Part shown: positions 1 to 64,000 of the stretch, piece after piece | Numbering within the stretch: position 1 is the stretch's first letter | Layout of the letters: each line of letters begins with the position of its first letter | Origin: Actinomycetes bacterium | Lineage (GTDB): Bacteria; Actinomycetota; Acidimicrobiia; Acidimicrobiales; Acidimicrobiaceae | Assembly (NCBI GenBank): GCA_021819205.1 | Contig: JAKARV010000001.1 | Span: 62,001 to 126,000 of the forward strand | Length of the DNA: 64,000 nucleotides | Direction of reading: 5' to 3' | The notes under the pieces: model-generated | The model's input: the letters and a program-made list of their open reading frames with translations, nothing else | What the model was told of the DNA's origin: nothing | Database searches by the model: none | Made by a program: the position numbers and the translations under genes

Positions 1-1
1 G

Positions 2-766
2 ATCCTGGCGTTAATGGCGATCGGCCCATGGCTCCGATGGAGAGAAACCCCGCTCGCGCTGTTGGCGGAGCGGCTGCTGCTCCCGGCGATTGCGGCGGCG
101 GTGGTGCTGGCGGTTGCCGTACTCGCGGGAGTGCGCTCTCTCGCTACGATTGGCGCCTACGCCCTCGCCACGTTCGTGATCGTCTCGAGCACCATGGCGC
201 TTGCCCGCCTCGTTCTCGCTAGCTCCCGCACAAGGAGGGTGGCCGCGCTGCTCTCCCGCTCCAGCGCGGGGCTGGTCGTCCATATCGGTGTGGCCATTGT
301 CGCGGTAGGAATGGCTTCAGCTACTACCTTTGGGCACCAGGGGTCGGTGAAGCTAAGGCCGCTGGGAACCATCTCCGTCTACGGCCAGCGCCTTACCTAC
401 CTCGGCGTAAGAACGGTGGTCACGCCGGCCCGGACCTCCTTCGAGGCTGCTGTCGTAGTCAACGGGGGCGGCACCTTCTACCCCGCGATTAGCCAGTTTG
501 GCCAGTACGCCACCCCCGTCGGCACGCCGGCGGTAGACGTTAACCCGCTCCGGGATGTCTACTTGACCATCGACAACCCCCCGAGCACCGCCACCGGGGC
601 GATAACTTTGGGCATCGTGGTCCAGCCGCTCATAGTCTGGCTGTGGGTCGGAGCGGCGGTCATGGCCGGTGGCGGTTTGCTGGCTTTACCTGGTACCGGC
701 GTTCGGCGGCGACCGGCGGCAAGGACGGCGAGGACCCCGGAGATGGCGGCGGGGGGCGGGCGATGA
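2..766 (+). CDS. ccmF: Cytochrome c maturation haem lyase CcmF, C-terminal part (5' truncated by window edge)
   Basis: The window begins inside this gene; reading from base 2, about 254 C-terminal residues remain. CcmF-type proteins pass haem to apocytochrome c at the outer face of the membrane. The opening residues include GPWLRWRE, like the conserved GP-x-LRW segment of CcmF, and the next region has hydrophobic segments, one with an HIGVAIVAVGMA stretch typical of the family. A soluble external domain follows (roughly residues 110-200), then a last membrane helix and a basic, Ala-rich tail. The stop overlaps the next start (ATGA), so it is translationally coupled to a CcmG-like thioredoxin and a CcmH-like protein, which supports the call. 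Confidence 0.8.
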   Translation: MLALMAIGPWLRWRETPLALLAERLLLPAIAAAVVLAVAVLAGVRSLATIGAYALATFVIVSSTMALARLVLASSRTRRVAALLSRSSAGLVVHIGVAIVAVGMASATTFGHQGSVKLRPLGTISVYGQRLTYLGVRTVVTPARTSFEAAVVVNGGGTFYPAISQFGQYATPVGTPAVDVNPLRDVYLTIDNPPSTATGAITLGIVVQPLIVWLWVGAAVMAGGGLLALPGTGVRRRPAARTARTPEMAAGGGR

Positions 767-1293
767 TCAGGCGGTGGTGGATAGCCGGAGTGCTGTTGAT
801 TGCGGGAGTCGCCGCATTCTCGGCCATCGGGGCGAACAGCCGGCCGGCATCCGAACAGATCCTGCCGTCACCGCTGCTCTACCGCCAAGCCCCCGCCCTC
901 CAAGGGCAAAGCTTGGCCGGCTCGGGACAAATATCGCTTGCGTCGTTCCGGGGCCGGTTCGTGCTGGTGAACTACTTTGCCTCTTGGTGCACCAGCTGCG
1001 CTGCGGAGATGCCACAGCTGGCCAAGCTTGCCCGCTCGGGGACGGTAGCGGTTCTTGGGGTCGACTATGACGACCAGGCCTCGTCGGCTCGTTCCTTCCT
1101 GGCCCGCTACGGTGCCGCCTACCCGGTTATCGAGGACCCAACCGGGCAGAACTCGGTCCGGTGGGGGGTTTCGGCGCCGCCGGAAAGTTTCCTGGTCGCA
1201 CCCGATGGGGTGGTGATCGCAAAGATCGTGGGCGCTACCTCGCTCTCCGTCGTGAGCGATCTAGTCCAACTGGCAAAGAGCAAGGGATACTGA
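763..1293 (+). CDS. Membrane-anchored thiol-disulfide oxidoreductase, CcmG/ResA/TlpA type
   Basis: A 176-residue thioredoxin-like protein, probably reducing the haem-binding cysteines of apocytochrome c outside the membrane. An N-terminal helix (about residues 5-22) serves as a signal anchor, and the thioredoxin fold carries the active motif WCTSC (Cys76 and Cys79). The later VSAPPESFLVAP stretch has the cis-proline region seen in CcmG/DsbE (G-x-P-E-T/S-F). The ATG at 763 overlaps the CcmF stop by four bases, and the next gene overlaps this stop in the same way. An upstream in-frame start exists but would run far into ccmF, so it was rejected. The choice between CcmG and ResA naming is open. 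Confidence 0.85.
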   Translation: MIRRWWIAGVLLIAGVAAFSAIGANSRPASEQILPSPLLYRQAPALQGQSLAGSGQISLASFRGRFVLVNYFASWCTSCAAEMPQLAKLARSGTVAVLGVDYDDQASSARSFLARYGAAYPVIEDPTGQNSVRWGVSAPPESFLVAPDGVVIAKIVGATSLSVVSDLVQLAKSKGY

Positions 1294-2297
1294 TGACCCG
1301 GACGAAGCGAAGGAGGCTGGCGGCGGCCTGGGCGGCGCTTTTCGTGGTGGTCATAACTGCCGTTGCGGTCGCAGTTTTCGGCGGTGAGACATCCTCCGGA
1401 GTTCAGGCAAGAGTGGCCGGACTGGAACAGGAGGTGAGATGTCCGTCCTGCGGCAACCTTTCGGTTTACAACGCAAAGACCGCCTCTGCCTACTCTATAG
1501 CGGGGTTCATCCGGCGCGAGGTTGCCGCCGGGCAGTCGGATCAGGAGATTATTGACTCGCTGGTAGCCAGCTACGGAGACACCATCCTCATGTCCCCGCC
1601 GGCAAGCGGTGTCGGCCTTTACCTGTGGGTTCTGCCTGCGGTGGTGGCGATGGGCATCGGATACGAGGTGTACCGTAGTCTCGGGCAAAACCGGGTTATG
1701 GAGAAGCCTTCCAGGGACGAGGCGCGCGACGGTTCTCTCGCGAGGCGGCGCCGGCTACCGAAAATCTCGAAGACCTTTGCGCTATGGGGCGGGGTAGTGG
1801 CGCTGGCGGGTTTGGGAGGATTGGCGGCGCTGGCGTTTTTGCCCGGAGGCGGCCCGGCGGTGGGCAGCGAGCTTTCGGCTGCGGAGACGCTAGCAAGCTT
1901 GGGCGCTGTAAAGCCGGCGCTCCAGGGGTTCAACCAGGTGCTGGCGAAGCAGCCGCAGAACCCCTCCGCACTTGCCTACAAGGGGTGGCTGCAGTTCAAC
2001 GAGGCCACGTCGCAGCGGGACAAGTCTGCCGCTCTTGCGGTGATGTCCAAGGCGGCCGATTTGGGGCCCGGGGATCCGCAGGCCCAGCTGTTTCTGGGGC
2101 TCGCTCTCTTCTATGGGCGGCAGGAGGCGCGGCAGGGAGCTTTCTATTTGGATCGTTTTCTCGCCGATTTGCCGCGTCACTCCCTACTGGCCGAGGCCGC
2201 CCCGCTGGCGCGTCCGGTTTACGCCGCGGCGCACTGGAAGATACCGGCCGCCTTTCGTGTTGGAAGTGGCGTTGCAGTTCGGGTGCCTAAGGGGTAG
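1293..2297 (+). CDS. ccmH: CcmH-like cytochrome c maturation protein fused to a CcmI-like TPR domain
   Basis: A 334-residue protein. After a first membrane helix (about 12-30) comes a CcmH domain with the redox motif RCPSCGNLSV (Cys50, Cys53), followed by a second helix (about 107-124). A basic linker and a third helix (about 163-183) lead into an Ala/Leu-rich region from about residue 195 that looks like tetratricopeptide repeats. This matches a CcmH-CcmI arrangement in one chain: CcmH reduces or holds apocytochrome c, and the CcmI-like part presents it to the lyase. The ATG at 1293 shares bases with the CcmG stop (TGATG). The fusion is known in other bacteria. Confidence 0.8.
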   Translation: MTRTKRRRLAAAWAALFVVVITAVAVAVFGGETSSGVQARVAGLEQEVRCPSCGNLSVYNAKTASAYSIAGFIRREVAAGQSDQEIIDSLVASYGDTILMSPPASGVGLYLWVLPAVVAMGIGYEVYRSLGQNRVMEKPSRDEARDGSLARRRRLPKISKTFALWGGVVALAGLGGLAALAFLPGGGPAVGSELSAAETLASLGAVKPALQGFNQVLAKQPQNPSALAYKGWLQFNEATSQRDKSAALAVMSKAADLGPGDPQAQLFLGLALFYGRQEARQGAFYLDRFLADLPRHSLLAEAAPLARPVYAAAHWKIPAAFRVGSGVAVRVPKG

Positions 2298-2299
2298 TT

Positions 2300-2911
2300 G
2301 TGGGTTTTTTTGACCGGAATCGGGTGGAGATGGAGCGGCGCGGTATCGGCTTGTCCCGCCTCCCCCCGGGGCAGTACATGACCGACCGGTTTCCGGTTCT
2401 CCACGCAGGAGAGGTTCCACGCTATCGCGACCTCAACTCCTGGGATCTGGAGATTCTGGGCGAGGTCGAACTTCCGGTGAAGTTGAGCTACAGCGAACTC
2501 CGCGGAGTTGGGGTAGTCGAGCGCACCACCGATATCCACTGCGTTACCAAGTGGTCGAAGTTCGACACCATCTGGGGTGGCGTACCCATGAGTCGCATCT
2601 TCGAGGTGGCAAAGCCGCTTCCTTCCGCCACCCACCTGATTGTCTGGTCGGAGTACGGCTTTTCTACCAACGTGGCGCTGGCCGAGGTTGCCAGCGATTC
2701 CGACGCAATGCTGGCCCTCGAGTACGGGGGCAAGGTTCTTGAGCCTGATCACGGCTATCCGGTCAGGTTCCTGATGCCCAGCCTTTACTTTTGGAAGTCT
2801 GCCAAGTGGGTACGCCGCCTTGAGTTCACCCGGAGCGACCAGCCTGGTTTTTGGGAGCGGAACGGTTATCACAACCACGGCAACCCGTGGAAGGAGGAGC
2901 GCTACTCCTAA
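2300..2911 (+). CDS. Molybdopterin-dependent oxidoreductase, sulfite-oxidase/YedY fold
   Basis: A 203-residue protein of the sulfite-oxidase-type molybdenum-cofactor family. The segment TTDIHCVTKWSKFDTIWGG carries the conserved cysteine (Cys81) that ligates molybdenum, followed by the W-x-G-V loop. It is short for the family: there is no twin-arginine leader, no haem domain and no dimerisation domain, so it is probably cytoplasmic. The GTG start at 2300 follows two bases after the CcmH stop, with a G-rich ribosome-binding site overlapping the end of that gene, implying cotranscription with the ccm genes. Substrate unknown; sulfite, sulfoxide or another oxyanion are possibilities only by family. 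Confidence 0.75.
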   Translation: MGFFDRNRVEMERRGIGLSRLPPGQYMTDRFPVLHAGEVPRYRDLNSWDLEILGEVELPVKLSYSELRGVGVVERTTDIHCVTKWSKFDTIWGGVPMSRIFEVAKPLPSATHLIVWSEYGFSTNVALAEVASDSDAMLALEYGGKVLEPDHGYPVRFLMPSLYFWKSAKWVRRLEFTRSDQPGFWERNGYHNHGNPWKEERYS

Positions 2912-2915
2912 TTTA

Positions 2916-3650
2916 TCAGCCGCGCCGGATCTCGATTCGGCAGGGATCGGGCGTGCCCCGCTCCGAGAGCGCACGGAGTTGCGAGGTCCCGCGGACCAGA
3001 CTTTGCATCAGCCCCTCGACGATCCCGCGTTCGGTGGCGCAGAGGACCGGGTGCTCGGTCACCAGCTGGCCAAAGGGGCAAGTGTGGCTGTCGAGCCGAA
3101 ACTGTCCATCGCGAACGATGGCTGTGGCCGAGAAGCCGGTCCGGGTGAGGGCGTCGGCGACCAGCTTGAGACTGGCGGAGACGCTCTTGGTCGGGTCCTT
3201 CCCGTTCATGGCGAGTGCGAGGTCGCGGCCGTAATCGAAGCCAACGTCGTAGGCGAGTACCTCGACCAGCTTTGGGTCGATCTCAGAAATCAGCCGGCCG
3301 AGCAGCTTCCCGAGCAGTGCCGCCTGGTCGGTGATGCCGTCGATCAGGGAAGGCTCTTTGAGCGGGCGATACTGCTTGGAAGGGCGCCCAACGTGCGACT
3401 GGCCACGATTGGTGAAGATCTCAACGTAACCGCTCGCGGCAAGGCGGTCGAGGTGGTGTCGGGCAACGTTCGGGTGCAGTTCGAACTGGCGCGCAACCGC
3501 CTGCGCCGTCGCCGAGCCCTGCTGGCGGACGAAGAGGTAGATCTCTCGGCGCGTCGGATCACCAAGGGCACGTGCCAGCGCCTGCACGGCACCAGTGAAC
3601 TCATTGGCTACCGGTACCTCTTCAGGAACGGTGCTCACCGCAGCTCCCAT
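2916..3650 (-). CDS. SufR-like transcriptional regulator with HTH and C-terminal cysteines
   Basis: A 244-residue DNA-binding regulator. Residues about 20-95 form a winged helix of ArsR/SufR type (ALGDPTRREIYLFV, then a recognition helix near HPNVARHHLDRL). The C-terminal half carries Cys191 and Cys204 in a C-X12-C arrangement and a further Cys237, resembling the iron-sulfur ligands of SufR, the repressor of suf genes; the later spacing differs. The ATG at 3650 was chosen because translation further upstream would cross the intergenic region and into mrp on the other strand. It is divergent from mrp, an iron-sulfur carrier, which fits an Fe-S-sensing role. It ends convergently, five bases from the molybdoenzyme gene. 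Confidence 0.75.
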   Translation of the reverse strand: MGAAVSTVPEEVPVANEFTGAVQALARALGDPTRREIYLFVRQQGSATAQAVARQFELHPNVARHHLDRLAASGYVEIFTNRGQSHVGRPSKQYRPLKEPSLIDGITDQAALLGKLLGRLISEIDPKLVEVLAYDVGFDYGRDLALAMNGKDPTKSVSASLKLVADALTRTGFSATAIVRDGQFRLDSHTCPFGQLVTEHPVLCATERGIVEGLMQSLVRGTSQLRALSERGTPDPCRIEIRRG

Positions 3651-3699
3651 CTTTGAGGTAACAACTACAAGGCCCCAGGTGACTAGTTTAATCCATATA

Positions 3700-3714
3700 A
3701 CAGTTGTCGACTGT
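3700..3714. promoter_or_regulatory. Inverted repeat in the sufR-like/mrp divergent intergenic region, possible operator
   Basis: The sequence ACAGT-N5-ACTGT forms a perfect 5-bp inverted repeat in the 91-bp space between two divergent genes. A related half-site, ACAACT, lies at 3661-3666 and matches the AGTTGT inside the repeat in inverted orientation. This is where a regulator controlling both genes would bind. It does not match the CAAC-N6-GTTG site described for cyanobacterial SufR, so the link to the adjacent regulator is inference. Confidence 0.35.
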
Positions 3715-3741
3715 GGATGCGTGTAGCGATAAGGAGGCCGG

Positions 3742-4857
3742 GTGGCAAGAGGGGACGAGGCCGAGGTATACCGTGCCCTTGGGAATGTTGTCGACGAGGA
3801 GCTGGGCGCCGACATAGTGTCTCTTGGCCTGGTAGGGCCGATAGAGCGGGGATTGCTGAAGCCTAAGGTCACCATCTACTACGTCGGTGGGGCGCCGGAG
3901 ATTCAGGATCAGCTCCGCGCACGCGCGCAGGCGGCGCTATCGACGGTGGGCAACTTCGAACTCAAGCTGGAACCACTCGATCCCGAGGGGCAGGTGGCGT
4001 TGAGGGAGAGGCTCATCGATCCGGAGTCAGCCGCCGCCCGGGAGGAGCGGAAGCCGATCTTCTCCCGGCCTTCTTCGAAGACCCGGGTGCTCGGAATCTC
4101 CTCGGGAAAAGGTGGTGTCGGCAAGTCGTCGGTATCGGCAAACCTTGCCGTCGGGCTCGCTATCCGCGGCTTCAAAGTGGCGGTTCTCGACGCCGATGTC
4201 TATGGGTTCTCGATTCCGAAGATGCTTGGCGTCGAGCGTTTTCCGCGGGTGGTCGATGACCTGATCGTTCCGCCGATGGCCCACGGGATCAAGGTTATGT
4301 CTCTGGGTTTTTTCGTCGAAGAGGACACTCCGGTTATCTGGCGCGGGCCGATGCTCCACAAGACCATAGAACAGTTTTTGGTCGACGTCTATTGGGGCTC
4401 GCTTGACTACCTGGTGGTGGATATGCCCCCCGGAACTGGTGACATCACCCTTTCCCTGCAGGAGTTTTTGCCGCGCTCGGAGGTCTTCGTGGTGAGCACG
4501 CCGCAAGAGGCTGCGACTCGGGTGGCGCAGCGGTCAGCGTTGGCGGCCCGGAAGCTAAAGCTGCCGGTGCGAGGCGTGATCGAGAACATGGCCGGCTTCA
4601 CCGCCGACGACGGTACCAACTACCCGATCTTCGGGGAGGGCGGTGGTGAAGTGCTTTCCAGCCTCCTAGAGGTGCCGGTGCTTGGCTCGGTTCCGCTCAC
4701 GATGGGTCTGAGGCGTGGTGGCGATCAGGGAAATCCCGTCGTGGCCGCAGCCCCCGATGACCCCGCGGCAAAGGCGATCTTTGGTGTTGTCGACGCGGTG
4801 ATCGCGATGGGACCGGCGAGGCGTTACCGGGCAGATCTCAAAGTTCAAGCAAAATAG
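3742..4857 (+). CDS. mrp: Mrp/ApbC-type iron-sulfur carrier ATPase
   Basis: A 371-residue P-loop protein of the Mrp/NBP35 family, which carries or delivers Fe-S clusters. Residues about 8-85 form the N-terminal DUF59 (MIP18-like) domain; the deviant Walker A motif SGKGGVGKSS is at 121-130, and the family signature VVDMPPGTGD follows. The usual CxxC near the C-terminus is not seen: after IENMAGF the sequence reads TADDG instead of a cysteine pair. The GTG start has a strong AAGGAGG eleven to seventeen bases upstream. It leads a run with DUF3107 and two ArsA-like ATPases and is divergent from a SufR-like regulator. Confidence 0.9.
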   Translation: MARGDEAEVYRALGNVVDEELGADIVSLGLVGPIERGLLKPKVTIYYVGGAPEIQDQLRARAQAALSTVGNFELKLEPLDPEGQVALRERLIDPESAAAREERKPIFSRPSSKTRVLGISSGKGGVGKSSVSANLAVGLAIRGFKVAVLDADVYGFSIPKMLGVERFPRVVDDLIVPPMAHGIKVMSLGFFVEEDTPVIWRGPMLHKTIEQFLVDVYWGSLDYLVVDMPPGTGDITLSLQEFLPRSEVFVVSTPQEAATRVAQRSALAARKLKLPVRGVIENMAGFTADDGTNYPIFGEGGGEVLSSLLEVPVLGSVPLTMGLRRGGDQGNPVVAAAPDDPAAKAIFGVVDAVIAMGPARRYRADLKVQAK

Positions 4858-4865
4858 GAGGATCA

Positions 4866-5099
4866 ATGGAGTTGCGGATTGGTATTGCCGACTCGCCGCG
4901 GGAGCTCGATCTCGAGTTGGACGAGGCGAGCGAACAGCAGGGCGTGGTGGACGCGATCGAGCAGGCGATCGCCGGGGGTACGGGAGTCTACTGGATCTCG
5001 GACCGCAAGGGACGCCGGGTAGGCATTCCGGTCTCCAAGATCGCCTATATCGAGCTGGGGCCAGACCGGAACCAGCGCAAAGTCGGGTTCAGCGCCTAG
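4866..5099 (+). CDS. DUF3107 family small protein
   Basis: A 77-residue protein matching the actinobacterial DUF3107 family, recognised from the N-terminal MELRIGIADSPRELDLELDE pattern and the later VGIPVSKIAYIELGP block, in which I/V-x-x-I-A-Y-I/V-E-I/L-G is conserved. Members are predicted to be small cytoplasmic proteins of unknown function that are retained in mycobacteria and streptomycetes. It has an AGGAGG ribosome-binding site overlapping the end of mrp, eight bases after the mrp stop, and lies four bases before the first ArsA-like ATPase. Cotranscription with Fe-S carrier and ATPase genes is the only functional hint. Confidence 0.85.
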   Translation: MELRIGIADSPRELDLELDEASEQQGVVDAIEQAIAGGTGVYWISDRKGRRVGIPVSKIAYIELGPDRNQRKVGFSA

Positions 5100-5103
5100 G
5101 TCC

Positions 5104-6024
5104 ATGACCGCCCTCCTCGAGCACCAGCTGGTGTTTGTGACCGGAAAGGGAGGGGTGGGAAAGTCGACCGTGGCGGCCGCCATCGGGTGGCTCGGCGCTG
5201 CGTCGGGGAGGCGGACCCTGATCGTCGAGGCAGACGGGAAGGGAGACGTGGGGGCGTTTTTCGGCAGGACCGGAATTGGATTTGAGCCGGTGGAAGTGTC
5301 GCCTGGGTTGTCGGTTATGGAGATGGACACCGAAGCCTCCCTCGAAGAGTACCTGCGGATCTTCGTCAAAGTCCCGATGCTCTCCAAGATGCCCGGTTTG
5401 GCCCGGATCTTTGACTTTGTCTCTACCGCGGCTCCCGGGGTCAAGGAGATACTGGTGGTTGGAAAGCTCTGTTACGAGGCGAAGGAGAACCACTTCGATC
5501 TCATAGTGGTAGATCCTCCGGCCAGCGGGCACGTCATCTCGCAGCTCGGGGTGACCAGCGATGTCGGCGATCTCATCCAGCTTGGGATGATCCGCAACCA
5601 GACCTCTTGGATGCTTGAGATCCTTGCCGACCAGGACCGTTCCACCGCGGTGCTGGTCGCCACGCCGGACGAGACCGCGGTGGAAGAGTCGGTGGAGCTT
5701 GCCTCGCGGATCAGGTCGGAGACGCCGGTCAATTTGGGCGGGGCGGTGGTGAACCGGGTGATACATAATCCTTTGGGGGAGCTGGAGCAGGCTGAGTGGA
5801 AGCGGATCTGCGAGGCTGCCAGCGGTAGGCGGGGCATCACCCCCGTGGTGGAGGCGGTTGACCTGTACGTCGGGATCGCCGAGCGCCACGCGGGGAATGT
5901 GTCAACCCTGCAGTCTGCCATGGACGAGCTTCCAGTGGCAACCGTGGCCGAGTTGCTGGGATCGGAGGCGAATTTGGATCTCATCAGGGAGGTGGCCGAA
6001 GCCCTTGAGGTCGAGCTGTGGTGA
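5104..6024 (+). CDS. ArsA/Get3-like ATPase, first of a pair (Rv3679-like)
   Basis: A 306-residue deviant P-loop ATPase. VTGKGGVGKST at residues 12-22 contains both the P-loop lysine and the upstream signature lysine that acts across the dimer interface in this family; LIVVDPPASGH is the switch II region. Families with this fold move metalloids or tail-anchored membrane proteins, but no CxxC metal site is obvious here. The arrangement of two adjacent ArsA-like genes is that of Rv3679/Rv3680 in Mycobacterium, whose products form a complex reported to function in envelope or redox physiology. The ATG at 5104 is four bases after DUF3107, and the next gene overlaps by seven bases. Confidence 0.8.
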   Translation: MTALLEHQLVFVTGKGGVGKSTVAAAIGWLGAASGRRTLIVEADGKGDVGAFFGRTGIGFEPVEVSPGLSVMEMDTEASLEEYLRIFVKVPMLSKMPGLARIFDFVSTAAPGVKEILVVGKLCYEAKENHFDLIVVDPPASGHVISQLGVTSDVGDLIQLGMIRNQTSWMLEILADQDRSTAVLVATPDETAVEESVELASRIRSETPVNLGGAVVNRVIHNPLGELEQAEWKRICEAASGRRGITPVVEAVDLYVGIAERHAGNVSTLQSAMDELPVATVAELLGSEANLDLIREVAEALEVELW

Positions 6025-7157
6025 GAGACGTTTGGGAGCCGCTTTCCCGCTACTCCCGCCTCCTGGTGGTGGGGAGCGGCGGGGTTGGCAAGACTACCAT
6101 GGCGGCCTCCCTGGCCGTGGATGCCACCATCTCATTTCGACTGCGGGTGCTCGTGGTGACCGTCGACCCGGCCAAGCGGCTCGCCTCCAGCCTTGGTGTC
6201 GGCCCGCTGGCCAACACCCCGGTCGAGATCAAGCTTCCCGCCGCGCTGGAGCCGAAGGGCAACCTCTTTGCCGCCTCTGTGGATATGAAGCGGGCTTGGG
6301 ACTCGCTGATCGAGAAGCACTCTCCGGACGCTGGCACGGCCGCTCGGATCCTTGCCAGCCCGATCTACCACAACCTCTCCTCCAAGTTCATCGGTTCCTA
6401 CGACTACGCGGCAGTGGAGGTTCTCGCTTCGCTTACCGCCGAGCAGAGCTACGATCTGGTCATCGTCGACACTCCCCCATCCAGAAACGCGCTTGACTTC
6501 CTGGACGCTCCCCGGCGTCTGCGCGAGTTCTTCTCCTCCAACCTGCTCGCTCTTCTCACCCTCCCGCGGAGAACCCGGGTCTTTTCACTGGCGACCCGCC
6601 CCTTCTATATGGTGGCCGAGGCGATCATGGGTGGTGCGTTCCTCAGTGATTTGACCGACTTCTTTACCGACTTCTCCCGTCTCCGCGATGGCTTGGTGGC
6701 CCAGAGCATCCGCTTCAGCGATCTGCTGACCCAGGAGGAGACCGGGTTCATCGTCGTATCCGGCCCTTACGGCCCATCTGTGGTGGAGGCTGAGCGCCTC
6801 CTCGCCGCACTGGCACGTAGAGGGATCCAAGAGGCCGCCTGGTTTGTCAACCGGTCCTGGCCGGCTCGGCTCTTCAGCGAGGAGGCGGAGAGCGCATCCA
6901 GGTGGCTGGGGAGCGAAGGGCTGGAGTTGGTGCTCCAGGGGGCAGATGGCGAGCTCGACCGGTCGATTGCACGCCGGACCGTAGCGGAGGTGCTCGGCAT
7001 TCGAGACCAGATCGAGATGGCCCACTCGCGGGAGACGCTGAGTCGAATCGAACCCAGCGTTCCCATTTTCGAGATCCCCATCGCCGGCGAGGAGCTGGTA
7101 GATGCGGAGGCGCTCGCCCGGCTGGTCGCAACGGCCCGGCGCTTCTATCCGGGCTGA
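6018..7157 (+). CDS. ArsA/Get3-like ATPase, second of a pair (Rv3680-like)
   Basis: A 379-residue paralogue of the preceding ATPase, with the nucleotide loop VVGSGGVGKTT (residues 17-27) and VVTVDPAKRLASSLG in the A-loop/switch I position. The residue equivalent to the signature lysine is serine (Ser20), while the upstream partner keeps lysine, so the two subunits are not equivalent. VIVDTPPSRNALDFLDAP is switch II. The start could be GTG 6018 or the next codon GTG 6021; both overlap the upstream stop, which indicates translational coupling and probably an equimolar heteromer. A hairpin with a T-run follows directly, so this is probably the last gene of the operon. Confidence 0.78.
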   Translation: MVRDVWEPLSRYSRLLVVGSGGVGKTTMAASLAVDATISFRLRVLVVTVDPAKRLASSLGVGPLANTPVEIKLPAALEPKGNLFAASVDMKRAWDSLIEKHSPDAGTAARILASPIYHNLSSKFIGSYDYAAVEVLASLTAEQSYDLVIVDTPPSRNALDFLDAPRRLREFFSSNLLALLTLPRRTRVFSLATRPFYMVAEAIMGGAFLSDLTDFFTDFSRLRDGLVAQSIRFSDLLTQEETGFIVVSGPYGPSVVEAERLLAALARRGIQEAAWFVNRSWPARLFSEEAESASRWLGSEGLELVLQGADGELDRSIARRTVAEVLGIRDQIEMAHSRETLSRIEPSVPIFEIPIAGEELVDAEALARLVATARRFYPG

Positions 7158-7181
7158 TGCGATTGGCTGCGCCCGTTTTTT
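7150..7181 (+). terminator. Probable intrinsic terminator of the mrp-ATPase operon
   Basis: CGGGC at 7150-7154 pairs with GCCCG at 7171-7175 and is followed by six thymines (7176-7181). The stem begins in the last codons of the second ATPase gene. It is only 5 bp with a 16-base loop, but the T-run directly after it is unusual in this GC-rich sequence. Confidence 0.5.
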
Positions 7182-7297
7182 CGACGCCGGTGGGCTAAGA
7201 CTCCCGCGCCCGCGTACTTGCTCTCGGATGCGGGGTGGTATTCTCACCAGGTTGTCTTGATCGTCTGCTGGAGACGGTGATCGGGGAGGGGTTGGGC

Positions 7298-8869
7298 GTG
7301 GCCAAAGTGCCGGAGTGGCGGCGGATTTCGCTGGAGAAGGTGCTGCTCTATGCGGCTGCAGCTGGATCGGCGATCGAGGCGGCAACCCTGATCTGGTATG
7401 AGTTGCTACGCTTTGGCCACTTCGATCTCGGTATCGACTACGCCATTTTCAATCAGGGAACCTACTTGATATCCCGGGGCTTGCTCTACCCCTTCAACAC
7501 CGTCTACAACGACTACTTCCTCAAGGACTCCTTTGGCCTCCTCTCCTGGCTCCTGGCGCTGCCGAGGCTGCTCTTTCCCTCGGGGGCGACGCTCCTCGTC
7601 GAGCAGGCGCTCGCGATCGCAGCGACGGTCTTCTTCCTGGTCTGGATCGCCATCGAGCAGAGCCGGCGCCTCAGCCCGGTTTTTCGTGTGGGCGTGGTCG
7701 GCACTACCGCTCTTTTTGCCTTCGCCAACCCTTGGGCACTTGAAGCCGACTCCTTCGACGTCCACCTCGAACCCTTTGCGGCGCTTGGCCTGGTGGTGGC
7801 GGTCTGGGCCCTACTGGCTGGCCGGCGCCGCTGGGCGGTGGCCGGGGTAGCGGTGGCCCTCCTCTCCGGTTCGGCCCTCATCGTCACCGCTCTCGGGCTC
7901 GGCCTCGGGCTCCTTTTCATGCCCAGACTGAGGAGGGAGGGGATCTGGATCGCGGGTGCTTCCTTGGTGATGCTCCTTGCCGATGAGATCCTTCGCGCTC
8001 ACCAGGGTTTTTCGATCGCCACTAGTTACGGGTACCTCGCCGAAGGCACTTCGGCAAACCCGTCGATACTCGCGATACTGGAGGGAGCGGTCCTGCGCCC
8101 ATCGCTTCCGATTGCGGCCATCGTCAAGCAGTGGCTGCCGATCACCCGGATCCTTGGCTATGGGGGGTTGCTCGGACTGCTTTTTCCGCCGACCCTGTTC
8201 GCGACCGTGCTGACTTTGCCGATGAATGCTCTGGCTCAAGGCGGAGAGTTCATCAGTCTTACGCAGGGATTTCAGAACTGGCCGGAGGTCGCGCTGCTCC
8301 TCGCTGGCTCCGCGGTAGTTGCGCCCGAGCTTCTTTTGCGATTAGCCGGTGGTTGGCGGACCGTGGTCGCCGTCGCCGGCGCCGCGCTGGCGGCAGCGAC
8401 CGGTGCCGGAATGCTCCTTTTTGACGCTACGGTACCGTTTGCCTGGATTCCCACGCCGGGTGTGGCGTGGGCCCCGCTTGCCAGGACGAAGGCCGCCACC
8501 CCTCCATCGGCCGAAGTGGCGGCCACCATCAACGTAATTTCGAGGTTTTCGGCGCGGCGTGATATTTTTCCCGTGATCGGAGATCCAATCACGATCCCGG
8601 TATGCCGGCAGCAGGCGGTCGTCGTCGTCGAGGTCGGCGGCGGTTATGCGGCTATGACGCTTGCGCAAGTTCAGGCGGAGGCTCGGGGACTGCTGGCCGC
8701 TCGGGGCGCGCGGGTGCTCGCAAACGCTGGTGGCGTGGTCGCTGTCGACTTTGGCAATCTGCGCCCTGGCAGCCAAGTTATCGAGCTTCCCTCGGGCACC
8801 GTGGTGGGCGGCTCCGGCGCCGCGGCCATCGACGCCGCGCGCTGCGTCGGGACCGCAGCGGCCTCGTAG
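7298..8869 (+). CDS. DUF2079 family polytopic membrane protein
   Basis: A 523-residue integral membrane protein. The N-terminal part (FGHFDLGIDYAIFNQ, then HFDSFGLLSW-like and PFNTVYNDYF segments) matches the DUF2079 family, which is related to GT-C-type membrane glycosyltransferases; the acidic FDLG loop after the first helix resembles the catalytic loop of that fold. About ten hydrophobic segments precede a soluble C-terminal domain from about residue 405. GTG 7298 is preferred over GTG 7235 because GGGGAGGGG lies just upstream and the extra residues look non-conserved. No function is known; a lipid-linked sugar transferase is a family-based guess. Confidence 0.7.
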   Translation: MAKVPEWRRISLEKVLLYAAAAGSAIEAATLIWYELLRFGHFDLGIDYAIFNQGTYLISRGLLYPFNTVYNDYFLKDSFGLLSWLLALPRLLFPSGATLLVEQALAIAATVFFLVWIAIEQSRRLSPVFRVGVVGTTALFAFANPWALEADSFDVHLEPFAALGLVVAVWALLAGRRRWAVAGVAVALLSGSALIVTALGLGLGLLFMPRLRREGIWIAGASLVMLLADEILRAHQGFSIATSYGYLAEGTSANPSILAILEGAVLRPSLPIAAIVKQWLPITRILGYGGLLGLLFPPTLFATVLTLPMNALAQGGEFISLTQGFQNWPEVALLLAGSAVVAPELLLRLAGGWRTVVAVAGAALAAATGAGMLLFDATVPFAWIPTPGVAWAPLARTKAATPPSAEVAATINVISRFSARRDIFPVIGDPITIPVCRQQAVVVVEVGGGYAAMTLAQVQAEARGLLAARGARVLANAGGVVAVDFGNLRPGSQVIELPSGTVVGGSGAAAIDAARCVGTAAAS

Positions 8870-8881
8870 CCCTTTGGCAAT

Positions 8882-8910
8882 TTTGGAGCGGCTCCCGTTT
8901 CCACTAGAAT
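8882..8910 (+). promoter_or_regulatory. Probable leaderless promoter for the PHP-family gene
   Basis: TAGAAT (8905-8910) lies 17 bases after TTTGGA (8882-8887), and the GTG start codon at 8917 is six bases after the -10 hexamer. Transcription would start at or next to the start codon. No Shine-Dalgarno sequence precedes the GTG, which fits a leaderless mRNA, common in actinobacteria. Two other genes in the window show the same six-base spacing. Confidence 0.5.
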
Positions 8911-8916
8911 CTGGTC

Positions 8917-9783
8917 GTGATCGACTACCACCTCCACCTCTGGTCGCACTCGAAGCCGAGCACTGAGGCCACCATCGAGCAACTGGCAGCGTACTGCGAG
9001 AAGGCTTCCGCAAGCGGGGTCGCCGAGATCGCGATAACCGAGCACTTCTACCGGTTCCGGCAGGCTTCCAAGCTGCTCAAGGGGTTCTTCCGCCGCTACG
9101 AGGAGTCCCCGGTCCGGAGCCTGATGGAGGAGTACTGGGAGCGCAACTCCACGGCCGATCTCGACCAGTATGTTGAGGTCGGTCTCGCGGCCAAGCGGGC
9201 CGGGCTCCCGATCGTCCTCGGACTGGAAGTCGACTACTACGAAGGCGAGATGTCTCGCGTCAGCGATCTCCTCTCCGACTACCCCTTCGACGTCCTCTTG
9301 GGGTCGATCCACTGGGTCGAGGCTTGGCCCTTCGACCACGTGGACGACCCGGTGGTGATGGCCGAGTGGGAGCGAATCGGGGTTGAGCCGGCGTGGCGGG
9401 CGTACACCCGGGCACTGGAGGAACTGGCGGCTACCGAGGCCGTCGACGTTCTTGCCCACCCCGATCTGGTCAAGGTGGCCGGCCACCGGCCTGCCGTACC
9501 GGAGGAGTACTACGATCGGATGGCGGAGGCGGCGGCGTCGCACGCGATGACCGCCGAGGTCTCCTCGGCGGGCCTGCGCAAGCCGGTAAGCGAGATCTAC
9601 CCAGCTTCCTATCTGCTTGCCCGTTTCCGGGCGTTGGGTGTCGGGGTCACCACGGCCTCGGACGCACACGGGTTGGGAGACGTTGCCGACCGGACCAGCG
9701 AGCTTTTGCAGGCGCTGAAGGTGGCGGGGTACGGCGAGTTGACCCGCTTTGCCGGGCGGCGGCCGAGGGGAATGGCGCTGTAG
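8917..9783 (+). CDS. PHP-domain phosphoesterase, histidinol-phosphatase-like
   Basis: A 288-residue metal-dependent phosphoesterase of the PHP superfamily. The four metal-binding motifs are visible: DYHLHLW (His5, His7), ITEHFY, a GSIHWVE histidine, LAHPDLVK and the final SDAHGLGDV. This layout is closest to HisK-type histidinol phosphate phosphatases, but other PHP enzymes share it and no histidine-biosynthesis gene is nearby, so the substrate is open. It starts with a GTG behind a probable leaderless promoter, and the sensor kinase gene follows six bases after its stop, so the two are probably cotranscribed. Confidence 0.75.
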   Translation: MIDYHLHLWSHSKPSTEATIEQLAAYCEKASASGVAEIAITEHFYRFRQASKLLKGFFRRYEESPVRSLMEEYWERNSTADLDQYVEVGLAAKRAGLPIVLGLEVDYYEGEMSRVSDLLSDYPFDVLLGSIHWVEAWPFDHVDDPVVMAEWERIGVEPAWRAYTRALEELAATEAVDVLAHPDLVKVAGHRPAVPEEYYDRMAEAAASHAMTAEVSSAGLRKPVSEIYPASYLLARFRALGVGVTTASDAHGLGDVADRTSELLQALKVAGYGELTRFAGRRPRGMAL

Positions 9784-9789
9784 GCGAAG

Positions 9790-11217
9790 ATGCTCGAGCG
9801 GGTTGACGAGAGCCTGACCGCGAACCAGCGGTCGTATCTAGCGGAACTCCTCCGGTTCTGGGGGTTCCTGGCCGACTTGGGCTTCTCCGACCTCACCATC
9901 GCTCTGCTGGTGAAAGGGCAGTCGAGACTGGGGTACGTCATCGTTGCCCAAGTTCGCCCTGCGACCGCCCAGACGGTTCACCCTGGGGATCTTATCGGCA
10001 TGAACTTCGACCTTGATGCCGGATCCCCGGTGGGCCAGTGCCTGCTCGATGGCGTGGTGACCACCGGCGACCGGGTCGACCCGCGTTCGGGAAGGCCGAT
10101 GCGCTCTTGGTTCATCCCCCTCGCGGTAGATGGCGAGGTCTTTGCGGTGCTGATCAGGGACCAGCTGCGGGAACAGCAGCGGAATCCGGGCGAGCTGGAG
10201 ACCATGTACATGTCGCTTTTCGGCCGCTTCACCCAGATGATAGTTGAAGGCAGGTTCCCCTATCCTCCCGGCGAGGTTGAGGAGGCCCCAAGGGTTGGGG
10301 ATGGCGTCTGCGTGCTCGACGCCGATGAGCGGATCAGCTTTCTCTCTCCCAACGCTCTCAGCGCGCTGCATCGCCTGGGCTGTAATGAAGCGAGGCCGGG
10401 CGAGGAACTCGCCAAGGTCGGGCTGCGTATCCAAGCCCCGTCCCGCGCCCGGGCGCTCTGCGCTCCAGTCCTGGAGGAGGTGGAGCGGGTCCGCGGCGTG
10501 ACCGTTACCTTTTACTGTCTCCCCATCTTTGTCGGGGATGCGCTCACCGGGTACGTACTCCTTCTCCGAGACGTAACTGACATCCGGCAACGGGACCGGT
10601 TGCTGGCGTCAAAGGACGCAACCATCCGCGAAGTGCACCACCGGGTCAAGAATAACCTCCAGACGATCTCGTCGCTTCTGCGGCTCCAGGGGAGGCGGCT
10701 CTCCAACGCCGATGCCAAGGACGCCCTGAACGAGGCGGAGCGGCGGATCCGGTCGATCGCTTTGGTCCACGAATTTCTCTCCCGGGACATCTCCGAGCAG
10801 GTGGAGATAGACGAGATCGTCGGTACCCTGGTCAGGCTGGCCGAAGAGTCGAATCTTCCCGGACGGGACCTGGTAATTGCCGTGGAGGGGAAGGCCGGGC
10901 GGATGGACGCGGCGAATGTGACTCCACTCGCCATCGTTATCGCCGAGTTGCTCCAGAACTCGCTGGAACACGGGTATGGATCGGAGTCGAAGCGGCTCGC
11001 GGTGACCGTGGCGTTTGAGCGTCATGCCGGCGAGTTGTCGCTGGAGATCATGGACGACGGAGTTGGATTTCCGGAGGATCTCTCCGCCGCCAGCGCCGCA
11101 TCCCTTGGCTTGGCGATCGTCAGGGACCTGGTTACCAGCCAGCTCGACGGCCGGATCGCCTTCGGGGCGGCTCCGGGAGGTGGCGCTTCGGTGCGGATAC
11201 GCATCCCGGCTGGGTAA
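9790..11217 (+). CDS. pdtaS: Sensor histidine kinase, PdtaS-like (HisKA_2)
   Basis: A 475-residue soluble sensor kinase with no membrane segment. Residues about 10-150 resemble the N-terminal GAF-like domain of PdtaS, then a PAS-like domain (about 160-265). The phosphoacceptor motif REVHHRVKNNLQTISSLLRLQ (His283/His284) belongs to the HisKA_2 class, and the ATPase domain has N (ELLQNSLEHGYG) and G (DDGVGFP) boxes. In mycobacteria PdtaS phosphorylates the ANTAR-type antiterminator PdtaR, but no response regulator gene lies in this window, so the partner must be encoded elsewhere. The gene is six bases behind a PHP phosphoesterase. Confidence 0.82.
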   Translation: MLERVDESLTANQRSYLAELLRFWGFLADLGFSDLTIALLVKGQSRLGYVIVAQVRPATAQTVHPGDLIGMNFDLDAGSPVGQCLLDGVVTTGDRVDPRSGRPMRSWFIPLAVDGEVFAVLIRDQLREQQRNPGELETMYMSLFGRFTQMIVEGRFPYPPGEVEEAPRVGDGVCVLDADERISFLSPNALSALHRLGCNEARPGEELAKVGLRIQAPSRARALCAPVLEEVERVRGVTVTFYCLPIFVGDALTGYVLLLRDVTDIRQRDRLLASKDATIREVHHRVKNNLQTISSLLRLQGRRLSNADAKDALNEAERRIRSIALVHEFLSRDISEQVEIDEIVGTLVRLAEESNLPGRDLVIAVEGKAGRMDAANVTPLAIVIAELLQNSLEHGYGSESKRLAVTVAFERHAGELSLEIMDDGVGFPEDLSAASAASLGLAIVRDLVTSQLDGRIAFGAAPGGGASVRIRIPAG

Positions 11218-11288
11218 GCGCTCTGACCTCCGTCGGATCCGGCGGTCGTCTAGGCTCAGAGGCGGAAGTGTTGAGGAGGTAGTCACCA

Positions 11289-12047
11289 GTGAAGATCGCG
11301 GCGTTCGTGAAGCAGATCCCCGATCAGGCCGCCCCGCAGGCGTTGGATCCGGACAGCTTCAGGTTGGTTCGGTCGGGAAAAATGATCATCGACGACTCCG
11401 ACTCCTACGGGGTGGAGGTGTCGCTCCAACTTGCCGAGAAGCTGGGGGCGGAGGTCGTCGTGGTGTCGATGGCGCCGGGCCAGGAGACCTCCGGCGTGAG
11501 GACGGCGTTGGCGATGGGAGCCGCAAGCGCCATAGTGGTGAGTGACGATCAGCTGGCCGGCGCCGATGCGTTGCTGACTGCTAGGGTGCTGGCACAAGCG
11601 GTATCCCGGACTGGTGCCGACCTTGTGGTGGCGGCAACGGAGTCTACCGACGGCTACACCGGAACGGTTCCGGCGCAGGTGGCCGCGCTCCTCGGGTGGC
11701 CGGCGCTTACCTTTGCCAAAGAGCTGGAGGTGGACGGCAGCACGGTCCGGATCAAGCGGCAGACCGAGGATGGCTTTGACGAGGTCGAGGCTGAGCTGCC
11801 TGCGGTAGTGAGCGTTACTGCCGGCTCGGTGGTGCCGCGCTACCCCTCCTTTAAAGGGATCATGGGGGCAAAAAGCAAGCCGGTGGAGCTGCTCTCCTTA
11901 GCTGACCTCGGGGTTGCTGCTGAAGTTGGCGAACGGGTTCTTGGGGTCCGCGACGCGGAGGCCAGGGCGGCAGGAGAGGTGTTCGAGGACGATGGAACCG
12001 CTGAGGAGCGGATAGTCGCCTTCCTCGATGAGATCAAGGTACTTTAA
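11289..12047 (+). CDS. etfB: Electron transfer flavoprotein beta subunit
   Basis: A 252-residue ETF beta subunit, which with EtfA accepts electrons from acyl-CoA and related dehydrogenases and passes them to ETF-quinone oxidoreductase. The N-terminus MKIAAFVKQIPD, the AMP-binding region near DLVVAATESTDGYTGTVPAQVA and the VVPRYPSFKGIMGAKSKP block, containing the conserved R-Y-x-x-x-x-x-I-M-x-A-K-x-K/R-P, are diagnostic. A GAGGAGG ribosome-binding site precedes the start, and etfA follows after nine bases. A TAGGCT hexamer at 11251-11256 may be the -10 element. A thiolase gene lies 5 kb downstream, but no acyl-CoA dehydrogenase is in the window. Confidence 0.93.
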   Translation: MKIAAFVKQIPDQAAPQALDPDSFRLVRSGKMIIDDSDSYGVEVSLQLAEKLGAEVVVVSMAPGQETSGVRTALAMGAASAIVVSDDQLAGADALLTARVLAQAVSRTGADLVVAATESTDGYTGTVPAQVAALLGWPALTFAKELEVDGSTVRIKRQTEDGFDEVEAELPAVVSVTAGSVVPRYPSFKGIMGAKSKPVELLSLADLGVAAEVGERVLGVRDAEARAAGEVFEDDGTAEERIVAFLDEIKVL

Positions 12048-12056
12048 GGAGGGCGA

Positions 12057-13028
12057 GTGGCTGGTTCGGTCTGGATCATTTGCGAGACCAAGGGGGATGC
12101 CGTGGCACCGCTGGCATTCGAGCTGGCAGCGGCGGCCCGCCTCATTGGGGAACCGGTAGTCGCCGTCGGGTGTGGCGCCGCTTTTACCCGGGCTGCGGGG
12201 GAGTTTGGCGCGCATGGAGTGGCGACCCTTGTCGAGGTCGCCGGGTGCGAGGGCCATCTTCAGGGCGGCGTGATTGCGGCCGCTGCAGTGGAGGCGATCA
12301 AAGAGTTGGGGGCGCCCTCGGCAATCTTGGCCGGACATACGTATACCGGACGGGATGCCCTTGCCCATCTCTCTGCGCTGCTCTTTGCCCCGGTTCTTGG
12401 AAACGTGGTGAACGTTGCCCTCGAAGGGGACTCGATAGTCGTCGAGAACGTGATTTTCGGTGGCGAGCGGGTCGTCTCCACCACAGTTGATCCCGGAAAG
12501 ATCGCCCTCGTCGGAGTGCGGGCGAAGAGCTTTGCGCCGGACTTGGTGGCAGCTCCGGCCACTCCCGGAATCCTGACGGTTGCTGCTCCGCCGGAGACGC
12601 CCGCCCTGAGGAGCCGAGTGGTATCCAGCCAGTCGGAGGAGCGTACCGGTCCGAAGCTTGACGAGGCGGCGGTGGTGGTGGCTGGCGGGCGCGGCCTTGG
12701 CGCTCCGGAAAACTACGCATCGATCGAGGAGTTGGCGCAACTGCTTAACGGGGCGCCCGGTGCCAGCCGTGCCATTGTGGATGCGGGCTGGGTTCCATAC
12801 GCCTATCAAGTCGGCCAGACCGGCAAGACGGTCAAGCCAAACGTTTATATCGCGGTTGGCATCTCTGGAGCAACCCAGCACATGGTGGGCATGAAGGGGT
12901 CGAAGTCGATCATCGCCATCAACAAGGACAAAGAGGCTCCCATCTTCCGGATCGCCGACCTTGGAGTGGTTGGCGACGCCCAGAAGATCCTCCCAAGGTT
13001 GATCGACGCGATCAAGAGGCGAGGCTAA
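12057..13028 (+). CDS. etfA: Electron transfer flavoprotein alpha subunit
   Basis: A 323-residue ETF alpha subunit. The N-terminal domain (about 1-190) is followed by the FAD-binding domain with [10 protein letters not shown], the [21 protein letters not shown] block and [19 protein letters not shown]; these are the conserved flavin-contact segments. The GTG start at 12057 is preceded by AAGGAGG. It ends convergently with bluB, and both stop codons sit in the two arms of one palindrome. Confidence 0.93.
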
Positions 13029-13043
13029 CGCCGGGTCGCGTTA
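13026..13043. terminator. Palindrome containing both convergent stop codons of etfA and bluB
   Basis: TAACGC (13026-13031) and GCGTTA (13038-13043) form a perfect 6-bp inverted repeat around a six-base loop, flanked by two further possible G-C pairs. The left arm begins with the etfA stop TAA and the right arm ends with the bluB stop read on the other strand. It could terminate transcription from both sides, though there is no T-run. Confidence 0.45.
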
Positions 13044-13703
13044 ACCGGTCACTGCCAGCTTTGAGACGCCGGCCTCCTGTCCGTAGCGGTCGTGGTAAAC
13101 GTGCTCGGCCAGCGGGGAGCGCGATCTCCAATGGAGCCGTTCCAGGTCTGGAATCGCCTCAAAGTGGCTGACTGGGCCGACGCAGAGCCACGCGACTGGC
13201 CGGAGCCGCTCAGGGAGCGCTATTAGCTCGGCAAGGTGCTCCTCCCGGTAGAAGGAGACCCAACCGACGCCGATGTTCTCGACGGTGGCGGCAAGCCAGA
13301 GGTTCTCGATCGCAAGGCAGACGGAGTAGAGTCCAGCATCCGGAATTGAGTGGCGGCCGAGGACCGATGGAGCGCCACGATCGGGGTCATAGCTGACGAC
13401 GATGCCGTAGGTTGCCTCGAGAATGCCCTCGATCTTGATATTGCTGAAAGTCTGCCGGCGCTCTTCGGTGAGGGTCGCATCGTAGGCGGCGCGCTCCGCC
13501 ATCACGTGGTCGTGAAAATCCTTTTTGATACCTGGCGAGTCGATGATTACAAAGCTCCATGGCTGGGACATTCCGACGCTGGGAGCGGCGTGGGCGGCGG
13601 CAAGGATCCGGCCCAGCTTGCCGGGGTCGAGCGGCTCGCCGGTGAACTGTCCGCGCACGTCCCTTCGAGTGCCTATGAGCCGGTAGAAGGGCTCGGGATC
13701 CAT
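13041..13703 (-). CDS. bluB: 5,6-Dimethylbenzimidazole synthase, BluB
   Basis: A 220-residue nitroreductase-fold enzyme. BluB destroys reduced FMN with oxygen to make 5,6-dimethylbenzimidazole, the lower ligand of vitamin B12. Supporting segments are RRDVRGQF near residue 13 (the aspartate is the catalytic residue of the family), PSVGMSQPWSFVII, GVGWVSFYREEHL and WLCVGPVSHF. The ATG at 13703 has GAGGGGG upstream. No other cobalamin gene is nearby, and it is convergent with etfA. A general nitroreductase is the alternative, but the PSVGxSQPW and WVSF blocks favour BluB. Confidence 0.87.
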   Translation of the reverse strand: MDPEPFYRLIGTRRDVRGQFTGEPLDPGKLGRILAAAHAAPSVGMSQPWSFVIIDSPGIKKDFHDHVMAERAAYDATLTEERRQTFSNIKIEGILEATYGIVVSYDPDRGAPSVLGRHSIPDAGLYSVCLAIENLWLAATVENIGVGWVSFYREEHLAELIALPERLRPVAWLCVGPVSHFEAIPDLERLHWRSRSPLAEHVYHDRYGQEAGVSKLAVTG

Positions 13704-13783
13704 GTTTCCCCCTCACTTTTGAACCTCCGGTAAGGCTACTAGGCTGGGCGCAAGGCGGCAATCGAGGAGAGGCTCTTACCTTG

Positions 13784-15640
13784 ATGGGAATGCGAAACTT
13801 CAGGGCGATGGCGAAGGAGCCGGTCACCCTCGACGAGATCGATCGGCGGACGCTGAAGCGGTCCTGGCGGGTGGCGCAGGAGTTCCGCCTTCGGATTGTC
13901 GTATACCTGGCGCTGCTCCTGCTGGCGGCGCTGGTCGGATCGCTTACCCCTCTTGTCCTCAAAAACGTGATCAACCTGGCAATCCCTCGTCGGTCGATCT
14001 CTCTGCTGCTGGTCTACACGGCGGAGATTGCGCTCCTTACGTTCGGTGGAAGCGCCCTCGGGATTCTCAACCGCTATTTGAACTCGGTGATCGGGGAGGG
14101 GATCATCTTCCGGCTGCGCACCCAACTTTTCGAGCACCTTCAGCGGCTTTCCCTTACCTTTTTCACCAATAGCCAAACAGGAGCTATCCTCTCGCGGCTC
14201 AACAGCGACGTCGTCAGCTCGCAGCAGGTGGTTGGGACGCTCGGTTCGGTGGTGTCTGACCTCGCTACGTTGGTCTTCACGCTCTTTTTCATGCTCCAGC
14301 TGTCAGCTCCGGTCACCGGGCTTGCGCTGCTGGTGGTACCGGCCATTTTGCTGATCGACCGCCTGCTCGGAAAGCGGCTGGCGCGGTACGCGCGTGCACA
14401 GATGCAGACCAACGCGGTGATGGCCGCGTTCGAGCAGGAGCGGTTCAACGTCTCCGGGTCGCTCCTGGTTTCGCTTTTCGGGGATCGCGTGGCGGAGTCG
14501 GCGGACTTCTCTTCAAAGGCTGCCGCGGTGCGGGACGCCGGAATCCGATTTGCCCTATTCGGGCGTCTCTACTTCACTTCGCTCTCGGTTCTTGGTGGGG
14601 TGGGGACCGTTGCCGTCTACGCCATCGGTGGCGATCAGGCAATCCATGGGGCGCTTTCGATCGGGGCGTTGGTAGCGCTGGCGGCCTACATCACCCAGCT
14701 TTTTGCCCCGCTAACCGACCTCTCAACCGCGCGGGTCAACCTGCTCCAGGCGCTGGTCAGCTTCGATCGGGTTTTCGAGGTGCTCGATGTCGAGCCCGAT
14801 GTCCGCTCGCCCAGCGATCCGGTCCCGCTACTGAACCCGGTGGGCGCGATAACGTTCGAGGGCGTCTACTTCCGGTATACCAGCGGAGCGCCGCTGGCAA
14901 GCCTGGCGATGGAGGGTTCGGCACCGAGCGCCCCCGAGCGGGACTGGGCTCTTGAGGGGATCGATTTGAAGATTGAGCCGGGCCAAACGGTTGCGCTGGT
15001 GGGACCGTCCGGCGCGGGAAAGACCACGGTCACTACCCTGATGACCCGGCTTTACGATCCGGAGCGGGGACGGATCCTTTTTGATGGAATCGACCTCCGC
15101 AGGCTGGACATTGACGCTCTGCGCAGGTCGATCGGAGTGGTGACCCAGGATCCGTTCCTTTTCCACGACACGGTACGGGCGAATCTCCTCTATGCACGGC
15201 CGGCGGCAACCGATGCGCAGCTGGAGAGGGCGATCGAGGCGAGCCAGCTTGCCGAGATGGTGGAGCGGCTTCCCCAGGGGATCGATACGGTGGTGGGTGA
15301 GCGGGGTTACCGGCTGTCAGGTGGCGAGAAACAGCGGCTTTCGATAGCTCGTGTATTGATCAAAGACCCCAGGGTCGTCATTCTCGACGAAGCTACGTCC
15401 AGCCTTGACGCCACTAACGAAGCCCTGATCCAGCTGGCGATCTCGGAGACGTTGTCCGCACGGACTTCGGTGGTCATCGCCCACCGGCTATCGACCATCC
15501 TTGGCGCCGACACGATCGTGGTAATGAACCGGGGACAGGTGGTAGAGGTGGGTTCGCATCGCGAACTTTTGGAGGCGGGTGGCCTTTATGCCGAGCTTTT
15601 CCATAACCAGTTTGTCGAGGTGATGGGCGGCGAAGGGTAG
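13784..15640 (+). CDS. ABC exporter, fused membrane and ATP-binding domains
   Basis: A 618-residue half-transporter with six predicted membrane helices (about 40-310) and a C-terminal nucleotide-binding domain: Walker A GPSGAGKTT (near 407), signature LSGGEKQR (near 511), Walker B VVILDEATSSLD (near 531) and an H-loop IAHRLST. An insertion of about 25 residues, rich in Ala, Ser and Pro, sits between the FRYTS strand and the WALEGI strand just before the Walker A. The ATG at 13784 is preceded by GAGGAGAGG; the TTG one codon earlier and ATG 13790 are alternatives. It is the lone half of a homodimeric or heterodimeric exporter; substrate unknown. Confidence 0.87.
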   Translation: MGMRNFRAMAKEPVTLDEIDRRTLKRSWRVAQEFRLRIVVYLALLLLAALVGSLTPLVLKNVINLAIPRRSISLLLVYTAEIALLTFGGSALGILNRYLNSVIGEGIIFRLRTQLFEHLQRLSLTFFTNSQTGAILSRLNSDVVSSQQVVGTLGSVVSDLATLVFTLFFMLQLSAPVTGLALLVVPAILLIDRLLGKRLARYARAQMQTNAVMAAFEQERFNVSGSLLVSLFGDRVAESADFSSKAAAVRDAGIRFALFGRLYFTSLSVLGGVGTVAVYAIGGDQAIHGALSIGALVALAAYITQLFAPLTDLSTARVNLLQALVSFDRVFEVLDVEPDVRSPSDPVPLLNPVGAITFEGVYFRYTSGAPLASLAMEGSAPSAPERDWALEGIDLKIEPGQTVALVGPSGAGKTTVTTLMTRLYDPERGRILFDGIDLRRLDIDALRRSIGVVTQDPFLFHDTVRANLLYARPAATDAQLERAIEASQLAEMVERLPQGIDTVVGERGYRLSGGEKQRLSIARVLIKDPRVVILDEATSSLDATNEALIQLAISETLSARTSVVIAHRLSTILGADTIVVMNRGQVVEVGSHRELLEAGGLYAELFHNQFVEVMGGEG

Positions 15641-15651
15641 CGCTGCGCTGC

Positions 15652-16374
15652 TTAGCCCGTCTGTACCAGGTAGAAGAGCTCGGCGAAGAGGCCGTCCCCA
15701 AGCCCGGCGGCTCCCGCCGCCAGCGACAGCCATCCCTTCACAGCCTCTTTGGTCTGTGCGGGATCGGGGAGTTGGCTTTCGTGAGAGAGGATCGCGGCAA
15801 GCTTGGCGTCGATCTGCTCGGTCACGTCGACATAGTGGGTCGGTTCCGGGTATGCGCTCATGGCGACCTCGAGGACCGTGTGCGGCTCAAGCCCGCTCTC
15901 AAGCAGTTCAGGGTGGGCGAATGGATTACGGGCGTCGGGATAGACCGCCTGAAGCGACGCCTCTCCGGCGGCAAGGTGGTCGGGGTGGGAGGTTCCGATC
16001 CGGGTAAAGTTGCGAACCGGGGACTGGCACATGACCCGTTCGGGCTGGTACCTGCGGATCATTGCCGAAAGATCGCGGCGCAGATCCATGGAGACGGTGA
16101 GCGAACCGTCGTGGTAACCGAGAAACTCCACGGTCTCGACCCCCACGGCGCGTGCCGCTGCCAACTGCTCCGTTCGCCGGATTTTTGGGATCGCCGAGCG
16201 GTTGATCGATCGGTCGAAGCCGCCGGCGTCTCCGTCTGTGATTACGCAGTAGGCGACGGGAACGCCGAGAGAACGCCATAGTGCAACAGTGCCGGCGAGG
16301 CCGAAGTCGACATCATCAGGGTGGGCGGCGATGACCAGGGCCGATTTTGGCGGCTGCATGGGGATGAGTGACAA
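15652..16374 (-). CDS. PIG-L (LmbE) family zinc-dependent N-deacetylase
   Basis: A 240-residue deacetylase-fold protein. The zinc-binding motif AAHPDDVDFG is near residue 17 and the second metal-binding histidine pair is in TSHPDHLAAGE. Family members remove acetyl groups from amino sugars; in actinobacteria the best known are MshB (mycothiol synthesis) and Mca (mycothiol conjugate amidase), and this protein resembles the wider group without clear evidence for either. The start is TTG 16374, chosen because AGGAG lies six bases before it; the next ATG is 15 bases further in and has no such site. It is convergent with the ABC exporter gene. Confidence 0.8.
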   Translation of the reverse strand: MSLIPMQPPKSALVIAAHPDDVDFGLAGTVALWRSLGVPVAYCVITDGDAGGFDRSINRSAIPKIRRTEQLAAARAVGVETVEFLGYHDGSLTVSMDLRRDLSAMIRRYQPERVMCQSPVRNFTRIGTSHPDHLAAGEASLQAVYPDARNPFAHPELLESGLEPHTVLEVAMSAYPEPTHYVDVTEQIDAKLAAILSHESQLPDPAQTKEAVKGWLSLAAGAAGLGDGLFAELFYLVQTG

Positions 16375-16462
16375 TTGAAGCTCCTGTTTTCCAATGAATC
16401 CTAATCACCAAACCCTGTTGCTTAGGGCCGCCGCCTGCGTTCCGGGCCGGGACCATTGGAGC

Positions 16463-16468
16463 TAGCCT
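16463..16468 (+). promoter_or_regulatory. Probable leaderless -10 element for the peroxiredoxin gene
   Basis: TAGCCT at 16463-16468 is exactly six bases before the ATG at 16475. No Shine-Dalgarno-like sequence lies upstream of the ATG, so initiation on a leaderless mRNA is likely. No good -35 hexamer was seen. Confidence 0.4.
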
Positions 16469-16474
16469 GGGTTG

Positions 16475-16969
16475 ATGAGCGAATCCCGGCCTTTACGCCT
16501 CTCTCGTGGAGATCAGGCGCCACCGTTCTGCCTCCCCAACCATTCCGGGCAGGTGGTCTGCCTGGAGCAGTTCCGCGGGAGGGGTGCGATCGTCTACTTC
16601 TACCCCAAGGACATGACCCCGGGTTGCAGCGTAGAGGCGGAGGACTTTAACCAGTTGAGGGGGGAGTTCTTGGCCGAGGGGCTGCCGATAGTGGGGATCT
16701 CCCCCGACTCGCCGGCGTCTCACCAGCGCTTTATTGCTGCGCTCGACCTGAAATTCGAGCTGCTTTGCGATCCGGATTACAAGGTGATGACGGCATGGGG
16801 AGCGTACGGCACCAAGCTGAACTACGGACGAGAGGTGATCGGTACCATCAGATCGACTTTCGTCGTGGACGGGGAGCTTCGAATCGCCGCCGCCATGTAC
16901 GGCGTGAAGGCGAAGGGCCACGCCGCAAGGCTTCTCGAGCTGGTCAAGTCGGAGCTTGGCTCAAAGTAA
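16475..16969 (+). CDS. bcp: Bcp-type thiol peroxidase (peroxiredoxin), lacking the usual resolving cysteine
   Basis: A 164-residue peroxiredoxin that would reduce peroxides in the cytoplasm. The peroxidatic cysteine is Cys51 in YFYPKDMTPGCSVEAEDF, with the P-x-x-x-T-x-x-C arrangement intact. Many Bcp proteins have a resolving cysteine five residues later (T-P-G-C-x-x-E-A-C); here that position is Glu56, so it works as a 1-Cys enzyme or uses another cysteine. STFVVDGEL is the family's substrate-pocket strand. The thiolase gene follows after 29 bases. Start ATG 16475 is preferred to the TTG just upstream because of the six-base spacing from the -10 element. Confidence 0.87.
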   Translation: MSESRPLRLSRGDQAPPFCLPNHSGQVVCLEQFRGRGAIVYFYPKDMTPGCSVEAEDFNQLRGEFLAEGLPIVGISPDSPASHQRFIAALDLKFELLCDPDYKVMTAWGAYGTKLNYGREVIGTIRSTFVVDGELRIAAAMYGVKAKGHAARLLELVKSELGSK

Positions 16970-16998
16970 GTGGTTCTAAGTCAGAGAGGAGAGGTTGG

Positions 16999-18165
16999 AT
17001 GCCGGAAGCGGTGATAGTAGCGGCAGTGCGGACGCCGATTGGACGTGCCTTCAAGGGCTCGCTAACTTCGGTAAGGCCCGACGACATGAGCGGGAAGGTC
17101 ATCGAGGAGGTTATGCGAAGGGTGCCGTCGCTGGACCCTGCGGCGGTTGACGACGTGATTTGGGGGGCAGCGCTTCAACACGGCGAGCAGAGCATGAACA
17201 TCGGCAGGAATGCGGCCGCCCTCGCCGGGTTGCCAGACACCGTTCCCGGCACCTCTGTCAACCGCTTCTGCGCCTCTTCGCTGCAGGCGATCCGAATGGC
17301 CTTCCATGCGATTCGGGCAGGGGAGGGAGAGGCGTTCGTGGCCGGAGGGGTGGAGAGCACTACCCGGTCATCGTTGAAGGGGTTTGACCCTGAAGACATG
17401 AACCCCCGCTTTGTGGACGAGTCCCGGCCCGACTTCGTCAACCTGATGTACATCCCGATGGGGCTCACGGCGGAGAACGTCGCCAAGAAGTACGCGGTTA
17501 CGCGGAAGGAGATGGACGAATATGCGAAAATCTCCCAGGATCGAGCGGTAGCTGCGCAAATCTCCGGTTTTTTTGACCGGGAGATCCTCTCGGTAACCAC
17601 CCCGGAGGGCGTGACAGTGGCTAGAGATGATGGCCCCAGGCCTAACACCACGCTTGAACGGCTGGGGGAGCTGAAGCCAGCGTTCGTCTCCGATGGCACC
17701 GTTACCGCGGGGAACTCGTGCCCGTTGAACGACGGAGCTGCTGCGGTCGTGGTCATGTCGGAGGAGCGGGCCAATCGGCTCGGGATCGTACCGATGGCGA
17801 GAATCGTCGCATCGGCGGTTACCGGGATTGCCCCGGAGATCATGGGAGTCGGCCCGATCGATGCGGTCAGGAAGGTTCTTGCCATGGCTGGCATGAAGAT
17901 CTCCGACATCGGGATCGTGGAGCTGAACGAGGCGTTTGCTGCCCAGGTGATTCCGGTGGCGAGGGAGTTGGGAATCTCGGTGGAGGAGCAGCTAAATCCT
18001 TACGGTGGTGCGATCGCCCTCGGCCACCCGTTTGGCATGACTGGTGCCCGGATCATGACCACCCTTCTAAACGGACTGGAGCAGCGGAAGCAGCGCTTTG
18101 GCTTGGAGACGATGTGCGTTGGCGGCGGGCAGGGCATGGCGATGATCGTCGAGAGGCTCTATTGA
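16999..18165 (+). CDS. Thiolase (acetyl-CoA C-acyltransferase)
   Basis: A 388-residue thiolase. The nucleophilic cysteine is Cys91 in VNRFCASSLQA; His343 in GHPFGMTGAR and Cys373 in MCVGGGQG complete the active site. This subfamily resembles degradative 3-ketoacyl-CoA or acetoacetyl-CoA thiolases. The ATG at 16999 has a GAGAGGAGAGG region just upstream. It overlaps the next gene by four bases, an odd pairing for a phosphatase, so both may be carried by one message. The nearby ETF genes could serve acyl-CoA dehydrogenation, but there is no direct link. Confidence 0.88.
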   Translation: MPEAVIVAAVRTPIGRAFKGSLTSVRPDDMSGKVIEEVMRRVPSLDPAAVDDVIWGAALQHGEQSMNIGRNAAALAGLPDTVPGTSVNRFCASSLQAIRMAFHAIRAGEGEAFVAGGVESTTRSSLKGFDPEDMNPRFVDESRPDFVNLMYIPMGLTAENVAKKYAVTRKEMDEYAKISQDRAVAAQISGFFDREILSVTTPEGVTVARDDGPRPNTTLERLGELKPAFVSDGTVTAGNSCPLNDGAAAVVVMSEERANRLGIVPMARIVASAVTGIAPEIMGVGPIDAVRKVLAMAGMKISDIGIVELNEAFAAQVIPVARELGISVEEQLNPYGGAIALGHPFGMTGARIMTTLLNGLEQRKQRFGLETMCVGGGQGMAMIVERLY

Positions 18166-18800
18166 GCGCAGCTAAGCCGGTTACGGTGGTGTTGGTACGC
18201 CATGGCAAGACGCCGACAACCGGCAAGGTGCTTCCCGGGAGAGCGCCCGGGCTCCATCTCTCGCCCGAGGGACGGCAGGAGGCTGGAGCTGCGGCTGAGT
18301 CGGTGGTAAGGCTGCACCCGAAGATTGCGGCTATTTACACCTCGCCGATGGAGCGGGCCGTGGAGACCGCCGCGGAGCTTGCTTCGATAACGGGTATGGA
18401 ACCGGAGCCACTGCCGGCACTGATCGAGTGCGATTTCGGGGAGTGGACCGGCCTGGAGCTCGCGAAGGTCCGCCGGAAGAAGGAGTGGCAGGCCGTCGTC
18501 CTCTCCGCCTCGCGCTTCCGCTTTCCCGGAGGGGAGAGCCTCTCTGAGCTCCAGGCGCGGATGCAAGATGCCATAGCCGGTTGGGTTCAAGCCTATGCCG
18601 GGAAAACGGTGGTCGCCTACACCCATGCCGACCCGATCAGGGCGATGGCTTGTGACGCCCTCGGCATGCATCTGGACGCGATCCACCGGATAAACGTTCA
18701 TACGGCATCGCTTACTACTGTGGTTGCAGCTAGTGGCTGGATGCGGCTGGAGTCGCTTAACGTTAAATTTCCCAGGGGGGAACGTGGCAAAGTCGGTTGA
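18162..18800 (+). CDS. Histidine phosphatase superfamily protein, MSMEG_4193 family
   Basis: A 212-residue member of the phosphoglycerate-mutase-like superfamily. LVRHGKTP carries the catalytic histidine (His14); ERAVETAAEL, an acidic LIECDFGEWTG block and AYTHADPIRA with the second histidine follow. It belongs to the actinobacterial MSMEG_4193 group, always found with DUF3090 and the SCO1664-type protein, as here. The start is TTG 18162, overlapping the thiolase stop (TTGA), with GAGAGG eight bases upstream; no later start would keep the LVRHG strand intact. The substrate is not known. Confidence 0.8.
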   Translation: MSAAKPVTVVLVRHGKTPTTGKVLPGRAPGLHLSPEGRQEAGAAAESVVRLHPKIAAIYTSPMERAVETAAELASITGMEPEPLPALIECDFGEWTGLELAKVRRKKEWQAVVLSASRFRFPGGESLSELQARMQDAIAGWVQAYAGKTVVAYTHADPIRAMACDALGMHLDAIHRINVHTASLTTVVAASGWMRLESLNVKFPRGERGKVG

Positions 18801-19275
18801 TCTCTCCCCAGCGGTGTATTTCGCACCCTACGCAGTTGGCGACCCGGGACGCCGGGTGTTCCTCCTCTCCGGGAGCGATCTCGTCGAAACTATCACTTTG
18901 AAGATCGAGAAGGGGCAGCTGGTAGCGCTGCAGGCGGCGCTCATCTCGGCGCTGTCGAGACTTGGCCGCCCGCACGAACTCTCCGGCGAACCCGAGCCGC
19001 TCGGGAGGGCCGAATACGACTGGATAGCGGGTGCATTGGAAGTGGGAGTTGACCCGGGATCGGAGAGCGTCGAGATCGTGGTAACCGAACTCTCCGAGGA
19101 GGATCCGGCGACCGCAAGGTTCGTCATCTCCAGGGAGATTGCAGCGCAATTTGCCATCACCGCTACCCGCCTGATCGAGGGCGGCAGGCCGCCCTGCCCG
19201 CTCTGCGGCTTCCCGCTCGACCCCCTTGGACACGAGTGCCCGAGGACCAACGGACACCGCGCTCCGATCCGCTGA
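18784..19275 (+). CDS. DUF3090 family protein with C-terminal zinc-ribbon-like motif
   Basis: A 163-residue protein of the actinobacterial DUF3090 family (repeat-free, cytoplasmic). The opening VDLSPAVYFAPYAVGDPGRRVFLLSG is the conserved family start. The end contains CPLCGFPLDPLGHECP, three or four cysteines that could bind zinc. GTG 18784 is preceded by AGGGGGG and overlaps the end of the phosphatase gene by 17 bases. Gene order phosphatase-DUF3090-SCO1664 is conserved across actinobacteria, so the three probably act together. Function unknown. Confidence 0.82.
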   Translation: MAKSVDLSPAVYFAPYAVGDPGRRVFLLSGSDLVETITLKIEKGQLVALQAALISALSRLGRPHELSGEPEPLGRAEYDWIAGALEVGVDPGSESVEIVVTELSEEDPATARFVISREIAAQFAITATRLIEGGRPPCPLCGFPLDPLGHECPRTNGHRAPIR

Positions 19276-19952
19276 CCGAGATTCTTTCCCGGGCACCTGC
19301 GGAGGTGCTCGGACTGATTCCCGGCTCCAGCAACGGCGCTGTGCTGCTCGCGCTGGATGGCGGTTCCCTGGCGATCTACAAGCCGGTCCGCTTTGAGCGT
19401 CCACTTCGGGACTTCTCTCGCGGGCTGCATCGGCGCGAGTTGGCCAGTTTCTTGCTCGCCAGGGAGCTTGGGATGGATATGGTGCCACCGGTTGTCATCC
19501 GGACAGACCTTCCTTTTGGGGATGGATCGGTGCAACTCTTCATCGAGTCGGAGCGGCCGCGGCACTACTTCGAGATGTTGGAGGATCGGGAGTTGCACGC
19601 CCAGCTGGCAATGATTGCCGCCTTTGACCTGGTGGCAAACAACGCCGATCGCAAGGCTGGCCATCTGATCGCGAGCGACGATGGCCGCATCTGGGCCATC
19701 GACAACGCGCTGACCTTCAGTGCGCACCCCAAGTTGAGGACCGTGATCTGGGAGTTCGGAGACACGCCACTTCCCGAGGAGTTGAAGGATAGGCTTACAG
19801 CCCTCTCCTCGGGCGTCAGCCCCGACATCGCGGCTTTGCTGCAGGGGGCGGAGGTTGCAGCGCTGGCTTCACGGGCGGCCTGGCTGGCGCGCGCGGGCCG
19901 GCTTCCCCTGGTCGAGATGGAGCAGCGCTCCTATCCGTGGCCGCTGGTATAG
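19236..19952 (+). CDS. SCO1664 family protein, PI3/4-kinase-like fold
   Basis: A 238-residue protein of the SCO1664 family, related to phosphatidylinositol-kinase/HipA-like folds. GSSNGAVLLAL and LAIYKPVRFERPL contain the glycine-rich strand and the ATP-binding lysine; AAFDLVANNADRKAGHLI is the catalytic loop (N-A-D-R-K-x-x-H), and IWAIDNALTF gives the metal-binding aspartate. The GTG start overlaps DUF3090 by 40 bases, an unusually long overlap, but the following residues fit the family start. Its substrate, protein or small molecule, is unknown. Confidence 0.78.
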   Translation: MPEDQRTPRSDPLTEILSRAPAEVLGLIPGSSNGAVLLALDGGSLAIYKPVRFERPLRDFSRGLHRRELASFLLARELGMDMVPPVVIRTDLPFGDGSVQLFIESERPRHYFEMLEDRELHAQLAMIAAFDLVANNADRKAGHLIASDDGRIWAIDNALTFSAHPKLRTVIWEFGDTPLPEELKDRLTALSSGVSPDIAALLQGAEVAALASRAAWLARAGRLPLVEMEQRSYPWPLV

Positions 19953-20057
19953 GCGGACCAGCGTTCTATCAATTTTTGGAAGGATAGACTGTCGCCGGTG
20001 GCTGCGCCGCGGCCAAACTCTGCGGCGCTCGCCGGTTCTCGCCCGCCAATCCATTAC

Positions 20058-20070
20058 GGCCAGCTATAAT
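20058..20070 (+). promoter_or_regulatory. Probable secE-nusG promoter -10 region
   Basis: TATAAT at 20065-20070 is a consensus -10 hexamer at the correct place to transcribe secE, 100 bases before its start codon. The 13 bases GGCCAGCTATAAT recur with one mismatch upstream of infA (47980-47992), suggesting a shared promoter class of translation genes. No clear -35 hexamer was found at 16-18 bases. Confidence 0.5.
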
Positions 20071-20078
20071 TGGGGCTG

Positions 20079-20102
20079 CAAACCCCCGGAACCTTGGGTT
20101 TG
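20079..20102 (+). promoter_or_regulatory. Hairpin in the secE leader
   Basis: CAAACCC (20079-20085) and GGGTTTG (20096-20102) are perfect 7-bp complements around a ten-base loop, followed by ACTTTT. They lie within about ten bases of the predicted transcription start, so the hairpin would be at the very 5' end of the mRNA. It could stabilise the message or act as a weak early terminator. The remaining leader contains no tRNA gene, although tRNA-Trp often sits before secE in other bacteria. Confidence 0.45.
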
Positions 20103-20169
20103 ACTTTTGGCGTGCTTCCGGTCGGGTGGTGGTTCGAGGGTTGTTGGGAACAGAAGGACAGAGGTTGGT

Positions 20170-20454
20170 GTGAATCGCGAGACAAAGCGCCTCATGCAAC
20201 GGCAGTCGCAGCCGGCCAAGGATCGGCAAGAGATGGCGCGCAAGATGCGGTCTCCGCGGAAGCCCGGAGAGAAGCGAGGGATCCGCGGCTACCTTGCGAA
20301 CGTCCGTTCCGAGCTGAAGGCGGTCGACTGGCCGACACGCGCCCAGCTGAAAAGCTTCGCGACTGTAGTCTTCGTTACGCTGGTTTTGGTTGTTGGGCTG
20401 ATATTCCTGTTAAACGTGGTGTTTTCCAAGGGCGTGTCCCTGCTGTACGGGTAG
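20170..20454 (+). CDS. secE: Preprotein translocase subunit SecE
   Basis: A 94-residue protein. SecE is the essential small partner of SecY. The basic cytoplasmic N-terminus leads to the conserved amphipathic segment YLANVRSELKAVDWPTRAQLKS, followed by a single membrane helix (about 63-85). The order secE-nusG-rplK is standard. Start GTG 20170 was chosen over in-frame starts further up because AGAGG is just upstream and the extra sequence is unconserved. Confidence 0.93.
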   Translation: MNRETKRLMQRQSQPAKDRQEMARKMRSPRKPGEKRGIRGYLANVRSELKAVDWPTRAQLKSFATVVFVTLVLVVGLIFLLNVVFSKGVSLLYG

Positions 20455-20476
20455 TTGAGAGTGGTCTAGTAGGGGT

Positions 20477-21094
20477 ATGAGCGAGCATATGGTTGATGAG
20501 CTGGAACACGAAGAGCCGGTCGAGGAGGCAGCGAGCGACTCTCCCTTCGATCGTGAGGGCGGGTGGTACGTGGTCCACTGTTACTCGGGCTACGAGAATC
20601 GGGTCAAGTCGAATCTTTTCGCTCGCGTGAAGTCGCTGAACTTGGAGAACCGGATCTACGAGGTTGAGATTCCGATGGAAGACGTGGCGGAGATCAAGAA
20701 TGGCAGGAGGGTGGTGACCCGGCGCAAGGTTTTCCCAGGGTACGTCATGGTCCGCGCCGAGATGGACGACGAGGTGTGGGCGGCGATTCGCAATACCCCG
20801 GGAATCACCTCCTTCGTTGGTGCTGGATCGAAGCCGACCCCGCTCTCTCGGCGCGAGGTGGAAGCGATGCTCTCCTTCGAGACACCTGCGGAGATGCGCA
20901 CCGCGTCAGTCCGCAAACCTGTCCACGGCTTTGAAATTGGGGAGACCGTGCAGGTTAAGGAGGGCCCACTTGCTGACTTCTCGGGGCAGATCGCGGAGAT
21001 CAACGCCGATCAGATGAAGCTCAAGGTGCTTTTCAACATTTTTGGCAGGGAGACTCCAGTCGAGCTTGACTTCTCTCAGGTCAGCAAGGTCTGA
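20477..21094 (+). CDS. nusG: Transcription elongation and termination factor NusG
   Basis: A 205-residue NusG. The NGN domain begins at [20 protein letters not shown] (about residue 28), after a 27-residue acidic extension typical of high-GC Gram-positives. [12 protein letters not shown] and the loop [20 protein letters not shown] follow, and the C-terminal KOW domain starts at about residue 150 ([18 protein letters not shown]). NusG couples RNA polymerase to ribosomes or Rho. Twenty-two bases separate it from secE, so the two are cotranscribed. Confidence 0.95.
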
Positions 21095-21201
21095 GAGACT
21101 CTTCAAAAAGATGTTGGAGGCAAAGGCTTTGTCCGCGCACTAGGCTGTTGTGGCTTGCGCCAGCGCTTTGGCAGCGTTGCGCTTTGAGAAAGATCTAAGG
21201 G

Positions 21202-21239
21202 GCTTGAGCCAAGCTTCGGAGCGGCAGCGGCGCTGCCGC
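21202..21239 (+). promoter_or_regulatory. Structured leader before rplK
   Basis: The 165 bases between nusG and rplK contain GCTTG-AGC-CAAGC (21202-21214) and a perfect 8-bp hairpin GCGGCAGC-GGC-GCTGCCGC (21221-21239) whose end is just before the ribosome-binding site (AAGGAAAGG). A regulatory role is plausible: in other bacteria ribosomal protein L1 represses the L11-L1 message by binding a structure in this region. The actual L1-binding motif could not be verified by eye. Confidence 0.4.
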
Positions 21240-21259
21240 AAGGAAAGGAGTGAGCCGCA

Positions 21260-21688
21260 ATGGCGAAGAAGCGCGTAACCGCGATTGTGAAGATAAACCT
21301 CCCCGCTGGGGCTGCAACGCCAGCACCGCCAGTTGGAACCGCTTTGGGTCCGCACGGCATCCAGACGATGGAGTTCGTGAAGCAGTACAACGCGGCGACC
21401 GAAGCCCAGAGGGGGCAGGTCATCCCGGTGGAGGTAACCATCTTTGAGGACAGGAGCTTTAGCTTCATCCTCAAGACCCCGCCAACCTCGGAGCTGCTGA
21501 AGCAGGCGGCCGGGCTGAGCAAGGGGTCCCCGACCAACAGGCGCAGCGTGGTTGGAACCGTTACCATGGAGCAGGTAGCGGAGATCGCAAGGACCAAGAT
21601 GCCGGACCTGAACGCCTACGAGCTTGACGCTGCGGTCAAGCAGGTGATCGGCACGGCGGACTCGATGGGTATCAGCGTCGAGGGCTAG
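21260..21688 (+). CDS. rplK: 50S ribosomal protein L11
   Basis: A 142-residue uL11 forming the base of the L7/L12 stalk and contacting the GTPase-associated centre. The N-terminal domain has [19 protein letters not shown], the proline-containing switch seen in thiostrepton-sensitive L11, and the C-terminal RNA-binding domain begins at about 74 with [28 protein letters not shown]. First gene of the L11-L1 pair; rplA follows after 17 bases. Confidence 0.97.
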
Positions 21689-21705
21689 TAGTTGGGAGAT
21701 CGTTC

Positions 21706-22431
21706 GTGGTAACTAAGGCTTACAAGGATCAACTTGGCGTAATCGTCGATCGCGAGGCGTTGCGGGATCCAATAGAGGCGATAAAGCTGGTAAAGGCTGT
21801 TGCTCGGGCAAAGTTCGATGAGACCGTAGAGCTTGCTGTGAAGCTCGGCGTCGACCCGCGAAAGGCGGACCAGGTGATCCGGGGAACGGTGGCGTTGCCG
21901 AACGGAACTGGACGAACGGTGCGGGTGGCAGTATTTGCCGCCGGCGAAGCCGCGGCGGAAGCCAGAGCGGCGGGCGCTGACGTCGTTGGCGCGGACGACT
22001 TGGTAGAGCGGATCACCAAGGGGTTCCTTGACTTTGACGTGGCCATAGCCACGCCGGACCTGATGCCACAGGTCGGGCGGCTGGGGCGGGTGCTCGGGCC
22101 TCGGGGACTCATGCCTAACCCGCGAACCGGGACGGTTACAACCGAAGTCGGGCGGGCGGTCGGCGAGTTCAAGGCGGGCCGGGTAGAGTTCCGCACCGAC
22201 AAGGTTGGCAATGTCCACGTTCCGATCGGTAAGGTTTCGTTCGAGACTGGGCAACTGGTGGAGAATTTTCGAGCAGTGATCGATGAGCTCCAGCGTGCCA
22301 AGCCGGCGGCTGCCAAAGGACGGTACTTCAGGAGCGTGCACCTCGCGGCAACCATGTCTCCGTCGATCAAAGTCGATCCGAACCGGCTTCGGCTTACCGA
22401 TGAGGATCTGCACGCCCTAGCAATTGGTTGA
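21706..22431 (+). CDS. rplA: 50S ribosomal protein L1
   Basis: A 241-residue uL1 forming the mobile L1 stalk at the E site. The two-domain architecture is recognisable: [32 protein letters not shown] in domain [21 protein letters not shown] in domain II, and [13 protein letters not shown] near the end. L1 binds 23S rRNA and in many bacteria represses its own operon. GTG start 21706 has GGGAG upstream. A long leader separates it from rplJ. Confidence 0.97.
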
Positions 22432-22460
22432 CGCCCGGCCCGTTCGTGCTGGACGCGCGC

Positions 22461-22466
22461 TAAAAT
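22461..22466 (+). promoter_or_regulatory. Possible -10 element for the L10-L12 operon
   Basis: TAAAAT stands out in an otherwise GC-rich stretch 126 bases before rplJ. No convincing -35 element is present at 16-18 bases, so this is a weak call. It would place a transcription start at about 22474, upstream of the structured leader. Confidence 0.3.
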
Positions 22467-22505
22467 ACTTTTGCCATTTGCTTCGATTCGCTGAAGAGGT
22501 TCGGT

Positions 22506-22572
22506 GTCCTGCGGGACTTAAAGCCTGAAAAGGCGCCTGATGAGGCGGTCTCTCCGGATCAGGCAGGGCTGA
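22506..22572 (+). promoter_or_regulatory. Structured leader before rplJ, candidate L10 autoregulatory element
   Basis: Three stem-loops are packed into the region just upstream of rplJ: GTCC-TGCG-GGAC (22506-22517), CGCCT-GATG-AGGCG (22534-22547) and TCAG-GCAGGG-CTGA (22559-22572), the last ending close to the AGGAGAGG ribosome-binding site. In other bacteria the L10-L12 complex binds such a leader to repress translation; equivalence here is inference from position and structure, not from a recognised consensus. Confidence 0.45.
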
Positions 22573-22591
22573 TTAGGAGAGGAAACTAGAT

Positions 22592-23119
22592 ATGGATAAT
22601 CCGCGACCGGAGAAGGTGGCGATTGTCGAGGAGTTGGTAGGGCGTTTCGGTCGCACAGCCGCGGTGTTCGTGTCCGAGTACCGGGGGCTCAAGGTCTCCG
22701 AACTGGAGGCGTTGCGCGGAGGGCTTCGCGACGTCGGGGCTGAGCACAAGATCTTCAAGAACACCTTGGTGCACATTGCCTGCGAGCGCGCTGGTCTTTT
22801 GGTACTCGACCCAATGCTCAGCGGTCCGACAGCGCTCACGTTCGTCGAGGGAGATGTAGCGGCCGCCGCCAAGCGGCTTCGGGACTTCTCTCGGCAGAAC
22901 CCGCTCTTTGTGGTGAAGGGTGGCCTTCTCGACGGATCGGTCCTGAGCGCCAAGGACGTTGCGGCTCTTGCCGACCTGCCCCCACGGGAGGTGTTGCTTG
23001 CCCAGATGGCCGGTCTTATGGCCGGACAGATGGCGAGTTTTGCCGGGGTGTTGCAGGCGTTGCCGCGGAACCTTGCCTATGGACTCGTCGCGCTGCGTGA
23101 TCAGCGCGAAGCTGCCTAG
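22592..23119 (+). CDS. rplJ: 50S ribosomal protein L10
   Basis: A 175-residue uL10 that anchors L7/L12 dimers at the stalk. Recognisable blocks are [41 protein letters not shown] and [12 protein letters not shown]; the C-terminal helix that carries the L12 dimers follows [17 protein letters not shown]. The start ATG 22592 has AGGAGAGG upstream. It is preceded by a structured leader and followed by rplL after 59 bases. Confidence 0.96.
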
Positions 23120-23178
23120 GCCAAAATTTAGTTTCTTCGTTAGTCGTCGTGTGCCCGGAGGGCAAGGAAAGGAAAACA

Positions 23179-23565
23179 GTGGCGGATATACAGGGAATCC
23201 TTGACGAGATAGCGGGGCTAAGTGTCCTCGAACTCAGCGAGTTGGTCAAGGCGTTCGAGGAGAAGTTTGGGGTAAGCGCGGCGGCCCCAGTGGCGATTGC
23301 CGCGGCAGGTCCCGCAGCCGGCGCTGGCGAGGCTGCGGCAGCCGAAGAGGAGCAGGCAGAGTTTGACGTCATTCTCACCGGGGCGGGGAGTACCAAGATC
23401 CAGGTGATCAAGGAGGTGCGGGCTTTGACGAGTCTTGGACTCAAGGAGGCCAAGGATCTGGTTGACAGCGCACCGAAGGCGGTTCTCGAGAAGGTTTCCA
23501 AGGAGGATGCCGAGAAGGCCAAGGCTCAGCTCGAAGGGGCCGGAGCCTCGGTCGAGCTGAAGTAA
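23179..23565 (+). CDS. rplL: 50S ribosomal protein L7/L12
   Basis: A 128-residue bL12. The N-terminal dimerisation domain ([26 protein letters not shown]) is joined by an Ala/Pro-rich hinge (about 38-63) to the C-terminal domain that recruits translational GTPases ([39 protein letters not shown]). The GTG start 23179 follows AAGGAAAGG. Multiple copies sit on L10, and the gene is followed by a terminator before rpoB. Confidence 0.97.
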
Positions 23566-23649
23566 GCTCAGTCGTTATAATTTCCAGTGATTTAGCGCCA
23601 CGGTACCGCCAGAGCGGGCGTTGCCGTGGCATCGCCGCGTAAAGGTATC

Positions 23650-23655
23650 TATACT
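23650..23655 (+). promoter_or_regulatory. Possible -10 element for rpoBC between rplL and the terminator
   Basis: TATACT is a good -10 hexamer upstream of the rplL-rpoB hairpin. A second AT-rich candidate, TATAAT, is at 23576-23581, just after the rplL stop. Neither has a clear -35 hexamer. Transcripts from either would read through the hairpin at 23694-23735 into rpoB, as expected of an attenuated operon. Confidence 0.35.
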
Positions 23656-23693
23656 GTTGCTTGCCGTGCTTTGCCCCGAATTGAGCTCTTTAT

Positions 23694-23735
23694 AAAAAAC
23701 TCATGCATATTCCATGTGAATGCATGGGTTTTTTT
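23694..23735 (+). terminator. Strong intrinsic terminator/attenuator between rplL and rpoB
   Basis: A run of A (23694-23699) then CTCATGCAT (23700-23708) can pair with ATGCATGGG and a run of T (23720-23735), giving a stem of about 15 bp with one G-U pair around an 11-base loop. The core CATGCAT/ATGCATG is perfect. The seven T residues at 23729-23735 give a U-tract in the transcript. Because adenines pair with the T-run, it could work on both strands. Comparable attenuators between L7/L12 and rpoB are known in E. coli. Confidence 0.75.
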
Positions 23736-23772
23736 GCGCTTTTCGGATCCGCATTTGTTAAGGAGATAGATC

Positions 23773-27321
<3,549 letters not shown>

Positions 27322-30300
27322 GTGCTTGATTTAAGCCGTTTCGATCAGATCCGGATCGGCCTCGCCACCTCTGAGGACATCCGCGGATGGTCCCGTGGCG
27401 AGGTGAAGAAGCCGGAGACGATCAACTACCGGACGCTTCGGCCGGAACGGGATGGCCTGTTTTGCGAGCGGATCTTTGGCCCGACCCGGGACTGGGAGTG
27501 CGCGTGCGGCAAGTACAAGCGTGTTCGCTTCAAGGGCATCGTCTGCGAGCGCTGCGGCGTAGAGGTAACCCGCTCGAAGGTTCGCCGCGAGCGCATGGGC
27601 CATATCGAGCTTGCGGCGCCAGTGGTGCATATCTGGTACCTTAGGGGCACCCGCTCCTGGCTTGCTTATCTCCTCATGGGGACCACCCCCAAGGAGGAAC
27701 TCAAGGCAAAGCAGCTCGAGAAGGTGATTTACTTTGCGGCCAACCTTGTCACCCACGTCGACGAGGAGAGGCGCCACGATGACCTTCCAAACCTCGAGGT
27801 TGAGATGATCTCCGAACTCAAGGAGGTCGAGAGCCGCAGGGACATCGACATCGAGGAGCACTTCCAGCGCCTCGAGGCCGAGTTGGCTGAGCTCGAGGCG
27901 GAGGGGGCAAAGGAGTCCGACATCCGTGCGCGCCAGCGCCAGCTCGAACGGGAGATCGCAGCCGTCCGGGAGCGTTACAGCAAGCAGGTTGAGCTGATCC
28001 GTCGGACCTTTGACGAATTTCGGGATATTCATCCGCGCAAGATCGTCGAGGATGAGATTCTGTGGCGCGAACTCAGGGCTCGCTACGGCGGTTACTTCGA
28101 GGGTGGCATGGGGGCGGAGGCAATTTCGGATCTCATCTCTCGAATCGACTTCGACCAAGAGCAGGTGAAGCTGCGCGAGATGATCGAGCCATCCGACTCG
28201 AGACGGGCTCTGTCAGCTCAGCGCCGGCAGAAGGCGATTCGCCGGCTCAAGATCATCTCCTCCTTCAACCGCCGCGATGCCGACGGGAACCGGATCAACG
28301 ATCCGATGGCAATGATCCTCTCTCTGGTCCCGGTGATCCCGCCGGATCTGCGGCCGATGGTACAGCTTGACGGTGGCCGCTTTGCCACCAGCGACCTGAA
28401 CGACCTCTACCGCCGGGTCATCAACCGAAACAACCGCCTGAAGCGGCTGCTGGATTTGGGTGCTCCGGAGATCATCGTCAACAACGAGAAGCGGATGCTT
28501 CAGGAGGCTGTGGACGCTCTCTTCGACAACGGGAGGCGTGGCCGCCCGGTCACCGGGCCTGGCAACCGGCCGCTCAAGAGCCTCTCCGACATGCTCAAGG
28601 GCAAGCAGGGCCGTTTTCGGCAGAACTTGCTCGGGAAGCGGGTCGACTACTCTGGCCGCTCGGTCATCGTCGGCGGCCCGACCCTCAAGCTTCATCAGTG
28701 TGGACTTCCCAAGCTCATGGCGTTAGAGCTGTTCAAGCCTTTCGTCATGCGCAGGCTGGTCGAGCTGGAGTTTGCTCAGAACATCAAGTCGGCCAAGCGC
28801 ATGGTCGAACGACGGCGACCGCAGGTGTGGGGGGTGCTCGATGAGGTGATCAAGGAGCATCCGGTCCTCCTGAACCGCGCTCCCACTCTGCACCGCCTCG
28901 GTATCCAGGCCTTCGAGCCGGTTCTGGTCGAGGGGAAGGCGATCCAGCTCCATCCGTTGGTCACCACCGCTTTTAACGCGGATTTCGACGGCGACCAGAT
29001 GGCTGTGCACCTTCCGCTCTCTGCTGAGGCGCAGGCGGAGGCGAGGGTACTGATGCTCTCGGTGAACAACATCATTTCACCCGCCACCGGCCGTCCGATT
29101 ACGGTTCCCTCGCTTGATATGGTCTTCGGTCTTTACTATCTGACCATCGTCCGCGAGGAGGAGAAGGGAGCGGGCAAGGTCTTCCGCCACGCCTACGAGG
29201 TTCAGCGTGCCTACGACTCCAAAGAGCTCGGGCTGCACGCGCCGATTCGTCTCCGGCGCCCGGTCGATCACGATGGCGGCATCGAGGAGGTTAGGACCAC
29301 CGCAGGCAGAGTGATCTTCAACGGCGCCATGCCGGAGGGATTCCGGTTTGTCAACGAAGTGGTGGGCAAGCGTAATCTTCCGATCGGAGCGATTGTCGAG
29401 GAGGTGGCTAACCGCTACCCGCGCAACGTTATTCAAGAGACCCTGGATGCCGTCAAGGATCTTGGCTTTCGCTTTGCCACCCAGTCCGGCCTGACCATCT
29501 CCATCGACGACGTTCGCACGCCCTCGGGGAAGGCTGAGATCCTCGACCGCTATGAGCGCGAGGCGGACAAGGCGGAGTCGCAGTTCAAGAGGGGAATCAT
29601 CACTGACGACGAGCGCAAGCAGAAGGAGATCGAGATCTGGACCTCGGCCACCGCGGAGATTGGCCGGGCGATCGAGGAGATGCTTGGCGCCGATTCGATG
29701 AACCCGCTGGGGATGATGATTGACTCGGGCGCGCGAGGGAATCCGCAACAGATCCGGCAGATATCGGGCTTGAAAGGGCTGGTAGCCAACCCACGGGGAG
29801 AGATGATTCCCCGCCCGATCAAGTCCTCATTCCGAGAGGGGCTGCAGGTCCTGGAGTACTTCCTCTCTACTCACGGAGCCCGCAAGGGGCTTGCGGACAT
29901 CGCGTTGAGGACAGCCGACTCCGGCTACCTGACCCGGCGCCTCGTGGACGTGGCGCAGGAGCTGATCGTCCGTGAAGTCGACTGTGGCAGCGTCCGCGGC
30001 ATCTGGGTCGATGATCTTCGGAGTGACGAGGCTGGGCAGCGCCATTACCTGGAGACGAGGGCGTATGGCCGGGTGCTAGCCGATGCGGTGACGCTTTCGG
30101 ATGGGGAGGTTGTAGAGCGCGGGACGCTGCTTACCGACGTCCTAGTCGACAAGGTTGCGTCTGACAGCACTGTATCCCAGATCCGGGTGCGCTCCCCGCT
30201 GACCTGTGAGACCGCCCACGGCGTCTGTGCGAGCTGCTACGGCCAGTCGCTGGGTGGCCAGGGGCTCATCGAGCTGGGCGAGGCGGTGGGTGTGGTCGCC

Positions 30301-31167
30301 GCGCAGTCGATTGGTGAGCCTGGAACCCAGCTCACCATGCGAACCTTCCACCAGGGTGGTATCGCTGGTGCCGACATCACTCACGGACTTCCCCGCGTCG
30401 TCGAGCTATTCGAAGCGCGCACGCCTCGAGGCGCGGCGGTGTTGGCCCACGGCTCGGGGACGGTCCGGATCGAAGATGAGGAGAATGGCCGAAAGGTAAC
30501 CGTCGTCCACGATGATGGGACGGAGGAGTCCTACCTTCTCCCGACGCGCGTTCATCTGGAGGTGGCTGGCGGGCAAGAGGTCGAAGCCGGTGACCCGCTG
30601 GTCCAAGGACCGAAAGATCCGAAGCAGGTTTTGGAGATCAAGGGGATCAGGGAGACGCAGCAGTACCTGGTGGACGAGGTTCAGAAGGTCTATCGTGACC
30701 AGGGCGTGTCTATCCACGATAAGCACATCGAGCTGATCGTTCGCCAGATGCTTCGCCGCGTTCTGGTAGCTGAGCCGGGTGACTCGTCTTTTCTCCCGGG
30801 AGAGCGGGTCGACAGCCGCAGCTATGCCGACGTCAACCGTGCGCTGGCCGCCGAGGGGCGCAACCCGGCCGAGGGGCGTCCGGAGCTGATGGGAATCACC
30901 AAAGCATCGCTGGCCACCGACTCATGGCTCTCGGCAGCCTCGTTCCAAGAGACCACCAGGGTCCTGACCGAGGCGGCCATCGAAGGGCGCTCGGATCCGC
31001 TGGTCGGGTTGAAGGAGAACATCATCCTTGGCAAGCTGATTCCGGCCGGCTCCGGCGTGGGCACCTATCGTTCGGTTGAGGTGAAGGCGCCGTTCCATCG
31101 CCGGCTCTCCTTCTGGAGCTCGGATGAGGACTTCACCGCTGGCGGTGATCTTATCGAAGAGGGCTGA
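27322..31167 (+). CDS. rpoC: DNA-directed RNA polymerase beta' subunit
   Basis: A 1281-residue beta' subunit. The N-terminal zinc-binding site is [20 protein letters not shown] (near residues 60-79), and the catalytic magnesium loop NADFDGDQM has its aspartates at 554, 556 and 558. The second zinc site reads [13 protein letters not shown] with an earlier cysteine in VDCGSVRG. Trigger-loop blocks [25 protein letters not shown] are intact. The GTG start directly abuts the rpoB stop (TAGGTG), so the two subunits are translated as a pair. Confidence 0.97.
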
Positions 31168-31191
31168 CCGGCCCGTCTGCGGTGGTACAAT
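31164..31191 (+). promoter_or_regulatory. Possible promoter for the rpsL-rpsG-fusA operon
   Basis: TACAAT (31186-31191) is preceded after 16 bases by CTGACC (31164-31169), which partly matches TTGACA. The sequence straddles the end of rpoC and would start transcription at about 31199, just before two hairpins. Confidence is limited because the -35 element overlaps coding sequence. Confidence 0.35.
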
Positions 31192-31199
31192 GTTGGTTT

Positions 31200-31255
31200 G
31201 TGCCGGTCCACGGCGGGCCGGCACTCGATCTGCGCAGCGGCTTTGTTGGGCCGCT
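31200..31255 (+). promoter_or_regulatory. Two hairpins in the rpoC-rpsL intergenic leader
   Basis: The first stem, GTGCCGGTCC (31200-31209) with GGGCCGGCAC (31215-31224), is 10 bp with one G-T pair and a five-base loop. The second, AGCGGC (31236-31241) with GCCGCT (31250-31255), is followed by TTTGCCCCC. They may terminate part of the rpoBC transcript or be a leader structure of the str operon. Their similarity to a described r-protein binding site was not recognised. Confidence 0.45.
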
Positions 31256-31301
31256 TTGCCCCCTTCTACGGAGAGGTTGTTTTTGATATGAGAGGAAGAC
31301 C

Positions 31302-31673
31302 GTGCCCACGATAGCGCAGCTGGTGCGCAAGGGCCGCGAGAGCAAAAGAGCCAAGACGAAGACCCCGGCTCTCAAGGGATCCCCCCAGCGGCGGGGAGTC
31401 TGCACCCGGGTCTACACCACGACTCCGAAGAAGCCGAACTCTGCTCTGCGCAAAGTGGCTCGCGTCAGGCTAACCTCCGGTGTCGAGGTGACCGCATACA
31501 TTCCCGGGATTGGCCACAACCTCCAGGAACACTCGATCGTGCTGGTGCGCGGGGGAAGGGTAAAGGACCTTCCAGGAGTCCGCTACAAGATCGTTCGCGG
31601 GTCGCTCGACTCCGCCGGGGTCAAGAACCGCAAACAGGCTCGTAGCCGCTACGGTGCGAAGAGGGAGAAGTAA
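31302..31673 (+). CDS. rpsL: 30S ribosomal protein S12
   Basis: A 123-residue uS12 at the decoding centre. The loops contacting the A-site codon are [10 protein letters not shown] (Lys43, Lys44) and [12 protein letters not shown] (Lys88); the lysines that change in streptomycin resistance are wild type. GTG 31302 is the start. Its stop overlaps the first base of the rpsG start (TAATG), typical of this operon. Confidence 0.97.
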
Positions 31674-32143
31674 TGCCGAGGAAAGGCCCGGTACCGGTAA
31701 GGCAGCTCGTTGCTGACCCGGTCTACCACTCCGTGCTGGTCGCCCAGGTGATCAATAAGATTCTCCGGAACGGAAAGAAGACCGTTTCGGAGCACATCGT
31801 CTACAAGGCACTCGATATTATTGCCGAGAAGGTAGGCGGCGATCCGCTGGTTGTCTTGAAGCGGGCGGTAGACAACACCAAGCCGGAGACCGAGGTCCGT
31901 TCGCGCCGTGTTGGCGGTGCGACCTATCAGGTTCCGGTTTTGGTCAAGCCGAGGAGACAAACCTCTCTCGCCATTCGCTGGATCGTTACTAACGCCAAAA
32001 ACCGGCGGGAGAAGACGATGATCGAGCGGTTCGCAAACGAGGTGCTTGACGCCTCCAACGGCGTTGGCGCTTCGGTGAAGCGGCGCGACGATACCCACAA
32101 GATGGCCGAGTCAAACCGCGCCTTCATGCACTACCGCTGGTAG
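31673..32143 (+). CDS. rpsG: 30S ribosomal protein S7
   Basis: A 156-residue uS7 that nucleates assembly of the 30S head and lines the E site. It begins [31 protein letters not shown], with [12 protein letters not shown] and the C-terminal AFMHYRW as conserved ends. ATG 31673 overlaps the S12 stop. In E. coli S7 represses this operon; a comparable element was not identified. Confidence 0.97.
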
Positions 32144-32178
32144 CCGGCAGGGCCTGAAGATAGAGGGAGTTGGGAGAT

Positions 32179-34266
32179 ATGGCTCCACCACGTGAAGTTC
32201 CGCTTGAGCGGCTGCGCAACATTGGGATCATGGCTCATATTGATGCCGGGAAGACGACCACGACCGAGCGGATTCTCTACTATACGGGGAAGAACTACAA
32301 GATCGGCGAGGTTCACGAGGGCGCGGCGACCATGGACTGGATGCCCCAGGAGCAGGAGCGGGGGATCACGATCACCTCGGCCGCTACGACCGCGTTCTGG
32401 AAGGACCACCGAATCAACATTATTGACACTCCGGGACACGTCGACTTCACCGTAGAGGTGGAGCGGAGCCTGCGTGTTCTCGACGGTGCGGTTGCCGTCT
32501 TCGACGCCGTTGCCGGCGTTGAGCCGCAGACCGAGACCGTTTGGAGGCAGGGCAACAAGTATGGGGTGCCGCGGATCTGCTTTGTCAACAAGATGGATCG
32601 GGTTGGCGCCAACTTTGAACGTTGCGTGGGGATGATCAGCGACCGGCTTGATGCGGTGCCGTTGGTAATTCAGCTTCCGATCGGCGCAGAGGGTGATTTT
32701 GTCGGGGTGATAGACCTGGTAAAGATGGAGGCCGTCACCTGGGAAGAGGGGATGGGGGATCGGTTCCACGCCGTAGAGATCCCGGCATCGCTTGCGGCCG
32801 AGGCGGAGAAGGCCCATCACGAGCTGATCGACGTGCTCTCCAACTACGACGACGAGCTTATGGAGCTCTATATTGGCGAGGAGCCGATCACTGCGGGCTT
32901 CTTGGCCTCGTCCATCAGGCGAGCGACCATTGACAATCAGGTCGTGCCGGTACTTTGTGGCTCGGCCTTCAAGAACAAGGGAGTTCAGCCGCTGCTGGAT
33001 GCGGTCATCGCGTATCTTCCTTCACCGCTTGACATTCCGGCGGCCACTGGCACCGACATGTCCGGTCGCGAGGTCGTTGAGCGGGAGGCTTCGGAAACTG
33101 CGCCATTCTCAGCGCTGGCGTTCAAGATCATGACCGATCCGTTTGTTGGCAAGTTGACCTACTTTCGGGTCTACTCGGGCACTCTCGAGAAGGGCGCGAC
33201 CGTGCTCAACTCCACCAAGGACAAGAAGGAGCGGATCGGTCGGCTGCTGCTCATGCACGCCAACCACCGCGAGGACATCGAGGCAGTCCATGCCGGCGAC
33301 ATCGTCGCCGCGGTAGGACTGAAGAACACGACAACCGGCGATACGCTTTGCGATCCGGGCAAGCCGGTGATTCTCGAGAGCCTGGAGTTTCCGGAGCCGG
33401 TGATTCACGTTGCGGTGGAGCCCAAGACCAAGGCTGATCAGGAGAAGATGAGCCGCGCCCTCTACGCGCTATCTGAAGAGGACCCGACGTTCCGGGTGAG
33501 GAGCGACCAGGAGACCGGACAGACGGTCATCTCCGGCATGGGGGAGTTGCATCTCGAAGTGCTGGTCGATCGGATGCTCCGGGAGTTCAAGGTCGACGCC
33601 AACGTTGGCAAGCCCCAGGTGGCGTACCGCGAGACCATCCGCAAGCCGGTACAGCGGGTAGAGGAGCGCTACATTCGGCAGACTGGAGGCCGTGGCCAGT
33701 ACGGACACGTGGTTATCAACGTGGAGCCGCTTGGCCCCGGCGGAGGTTACGAGTTCGTCGACAAGATCACCGGTGGGGTCATACCGAAGGAGTACATCCC
33801 CGCTGTTGACGCTGGCATCCAGGATGCGATCGTCTCGGGGGTGCTGGCGGGGTACCCGGTGGTCGATCTGCGGGTTTCGTTGATCTTTGGTTCTTACCAC
33901 GACGTCGACTCATCGGAGATGGCCTTCCGGATTGCGGGTTCGCTTGCTATCAAGAAGGCGGCTCGCCAGGCGGATCCGGTGCTGCTGGAGCCGATCATGG
34001 CGGTCGAGGTGGTAACGCCGGATGACTACATGGGTGATGTCATCGGTGATCTTTCTGCACGGCGAGGCCGGGTAGAAGGCATGGACCAGGTCGGTAACAA
34101 TCAGGTGATCCGGGCGCAAGTGCCGCTTTCGGAGATGTTTGGTTACGCCACCGACTTGCGCTCAAAGACCCAAGGGCGTGCGACCTACACTATGCAGTTT
34201 CACGCCTACCAGGAAGTTCCGGATTCGATCGCTGCGGAGATCATCCGCAAGGTTCGGGGCGAGTAA
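32179..34266 (+). CDS. fusA: Elongation factor G
   Basis: A 695-residue translocation GTPase. The P-loop is [12 protein letters not shown], switch [14 protein letters not shown], and the base-recognition motif FVNKMDR; domains II-V follow in order with [14 protein letters not shown] in domain IV. ATG 32179 was chosen: GGGAG at 32165-32169 is nine bases upstream, whereas TTG 32170 would sit directly on that site. It lies between rpsG and tuf, the standard str operon order. Confidence 0.97.
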
Positions 34267-34336
34267 ACTACGTAAGCCTATTATGGATCATGACTGCGTC
34301 AGCTCGGCGCATTGAGTAGCAACGGAGCACATCAAA

Positions 34337-35524
34337 ATGGCAAAGCAAAAGTTCGAGCGGACCAAGCCCCACTTGAACATCGGGACCATGGGTCATATCG
34401 ATCACGGAAAGACGACGCTGACGGCGGCGATCACCAAGGTCCTGTCTGAGCGGAACCCGAACGTCAAGTTCAAGTCGTTTGATCAGATTGACAACGCACC
34501 GGAGGAGAAGGCCCGTGGCATAACCATCTCGATCTCGCACGTCGAGTACGAGACGGACCGCCGCCACTACGCGCACGTTGACATGCCGGGCCACGCGGAC
34601 TACATCAAGAACATGATTACCGGTGCCGCACAGGTCGACGGGGCCATTTTGGTCGTGGCGGCCACAGACGGTCCGATGCCGCAGACGCGCGAGCACGTCT
34701 TGCTCGCCCGCCAGGTTGGCGTTCCATACATCGTGGTGGCGCTCAACAAGGCGGACATGGTTGACGATGAAGAACTTCTCGACCTCGTGGAGCTTGAGGT
34801 TCGCGAGCTGCTCAACGAGTACGAGTTTCCTGGGGACGACACTCCAATAGTGAGGGTCTCCGCGCTCAAGGCGCTGGAGGGCGACGCGGCGTGGGAGGAC
34901 AAGATTGTCGAGCTCATGACTGCTGTCGACGACTACATTCCGGAGCCGGATCGACCCGTCGACCGGCCGTTCCTCATGCCAATCGAGGATGTTTTCACCA
35001 TTTCCGGCCGCGGCACCGTGGTAACCGGAAAGGTCGAGGCTGGCAAGGTCAAGGTTGGCGAGGAGGTCGAGATTGTCGGCTTGCGTCCGACCCAGAAGAC
35101 CGTAGCCACCGGTGTCGAGATGTTCAACAAGCTTCTTGACGAGGGCTTTGCCGGAGACAATGTCGGTGTTTTGCTTCGCGGAACCAAGAAGACGGATGTC
35201 GAGCGCGGGCAGGTTCTCTGCAAGCCGGGGTCGATAACGCCGCACACCACTTTCGAGGCGAACGTCTACGTGCTCTCCAAGGAAGAGGGTGGCCGTCACA
35301 AGCCGTTCTTCAACAACTACCGTCCGCAGTTCTACTTTAGGACCACGGATGTCACCGGGAGCATCACCCTTCCCGAGGGTACCGAGATGGTCATGCCTGG
35401 GGATAACGTGGCGATGACGGTGGAGCTGGGCAAGCCCGTAGCCATGGACGAGGGCCTCAGGTTCGCGATTCGTGAGGGTGGCCGGACCGTTGGCGCGGGC
35501 CGGGTTGTCAAAATAATCAAGTAA
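34337..35524 (+). CDS. tuf: Elongation factor Tu
   Basis: A 395-residue EF-Tu that delivers aminoacyl-tRNA. The GTPase motifs are GHIDHGKTT (P-loop), [12 protein letters not shown] and [11 protein letters not shown]; the effector loop [15 protein letters not shown] is complete. The P-loop valine common in EF-Tu (HVDHGKTT) is isoleucine here. [16 protein letters not shown] near the C-terminus is the tRNA and kirromycin region. A strong GC hairpin follows the stop, separating it from rpsJ. Confidence 0.97.
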
Positions 35525-35535
35525 CCGGCTTGAGC

Positions 35536-35563
35536 GTGGCCCCGGGGAGAGTCCCGGGGCCAC
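35536..35563 (+). terminator. GC-rich hairpin terminator after tuf
   Basis: GTGGCCCCGGG (35536-35546) and CCCGGGGCCAC (35553-35563) form a perfect 11-bp stem around six bases, just after the tuf stop. It lacks a T-run, as many terminator-like hairpins of GC-rich bacteria do. It divides the str operon from rpsJ. Confidence 0.6.
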
Positions 35564-35603
35564 TGCCATGCCGGGTCGGCTGCGAGGAGTTTCAGGGTGC
35601 GAG

Positions 35604-35927
35604 ATGAGTGATAGCAAGCAGAAGATCAGGATAAGGCTCAAGGGGTTCGACCACGAGATTCTCGAGACCTCTACGAAGCGGATAGTGGATACGGTGACCC
35701 GTACCCAGGGCAAGGTGGTTGGGCCGGTACCGCTTCCCACCGATATCCACCGGTACACGGTGATTCGTTCTCCGCACAAGTACAAGGACTCCCGGGAGCA
35801 CTTCGAGATGCGGGTGCACAAGCGGTTGCTCGATATAGTCGACCACTCGGTCAAGACTGTTGATGCGCTGAAGCGGCTGGAGCTGCCGGCCGGCGTCGAT
35901 ATCGAGATCAAGATCCAAAACGTGTAG
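35604..35927 (+). CDS. rpsJ: 30S ribosomal protein S10
   Basis: A 107-residue uS10, also the transcription factor NusE that binds NusG and NusB. It begins [40 protein letters not shown] and ends [14 protein letters not shown], both conserved. ATG 35604 was chosen over an in-frame start 12 codons upstream because the extra residues do not match the family. It stands between two GC-rich hairpins instead of leading directly into rplC. Confidence 0.96.
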
Positions 35928-35931
35928 GCGT

Positions 35932-35952
35932 GGCGCGGCCGTGGGCCGCGCC
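35932..35952 (+). terminator. GC-rich hairpin directly after rpsJ
   Basis: GGCGCGGCC (35932-35940) and GGCCGCGCC (35944-35952) are perfect 9-bp complements with a three-base loop, five bases after the rpsJ stop. No T-run follows. It suggests that rpsJ can be transcribed as a short message apart from rplC onward. Confidence 0.5.
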
Positions 35953-36031
35953 CGCTAGTATTGTTAGGTCGTTTCTTAGTCCGGTTGTGCCTCCGTGGGA
36001 CCCTCCGGCGCATTGAGAAAAGAGTGTTTGG

Positions 36032-36045
36032 GCGCGCTAGCGCGC
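36032..36045 (+). repeat. 14-bp perfect palindrome upstream of rplC
   Basis: GCGCGCTAGCGCGC is a perfect palindrome 22 bases before the rplC start, in a 140-bp intergenic region that also has a hairpin after rpsJ. It could fold into a hairpin near the ribosome-binding site (GAAGGA) and affect S10-operon translation, or bind a protein. No consensus was recognised. Confidence 0.45.
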
Positions 36046-36067
36046 GTATTCCCAGATTGAAGGATCC

Positions 36068-36709
36068 ATGGCTACTAAGACAGTTGTAGGCGAGAAGGTT
36101 GGCATGACCCAGGTGTGGGTCGAAGGCGGGCGGGTGGTTCCGGTCACGGTTATCAGGGTGATTCCTGCCCGCGTGTTGCGGAAAAAGTCGGTAGAGACCG
36201 ACGGTTACGAGGCGCTACAGGTCGCGGTCGGCTCTGTCCAACCGTCGAAACTTACCAAGCCGGTTCTGGGGCAGTTCACTTCGCGCGGCGTCGAGCCGGC
36301 GCGGGAGATCATGGAGTTCAAGCTTGAAGAGCTCTCCGGATACAGCGTTGGCGATGAGATCAGCGCCGGGGCGATTGAGAGTGGCGATCGCGTTGACGTG
36401 TTGGGTGTATCAAAGGGGCATGGCTTCTCCGGAGGGATGAAGCGGCACAACTTCAAAGGGCAGGGCGGAGGTCACGGCAATCACAAGAAGCACCGCGCTC
36501 CGGGATCGATCGGAGCGTGCGCTACCCCTGCCCGGGTCTTCAAGGGCACGAGAATGGCCGGACGCTACGGCGGCACCCGTACGGCGGTTCTCAACCTCGA
36601 GGTGGTCCGGTCGGAGCCAGAGCGCCAGTTGATTCTGGTGAAGGGCGCCGTTCCCGGTCCGCGGGGCGCGAAGGTAATAATTCGGGACACCGTGAAGGGC
36701 GGGAAGTAG
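36068..36709 (+). CDS. rplC: 50S ribosomal protein L3
   Basis: A 213-residue uL3. It begins [24 protein letters not shown] and has the long loop [20 protein letters not shown] that reaches toward the peptidyl transferase centre. In E. coli a glutamine in GQNQTP is methylated by PrmB; this protein has GACATP at that place, as is usual in actinobacteria, so it lacks that target. The ribosome-binding site is GAAGGA. It leads the rplC-rplD-rplW-rplB string. Confidence 0.97.
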
Positions 36710-36711
36710 CC

Positions 36712-37374
36712 GTGGCTGGAAGTGAAGGTTTGGTTGCGAGGGTCATCGGCGCCGAAGGCGCGGTGGTAGGCGAGCGCGAATTGCCGGCTTCGGTATTCGG
36801 CAACGATCCTCGCATTCCGCTTTTGCACCAGGTAGTGGTTGCGGAGCAGGCGGCAGCGCGCGCCGGCACCCACTCGACCAAGACGCGCGCCGAAGTCTCC
36901 GGAGGTGGCGCGAAACCGTTTCGCCAGAAGGGCACCGGAAATGCCCGCCAGGGGTCGATTCGTGCGCCCCAATACAAGGGGGGTGGTGTCGTTCATGGTC
37001 CCAGGCCGCGCGACTACTCCCAAAAGCTTTCAAAGAAGATGGTTAGGGGCGCGCTGTGCGACGCGCTATCCGATCGGGCTCAGGGAGGGGCGATCTACAT
37101 CTTTGGCGATGGGGTTTTTGACGCGATCTCGGCCAAGGTAGGTGCATCGGTTCTTGGGAACGCCGGCTTTGGTGAGTCAAAGGTAGCAGTTATCGCCATG
37201 GATGGGGACGCGACCCTGGTCAAGAGCCTTCGGAACTTGGCGCAAGTGCGGATCCAAAGCCCGGGTGCGCTGCTCACCTCCACCGTGCTCTCGGCGGATG
37301 CGGTCATCTTCACCGAGTCGGCGTTTTCGGAGATCGTTGAGCGTCTTTCCGGCGCGGAAGGGAGGCAGCAGTGA
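36712..37374 (+). CDS. rplD: 50S ribosomal protein L4
   Basis: A 220-residue uL4. The long loop that enters the exit tunnel is [38 protein letters not shown]; macrolide-contact residues there look normal. The C-terminal domain begins near [18 protein letters not shown] 36712 is the start, two bases after the rplC stop. In gammaproteobacteria L4 regulates the S10 operon; nothing equivalent could be seen here. Confidence 0.96.
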
Positions 37375-37667
37375 GCGTGCTCGACGAGTATTCGGTACTT
37401 CGGCGTCCCGTGGTGTCGGAGAAGAGCTATGGGCTGATGGACGCTGGCGTCTACACCTTCGAGGTAGAGCCTCGCGCTACCAAGATCGATATCCAGCGGT
37501 CCGTGGAGCGGCTGTTTGACGTCAAGGTTGCCAAGGTTAACACGCTGGTCCGGAAGGGAAAGAGCCGCCGGAACCGCAAAACTGGCTTGGTCAGTAGGGA
37601 GTCTGATCGGAAGGTGGCCTACGTCACCCTTCGCGAGGGCTTCCAGATCGAGCTGTTGCAGAAGTAG
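37371..37667 (+). CDS. rplW: 50S ribosomal protein L23
   Basis: A 98-residue uL23 at the tunnel exit, the docking site of trigger factor and [25 protein letters not shown] and [22 protein letters not shown] are family blocks. GTG 37371 overlaps the rplD stop by four bases (GTGA), indicating coupled translation. Confidence 0.96.
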
Positions 37668-37675
37668 GGAGTGGC

Positions 37676-38512
37676 ATGGCGATACGCAAGAGAAAGCCAA
37701 CGAGTGCCGGCCGGAGGTTTCAGTCGGTATCCAGCTTTTCGGAGATTACCAAGAGCAAACCAGAGAAGTCGCTGCTGGCTCCGCAGTCTTCTTCGGGAGG
37801 CCGAAACGCTATGGGCCGGAAGACGGCCCGGCACCGTGGCGGCGGCCACAAGCGCCAGTACCGGATCATCGACTTCAAGCGGGTCAAGGACGGGGTTGTG
37901 GCGACGGTTGCCGCGATCGAGTACGACCCCAATCGGAATGCGCGCATAGCGCTTCTGCACTACCACGATGGCGAGAAGCGCTACATCTTGGCACCCAAGG
38001 GGCTCCAGGTGGGAGGCAAGGTCCAGTCTGGGCAGGGTGCTGACATCACGGTCGGAAACGCGCTTCCGCTCAGGCTTATCCCGGTTGGAACGGTAATCCA
38101 CAACGTTGAGCTTCGCCCTGGCCAGGGTGGGAAGATCGCGAGGAGCGCCGGGATGAGCGTTCAACTTGTCGGCAAGGACGATACCTACGCCACTCTGCGG
38201 CTCCCTTCCACCGAGATGAGGAGGGTCCCTCTGGACTCGCGCGCCACCGTCGGGGAGGTTGGCAACTCCGAATTCGAGCTCATCTCGGTTGGAAAGGCTG
38301 GGCGCAGCCGGTGGAAGGGCGTACGTCCTCAGACACGGGGCGTGGCCATGAACCCGGTAGACCACCCGCTCGGTGGAGGAGAGGGCAAAACCTCTGGTGG
38401 TAGGCACCCGGTCTCGCCGTGGGGCAAGCCTGAGGGGCGCACTCGGCGCAGTCATCGCCCGTCCGACAAGTTGATTATCAGGCGCCGGCGTGGTCGCAGG
38501 GCTAGGAGATAG
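37676..38512 (+). CDS. rplB: 50S ribosomal protein L2
   Basis: A 278-residue uL2, needed for subunit association and the peptidyl transferase centre. It has the N-terminal [34 protein letters not shown] and the C-terminal [20 protein letters not shown]. The invariant histidine of DHP is present, but the following histidine of the usual DHPHGGGEG is leucine. rpsS starts two bases after the stop. Confidence 0.97.
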
Positions 38513-38514
38513 GT

Positions 38515-38796
38515 ATGCCAAGGAGCTTGAAGAAGGGTCCGTTCATCGATGACCACCTTCTGAAGAAGGTGGACGACTTGAACGCAAAGAACGAGAAGCG
38601 GGTGATAAAAACCTGGTCGCGCCGGTCGACGATCATTCCCGATATGGTCGGCCATACCATCGCGGTTCACGACGGCAGGAAGCACGTTCCGGTTTACGTC
38701 ACCGAGTCGATGGTCGGACACAAGCTTGGAGAGTTCGCGCCTACGCGTACCTTCAGATACCACGCCGGCCAAGAGAAGGCTGCGAGGAGGCGGTAG
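38515..38796 (+). CDS. rpsS: 30S ribosomal protein S19
   Basis: A 93-residue uS19 in the 30S head that forms an intersubunit bridge with S13. [19 protein letters not shown] and [30 protein letters not shown] are diagnostic. It starts two bases after rplB and its stop shares a base with the rplV GTG start (TAGTG). Confidence 0.97.
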
Positions 38797-39416
38797 TGGC
38801 AGTTTTGCAGGAGCAAGCCTCCGCCCGCGCTGTTCTCCGGCACTATCGGATGTCCGCCACCAAGGCGCGTGAGGTGCTCGAGGTGATTAGGAACAAGCCG
38901 GTCCAGGACGCGGTGGTCGCGCTGGCGTTGATCAACCGGGAGGCGGCTGAGGTTGTTGGCAAGGTGCTTGCCTCAGCGGTCGCGAATGCGGCGACGCGAT
39001 TTGGCCTTTCCGCTAGTGAAACGTATGTTGCGCTGGCCTACGCCGACGAGGGCTCGACGCTAAAACGGTTTCGGCCTCGGGCGCGTGGCCGTGCCACTCG
39101 AATTCGCAAGCGGAGTTGCCACATAACCGTGGTGGTCGCGGAGATGGATGACGAGATGAAGCGGCGACACGCGGCGAAACAGGCGAAGCAGCAGGCGGGC
39201 CAACGGGCGCGCCGGGTGGCGTCTTCGCGTAGGCGGCCGGAGGTGGTTGCCTCTGATGCAGGCGAGGCGGCGGATGTCGAGCAAGTTGAGGCTGTGCCAG
39301 CGGCCGAGGTGGTCGAGATCGAGGAGTCTTTGGCGTCGGAGCAGTCTGACGCCGTTGTTGTGGGTGAGGGCAGCGTGGATACAGGCGGCGCCGCTGGCGA
39401 AGAGGAGGACGAGTAG
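38796..39416 (+). CDS. rplV: 50S ribosomal protein L22 with acidic C-terminal extension
   Basis: A 206-residue uL22; most bacterial L22 proteins are near 110-130 residues. The conserved core (about 1-115) includes HYRMSATKAREVLEVIRNKPV and the tunnel beta-hairpin RFRPRARGRATRIRKRSCHITV. A basic linker follows, and about 65 residues at the end are rich in Ala, Glu, Val and Asp, ending GEEEDE. S3, encoded just downstream, also carries an acidic tail. The tail is probably flexible and solvent-exposed; a role is unknown. Confidence 0.93.
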   Translation: MAVLQEQASARAVLRHYRMSATKAREVLEVIRNKPVQDAVVALALINREAAEVVGKVLASAVANAATRFGLSASETYVALAYADEGSTLKRFRPRARGRATRIRKRSCHITVVVAEMDDEMKRRHAAKQAKQQAGQRARRVASSRRRPEVVASDAGEAADVEQVEAVPAAEVVEIEESLASEQSDAVVVGEGSVDTGGAAGEEEDE

Positions 39417-39419
39417 CCG

Positions 39420-40319
39420 ATGGGCCAGAAGGTTCACCCGTATGGGTTTCGCTTGGGCGTGGTCACCGACTGGAAGTCGAGGTGGTACGCGGACAAGGAT
39501 TATCAAAAGTGGGTGGTGCAGGACTACCAGGTTAGATCGTGGCTGATGAGGGAGCTTGCTACTGCCGCGGTGTCTCGGGTTGATATCGAGCGCACTCGGG
39601 ATCGGATCAAGGTCGACATTCATACTGCCCGGCCGGGAATCGTCATCGGGAAGAAGGGGGCGGAGGTCGATCGGCTTCGCCAGGCGCTGGAGAGGATGAC
39701 CGGCTACCCCCGCGTTCAGCTTAACGTCGAAGAGGTGCGGCAGCCGGAGCTGGATGCGACGCTGGTCGCGCAGAGTATCGCCGATCAGATTGCGCGCCGC
39801 GTGAGCTTCCGGCGGGCGATGAAGCGCTCGATTCAGATCGTAATGAAGGATGGGGGTCGCGGAGTAACCGTCCAGTGCTCCGGGCGCCTCGGGGGCGCCG
39901 AGATGGCAAGGCGCGAGACTCATCGCGAGGGCCGGGTGCCAAGGCACACGTTGCGGGCAGATATCGACTTCGGTTTGCGGGAGGCGCGTACCAACTCCGG
40001 GCTTGTCGGCGTCAAGGTATGGATTTACAAGGGCGATGTGGTCCCCTATCAGGTGGCTGCCGCCGGATCGGCTCGCGCGCGTCCCGTCTCCGAGGCTCGG
40101 CCAAAGCGGATCATTACCGCCGGTGGGGGACGTAGGCGGCAGGTTGCTGAGGAGCTGGCTGTTGCGGATCCGGCGGATGTGGTCGAGGTTTTGGAGCAAG
40201 CTGTGGTCGAGCCGGTTCCCGAGGAGCTGGAGCGCCTTCTTGCCGAGGAGGAGGAGATTGAGCGGCGCACCAAAGAGGAGGGGCGCGAGGCGCCTCACTT
40301 CAAGAAGGAGGTGGATTAG
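39420..40319 (+). CDS. rpsC: 30S ribosomal protein S3 with C-terminal extension
   Basis: A 299-residue uS3, longer than the usual 210-280. The core includes [15 protein letters not shown], the KH-domain loop [17 protein letters not shown] and the helicase-region arginines of [29 protein letters not shown]. The last 70 residues (from about [12 protein letters not shown]) are Glu/Val-rich, like the adjacent L22 tail, and end in a basic patch HFKKEVD. S3 lines the mRNA entry channel, so a long acidic tail there is notable. Confidence 0.94.
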
Positions 40320-40321
40320 CC

Positions 40322-40759
40322 GTGTTGATGCCCCGGAAGGTTAAGCATCGCAAGACGCACCGAGGCCGCCGCGAGGGCATGGCCAAGGGGGGCGTGGAGG
40401 TTTCGTTTGGCCGCTACGGCATCCAGGCGTTGGAGCCGGGATGGATAACCGCCCGACAGATCGAGGCGGCTCGAGTTGCGATGACCCGCCACGTGCGCCG
40501 TGGTGGAAAGGTCTGGATTCGAGTTTTTCCGGACAAGCCGGTTACCAAGAAGCCCGCTGAGACCCGTATGGGGTCGGGCAAGGGGAATCCGGAGTTCTGG
40601 GTAGCGGTCGTCAAACCGGGCAAGATCCTTTTTGAACTGGATGGCGTTAGTGAGGAGCTTGGGCGTTCTGCCATGGAGCGGGCGATTCAAAAGCTTCCTA
40701 TCAAGGCCAGATTCGTGGTCAAGGAGGGGCTGGAGGCCACCGTCGGAGGTGTGCAGTGA
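40322..40759 (+). CDS. rplP: 50S ribosomal protein L16
   Basis: A 145-residue uL16. [15 protein letters not shown] is the usual start, and the loop [22 protein letters not shown] reaches the A-site tRNA elbow. GTG 40322 fits the family start; TTG 40325 or ATG 40328 would shorten it by one or two residues. A GGAGG site ten bases upstream supports it. The end overlaps rpmC by four bases. Confidence 0.96.
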
Positions 40760-40965
40760 CCACCGCCGGTGAGTTGAGGGAGATGCCGGTTTCTGAGCTG
40801 TTCGAGAAGCTCAAGGAGATTAAGGGAGACCTGTTCAAGCTCCGCTTTGCGATCGCGAGCGGGCAGGGCACGGAGACGGCGAAGCTAAAGACGTTGAAGC
40901 GGGAGATTGCCAGGATCGAGACGGTCATTGGCGAGAAGCGCCGCGAGGGAGCGAGGGTTCTGTGA
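40756..40965 (+). CDS. rpmC: 50S ribosomal protein L29
   Basis: A 69-residue uL29 of two helices near the tunnel exit. [32 protein letters not shown] is the conserved helical hairpin. GTG 40756 overlaps the L16 stop (GTGA), and its end overlaps the rpsQ start in the same way. Confidence 0.94.
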
Positions 40966-41234
40966 CGGGCGAAGAGATTAGGGAGCGTCCACAGCGCAAG
41001 GTTCGGGAAGGGACCGTGGTCTCGACCTCGATGGACAGTACCATCGTGGTGGTCGTTAACCAGAGGGTGCGCCACGCACGTTACCAGCGCACCATTTCGC
41101 GGCGAAAGCGGCTTTACGCTCATGACGCTGCGGGCGACGCACGTGTCGGTGACACGGTGGAGGTTGTAGAGACGCGTCCGCTTTCAAAGCTGAAGCGATG
41201 GAGGCTGGTGAGGGTAGTGGAGCGGGCGAGATGA
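40962..41234 (+). CDS. rpsQ: 30S ribosomal protein S17
   Basis: A 90-residue uS17, an early-binding OB-fold protein. [43 protein letters not shown] is the conserved body. It starts with GTG overlapping the rpmC stop, and its own stop is overlapped by the rplN ATG (ATGA). Confidence 0.95.
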
Positions 41235-41599
41235 TTCAGCAGGAGACCCGGCTCAAGGTGGCCGACAACTCGGGAGCCAAGGAGGTGCTGTGTATCCGGG
41301 TGCTCGGTGGAAGCCGGAGGCGTTATGCGAGCATCGGGGACATCTTTATTGCCACGGTTAAGGACGCGATGCCCGGCGCCGCTGTCAAGAAGGGCGATGT
41401 CGTCAAGTGCGTAGTGGTGAGGACTCGCAAGGAGACTCGGCGGGCGGACGGCAGTTACATCCGGTTTGACGAGAATGCGGCGGTGCTGATCAACGATCAG
41501 CTTCAACCGCGGGGAACGCGCATCTTTGGGCCGGTAGGCCGCGAGCTCCGCGACAAGCGGTTTATGAGGATCGTTTCGCTTGCGCCGGAGGTGTTGTGA
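41231..41599 (+). CDS. rplN: 50S ribosomal protein L14
   Basis: A 122-residue uL14. It opens [37 protein letters not shown], the standard start, and ends [12 protein letters not shown]. The ATG at 41231 overlaps the rpsQ stop and excludes an in-frame upstream start. L14 forms bridge B8 with 16S rRNA and is the binding site of the silencing factor RsfS. Confidence 0.97.
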
Positions 41600-41904
41600 T
41601 GCGGCTGCGCAGTGGTGACAAGGTCAGGGTTCTTACCGGTAAGGACAGGGGTCGCGAGGGCGTCATCAGCATCTCCTTGCCGCGCAAAGGGAAGGTGATC
41701 GTGGAGGGTGTCAACGTTGTCAAGCGGCATACCAAGCCGCGCGACAATTCGACTCCCGGGGGGATCATCGACAAGCTGATGCCGGTGGACGCGTCGAACG
41801 TGGCGATTATCTGCAAGAAGTGCGGTCCGACCAGGATTGGAGTGCGTGCCGACGAGTTCGGCAAGCGGCTCCGGGTCTGCAAGAAGTGTGGAGGTGATCT
41901 GTGA
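41599..41904 (+). CDS. rplX: 50S ribosomal protein L24
   Basis: A 101-residue uL24 at the tunnel exit, an assembly initiator. The KOW motif region reads [22 protein letters not shown], and a C-terminal [11 protein letters not shown]-x-x-x-CKKCG pattern could bind zinc. ATG 41599 is preferred over GTG 41596 because GGAGG is seven bases before it; both overlap the rplN stop. Confidence 0.95.
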
Positions 41905-42470
41905 ACACCCTCTCGCCGGAGAAGCCAAGGCTCAAGCTCAAGTACGAACAGGAGATCAAGGGGAGGTTGCTCGCCGAGCTTCAGGCCGGAAACGTCCACC
42001 AGGTGCCGGGCCTCGTCAAGATCGTCGTCAACATGGGCGTCGGCCGCGCAACCCAGCAGCAGTCGCTGTTGGAAGGCGCTCTTCGCGACCTGGAGACCAT
42101 AACCGGCCAGAAGCCGATGGTACGCCGGGCGCGCAAGTCGATAGCCGCCTTCAAGCTGCGCGAGGGGATGCCGATTGGGGCGATGGTCACCCTGCGTGGT
42201 GACCGGATGTGGGAGTTCCTGGATCGGCTCATAGCGGTCGCAATTCCGAGAATCCGCGATTTTCGCGGCTTGAATCCGCGCTCTTTTGATGGTCATGGGA
42301 ACTACACCTTTGGCGTCAATGAGCAGTTGATCTTTCCCGAGATCGACTACGACAAGATCGACGCGACCCGTGGCATGGATATAACCATCGTAACCAGCGC
42401 AACGACTGATGACGAGGGAAGAGCGTTGCTCGCTGCGTTTGGGTTTCCGTTTCGAAAGGAAGGGCTCTAG
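41901..42470 (+). CDS. rplE: 50S ribosomal protein L5
   Basis: A 189-residue uL5 that binds 5S rRNA and contacts the P-site t[21 protein letters not shown] and [28 protein letters not shown] are conserved. GTG 41901 overlaps the rplX stop (GTGA), and rpsN begins in the next base after its stop. Confidence 0.97.
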
Positions 42471-42656
42471 ATGGCCACCAAGGCTTTGAGGGCAAAGCAG
42501 CAGCGGGTTCCCAAGTACCGCGTACGCGCCTACACCAGGTGCCAGCGGTGCGGCAGGCCGCACGCTGTCTATCGGAAGTTTGGTTTGTGTCGCATCTGCC
42601 TTAGGGTTATGGTCCATCAAGGCGAGGTGCCCGGCGTTACCAAGGCGAGCTGGTAG
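42471..42656 (+). CDS. rpsN: 30S ribosomal protein S14, zinc-binding type
   Basis: A 61-residue short uS14. [20 protein letters not shown] holds the two CxxC pairs that bind zinc, so this is the C+ type and not the zinc-free paralogue used in zinc starvation. ATG 42471 directly follows the rplE stop (TAGATG), and rpsH follows after nine bases. Confidence 0.96.
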
Positions 42657-42665
42657 GAGGCTTAC

Positions 42666-43076
42666 ATGAGTATGACCGATCCTATTGCAGATATGCTTAC
42701 CCGGCTTCGCAATGCGAGCAAGGTTCGTCACGACACCGTCACCATGCCCGGGTCCAAGATCAAGGAAGCTATCGCGGAGATCCTGAAGCAGGAGGGTTAT
42801 ATCGACGACTATCGAGTGATATCGGCGGATTCCCGGCCAGGCTCGGTGCTCGAGGTGAAGATGCGTTACGTTGGCGACCGGCGCAACCGGGCGGCGATCA
42901 ACGGTATAAAGCGAGTCTCCAAGCCGGGGCTGCGGGTCTACACCCAGGCGGCATCGGTCCAGCGGGTGCTGGGAGGCATGGGCATCGCGGTTCTTTCCAC
43001 TTCAAAGGGCCTCATGACCGACCGTGACGCGCGCAGGCAGGGCGTGGGCGGCGAGGTTATCTGCCATGTCTGGTAG
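42666..43076 (+). CDS. rpsH: 30S ribosomal protein S8
   Basis: A 136-residue uS8. [23 protein letters not shown] is the normal start, and the C-terminal [31 protein letters not shown] is conserved. ATG 42666 has AGGAGG directly upstream; ATG 42672 is two codons later and would remove Met-Ser. S8 is the spc-operon repressor in E. coli, but no matching site was seen upstream. Confidence 0.96.
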
Positions 43077-43087
43077 AGGAGGTTCGA

Positions 43088-43627
43088 GTGTCGCGAATAG
43101 GTAAGCAGCCGGTTGCGGTGCCGGCGAACGTAAAGGTTGCGCTCGATGGGAGCACAATAAGCGTTGAAGGGCCGATGGGTGCGCTGAGCCGGGTGCTTCC
43201 CGGTGAGGTGACCGTGGTGTCGGATGATGGTGTTCTCAAGGTCGAGCGCAAGGATGACTCGAGGACGGCTCGGGCGATGCACGGGCTGTCGCGTACGCTG
43301 GTGGCCAACATGGTCACCGGGGTTACTGCAGGGTTCGCCAAAAGCCTGGAGATCGTCGGGGTTGGCTATCGGGCTCAGGCGAAGTCGCCGAGTCAGCTGG
43401 AGCTTTCGCTCGGGTTTTCGCATCAGGTTATCGTGGAGGCTCCGGCGGGCATCGGGTTTGAAACTCCCACCCCTACGCGCATCGTGGTCAAGGGGATCGA
43501 CAAGGAGCTCGTGGGCCAGGTGGCCGCCAACATCAGGAAGATTCGCAAGCCGGAGCCGTACAAGGGCAAGGGCGTGCGGTACGAGGGCGAGCGGGTGCTC
43601 CGCAAGGTTGGAAAGGCCGGGAAGTAG
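43088..43627 (+). CDS. rplF: 50S ribosomal protein L6
   Basis: A 179-residue uL6 near the sarcin-ricin loop. [29 protein letters not shown] and the C-terminal [28 protein letters not shown] are diagnostic. GTG 43088 follows AGAGGAGG at a normal distance. Confidence 0.97.
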
Positions 43628-43634
43628 GTCGTAC

Positions 43635-43994
43635 ATGGCATCGAAGCAGCAGAAGAGTGCGATCGCAAGGCGGCACTCCCGGGTGCGCACCAAGGTAGCG
43701 GGGACGGCGGCCAGGCCAAGGCTCGCGGTTTACCGCTCAAACAGGCATATGATCGCCCAGGTAATCGACGATTCAAGGGGTGTCACCGTGGCATCGGCGT
43801 CGACCATCGAGTCCGGGTCGAGGGGCGGTTTCACATCGAACCGCGAGGCGGCTGCGGGAGTCGGGCGCTTGGTGGCCGAGAGGGCAATCTCCGCCGGCGT
43901 TCGCCAGGTCGTTTTTGACCGCGGTGGTTTCCAGTATCACGGTCGGGTCGCGGCGCTTGCCGAGGCGGCCCGCGAGTCGGGATTGGAGTTTTAG
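43635..43994 (+). CDS. rplR: 50S ribosomal protein L18
   Basis: A 119-residue uL18, the main 5S rRNA-binding protein. [34 protein letters not shown] and [27 protein letters not shown] are conserved. ATG 43635 was chosen over in-frame codons inside rplF. The stop shares a base with the rpsE GTG start. Confidence 0.96.
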
Positions 43995-44536
43995 TGGCCG
44001 AGAGCCAGTTCGAAGATCGTACCATCAAGGTCAACCGGGTTTCCAAGGTGGTAAAGGGAGGCCGGAGGTTTTCTTTCACGGCGCTTATGGTGGTCGGTGA
44101 CCACGATGGGCGGGTGGGTATCGGCTATGGGAAGGCCAAGGAGGCGAGCATTGCCGTGCAGAAGGGGGTCGAGGAGGCCCGCCGCAAGGCGGTGAAGGTC
44201 CCGCTTGCCGGCACTACCATTACCCACCCGGTTATCGGAGAGGCCGGAGCAGGGCGCGTACTGTTGAAGCCGGCGGCTCCGGGAACCGGGGTTATCGCCG
44301 GCGGCGCGGCTCGGATCATTCTGGAGATGGCCGGGATCACCGACGTACTTGCAAAGTCGCTGGGCTCGTCTAACGGCATCAACGTTGCCCACGCCACCAT
44401 GGATGGGCTTTCGAAGCTGATGAGCCCGGACGAGGTTGCGGTGGCGCGAGGAAAGTACCCGGATCAGGTGGCGCCGAAGGGGATGCTGGCGGCGTACCGC
44501 GAGCGCAGCCAGCAGAAGGAGTCTCACGGTGAGTAG
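43994..44536 (+). CDS. rpsE: 30S ribosomal protein S5
   Basis: A 180-residue uS5 involved in mRNA unwinding and decoding fidelity. [24 protein letters not shown] is the N-terminal double-stranded-RNA-binding domain containing the spectinomycin loop, and [24 protein letters not shown] is the C-terminal domain. GTG 43994 overlaps the rplR stop, and rpmD starts eight bases before this gene ends. Confidence 0.97.
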
Positions 44537-44729
44537 CGCGTTGAGAATACGGCAGGTTCGCTCCCAGATCGGATCCAAACCGGTACACCGGGGGACGTTG
44601 CGTGCTCTTGGGCTCGGACGTATCGGTCGCGAGCGGGTCATGGCGGACTCTCCCTCGGTGCGCGGGATGATCGCCAGGGTCTCGCACCTTGTTGTGGTGG
44701 AGCCTGTTGATGTCGAGGAGGATGCATGA
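44529..44729 (+). CDS. rpmD: 50S ribosomal protein L30
   Basis: A 66-residue uL30. [33 protein letters not shown] is the family core (the L-x-x-T-Q/V-x-x-S-x-I-G pattern). The start is GTG 44529, overlapping rpsE by eight bases; upstream in-frame codons lie wholly within rpsE. The acidic C-terminus VEEDA is short. rplO overlaps its stop by four bases. Confidence 0.93.
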
Positions 44730-45226
44730 TATATCTTCACGATCTGAAGCCGGCCGCGGGTGCCAAACACCCCAAGAAGCGGGTTGGACGGGGAATCGGC
44801 GGCAAGGGCGGAAAGACCGCGGGACGTGGTACCAAAGGCCAGGGGGCCCGCGATACCATCCCGGTAGGTTTTGAGGGTGGCCAGCTTCCCCTGACCCAGC
44901 GGATTCCAAAGTTGAAGGGGTTTGCCAACCCGTTCCGGGTGGAGTACTCGGTGGTCGGTCTTGATGATCTGGCCAAGTTCGTTGCCGCGGGTGCCACGGT
45001 AGTCGATGTCGATGCGTTGGTTGCTGCGGGAGTCGTGCGCAAGGGAACCTTTGTCAAAGTTCTTGCCAACGGGGAGCTCCCGGCCGCAGTGACGGTAAAG
45101 GCCCATCGATTTTCCAAGAGCGCTCGCGAGAGGATAGAATCCGTTGGCGGGACGGTGGAACAGATCGAGCTACCGTTCAAGGCGGGGCGCCCGGCGGCAC
45201 GCGGGAATGCCTTGATGAACCGTTAA
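44726..45226 (+). CDS. rplO: 50S ribosomal protein L15
   Basis: A 166-residue uL15. LKPAAGAKHPKKRVGRGIGGKGGKTAGRGTKGQGAR is the glycine- and lysine-rich N-terminal arm that enters the 23S core, and FEGGQLPLTQRIPKLKGF follows. ATG 44726 overlaps the rpmD stop. secY starts 21 bases later. Confidence 0.96.
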   Translation: MIYLHDLKPAAGAKHPKKRVGRGIGGKGGKTAGRGTKGQGARDTIPVGFEGGQLPLTQRIPKLKGFANPFRVEYSVVGLDDLAKFVAAGATVVDVDALVAAGVVRKGTFVKVLANGELPAAVTVKAHRFSKSARERIESVGGTVEQIELPFKAGRPAARGNALMNR

Positions 45227-45247
45227 TCGCGGCGTTCCGGAGAAGCT

Positions 45248-46543
45248 GTGTTAGAGAATTTTCTCAATGTGTTCCGTATAAAGGACCTTAGGAATAAGGT
45301 CCTTTTCACTTTGCTCATGGTCGGCGTCTACCAGCTGGGGTCGAATATTCCGGTGCCGGGGATCAGCTACTCCCAGATTCATCTGCTCATCCAGGAGTCC
45401 CAAGGGCAGGGAGTATTCGGGTTTTTGAACCTGTTTTCAGGCGGAGCGCTCTCCCGTGCCGCTCTGTTTGGCCTTGGCGTAATGCCGTACATCACCTCAT
45501 CGATCATTATCCAGTTGCTTACGGGGGTCATTCCCAAGCTTTCCCAGTGGCGGGATCAAGGCGGTGCCGGAGAACGCAAGATCACCCAGACCACCAGGTA
45601 TCTCACCATTGGTTTGGCTCTTCTTCAAGCTACCGGCCTAGTCTTCGTCTTTCATTCCGGGCTTGGGATCTTCCTTGCGAACGGGTCGTCGCTCGATTTG
45701 ATCCCGCAGTTCACTATCGGTCGGGTGGCGTTCATCATCATCACGCTCACCGCCGGAACCGGCTTGGTGATGTGGATGGGTGAGCTGATCACCGAGCGGG
45801 GGATCGGGCAGGGGATGTCTATCTTGATCTTTGCCAACGTGGTCTCGTCGATACCTACTGGTGGGCGGCTGATCTTTGATCAAGCTGGGACGGCCAAGTT
45901 TGTTGTGATAGTGCTGGTGGTCGTGGCGCTTTTGGTGGCGATCGTCTTTGTCGAACAGGGACAGCGGCGGATCCCGGTGGTTTTTGCCCGGCGGGTGGTG
46001 GGCCGGCGGATGTACGAGGGTGGGAACACCTATATTCCGCTCAAGGTCAATCAGGCTGGCGTGATCCCAATCATCTTTGCTTCTTCGATCCTTTACTTCC
46101 CGGTGCTGCTCTCCAACATCATTCCATGGACGCCGTTGCGAACCTTCGTCAACGATCACCTTCTGAACGCGACCAGCGGCTTCTACATCGTTAGCTACGC
46201 TCTCCTGATAATCGTTTTCACCTTTTTCTACGTCACCGTCGCCTTCGATCCCTACCAGCAGTCGGAGGTGATCAGGAAGCAGAACGGTTACATTCCCACG
46301 GTGCGCCCGGGACCGCCTACGCAGCGGTACCTTACCCAGATCCTTAACCGGATAACGTTGCCGGGCGCGCTGTTTTTGGCGGCGGTGGCGGTAATTCCAT
46401 CGATCCTGCTCGCCGCGTGGCACATCACCTCGTATCCGTACGCGGGGACCACAATCCTGATCGCGGTAGGGGTGGCGCTGGAGACGGTGAAGCAGGTGAA
46501 CTCCCAGCTGACGATGAGGAACTACCGGGGATTTTTGAAGTAG
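45248..46543 (+). CDS. secY: Preprotein translocase channel SecY
   Basis: A 431-residue channel protein with ten predicted membrane helices. NVFRIKDLRNKVLFTLLMVGVYQLGSNIPVPGI is the N-terminus with the first helix; the plug region follows LFSGGALSRAALFGLGVMPYI, and the cytosolic loop RRVVGRRMYEGGNTYIPLKVNQAGVIPIIFA binds SecA or the ribosome. Together with SecE (encoded 25 kb upstream) it makes the SecYE(G) channel; secG is not in this window. GTG 45248 is the start, and adk begins immediately after the stop. Confidence 0.96.
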   Translation: MLENFLNVFRIKDLRNKVLFTLLMVGVYQLGSNIPVPGISYSQIHLLIQESQGQGVFGFLNLFSGGALSRAALFGLGVMPYITSSIIIQLLTGVIPKLSQWRDQGGAGERKITQTTRYLTIGLALLQATGLVFVFHSGLGIFLANGSSLDLIPQFTIGRVAFIIITLTAGTGLVMWMGELITERGIGQGMSILIFANVVSSIPTGGRLIFDQAGTAKFVVIVLVVVALLVAIVFVEQGQRRIPVVFARRVVGRRMYEGGNTYIPLKVNQAGVIPIIFASSILYFPVLLSNIIPWTPLRTFVNDHLLNATSGFYIVSYALLIIVFTFFYVTVAFDPYQQSEVIRKQNGYIPTVRPGPPTQRYLTQILNRITLPGALFLAAVAVIPSILLAAWHITSYPYAGTTILIAVGVALETVKQVNSQLTMRNYRGFLK

Positions 46544-47230
46544 ATGGAGTTGCCGCATCCAATTCGGCTGGCGATGCTCGGCAGGCAGGGGGCTGGGAAG
46601 GGCACGCAGTGCGTTCGCTTGTCCCATTACTTCGCCATTCCCCACATCTCAACCGGGGATATGCTCAGAGCGGCGGTTCGCGCCAACTCCCCGTTCGGCC
46701 AGAAGGCCAGCGAGTTCATGGAGCGCGGTGAGCTGGTTAGCGATGACGTCATCACCGGTGTGGTTTCGGAGCGGCTGGCCGAGAGCGATGCCCGGGCTCG
46801 CGGCTTTGTCCTTGACGGTTACCCGCGTACGGTCGTGCAGGCGGCGGCGCTCCAGGAGATTCTCGCGCCGGCCGGGCTTTTTGCGGTCGTCGATCTTGAC
46901 GTGCCGCTCGACATCGTCAAGGCGAGGCTTTCGTCGCGCCGGGTCTGCAGCGTCTGCGGTGCCAACTACTCCTCCGAAGTGCCCACGCAGATGGAGGGGA
47001 TCTGCGACGTCTGCGGTGGCGAGGTGGTGCAACGCCCCGACGATACCGAGGAGGCGATCTCGCGCCGGCTTGCGCTCTACGAGGAGATGACCCGCCCACT
47101 GGAAGATTACTACCGGGAGCTTGGTTTACTGGAGGTGATCGATGGCACCGGAGCCCTCGACGCAGTGACGGATCGGATCCTTTTGGCGCTGCGATCTAGG
47201 GGCATGGAAGGACGGGTGTTTCGTGGTTAG
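46544..47230 (+). CDS. adk: Adenylate kinase, zinc-containing LID
   Basis: A 228-residue long-form adenylate kinase that equilibrates ATP, AMP and ADP. The P-loop is GRQGAGKGT, where GxPGAGKGT is usual, so proline is replaced by glutamine; the GAGKGT core is intact. The LID domain has two CxxC pairs (Cys135/138 and Cys154/157) that bind zinc. GFVLDGYPRTVVQAAAL is the AMP-binding region (tyrosine replaces the common phenylalanine in DGFPR). ATG 46544 abuts the secY stop and the end overlaps map by eight bases. Confidence 0.93.
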   Translation: MELPHPIRLAMLGRQGAGKGTQCVRLSHYFAIPHISTGDMLRAAVRANSPFGQKASEFMERGELVSDDVITGVVSERLAESDARARGFVLDGYPRTVVQAAALQEILAPAGLFAVVDLDVPLDIVKARLSSRRVCSVCGANYSSEVPTQMEGICDVCGGEVVQRPDDTEEAISRRLALYEEMTRPLEDYYRELGLLEVIDGTGALDAVTDRILLALRSRGMEGRVFRG

Positions 47231-47963
47231 GACTCCCAAAGAGCTTGAGTCGATGCGCAAGGCCGGCAAGGTGGTGGCGGCGATACTTGCGGAGACTCGA
47301 GAAGCGGTACGCCCGGGTGTGACCACCCTCGATCTCGACCGGGTGGCTCGAGAGGTGATCTTGCGGTTCGGAGCTCGCTCGAACTTCCTTGGTTACAACG
47401 GATTTCCGGCGGTGATCTGCACCTCGAAGAACAGCACCATCGTCCATGGCATCCCCGGCGATGCCGTTCGGCTCGAGGAGGGGGACCTAATCTCTATCGA
47501 TGCCGGCGCCATAGTCGAGGGTTACCACGGCGACGCGGCGATAACAGTCGGTGTCGGCACGATCTCCAAGGCAGCCGCGCGGCTGGTTCAGGTCACCGAG
47601 GAGTCACTCTACGCCGGCATCGACCAGATGGTGGCGGGAAATCATCTCCACGAGATTGGCAGGGCGGTCGAGGCCGTGGCCAAGCGGGCTGGGCTCGGGG
47701 TTATCCGCGACTATGTCGGTCACGGCATCGGTACCGAGATGCACGAGCCGCCCAACGTTCCCAACTTTTGGCCGGGACGCCCAGGGCCCGTGCTCCGGGT
47801 CAACGAGGTCTACGCGGTTGAGCCGATGCTGACCCTGGGGGGCGAGGAGACGGCTGTCCTCTCTGACGGGTGGAGCGTCGTAACCGCCGATGGAACTTGG
47901 GCTGCGCACTTTGAGCACACGATTGCGATTACGGAGGACGGCCCTGAGATCTTTACCAAGTAG
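47223..47963 (+). CDS. map: Methionine aminopeptidase, type I
   Basis: A 246-residue metalloprotease that removes the initiator methionine. The dinuclear metal site residues are visible: SIDAGAIVEGYHGDAAIT (two aspartates), HGIGTEMHEPPNVPNF (His), VYAVEPMLTL (Glu) and AHFEHTIAITEDGPEI (Glu). GTG 47223 overlaps adk, giving secY-adk-map as usual in this cluster. A 132-bp gap with a TATACT box then precedes infA. Confidence 0.95.
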   Translation: MVRTPKELESMRKAGKVVAAILAETREAVRPGVTTLDLDRVAREVILRFGARSNFLGYNGFPAVICTSKNSTIVHGIPGDAVRLEEGDLISIDAGAIVEGYHGDAAITVGVGTISKAAARLVQVTEESLYAGIDQMVAGNHLHEIGRAVEAVAKRAGLGVIRDYVGHGIGTEMHEPPNVPNFWPGRPGPVLRVNEVYAVEPMLTLGGEETAVLSDGWSVVTADGTWAAHFEHTIAITEDGPEIFTK

Positions 47964-47979
47964 GGAGCGCGAACTGCCT

Positions 47980-47992
47980 GGCCAGCTATACT
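47980..47992 (+). promoter_or_regulatory. Probable -10 region of the infA-rpsM-rpoA operon
   Basis: TATACT at 47987-47992, inside the longer sequence GGCCAGCTATACT, lies 16 bases after the map stop codon. It matches the secE upstream box (20058-20070) at 12 of 13 positions. A transcript from here would cover infA, rpmJ and the alpha operon. No -35 hexamer is clear. Confidence 0.45.
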
Positions 47993-48095
47993 GCTATGGC
48001 AGCCTATCGTGCCTTAATATGACCTCTGCGCGCTTTGATGACGGAGACGGCTTTGTGGGAGGGTCGAGTGGTGCAGATCTCATTAGGAGGAACAA

Positions 48096-48320
48096 CTGGC
48101 AAAGGGTAAGGAGGACACCATTGTCCTCGAGGGTACGGTTGTCGAACCGTTGCCGAACGCGATGTTTCGGGTGGAGTTGGAGAATGGGCTCAAAGTGTTG
48201 GCTCACAGCTCCGGAAAGATGCGGATGCACCGCATCCGGATCCTCCCGGGCGACAAGGTTCAGGTTGAGTTCACCCCGTACGATCTGACGCGTGGTCGGA
48301 TCACCTACCGGTACAAGTAA
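48096..48320 (+). CDS. infA: Translation initiation factor IF-1, apparent CTG start
   Basis: A 74-residue IF-1. [72 protein letters not shown] matches the family along its length. There is no ATG, GTG or TTG between the in-frame stop at 48084-48086 and the conserved start; the codon expected to initiate is CTG at 48096, five bases after AGGAGG (48085-48090). The first usable ATG, GTG or TTG would begin at about residue 19 and cut the beta-barrel. IF-1 binds the 30S A site with IF-2 and IF-3. Sequencing error is possible. Confidence 0.85.
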
Positions 48321-48363
48321 GCGCTGGGTTGTCCGGCGGCATTGGAGAGGCTAAGGAGCGATC

Positions 48364-48477
48364 ATGAAGGTGAGACCGAGCGTCAAACCGATCTGCGAGA
48401 AGTGTAAGGTCATCCGCAGGGAGAGACGGGTTTTGGTCATCTGCGAGAACCCTCGGCACAAGCAGAGGCAGGGGTAG
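48364..48477 (+). CDS. rpmJ: 50S ribosomal protein L36
   Basis: A 37-residue bL36, too small for most gene finders to score well. [19 protein letters not shown], then [11 protein letters not shown], has the Cys-Cys-Cys-His zinc-binding pattern (C+ type). It starts with ATG 48364 behind GGAGCG. Position between infA and rpsM is standard. Confidence 0.95.
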
Positions 48478-48479
48478 CC

Positions 48480-48857
48480 ATGGCTCGTATTGCAGGAGTA
48501 GACATTCCCCGCGAGAAGCGGGTAGAGGTCGCCCTCACCTATATTTTCGGGATCGGCGCGACTAAGGCCAAGGAGATCGTTGAGGCCAGCGGCGTCAATC
48601 CGGACACCCGGGTTCGCGACCTCACCGACGACGAGATACTCAGGCTCCGGTCCTACATCGACCAGAACCTCAAGGTCGAGGGAGACCTCCGGCGGGAGAT
48701 CGACCAGAACATCAAACGCAAAGTCCAGATCGGCTGCTACGTTGGCGTTCGTCACCGGAGGGGTCTTCCGGTCCGTGGCCAGCGTACGCACACCAATGCC
48801 CGGACCCGCAAGGGGCCGCGGAAGACGGTCGCCGGCAAGAAAAAGGTAAAGCGCTAG
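48480..48857 (+). CDS. rpsM: 30S ribosomal protein S13
   Basis: A 125-residue uS13. [32 protein letters not shown] and the C-terminal [28 protein letters not shown] are diagnostic. It forms head bridges to the 50S subunit and contacts the P-site tRNA. It follows rpmJ by two bases. Confidence 0.97.
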
Positions 48858-48894
48858 TCACGCCGCTCGTTGCGGTGCTGGTCGGAAGGAGAAC

Positions 48895-49293
48895 ATGGCC
48901 AAGCCACGGCCGGGGGGCAGAAGACCCCGGAAAAGAGAGAGAAAGAATATTGCAAGGGGAGTGGCGCATATCCACTCTTCTTTCAACAACACCATCGTGA
49001 CCATTACTGATGCCTCCGGCAACGTGATCGCCTGGGCATCTTCCGGGAACGTTGGGTTCAAGGGATCGCGGAAATCCACTCCATTCGCCGCCCAGGTGGC
49101 CGGCGAGACGTGCGCCCGCCGGGCTATGGAGCACGGGGTTCGCGAGGTGGATGTTGAGCTCAAGGGCCCGGGCTCGGGCCGGGAAACCGCGCACAAGGCG
49201 CTCTCCACCGCCGGCATCGAGATCAGGTCGGTGAGGGACGTTACGCCAATCCCGCACAACGGATGCCGTCCAAAGAAGAGGAGGAGGGTCTAG
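48895..49293 (+). CDS. rpsK: 30S ribosomal protein S11
   Basis: A 132-residue uS11 on the 30S platform. The first 20 residues are basic, followed by [30 protein letters not shown] and [18 protein letters not shown] at the C-terminus. Its stop codon shares one base with the rpsD GTG start. Confidence 0.97.
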
Positions 49294-49919
49294 TGGCGCG
49301 CTACACCGGTCCGGTATGCAGGTTATGCAGGCGCGAGCGGACCAAGCTGTTTCTCAAGGGTCCAAAGTGCATGAGCGCAAAGTGTCCAATTACGATCGGG
49401 CGCTTTCCTCCGGGCGAGCACGGGCGTGATCGCCAGCGGCAGCCTTCGGAGTACTCGCAGCAGCTTAGGGAGAAGCAGAAGGCGCGGCGGACCTACGGCG
49501 TGCTTGGCAAGCAGTTTTCTCGGACTTACCGGGTGGCAGCTCGGCAACAGGGCCTGACCGGCGAGAGGCTCCTTCAGCTGCTCGAGCTGAGGCTCGATAA
49601 CGTGGTCTACCGCGCCGGAATAGGCGCTTCGCGGGCGCAAGCTAGGCAACTGGTCAAGCACGGCCATCTCCTCGTAGATGGCAAGCGCGTCGACATTCCC
49701 AGCTTCACGGTCAAGCCGGGCAGCACGGTATCGCTCAAGCCGTCATCGCGGGATCTCGCCATCGTCGAGTTCAACCGCGAGGTCGTGAACCACGAGGTTC
49801 CGGCTTGGCTGGAGCGCGTCGAGGGTGGCTCTGGAGTCCGTGTCCTCAACCCGCCGTTGCGGGAGCAGATCGATACCGAAGTTCGGGAACAGCTGATCGT
49901 CGAGCTGTATTCGAAGTAG
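49293..49919 (+). CDS. rpsD: 30S ribosomal protein S4, zinc-binding type
   Basis: A 208-residue uS4 that initiates 30S assembly. The N-terminus CRLCRRERTKLFLKGPKCMSAKCPI has the four cysteines of the zinc form, and ELRLDNVVYRAGIGASRAQARQLVKHGHLLVDGKRVDIPS is the S4 domain. GTG 49293 was chosen; the upstream in-frame codons are within rpsK. In E. coli S4 represses the alpha operon; no such site was identified here. Confidence 0.97.
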   Translation: MARYTGPVCRLCRRERTKLFLKGPKCMSAKCPITIGRFPPGEHGRDRQRQPSEYSQQLREKQKARRTYGVLGKQFSRTYRVAARQQGLTGERLLQLLELRLDNVVYRAGIGASRAQARQLVKHGHLLVDGKRVDIPSFTVKPGSTVSLKPSSRDLAIVEFNREVVNHEVPAWLERVEGGSGVRVLNPPLREQIDTEVREQLIVELYSK

Positions 49920-49958
49920 CCGGGCGGCGAGCCCAGAAAAAGAAAAAAGGATCTAGGG

Positions 49959-50897
49959 ATGCTTATCATTCAAAGGCCAAAAGTCGAGATTTTGGAGGAG
50001 GAGTCGGGCAGCCGGCAGCGTTTCTCCATCGGACCTCTCGAGCCCGGTTTTGGCCACTCGGTCGGGAATGCGCTCCGAAGGGTGCTGATCTCGTCGGTTC
50101 CCGGAGCGGCTATCAGCCAGGTGAGGTTTGACGACGCCTTGCACGAGTTTTCGACAATCCCTGGGGTGAAGGAGGACGTTATCGACATCATCCTCAACCT
50201 CAAGGACATTGTGCTCAGGTCGTACTCCAGCGAGCCGGTAACGATCCGGCTGGACGTCCGCGGACCCGCGGTGGTACGCGCCGGCGACTTCATGCTCTCT
50301 TCTGACGTAGAGATCATCAACCCCGAGCTGCAGATCGCTTCGCTCTCGGAGCAGGGCAGGTTAGCCGTTGACGCTGTCGTCGAGCAGGGCCGTGGCTACG
50401 TCTCCGCCGAGAAGAACAAGCGGACCAACACTATCGGGATCATCCCGATCGACGCAATATTTTCGCCGGTAAGAACCGTGAGTTACACGGTGACGCCGGT
50501 GCGCGTTGGCCAGGCGACCGACTTCGACGAGATCATCTTTGACGTCGAGACCGATGGATCGGTGTCGCCGCGGGATGCCCTGGCTTCTGCTGCGGGAACG
50601 CTTACCGGACTCTTTCAGCTCGTCTCCGAGCTGGCTACCGATGTTCCCCAGCTGGTGATGGCCGATGAGGAGGGCATTGAGGAGCGTTCTCCTGACTTCG
50701 ACCTTCCGATCGAGGAACTCGACCTTACCGAGCGCCCCCGCAACTGCTTGAAGCGGGCGCAGATCAACAGCATCGGCGACCTCATTGAGCGGACGCCGGA
50801 TGATCTGCTGTCGATCACCAACTTTGGGCAGAAGTCGCTTGACGAGGTGGCTGAGAAGCTGGCAAAGAGGGGCCTGTTCTTGAGGAGTAAAGACTGA
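49959..50897 (+). CDS. rpoA: DNA-directed RNA polymerase alpha subunit
   Basis: A 312-residue alpha subunit. The N-terminal assembly domain includes [27 protein letters not shown], and the C-terminal domain (from about residue 245) reads [27 protein letters not shown], with residues that contact UP elements and activators. It starts 39 bases after rpsD, with ATG 49959 behind AAAAGGATC. Its stop shares a base with the rplQ ATG (TGATG). Confidence 0.97.
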
Positions 50898-51253
50898 TGG
50901 TATCCGGACGTCCGAAGCAGGGGAAGCGCCTAGGAAAGGACGCATCTCACCAGCGCGCGATGCTGGCGAATCTGGCGGCTTCGCTGATCGCAGCGGAGTC
51001 GATTACGACTACCGACGCCAAGGCTAGGGCGCTCCGCCCAGTCGTCGAGAAGCTGGTGACCAAGGCGAAGAAGGGCGACCTTCATAACAAGCGGCAGGTG
51101 ATCTCCTTCCTCCGGGACGAGGACGCCACCTTCAAGCTTTTCAACGATGTCGGACCGCGGTATCAGAACCGGCAGGGCGGCTACACCAGAATCCTCAAGC
51201 AGGGGCCGCGCCACGGTGACGGGGCCCCCATGGTGGTCATCGAGCTGGTCTAG
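50897..51253 (+). CDS. rplQ: 50S ribosomal protein L17
   Basis: A 118-residue bL17. [36 protein letters not shown] and [28 protein letters not shown] are diagnostic. It overlaps rpoA by one base, and truA begins seven bases later. Confidence 0.97.
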
Positions 51254-51260
51254 CCGGGCT

Positions 51261-52094
51261 ATGGCCTCCGCGCTGGTGGTTAGCTACGACGGGAGTGCGT
51301 TTCACGGAGTTGCGCGCCAGCCAGGGTTGCGTACGGTTGCCGGACGGATCGAGGAGGCGCTTTCGATCATCGGCCAGCGGCCAATTCAGCTGGCCGTGGC
51401 CGGAAGGACCGACGCCGGCGTCCACGCCAGGGCTCAGGTTTTCAGCTGCGCGGAGGAGATCGACCCTACGGTTGCCGGCCGTATTGGAAAACTTTCCGGT
51501 GGCGGGTTGGCGGTCCGTTCGATTGTTCCGGTGGAGGATGGGTTTCACGCCCGGTTCTCCGCTCGCTTCCGGCAGTACGTCTACCGGATCAGGCTCGCGG
51601 TCGACGATCCCGGATACGCCGGGCGGGCTTGGCTTGCCGGTCCCGGGATCGACGCCGAGCTGCTCGGTGCGGCGCTTTCGGCCGCAACGGGTCAACGAGA
51701 CTTCTCGGCGCTTTGCAAGGCGCGTTCCGCTGGCGGGTTTCAGCGGCATCTTCTCGCCAGCGAGGTGGTCGTCTCTTCCGGGTTCGTAGACGTGATCGTC
51801 GTCGGCGTCTCCTTCTGCCAGCAGCTGGTGCGGCGGCTGGTCGGAAACGCGGTTGCGGTTGCGACCGGACGGCTCGGCCTCGCCGAGTTCGAAGGCGCGC
51901 TCGGTGCGTTCGATCGGGCGCGGTTGGCTACGGTTGCGCCGGCTGGAGGCCTGTATCTGTGGCGGGTTGGTTACGGCGACAATTGGCAATGGGTCTTTGA
52001 CTCATACCGGAAAGCCGGTTTCGAGGCGGAGTGGGTCGGCTTCCAGCCGGACGAGCTTGGCCTCGGTATAGAATGTTACCCTTGTGTCGGGTAG
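51261..52094 (+). CDS. truA: tRNA pseudouridine synthase A (positions 38-40)
   Basis: A 277-residue TruA. The catalytic aspartate is Asp51 in AVAGRTDAGVHA, with the YDGSAFHG N-terminal strand and the QLVRRLVGNAVAVATGRL segment. It isomerises uridines in the anticodon stem of many tRNAs. ATG 51261 is the start because upstream in-frame sequence is inside rplQ. The gene order rplQ-truA-rplM-rpsI is common in actinobacteria. Confidence 0.95.
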   Translation: MASALVVSYDGSAFHGVARQPGLRTVAGRIEEALSIIGQRPIQLAVAGRTDAGVHARAQVFSCAEEIDPTVAGRIGKLSGGGLAVRSIVPVEDGFHARFSARFRQYVYRIRLAVDDPGYAGRAWLAGPGIDAELLGAALSAATGQRDFSALCKARSAGGFQRHLLASEVVVSSGFVDVIVVGVSFCQQLVRRLVGNAVAVATGRLGLAEFEGALGAFDRARLATVAPAGGLYLWRVGYGDNWQWVFDSYRKAGFEAEWVGFQPDELGLGIECYPCVG

Positions 52095-52122
52095 TGACCG
52101 ATTGATCTGAGGATTTCAAGCG

Positions 52123-52584
52123 ATGAAGACGTATGTACCTAAAGGAACGGATCTGGCGAGGGAGTGGTTCGTCGTCGACGCCGCCGATCTAGTCGTTGGG
52201 CGGGTTGCCACCGAGGTCGCCCGGATCCTGCGCGGGAAGCACAAGCCGATCTTTACCCCGAACCTCGACTGCGGCGATCACGTCATCGTGGTCAATGCGG
52301 CAAAGGCCGTTCTGTCGGCTTCGAAGGCGGACTCCAAGGTCTACTACCGGCACTCGGGCTATCCGGGTGGGCTTCGGAAGATTGGGTTTCAGGACGTCAT
52401 GGAGCGCCGTCCGGAGCGAGCGGTAGAGCTGGCGGTCAAGGGGATGCTTCCCAAGGGGAGGCTCGGTAGGCAGATGTACCGGAAGCTGAAGGTCTACGCG
52501 GGTCCAGAGCATCCGCACGAGGCGCAGATGCCGAGGCCGCTTGATCTGCGCGGCAAGCGTTCAGAGACCGGCAGCGCAAGCTGA
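52123..52584 (+). CDS. rplM: 50S ribosomal protein L13
   Basis: A 153-residue uL13. ETDLAREWFVVDAADLVVGRVATEVARILRGKHKP-like sequence, HVIVVNAAKAVLSA, YYRHSGYPGGLR and GMLPKGRLGRQMYRKLKVYAGPEHPHEAQ match the family. TAGAAT at 52069-52074, in the end of truA, is a possible -10 for a separate L13-S9 message. Confidence 0.97.
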   Translation: MKTYVPKGTDLAREWFVVDAADLVVGRVATEVARILRGKHKPIFTPNLDCGDHVIVVNAAKAVLSASKADSKVYYRHSGYPGGLRKIGFQDVMERRPERAVELAVKGMLPKGRLGRQMYRKLKVYAGPEHPHEAQMPRPLDLRGKRSETGSAS

Positions 52585-52602
52585 TTTGATCTAGGAGATT
52601 TG

Positions 52603-52995
52603 ATGGCATCAACAGTGAAGCAGTCAACCGGCCGCCGCAAGCGCGCGGTTGCGCGGGTTCGCCTCGTTCCCGGAAACGGTACCGTCGTTGTTAACGGTCA
52701 CGAACTCGCGAAGTACGTGCCTTCGATGTCGCTGAGGGCGTTTGCTACAGAGCCGCTACGCACCGCCGATGTGGAGCAGGTTTATGACGTCTTCGCCAAC
52801 ATCGACGGCGGGGGTTCCAGTGGGCAGGCTGGCGCATTGAGGATGGCACTCGCTCGCGCCATAATCGCGTTGCAGCCGGATTTGCGGCCGGTATTGAAGG
52901 GGGCTGGCATGCTCACCCGCGACGCCCGCGAGAAAGAGTCCAAGAAGTACGGTTTGAAGAAGGCTCGCAAGGCTCCCCAGTACTCCAAGCGGTAA
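52603..52995 (+). CDS. rpsI: 30S ribosomal protein S9
   Basis: A 130-residue uS9. The sequence STGRRKRAVARVRLVPGNGTVVVNGHEL and the C-terminal DAREKESKKYGLKKARKAPQYSKR, ending in the arginine that touches the P-site anticodon loop, are diagnostic. ATG 52603 is preferred to TTG 52600 because AGGAG is five bases upstream. The stop shares a base with the glmM start (TAATG). Confidence 0.97.
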   Translation: MASTVKQSTGRRKRAVARVRLVPGNGTVVVNGHELAKYVPSMSLRAFATEPLRTADVEQVYDVFANIDGGGSSGQAGALRMALARAIIALQPDLRPVLKGAGMLTRDAREKESKKYGLKKARKAPQYSKR

Positions 52996-54323
52996 TGCTC
53001 CGCTTCGGTACCGATGGCATCCGTGGCCGAGCCAACCAGGAGCTCACCATGGATGTGTGCTACTGGCTTGGTGTGGCGGTTGCGGAGGAGATCGAGTGCG
53101 ACCGGGTAGCCATCGGCCGGGATACCCGAGAATCGGGGTTTTGGCTGGCCCAAGCCGTTGGTCTTGGTCTTGCGGCCTGCGGCGTCGACGTAATCGACTG
53201 CGGAGTCATGCCGACCGGGGCTCTCAGCTGGGTGGCTAGAAAAGTCGAGGCTCCGACGGTTGTGGTCTCCGCCTCGCACAATCCGTACTACGACAACGGG
53301 ATCAAGGTCTTTACCGCATCGGGGGGAAAGCTTTCGGATCGGCTGGAGCGGCAGATCGAGGCGACGTTAAACGCTCTCATCTCGGGCCGGGAGAAGCTTT
53401 ACGGGAAGTTGGGCGGCTATGAGGCCCGCAACTTCAGCAGCGGCTACATCGAGTGGCTGCTATCGCTGCGAGGCAAACTGGAACGGCCCCTGCGCGTCGC
53501 TTATGACGCAGCCAATGGAGCCGCCTTTGGCCTTGCCGGCCGGCTCGTCGAGGCGCTTGGCGCCGAGGTGGCGCTTGCCATCGGCAGTAATCCGGACGGC
53601 CACAATATTAACGATGGCGTCGGTGCGCTGCACCCGGAGAAGCTTGTCGACGCGGTTGGGCCGTGCGGCGCCGACGTTGGACTTGCTTTTGATGGCGACG
53701 CTGACCGGTTGATCGCGGTGTCTCCCGGCGGACGGGTCGCAGACGGGGACGACATCATGGCGCTGATCGCACTCGATTTGAACCGGCGGGGATCGCTTGC
53801 CGGCCCGGGGATCGTGGTGACGGTGATGTCCAATCTCGGCCTGGAACGGGCGATGAAGCGGCATGGGTTTCAGGTGGCGCGTACCCAGGTGGGGGATCGC
53901 CAGGTCGCCGTGGGTCTCGAAGAGACCGGATTCGGCCTCGGTGGCGAACAGAGTGGACATATCATCGTTCCGAGCTTCAGCCCAACCGGAGATGGCCTGC
54001 TTACGGCGCTTCTTCTTCTGCACATAATCGCGTCGAGCGGAGAGGGGTTCGACGCCCTGCTCGACCAGCTGGATCCCAAGTTCCCCCAAATTCACCGGCA
54101 GGTGCGGACAGGGAGTAGCGCAAGGGTCGCTGCGGCGCCGGAGGTCGCTTCGGCCATTGCAGAGGTAGAGGCGGGCTTTGGCGGCCAGGGGAGGGTAGTT
54201 CTCCGGGCGAGCGGGACCGAGCCGTTGGTTAGAATCATGGTGGAGGCGCGGTCGCTGGCGGAAGCCGAAGCCGCGGCCGAGCGCCTGGTTGGCGCCGTCT
54301 TGGAGGCGACCGGAAGCATCTAG
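52995..54323 (+). CDS. glmM: Phosphoglucosamine mutase
   Basis: A 442-residue mutase converting glucosamine-6-phosphate to glucosamine-1-phosphate, a step to UDP-GlcNAc. The phosphoserine is Ser94 in VVSASHNPYYDNGIK, and the metal-binding loop is FDGDADRLIAV. C-terminal GTEPLVRIMVEA binds phosphate. ATG 52995 overlaps the rpsI stop, tying peptidoglycan precursor supply to the ribosome operon. glmS follows after 17 bases. Confidence 0.96.
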   Translation: MLRFGTDGIRGRANQELTMDVCYWLGVAVAEEIECDRVAIGRDTRESGFWLAQAVGLGLAACGVDVIDCGVMPTGALSWVARKVEAPTVVVSASHNPYYDNGIKVFTASGGKLSDRLERQIEATLNALISGREKLYGKLGGYEARNFSSGYIEWLLSLRGKLERPLRVAYDAANGAAFGLAGRLVEALGAEVALAIGSNPDGHNINDGVGALHPEKLVDAVGPCGADVGLAFDGDADRLIAVSPGGRVADGDDIMALIALDLNRRGSLAGPGIVVTVMSNLGLERAMKRHGFQVARTQVGDRQVAVGLEETGFGLGGEQSGHIIVPSFSPTGDGLLTALLLLHIIASSGEGFDALLDQLDPKFPQIHRQVRTGSSARVAAAPEVASAIAEVEAGFGGQGRVVLRASGTEPLVRIMVEARSLAEAEAAAERLVGAVLEATGSI

Positions 54324-54340
54324 CCGTATAAGGAGGTCGC

Positions 54341-56170
54341 ATGTGTGGCATCGTCGGTGGCGTTGGCCCGTCGATCTTGGCGGCAGAGGTCTTTGAAGGC
54401 CTGAAGCGGCTTGAGTACCGCGGGTACGATTCAGCGGGCCTGGCACTTATCGGAACGGGTGGCGTCGAGGTGATCCGGACCGCTTGCGGGCGGCACTCGC
54501 TAGACGACTTGAAGGGCCGCATCGACGAGCTGACACCGGGGGCAAGCCTGGTCATCGGGCATACCAGGTGGGCTACCCATGGCGCTCCGACGCTGGAGAA
54601 CGCTCACCCGCATACGGACTGCACCGGTCGGGTGGTTCTGGTCCATAACGGCATCGTCGACAACTTCCGGGAGTTGAGGGCGGAGGTTGTCTCGCACGGT
54701 CACGAACTCAAGTCGGCAACCGACTCCGAAGTGATCGCCCACCTCATCGAGGAGGAGCTGGCGGCGGGGATGGAGCCAGCCGCGGCGCTCGGTTCCGTCT
54801 TCTCGCGGCTCTCGGGACACATGGCGCTTGTGGCCGCCTTTGCCCAGTTCCCTGGGTCGATCTTTGGCATCAGGCGGACTTCGCCGTTACTGGTGGCCGA
54901 GGGCGATGGACGATCGTTTTTTGCTTCCGACGCCCCCGCGATTCTTGACGTTGCCACTTCCTTCTACGAGATGCCCGAGGAGAGGGTGATTGCGATCGGG
55001 AAATTGGCTAATGGGGCGGCTGGGGTCTCCACTCTCACTCCGCTCGCGATCGACTGGGCCTCTCAGGACGTTGAGCTCGTTGGCCACCAGAGCTTCTACG
55101 AGATGGAACTCTCCCAGGAGGCGGGGGCCTTCCTTGACACCGTGTCTTCGCTGATCGACGAGGGTGGCGGAGCGGTGGTGGACGAGCTGAAGGTGGATCC
55201 GTACGAACTCAAGCGGCTTCGCAAAGTAACCGTCGTTGGCTGCGGCACCAGCTATCACGCTGGATTGGTCGGCAGGTTCCTGATCGAGCACTTCGCCAAG
55301 GTCCCGGTCGAGGTGGACGTCGCCTCCGAGTACCGCTATCGGGACCCGATTCTTGACGACGACGCCCTCGTGGTAGGGGTCTCCCAGTCTGGAGAGTCGC
55401 TCGATACCATAACCGCCGTCAAGGGGGCGGCAGCTGCCGGTGCGAGAACCCTTGCGGTCACCAACGTGATCGGTTCACAGCTGAGCCGGCTTTCGGACAC
55501 CGTGCTCTACACTCGGGCCGGACCCGAAGTCTCGGTCGCCTCGACCAAGACCCACCTCTCCCAGATTGGCGCGCTGGCGCTTTTTGCCATCTACCTTGGC
55601 GAGCTCAAGGGTCACATTTACCCGGAGGAGGCGCGCGAGGCGCGCAACTCACTGAGGAAGGTGGCTGCTGCCATCGAAGTGGCGCTGGAGAGGAAGAGAG
55701 GCTACGAGGAGAAGCTTGCCCCCTTCGTCGGCACCGACCGCTTCTTCTTCATCGGACGGAATTTGCAGTACCCGGTGGCCCTCGAGGGCGCGCTCAAGCT
55801 GAAGGAACTCTCCTACCTCGCTGCGGAGGCTTATCCTGCCGGCGAGCTGAAGCACGGCCCGATCGCCATGCTTGATTCCGAAGCCGTGGTGGTGGCGCTG
55901 GTTCCCAGGGACCGGCTGCGCGAAAAAGTGCTTGCCAACATCGAGGAGGTGAGAGCCAGGGGAGCTCGGGTCATCGTGGTGGCCTTCGACGGTGACGACG
56001 AGGCGGCGACGCTCGCCGAGGCTGCCCTATTCGTCCCCGAGGTTAGGCCGATCTGGTCCCCGCTGGTCACCGTCGTCCCGCTTCAAGTTATGGCGGGCGC
56101 GGTGGCACGTTCCCGGGGATTGAACCTTGACCGGCCTCGAAACTTGGCAAAAACGGTCACGGTCGAGTAG
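54341..56170 (+). CDS. glmS: Glutamine-fructose-6-phosphate aminotransferase (isomerising)
   Basis: A 609-residue enzyme. The glutaminase domain begins MCGIVGGVGPSILAAEVF, whose Cys2 becomes the N-terminal nucleophile; RLEYRGYDSAGLALI and HTRWATHGAPT follow. Two sugar-isomerase (SIS) domains from about residue 285 include VGCGTSYHAGLVGRFL, VGVSQSGESLDTI and ELKHGPIAMLD. It makes glucosamine-6-phosphate, the substrate of GlmM. AAGGAGG precedes the ATG. In some Gram-positive bacteria a ribozyme controls glmS; the short 17-bp gap here leaves no room for it. Confidence 0.96.
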   Translation: MCGIVGGVGPSILAAEVFEGLKRLEYRGYDSAGLALIGTGGVEVIRTACGRHSLDDLKGRIDELTPGASLVIGHTRWATHGAPTLENAHPHTDCTGRVVLVHNGIVDNFRELRAEVVSHGHELKSATDSEVIAHLIEEELAAGMEPAAALGSVFSRLSGHMALVAAFAQFPGSIFGIRRTSPLLVAEGDGRSFFASDAPAILDVATSFYEMPEERVIAIGKLANGAAGVSTLTPLAIDWASQDVELVGHQSFYEMELSQEAGAFLDTVSSLIDEGGGAVVDELKVDPYELKRLRKVTVVGCGTSYHAGLVGRFLIEHFAKVPVEVDVASEYRYRDPILDDDALVVGVSQSGESLDTITAVKGAAAAGARTLAVTNVIGSQLSRLSDTVLYTRAGPEVSVASTKTHLSQIGALALFAIYLGELKGHIYPEEAREARNSLRKVAAAIEVALERKRGYEEKLAPFVGTDRFFFIGRNLQYPVALEGALKLKELSYLAAEAYPAGELKHGPIAMLDSEAVVVALVPRDRLREKVLANIEEVRARGARVIVVAFDGDDEAATLAEAALFVPEVRPIWSPLVTVVPLQVMAGAVARSRGLNLDRPRNLAKTVTVE

Positions 56171-56210
56171 CTGGAGCTTACGCGAGCGCCTTTTGCAAGA
56201 GCCGCTCCAG
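56171..56210. terminator. Long-loop inverted repeat between convergent glmS and glycosyltransferase genes
   Basis: CTGGAGC (56171-56177) and GCTCCAG (56204-56210) are perfect 7-bp complements with a 26-base loop that contains TTTT. The left arm lies directly after the glmS stop, and the right arm is in the end of the minus-strand gene. It is a possible bidirectional terminator, weakened by the large loop. Confidence 0.3.
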
Positions 56211-57158
56211 GGTGGCGGCCGATGCCCTCCTGGAGTAGTGTTTTGCGATTATCTCCGGCGTCTCGCCGGGGGGAGGCACTGGATCGGCCATGGCGGCGGC
56301 CAACATCGCCGGGTTCTGCGGGTCGACTTCTACCGCGCCCAGCGGGAGGAGTTCGGCCAAACCGCCGAGCGAGCTGATGAGGGTTGGCGTCCCGGTTGCC
56401 AGCGCCTCCAGCGGCACCAGTCCAAACCCCTCTGCCGCTATCGAGGGCGCAAGAACCGCCCTTGAGCTTCGTATCGCTGCGGCGAGTTCGGCGGGTTGGT
56501 GAAAGCGCGGTATCAGCCGTGCCCGCGGGTGTGCCTTGATGGCGGCAAGGAGTGCGGCATGTTCCGCGGTTGGGGTGCTCCAAGGGGAGATGTTCTCGAC
56601 GAATGTGACGGTAGTCGAGTCTGCTATTTCCAGCGCGGCCAGCACCTCTTCCACCCCCTTCTTTCGGAGCGTCCGATTCGGAAAAAGCAGGTGGTTTCCC
56701 CGACTCTCGTTGCCGGATACCCGGAACGCCGGATCGATGAAGGGCCGGACCGTTGCAACCTGAAGCCCCAAGATCTGGCTGGCGTGGCCGGCGAGGAAAT
56801 TGGAGACCGCGGCCAGCACCGACCCATTCTTCCTCGACGGGCTGGTGGTGTCCCACGCCTCACTGGTGTTGTGGAGCACGGTAACCGTCGGCAAGGAGAG
56901 CCGGGCTGCCGGCTGGAGGCGGTTGTTGGTCACCAGCACGTCCAGGCCGGTTGCCTCCCGGCGCAGGGAGTCGAGGGTTACGGTACGGGTGGCAACGAAA
57001 GGGTCGGAGGCGGGTACGAAGGAGAGCAACCGGACGTCGTGGGCTTTGGCAAGCTCGCGTCCCCACCCGACCACCAGCTTCTCCAGCCCGCCGGCGCTCG
57101 CGGAAAGCGGGGCGAGTTCGGTTCCGAGCAGGCCGATTCGGAGACTGTGACCTGGCAC
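56178..57158 (-). CDS. Glycosyltransferase, GT4-like
   Basis: A 326-residue family-4 type sugar transferase. RIGLLGTELAPLSASAGGLEKLVVGWGRELA is the N-terminal Rossmann strand with a glycine-rich loop; the C-terminal nucleotide-sugar site includes HLLFPNRTLRKKGVEEVLAALE and APSIAAEGFGLVPLEALATGTPTLIS, with the E-x7-E motif. It is short for GT4 proteins (about 360-400). The GTG start at 57158 lies six bases after a TAGGCT box on the minus strand. Convergent with glmS. Acceptor and donor are unknown. Confidence 0.75.
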   Translation of the reverse strand: MPGHSLRIGLLGTELAPLSASAGGLEKLVVGWGRELAKAHDVRLLSFVPASDPFVATRTVTLDSLRREATGLDVLVTNNRLQPAARLSLPTVTVLHNTSEAWDTTSPSRKNGSVLAAVSNFLAGHASQILGLQVATVRPFIDPAFRVSGNESRGNHLLFPNRTLRKKGVEEVLAALEIADSTTVTFVENISPWSTPTAEHAALLAAIKAHPRARLIPRFHQPAELAAAIRSSRAVLAPSIAAEGFGLVPLEALATGTPTLISSLGGLAELLPLGAVEVDPQNPAMLAAAMADPVPPPGETPEIIAKHYSRRASAATLERLLQKALA

Positions 57159-57164
57159 GGCTCC

Positions 57165-57170
57165 AGCCTA
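57165..57170 (-). promoter_or_regulatory. Probable leaderless -10 element for the glycosyltransferase gene
   Basis: On the minus strand TAGGCT is followed by exactly six bases (GGAGCC) and then the GTG start, the same spacing as upstream of the PHP and Bcp genes. The mRNA would have little or no leader; GGAG within the spacer is too close to act as a ribosome-binding site. Confidence 0.4.
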
Positions 57171-57512
57171 GTGCCTGAAGCCCCGGGGAATCCTACTCCT
57201 TGCCGAAGCTGCGTTGTCCGAAATTCGATATGACATCGCCGCGTGGGGCGTGCGCGGGGCGGTACAGAGCTTCCTTGCACGATGTCCGGGTGTGGCGGAA
57301 AGTCTCGTCATGCCCGCGCAGCGGGAGTAGACTACCGGCGCTGGCGCTGGCCTTCGAACGGGACTTATGGGCCAAGGCACGCGAGGTTCAGATGCGGCCC
57401 CTCGTTGTAGTGAGATGGGCGGGGCAGTTTCAGTTTAGAATCTCAAATGCATCAGTAATAAGAGTGGGAGAGTACGCATTCTTTATCGTGCAACCAGCTA
57501 TCTGTTCAAGAG
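57171..57512. other. 342-bp intergenic region between glycosyltransferase and TetR genes
   Basis: No gene, tRNA or repeat was found. The left half is GC-rich with a small CCCGC-GCA-GCGGG hairpin; the right part (about 57420-57510) is noticeably more AT-rich, as is common for promoter DNA or at the edge of acquired DNA. It must contain the tetR promoter, but no convincing -35/-10 pair could be picked. Confidence 0.5.
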
Positions 57513-57524
57513 TTTCTTAAGAAA
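57513..57524. promoter_or_regulatory. 12-bp palindrome overlapping the tetR start codon
   Basis: TTTCTTAAGAAA is a perfect palindrome whose last base is the A of the tetR ATG. A bound protein here would block initiation, so autoregulation is possible. It differs from the repeat in the downstream promoter (58225-58240), so the same regulator binding both is uncertain. Confidence 0.3.
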
Positions 57525-58177
57525 TGCCAGCAGCCCGAGATCCAGCGGCTGAGTTTGACGGCAAGCCAGAACGCAATCCGCGAGCGCAGGAGAGTGCCGA
57601 GAAGCGGATATTCCATGCTGCTGTTGACCTCTTTGCGGCTCGTGGGTTTGCCGCTACCGGAATTCGCCAGATAGCCGAGGTCGTTGGCGTCACCACGGCA
57701 ACTTTGTACTACTACGCGCGCACAAAGGACGACTTGCTGCTGGCGATCATGCAATCGGGCCTTTCGGAGCTCCTGGACGAGGCCCGGGCGGCGGTTGGCA
57801 AGGCGGTTGATCCCGGCGAAAGGGTTCGGAACCTTGTCGGCGTCCACGTACGTTTTGGCGCCTTGAACCCTAGCCGGGCAAAAGTCATCGATAACGAATT
57901 CCAGTGGTTGGAGGGGAGCTATCGCGCGGCGATCGTAGCGTTGCGTGACGATTACGAGGCACTGTGGAGCGTTGCGATCGAAGACGGCATCTCCAGCCGG
58001 ATCTTCTGGCCGCGAACTCCCGCTTTTGCTCGGCTCGCGTTGCTGGAGATGTGCAATGGCGTCGCCCACTGGTATCGCCGTGACGGGTCAACTTCGATAG
58101 CCGAAATTGTCGCGGCCTACCAAGAGATGGCGCTCGCGATCCTCACCCCCTCATCTAACTATCCCTTATCGCCGTAG
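57524..58177 (+). CDS. TetR/AcrR family transcriptional regulator
   Basis: A 217-residue regulator. The helix-turn-helix domain spans about residues 25-72: RIFHAAVDLFAARGFAATGIRQIAEVVGVTTATLYYYARTKDDLL. The C-terminal ligand-binding half is all-helical and resembles KstR2/FadR-like TetR proteins that sense acyl-CoA esters, but that is only a similarity impression. It is codirectional with, and 130 bases before, a permease-ligase-hydratase operon whose promoter contains a palindrome, so it is the likely repressor. A CoA thioester made by the ligase would be a sensible inducer. Confidence 0.85.
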   Translation: MPAARDPAAEFDGKPERNPRAQESAEKRIFHAAVDLFAARGFAATGIRQIAEVVGVTTATLYYYARTKDDLLLAIMQSGLSELLDEARAAVGKAVDPGERVRNLVGVHVRFGALNPSRAKVIDNEFQWLEGSYRAAIVALRDDYEALWSVAIEDGISSRIFWPRTPAFARLALLEMCNGVAHWYRRDGSTSIAEIVAAYQEMALAILTPSSNYPLSP

Positions 58178-58215
58178 TCCGGAGATGTCGACGATGGATC
58201 CGTCGCTTCAATTGC

Positions 58216-58244
58216 TTGACAGGTTATCGATCGAACGATAGATT
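58216..58244 (+). promoter_or_regulatory. Promoter of the permease operon with embedded operator-like palindrome
   Basis: TTGACA (58216-58221) is followed after 17 bases by TAGATT (58239-58244), the best -35/-10 pair in the window. The spacer contains TATCG-N6-CGATA (58225-58240), an inverted repeat that overlaps the first bases of the -10 element, so a bound repressor would block RNA polymerase. A small hairpin, CGACG-N7-CGTCG (58189-58205), lies just before. The upstream gene encodes a TetR protein, the natural candidate to bind here. Confidence 0.75.
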
Positions 58245-58306
58245 TGTTTGTGGCGGCAGTCAAGGTCGCCACAGTTCGTTACCAGTGGCGGATGAGGGGG
58301 GGTCAT

Positions 58307-59914
58307 ATGTCGAATGCTCAAGACCAGGCGAAGCGTACGGACTACAAGGTGCATCGGTTGCGTCCAAACAGCATCGGGGTGCTGGGTGTCATGTTTCTTC
58401 TCATCGGCGCAACCTCTCCGCTGCTCGCAATCCTCGGGAACGTTCCCATTGAAGTATCGGCTGGCAACGGGATCTACGCGCCGGGCGGCTACCTCGTGTG
58501 GATCGTGGGTCTTTTGGTTTTTGTTGTGGGTTACGCCGCAATCGCTCGGCGGATGGTCTCAACCGGTGGGTTTTACAGCTATATCAGCCACGGTCTTGGG
58601 CGACCGGCGGGCCTGGCCGCAGGCTGGTCGGCGCTTGCTGCGTACGCGATCGGCGAAGCCGGCCTATTTGGCGGGCTCGGGTACTTCGCCGCAAACACCT
58701 TCGCGGTCGAACTCGGTATCCATCTATCGTGGGTGGTCTATGGAGCGGTGGCGTTGGCCATCGTTGCCTTTTTGAGTTACCGCGATATCCGGCTGAGCAC
58801 TAAGGTGCTTGGCGTTTTGGGCGTAGTTGAGGTACTCGTCCTTCTCCTGGTGGATGTAGTTGTGCTTGCGCATGGGGGTGCGAACGGTTTAACCGTTGCT
58901 CCCCTCAACCCGGTGAAGGCGTTCTCCGGTCCCTCGCCTACGATCGGCCTTATGTTTGCCTTTCTGTCGTGGGTCGGATTCGAGATGGTTCCGAACTACG
59001 CGGAGGAGACCTCCAACCCGGCGCGAAATACCGGCCGGGGCCTCTACCTGGGGGTGATAGGCCTGGGAGTTCTTTTCATTCTTAGCGCCTGGGCCGGAAT
59101 CATCGGCAACGGTGTCAACCACGCCGTCGCGCTTGCAACCTCGAACCCGGTTAACTTCTACTTCACCATGACAACCCGTTTCGTGGGCTCTTGGGCCACC
59201 ACTCTCATGGAGTGGCTCATTGTTACCAGCACCTTCGCAGCCTGCCTCGTCTGGCACCAAACCACCTCGCGATACTATTACGTACTCGGGCGCGAGGGGG
59301 TGGGGCAGCCGCTTGGGAGAACACATGATCGGCACAAGTCACCCCATGTTGCGGTCCTCTTCCAAACGGGTATCGTCGCCGCGTGGGGAGTTCTCTTTAT
59401 CATCTTCTACTACGCCGACAAGTCTGCCCGGAGCTACGCAGGCAACTTTGCAACGGCTCCGTACGCTGAACTCTTTGCTTGGCTGCTGGTAGCCACCACT
59501 CTTTTCATCCTTGCCAACGAGTTTCTTTGCTCAGTGGCCATTATCGTGTACTTCCGCCGTGGACAACAGATTGGGTTGCGCAGCTGGTTCCAGACGTTGG
59601 TCGCCCCGGCACTCGCGACAATCTTGCTCGGTATCATGCTGGTCGTTGCCGTGACCCATGTTGGCACGTTGGGTGGCAATGTCAGCTTTGTGAAGGCAAT
59701 ACCGGCTGTCTGCATCGCTTGGATTCTGGTGGGCCTAGGCTTGGCCTTCTGGCTGCGAGCTCGAAGGCCGGATACCTACGATCGGCTGGGTAGCCTCGTC
59801 GAACGCCTCGACGTCCGCGAGTCTTTGAGTGCGCCCGTTGCCCCAGCGGACAAAGTTGCGCCCGAGGCACCGCTGGCAATAGAGGTTGAGCCGGTACCCG
59901 AGGAAGGACTCTAG
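58307..59914 (+). CDS. APC superfamily amino acid/amine permease
   Basis: A 535-residue permease with about twelve membrane helices, of the amino acid-polyamine-organocation superfamily. GVLGVMFLLIGATSPLLAILGNVPIE is the first helix with its unwound glycine-rich centre; FAFLSWVGFEMVPNYAEETSNPARNTGRG is the conserved APC signature around helix 6, with the E-E-x-x-N-P motif. A charged C-terminal tail follows. ATG 58307 is preferred over the upstream in-frame start because a GAGGGGGGG run precedes it. Import of an amino acid, amine or carboxylate feeding the next two genes is inferred. Confidence 0.85.
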   Translation: MSNAQDQAKRTDYKVHRLRPNSIGVLGVMFLLIGATSPLLAILGNVPIEVSAGNGIYAPGGYLVWIVGLLVFVVGYAAIARRMVSTGGFYSYISHGLGRPAGLAAGWSALAAYAIGEAGLFGGLGYFAANTFAVELGIHLSWVVYGAVALAIVAFLSYRDIRLSTKVLGVLGVVEVLVLLLVDVVVLAHGGANGLTVAPLNPVKAFSGPSPTIGLMFAFLSWVGFEMVPNYAEETSNPARNTGRGLYLGVIGLGVLFILSAWAGIIGNGVNHAVALATSNPVNFYFTMTTRFVGSWATTLMEWLIVTSTFAACLVWHQTTSRYYYVLGREGVGQPLGRTHDRHKSPHVAVLFQTGIVAAWGVLFIIFYYADKSARSYAGNFATAPYAELFAWLLVATTLFILANEFLCSVAIIVYFRRGQQIGLRSWFQTLVAPALATILLGIMLVVAVTHVGTLGGNVSFVKAIPAVCIAWILVGLGLAFWLRARRPDTYDRLGSLVERLDVRESLSAPVAPADKVAPEAPLAIEVEPVPEEGL

Positions 59915-61524
59915 TGAGCCCAGCCATCTCCCCACCGACTACGTCCCTGCTCCTTCACGAACGGGCTGGCCGGGTTCCAGATGCAATCTTTTTACGAACG
60001 AGAGCCGGGGATGTCACCTATGGTCAAGCCAGTGAGGTAGTTCACAGGGTGGCGAATGGCTTGATTCGCAGAGGGGTAATACCCGGGAGCCCGGTAGCAC
60101 TCTTCATGCGCAACAGCGCCGACCATATCGTGTGCTCATTTGCCGTGGCTGAATCGGGCGGTGTTGCCGTGCCCCTCAATCCGCTCTTGCGTTCTGCCTC
60201 TCTGGTATACCCCTTGGTCTTGACCGCGGCCACCACGGTTATTGTCGATGAAGCTCTGCTCGGATCGCTGCTAGAAGTGGCAGCGTCGCTTCCAGATGTC
60301 CATCTGGTCGTGGTGTGTGGCCACCTTCCCGACTCCATCCCAGTTGCTGCCGCGCTCACTACGCTCGAGGCTCTTGCCGCCGATGATTCCGGACCGCCAC
60401 CGCCTGCTGTGGCCTCCAACGACCTGGATGCGGCGATGATGCTCTTCACCTCCGGGACATCGGGCCCGTCCAAAGCGTGTGTGCTCTCTCATCGCTACCT
60501 GCTCAGGCAGGGTCAATGGCACGCCGAGCATCTAGATCTTGGCCCCCTGGACGTGCTGTACTGTCCGTTCCCGTTGTTCCACATAGATGCTGCCACTCTG
60601 ACAGTCATTGCCGCTCTTACGGTTGGAGCCACCGCGGCCATTGGTGAGCGCTTCAGTACATCAAAATTCTGGGAAGAGGTCACAAGTTTTGACGCAACGG
60701 TTTTCAACTTTATGGGGGCGACACTGACAATGCTCTGGAAACAGCCCCGGGGGAAGTTTGATCGAGCTCATCGTGTGCGCCTCGCCTGGGGAGTTCCGAT
60801 GCCAGAGTGGCACGAGGCGTTTTCCGAACGTTTTGGGATTCGGCTCTACGAAGTCTACGGACTCACCGATGCCGGGGTCGTAGCCTACGATCCATTGGGA
60901 GAGCCGCACCGTCCGGGAGCCTGCGGGAGGGTCATCGACGAATACGAGGTGGCGGTCGCCGATGAGCATGGTGACCTTCTTCCCGTTGGGCAAGAGGGTG
61001 AAATCCTTATACGCCCCAGGGAACGGGGAACGATTATGGATGGGTACTACTCGATGCCGAACGAGACCTTACAGGCCTTCTCCGGGCTATGGTTTCACAC
61101 GGGGGACCTTGGCAAGCTAGACGCTGAGGGGTATCTGTACTTCCTTGGCCGCAACAAAGACATGATTCGCCGCCGCGGCGAGAATATTTCGGCATTTGAG
61201 GTAGAAGAGTCGATTATCGCGCACCCCGAGGTGCTTGAGGTCGCTGCTTTTGGAGTGCCGAGCGAGTTGAGCGAGGACGAGATCATGGCTTGCGTTGTCA
61301 AGAGGCCTGGTTCGCCGCTAACCTACGACGAGCTGATCGGATTTTGCGAAAAGTCCAGCCCGCGGCACATGATTCCCCGGTTTGTCGAGTTTGTCCATGA
61401 GCTGCCCAAGACTCCTACCCTCAAGGTCGAGAAGTTCAAGCTTCGGGAGAGGGGGGTTACCGCCAATACCTTCGATCGGGAGGCAGTCCGGAGCCTTGTT
61501 GTACGCGAGGGAAGCCGGCGATGA
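59914..61524 (+). CDS. AMP-forming acyl-CoA ligase (CaiC-like)
   Basis: A 536-residue ATP-dependent acid-CoA ligase of the ANL superfamily. The P-loop-like motif is MLFTSGTSGPSKACVLSH (about residues 175-192), then YGLTDAG and the hinge region TGDLGKLDAEGYLYFLGRNKDMIRRRGENISAFEVE. The C-terminal catalytic lysine lies in TPTLKVEKFKL, where glycine before the lysine is replaced by leucine. Overall it resembles crotonobetaine/carnitine-CoA ligase CaiC. GTG 59914 overlaps the permease stop by one base, and the hydratase overlaps by four. Substrate not established. Confidence 0.85.
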   Translation: MSPAISPPTTSLLLHERAGRVPDAIFLRTRAGDVTYGQASEVVHRVANGLIRRGVIPGSPVALFMRNSADHIVCSFAVAESGGVAVPLNPLLRSASLVYPLVLTAATTVIVDEALLGSLLEVAASLPDVHLVVVCGHLPDSIPVAAALTTLEALAADDSGPPPPAVASNDLDAAMMLFTSGTSGPSKACVLSHRYLLRQGQWHAEHLDLGPLDVLYCPFPLFHIDAATLTVIAALTVGATAAIGERFSTSKFWEEVTSFDATVFNFMGATLTMLWKQPRGKFDRAHRVRLAWGVPMPEWHEAFSERFGIRLYEVYGLTDAGVVAYDPLGEPHRPGACGRVIDEYEVAVADEHGDLLPVGQEGEILIRPRERGTIMDGYYSMPNETLQAFSGLWFHTGDLGKLDAEGYLYFLGRNKDMIRRRGENISAFEVEESIIAHPEVLEVAAFGVPSELSEDEIMACVVKRPGSPLTYDELIGFCEKSSPRHMIPRFVEFVHELPKTPTLKVEKFKLRERGVTANTFDREAVRSLVVREGSRR

Positions 61525-62300
61525 CACTATCCGGGGTGTCATCGCTCGACGAACCTGTTGATTATCGCTTGGATGGCGCAGTAGCGTCTATTACCCTCAA
61601 CCGCCCGTCGCGACTGAACGCGATCAGCCACGAGCTCGCGGTGGATCTGGTAGCGGCGCTTGATCTCGCGGCGCGCGACCAAGCTCGCGTAGTTCTTTTG
61701 ACCGGTATCGGGAAGGCATTCTGCGCCGGGCACGACCTCAAGATCGACGGAGGCCACCAAGACGGAACGGCGGGCTATGCCGATCGCCTACAGGATGTCA
61801 CCAGGCGAATTAGATCGATGCCGGCTATCGTGATCGCGGCTGTGCACGGCTACGTCCTGGGCGGAGGCTTCGAGTTTGCACTCACCTCTGACCTGGTTAT
61901 TGCGGCTCAAGATGCGGTCTTTGGTTTTCCGGAGGTGGGCGTGGGTCTAAGTGTTACGGGAGGTGTAACCAAGCTGCTTACCTATTACGTGGGGCCCCTG
62001 AGGGCTAAGCAGCTCCTCATTACTGGCGAGAGGCTGACCGCCGACCAAGCCAAGACGTTGGGGCTGGTCAACTGGGTAGTAGAACGCGACGAGTTGATGA
62101 GCCGGGCAGCCAGCCTTGCAGAGGTGCTTCTGGGCCAACCTTCGCTCAGCATGACCCTGGCCAAACAGGCAGTTGACGCGGGACTTGACAACAGCCTTGA
62201 GTCCCAACTGGAGATGGAGACCTACCATCTATCGATGGCGGAGCAGTCGCCAGAAGCGGCGCTTGGCCGAGCCGCGTTCCGCCTGCTGCATCCCTCGTGA
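61521..62300 (+). CDS. Enoyl-CoA hydratase/isomerase (crotonase family)
   Basis: A 259-residue crotonase. FCAGHDLKI gives the first oxyanion-hole strand, and GYVLGGGFEFALTSDLVIA the second with Glu118; Glu138 in FGFPEVGVG corresponds to the second catalytic glutamate, so both acid-base residues of hydratases are present. Similar in type to CaiD crotonobetainyl-CoA hydratase, but many crotonases look alike. ATG 61521 overlaps the ligase stop (ATGA). It is the last gene of the TetR-linked operon; no convincing terminator with a T-run follows. Confidence 0.87.
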   Translation: MTLSGVSSLDEPVDYRLDGAVASITLNRPSRLNAISHELAVDLVAALDLAARDQARVVLLTGIGKAFCAGHDLKIDGGHQDGTAGYADRLQDVTRRIRSMPAIVIAAVHGYVLGGGFEFALTSDLVIAAQDAVFGFPEVGVGLSVTGGVTKLLTYYVGPLRAKQLLITGERLTADQAKTLGLVNWVVERDELMSRAASLAEVLLGQPSLSMTLAKQAVDAGLDNSLESQLEMETYHLSMAEQSPEAALGRAAFRLLHPS

Positions 62301-62321
62301 TCGGGGGTTTGGCCGGCATCC

Positions 62322-62338
62322 TTGATAACCTATCAAGT
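62322..62338. repeat. Inverted repeat downstream of the hydratase gene
   Basis: CTTGAT (62322-62327) and ATCAAG (62333-62338) are perfect complements around AACCT, 22 bases after the hydratase stop. It lacks a T-run and may be a weak terminator or a protein-binding palindrome. Confidence 0.35.
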
Positions 62339-62795
62339 GGCTGGAGCGACGTCTGGCCGATCGCCCGACCGCCGGTAGTCGTGGCTGGAGACGTAGCGCT
62401 TGAGCGATCTCTTGTCTGATTGGGAGTCTTTGCGTGTGCTCGCCTCCGCTCCGTATAAGCCGCGGTTTCAGGATTGCGAGAGATGTTGGTCAAAGGCATG
62501 GTGGACTACCCCGGGTTTGCTGCACCCCTTCTTGAGAGGGACGGATGGCGTCATGGCAAGGGGTCGGCGCCGCGGATGGAATGGCATCGACTTCGGGTGG
62601 CAAAGCTGAGTGCTACCCGCGTAGACGGGAGTGATCTGGGTGAGATGTAGTTGCAGTTGCAAGTCCTTTCCGAACGACCGTGACTCGGGTGTAGTGGTTG
62701 GAGCCAGGCCGATTCGGACGAAATTATCAAATTGGGGTTCCACCGCGGATCTTCTTGGGTTATTCCGCCTTCGTTGAGGAAGATAAGGCATGCTG
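62339..62795. other. Gene-poor region of about 460 bp
   Basis: Nothing recognisable as an intact gene was found. A 55-codon open frame with an ATG start at 62483 (to 62650) has no evident ribosome-binding site or homology to any family I know. The sequence from about 62640 is richer in A and T. It may be decayed remains of an inserted element, but no terminal repeats or transposase motif could be seen. Confidence 0.4.
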
Positions 62796-63899
62796 CTAGT
62801 CGGCGAGGGTCGCCTCCAGGACTCTTGCCTTTGAGAGATGCGGCCTGAGGGCGATGAGCGTGGTACCGGCTACCACCGCCCACAGCGCGACCAGCAAGAG
62901 GGTGAGCACGTGCGCGATGATGGCGGCAAACCCCGCCCCGGTCGTGGTCGCAACCTCCCAGGAGGCCGAGGTGAGCACGCCCAACGGGAAGGTGAAGCCC
63001 CACCAGCCCATGGTGAAGGGGTACTGCCCACGGCGCTTGTAGCTGATCGAGAGGATGCCGGCAACCGCCAACCACCATAGCCCGTAGGCGAAGAGGGTGA
63101 TCGCGCCGATGAGCCCCGCTCCCACCAGCGCCGAGGTGGTTGCCGAAGGGTCGAGCTTGTGGAGATCGACGCCGAGCGCGAGTATCGAGGCGGCTCCGGT
63201 TCCAAGCGGTCCCAGGATCAGCCAGGTCGAGGTGGCGAGGTGAGGAGCGAAGAGGCGGTGGACGCTGAGGCGCAGGAAGATCACCGCTATCAACGAGAGG
63301 GCTAGCGGCACCGACATCGCCCAGAGGAAGTAGCCGGCCCAAATCAGGTTGACGGCCGCCCCGTGGGGAAGATGCGGAGCCAGCACCGCCACTTGGAAGG
63401 AGGCGACCTCGGCGGGCACAATCGGGAGGAGCCAGGTGGGGTCGAGCTCCTCCAGGGTGGCAATGTGGTGAGCGAAGAGGCGATAAGGGGCGTAGATTCC
63501 GCTTCCAATGGCGATCACGATGTTGGCAATAAGTACCCACATCATCACTTCGTTTGTCGAAGTTCCGAAGAGGTTGGGCTCTAGGTGGACGACGCCGTTG
63601 GCGGTGGAGGAGACCGCCATCGGGACGCAGCCGATGAACATCAGCCGGGCCTTGTTGTCCAGCAGCTCTCCAAGCTTTTCCGGGTGGACGGCGAACCAGG
63701 CACTGCCGCCGATCACCAGGGCGACGAGGATCGATGCGGTGAGAACCCAGAGAGCTTTCGCCACCGGGACCAGGGATGCCGAGAGATCCGGGAGCAGGAC
63801 CGCGACGATGCCGGTTCCCATCACCACCGCGAAGTATTCGAAGCCGAATGATGGGAGCCGCCTGGTTGCCATCATCCCCCGGAGTTCCTGGTGCGCCAT
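62796..63899 (-). CDS. TDT/SLAC1 family transporter (tellurite-resistance/dicarboxylate type)
   Basis: A 367-residue membrane protein with about ten helices. FEYFAVVMGTGIVAVLL is the first helix with the family G-T-G motif, and MGWWGFTFPLGVLTSA is the conserved segment of the TDT/SLAC1 fold, which includes TehA, fungal sulfite exporter Ssu1 and malate transporters. The substrate (sulfite, dicarboxylate, nitrate-like anions) cannot be read from sequence alone. ATG 63899 has GAGGAGG upstream on the minus strand, with an AT-rich promoter region beyond. Confidence 0.85.
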   Translation of the reverse strand: MAHQELRGMMATRRLPSFGFEYFAVVMGTGIVAVLLPDLSASLVPVAKALWVLTASILVALVIGGSAWFAVHPEKLGELLDNKARLMFIGCVPMAVSSTANGVVHLEPNLFGTSTNEVMMWVLIANIVIAIGSGIYAPYRLFAHHIATLEELDPTWLLPIVPAEVASFQVAVLAPHLPHGAAVNLIWAGYFLWAMSVPLALSLIAVIFLRLSVHRLFAPHLATSTWLILGPLGTGAASILALGVDLHKLDPSATTSALVGAGLIGAITLFAYGLWWLAVAGILSISYKRRGQYPFTMGWWGFTFPLGVLTSASWEVATTTGAGFAAIIAHVLTLLLVALWAVVAGTTLIALRPHLSKARVLEATLAD

Positions 63900-64000
63900 G
63901 GCTATAACCTCCTCGAGTTGCGCGTACGTTAGTTGTTATCTATTATGAACTAGAGGAATTGGGATTATGTCGATAGTTATAAAACTTTGATATATAATTA
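63900..64000. promoter_or_regulatory. AT-rich upstream region of the TDT transporter with repeated half-sites
   Basis: The last 70 bases are far more AT-rich than the window. They contain TAGTT-N13-AACTA (63930-63952) and AGTT-ATAA-AACT (63975-63986), two inverted repeats sharing the AGTT/AACT half-sites. They would lie upstream of the transporter's promoter on the minus strand and could bind a regulator. TATAAT at 63993-63998 reads out of the window on the plus strand. Confidence 0.4.

Follow-up and report, generated by a model that had tools for sequence, protein, structure and literature searches.

Two adjacent ATPase genes of an acidimicrobial genome belong to the Bag-type pairs (BagA and BagB), in which the signature lysine of the P-loop is present in one subunit and absent from the other. 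This asymmetry is a family rule and was universal in our sample: the residue is Lys in all 209 readable BagA domains and in none of the 215 BagB domains. The two proteins, members of a clade that we call class II, probably form a heterodimer of the Get3/ArsA fold, in which the BagB site together with the trans lysine of BagA would be the competent site.

The gene pair and its layout

The window, i.e. the whole stretch of 64,000 nucleotides that was analyzed, contains the following features.

2916 to 3656, minus strand: HTH_20 regulator, divergent and facing mrp, with Cys residues near the C-terminus and a weak SufR match
3742 to 4857, plus strand: Mrp/ApbC-like P-loop ATPase without CxxC (PF10609, 284.2 bits)
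4866 to 5099, plus strand: DUF3107 protein of 77 aa (PF11305, 75.2 bits), upstream neighbor of BagA
5104 to 6024, plus strand: BagA-like ATPase of 306 aa, ATG start, GKGGVGKST (ArsA_ATPase, 88.9 bits)
5146 to 5148, plus strand: codon of BagA Lys15, the signature lysine (Lys in 209/209 readable BagA domains)
5233 to 5235, plus strand: BagA Asp44, aligned with the switch-I Asp of Get3
6018 to 7157, plus strand: BagB-like ATPase of 379 aa, GTG start at 6018 (or GTG at 6021), GSGGVGKTT (ArsA_ATPase, 81.9 bits)
6075 to 6077, plus strand: codon of BagB Ser20, at the signature-lysine position (Lys in 0/215 BagB domains)
6165 to 6167, plus strand: BagB Asp50, the switch-I Asp (Asp in 215/215 BagB domains)

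Both ATPase reading frames and their GKGGVGKST and GSGGVGKTT motifs are as the original prediction described them, and both proteins exceed the Pfam ArsA_ATPase cut-off of 24.3 bits. The mrp and DUF3107 genes, which had been placed upstream, lie directly so: the order on the plus strand is mrp, DUF3107, the BagA-like gene and the BagB-like gene, the first three being separated by 8 and 4 bases and the last two overlapping. The predicted overlap of 7 bases stands if BagB starts at GTG 6018; if translation starts at the in-frame GTG 6021, it is a 4-base GTGA overlap instead. The source genome (2.1 Mb, 64 contigs, 92.6% complete) has a single copy of DUF3107 and no second Bag-type pair; its three other PF02374 matches are short and weak, and one of them is mrp.

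Relationship to known ATPases

The best PDB matches of the window BagA and BagB, by sequence and by predicted structure, are 6bs3_A (Rv3679) and 6bs3_B (Rv3680), respectively. The predicted BagA structure (pLDDT 91.8) gave a TM of 0.85 (query length) against 6bs3_A, and that of BagB (pLDDT 87.5) gave Z 32.8 and rmsd 2.7 over 351 residues against 6bs3_B. Both M. tuberculosis subunits are in one crystal, as the title of 6BS3 indicates ("ADP-bound bacterial Get3-like A and B in Mycobacterium tuberculosis"). The printed alignments give GKGGTGKST for chain A (Rv3679) and GAGGVGKTT for chain B (Rv3680), i.e. the asymmetry of the window pair with Ala for Ser.

The window pair thus shares fold, pairing and Lys/non-Lys asymmetry with M. 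tuberculosis BagA-BagB (6BS3, 6BS4 and 6BS5), and it fits a Bag-type heterodimer in the broad sense: the BagA and BagB genes are adjacent, the best structural matches are chains A and B of 6BS3, and the signature position is Lys15 in BagA and non-Lys (Ser20) in BagB. It differs from the M. tuberculosis proteins in falling into a clade separate from the class I pairs, in sitting behind DUF3107, in keeping the switch-I Asp of BagA (Glu in 6BS3 chain A) and in scoring far below the NCBIfam equivalog cut-offs. Models NF053622 (BagA) and NF053621 (BagB) are the top-scoring NCBIfam models for the two window proteins despite scores of 123 bits (cut-off 400) and 229.7 bits (cut-off 521), respectively; because of these scores the pair is filed as a divergent Bag-type clade and not as BagA/BagB equivalogs.

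The Get3/TRC40 homodimer has the overall fold of the window BagB (3zq6_B, Z 26.3, rmsd 3.6 over 280 residues) and, like the window pair, a deviant Walker A. In Get3/TRC40 proteins, which deliver tail-anchored proteins, each subunit has the signature lysine in its P-loop and the dimer interface has a zinc-binding CxxC, whereas the Bag pair consists of two unlike subunits, one of them without the lysine (Ser20 in the window BagB), and has no conserved CxxC (window BagB has no Cys, and BagA has two Cys without CxxC). Get3d, an accepted family member, is likewise described as lacking CxxC (PMC10248533). In the arsenite-pump ATPase ArsA the signature lysine is found in both halves (E. coli ArsA alignment), in contrast to its presence in BagA only; BagA and BagB also lack conserved cysteines for As(III) binding, no column of either alignment having more than 90% Cys.

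Signature-lysine conservation across the family

Relatives were collected in three ways. A phylum search with BagB covered 296 genomes, of which 226 had a match at E ≤ 0.001 and 113 a best E ≤ 1e-29; part of these matches were retrieved, giving 99 useful regions. A class search with the BagA alignment covered 198 genomes. A named genome collection was scanned with the BagB alignment and the best 80 of 358 were kept; G[SAP]GGVGKTT was one of three patterns in that scan and favors non-Lys BagB. All ORFs of 233 regions were scored with two HMMs from our own alignments (A1 and A2), and after identical domains and 11 controls had been dropped the set held 213 BagA and 215 BagB domains, with class II over-sampled on purpose. 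The controls were told apart by their HMM score margin, which was below 50 bits (next smallest margin, 124), and not by lysine; as domains below 80 bits were uncounted, none of the controls comes from L292, L296 or the second half of L289. The P-loop could not be read from the HMM alignment in four BagA rows, namely L139 and L198 (contig edges), L092 (broken ORF) and L037, the ORF of which nevertheless holds GKGGTGKTT.

Ser predominates at the signature position of BagB (149 domains), followed by Ala (37), Pro (24), Thr (4) and Cys (1). Lys was found in 11 of 11 control Get3/ArsA-like domains (9 ORFs) of the same phylum. The rule also holds in non-actinobacterial MAGs (three Deltaproteobacteria and one Polyangiaceae; 4/4 BagB and 3/3 BagA found) and, with the window excluded, in the loci from searches without motif bias, where Lys occurs in 0 of 137 BagB and in 136 of 136 readable BagA. 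The position is therefore not variable in both members; such variability would have spoken against the original prediction. That the Ser of the window BagB is a chance substitution or a sequencing error is ruled out by the 215 BagB domains without Lys.

The window pair lies in a clade of 77 BagB (class II; FastTree support 0.88), and the split between classes I and II is supported at 0.92 for BagA and 0.94 for BagB in trees of 207 pairs.

Unequal conservation of the two pockets and a proposed one-site motor

BagB keeps the Walker Lys and the switch-I DPA in 215 of 215 domains. The Walker Lys of BagA is replaced in 7 of 209 domains (Arg in 4, Ser in 3); in the tree the replacements fall into about five separate lineages, each with Lys in its closest outside relatives. 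The signature Lys of BagA, by comparison, has not been lost once. The contrast between about five Walker losses and no signature loss is suggestive, the number of events being small (a two-sided sign test on five events, calculated by hand, gives about 0.06). It hints that the lysine of BagA's own pocket may be dispensable, while the lysine that would serve the BagB pocket is never lost.

Arg is the replacement in L162, L192, L072 and L073. A BagA with GKGGVGSST, its Walker lysine gone, is found together with a GPGG BagB at L040 (6875-7888), L049 (6797-7867) and L054 (4964-5935), and some Acidimicrobiia genomes hold this combination as a third pair.

The switch regions differ as well. The switch-II Asp is present in 212 of 212 readable BagA domains, and the switch-I position of the 209 BagA domains is Asp in 95, Glu in 93 and another residue in 21. 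This switch-I contrast with BagB is far larger than the Walker contrast, but it comes mostly from class I: class II BagA, the window included, keeps the Asp in 70 of 74 readable domains, so that a rule of reciprocal switch-I Asp loss is ruled out for the window pair.

We propose that each nucleotide pocket would be built from the P-loop and switches of one subunit plus a lysine crossing from the partner. BagB would contribute an intact P-loop and the switch-I Asp, and BagA the trans lysine, to make the main hydrolyzing site. The opposite pocket, where the BagA P-loop faces Ser20 of BagB, would lack a trans lysine and would probably bind nucleotide with slow hydrolysis or none; a degenerate BagA pocket is the best reading of the sequences. 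ATP turnover at the single site might then open and close the heterodimer on a putative client. The observations behind this proposal are the sequences, their universal and partly reciprocal conservation, the adjacency of the genes, a fusion in a relative and the fold; from them we infer a heterodimer in the source organism, one-site hydrolysis and client handling. The signature-lysine counts, with Lys in all controls, and the repeated loss of the BagA Walker Lys against the invariant Walker Lys and DPA of BagB speak for a single site. Against it stand the small number of loss events and the class II switch-I Asp, which leaves the lysine alone to mark the asymmetry in that class. Replacement of Asp by Glu is also not fatal, since Nostoc Get3d is described as an active ATPase with Glu at the switch-I position (PMC10248533).

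An alternative that we regard as unlikely is hydrolysis in both pockets, BagB having swapped the lost lysine for another basic residue, e.g. Arg54. The Arg of the BagB switch-I motif DPA[KR]R (Arg54 in the window BagB) is indeed present in 214 of 215 domains and might stand in for the lysine, and the window BagA keeps its Walker Lys, switch-I Asp and switch-II Asp. Both ATP-binding motifs are reportedly necessary in M. tuberculosis, and if so the BagA pocket must matter. The family-wide picture argues the other way: the BagA Walker Lys has been lost about five times and the BagA switch-I Asp varies, which is what weaker selection on that pocket would produce.

The DUF3107 and mrp neighborhood

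The gene neighborhood is real and conserved. Of the 75 paired class II loci, 70 have DUF3107 upstream on the same strand (69 of them at a distance of -4 to 101 bases), compared with none of the 136 paired class I loci; mrp is found within 6 kb upstream of 51 of the 75 class II pairs, 47 times on the same strand. Within the phylum-sample loci, class II occurs only in the class of the window (Acidimicrobiia), in 16 of its 27 genomes, and in those 16 the sole DUF3107 is the copy adjoining the class II pair. The other 11 Acidimicrobiia genomes also have DUF3107, and 7 of them have mrp no more than about 2 kb away from it; mrp and DUF3107 stand side by side, with DUF3107 away from a class II pair, at L298, L300, L305, L306 and L307. 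The mrp-DUF3107 linkage may therefore be the older one, and the position of DUF3107 may follow mrp. The neighborhood was accordingly not accepted as proof of a dedicated DUF3107-Bag link, DUF3107 keeping mrp in those 7 loci off the class II pair. Among the 296 phylum genomes, 56 have both DUF3107 and BagB, 11 DUF3107 alone, 57 BagB alone and 172 neither, counts that are confounded by shared ancestry.

The original prediction saw in this arrangement a hint of Fe-S or metal handling, a link that now looks weak. CxxC is the cluster motif of Mrp/ApbC proteins. At the place expected for it, it is absent from all 59 readable Mrps of the fetched regions, as it is from the Mrp of the window; any CxxC at all occurs in 1 of 213 BagA and 2 of 215 BagB, and neither has a conserved Cys. 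Among solved structures, DUF3107 matches 7RUR (TB9.4), 7RUS and 9NIP; the name under which 9NIP was deposited, "Small RNA-Binding protein (SRB)", is not a proven function. An mrp-DUF3107-bagA-bagB module for Fe-S or metal trafficking could draw on the frequency of mrp upstream of class II pairs, on its closeness to DUF3107 in the 7 loci above and on the weak match of the divergent regulator to SufR (26.6 bits, cut-off 178.8), but in view of the missing cysteines and the RNA-binding name we consider it quite improbable. If anything, the neighborhood would point toward RNA rather than metal, because the Mrps are without CxxC, BagA and BagB are without conserved Cys and a DUF3107 relative is named as RNA-binding.

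Pairing, co-evolution and fusion of BagA and BagB

BagA is located directly upstream of BagB in 211 of 215 cases. Three of the four BagB without an adjacent BagA (L134, L136 and L151) are at contig ends; the fourth, L197 (4683-5948, Deltaproteobacteria MAG), has other kinds of genes upstream and counts against the one-site proposal. Tree distances of BagA and BagB are correlated (r = 0.92, overall and within each class), which relatedness alone explains in part. In genome G199 the two are fused in one reading frame (L067, 5362-7377, minus strand, 672 codons stop to stop), with GKGG in its leading half and GTGG in its trailing half, an arrangement that resembles the two unlike halves of one fold in ArsA.

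The genome with the fusion also carries a separate class II pair (L066). Two tandem BagA genes precede a single BagB at L081 (5859-6842 and 6871-7917, minus strand). An actinobacterial-looking BagA-BagB pair was found in a MAG titled Klebsiella pneumoniae (L182), which is probably a mislabeled bin.

The formation of a homodimer by each member, which would have undermined the original prediction, is contradicted by the joint crystallization of the M. tuberculosis relatives (6BS3) and by the natural fusion. The asymmetric heterodimeric motor that it proposed accordingly stands as to the lysine asymmetry and the pairing, and its single working site is our inference. A mainly homodimeric BagA with lysine in both sites, the lysine loss of BagB being a neutral ancient relic, would agree with the lysine in every readable BagA but is very unlikely given the shared crystal, the adjacency and fusion of the genes and the better conservation of the P-loop and switch I in BagB than in BagA.

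Phenotypes of relatives and implications

Insertions in M. smegmatis bagA and bagB are described among citrate-tolerant mutants in a report that also cites bagAB as protective (PMC10597346). Insertions in Rv3679 and Rv3680 are described as improving survival under streptomycin (PMC12216072), and Rv3208A, a DUF3107 protein, is discussed in aminoglycoside-resistant isolates (PMC5108770). An aminoglycoside theme common to the relatives of bagAB and DUF3107 is thin.

The heterodimer in M. tuberculosis is already known, and the asymmetry is implicit in the deposited sequences. No discussion of the Bag lysine asymmetry was found in the literature searched, a scope outside of which the original BagAB papers (Hu 2019, Whitaker 2020) fall. 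As far as that literature shows, the lysine count over the whole family, the separate loss of the BagA Walker lysine, the BagA-BagB fusion and the DUF3107-linked Acidimicrobiia class are new.

The Get3 homodimer has two lysine-equipped sites and ArsA has the lysine in both halves; the Bag pairs have a strictly conserved single trans lysine. This makes them a natural separation-of-function case, in which the ATP-burning site could be addressed by single substitutions and the BagA variants already without the Walker lysine are ready-made tests. In one clade, BagAB also gains a conserved neighbor, DUF3107. As a speculative and rather doubtful extension, BagA might be an emerging pseudo-ATPase, a dedicated trans activator that inserts its lysine into the BagB site while its own pocket is free to decay, and the Acidimicrobiia pair might be a single-site motor coupled to the DUF3107 RNA-binding protein. 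If this is true, the DUF3107-coupled motor would belong to RNA or translation biology and not to metal transport.
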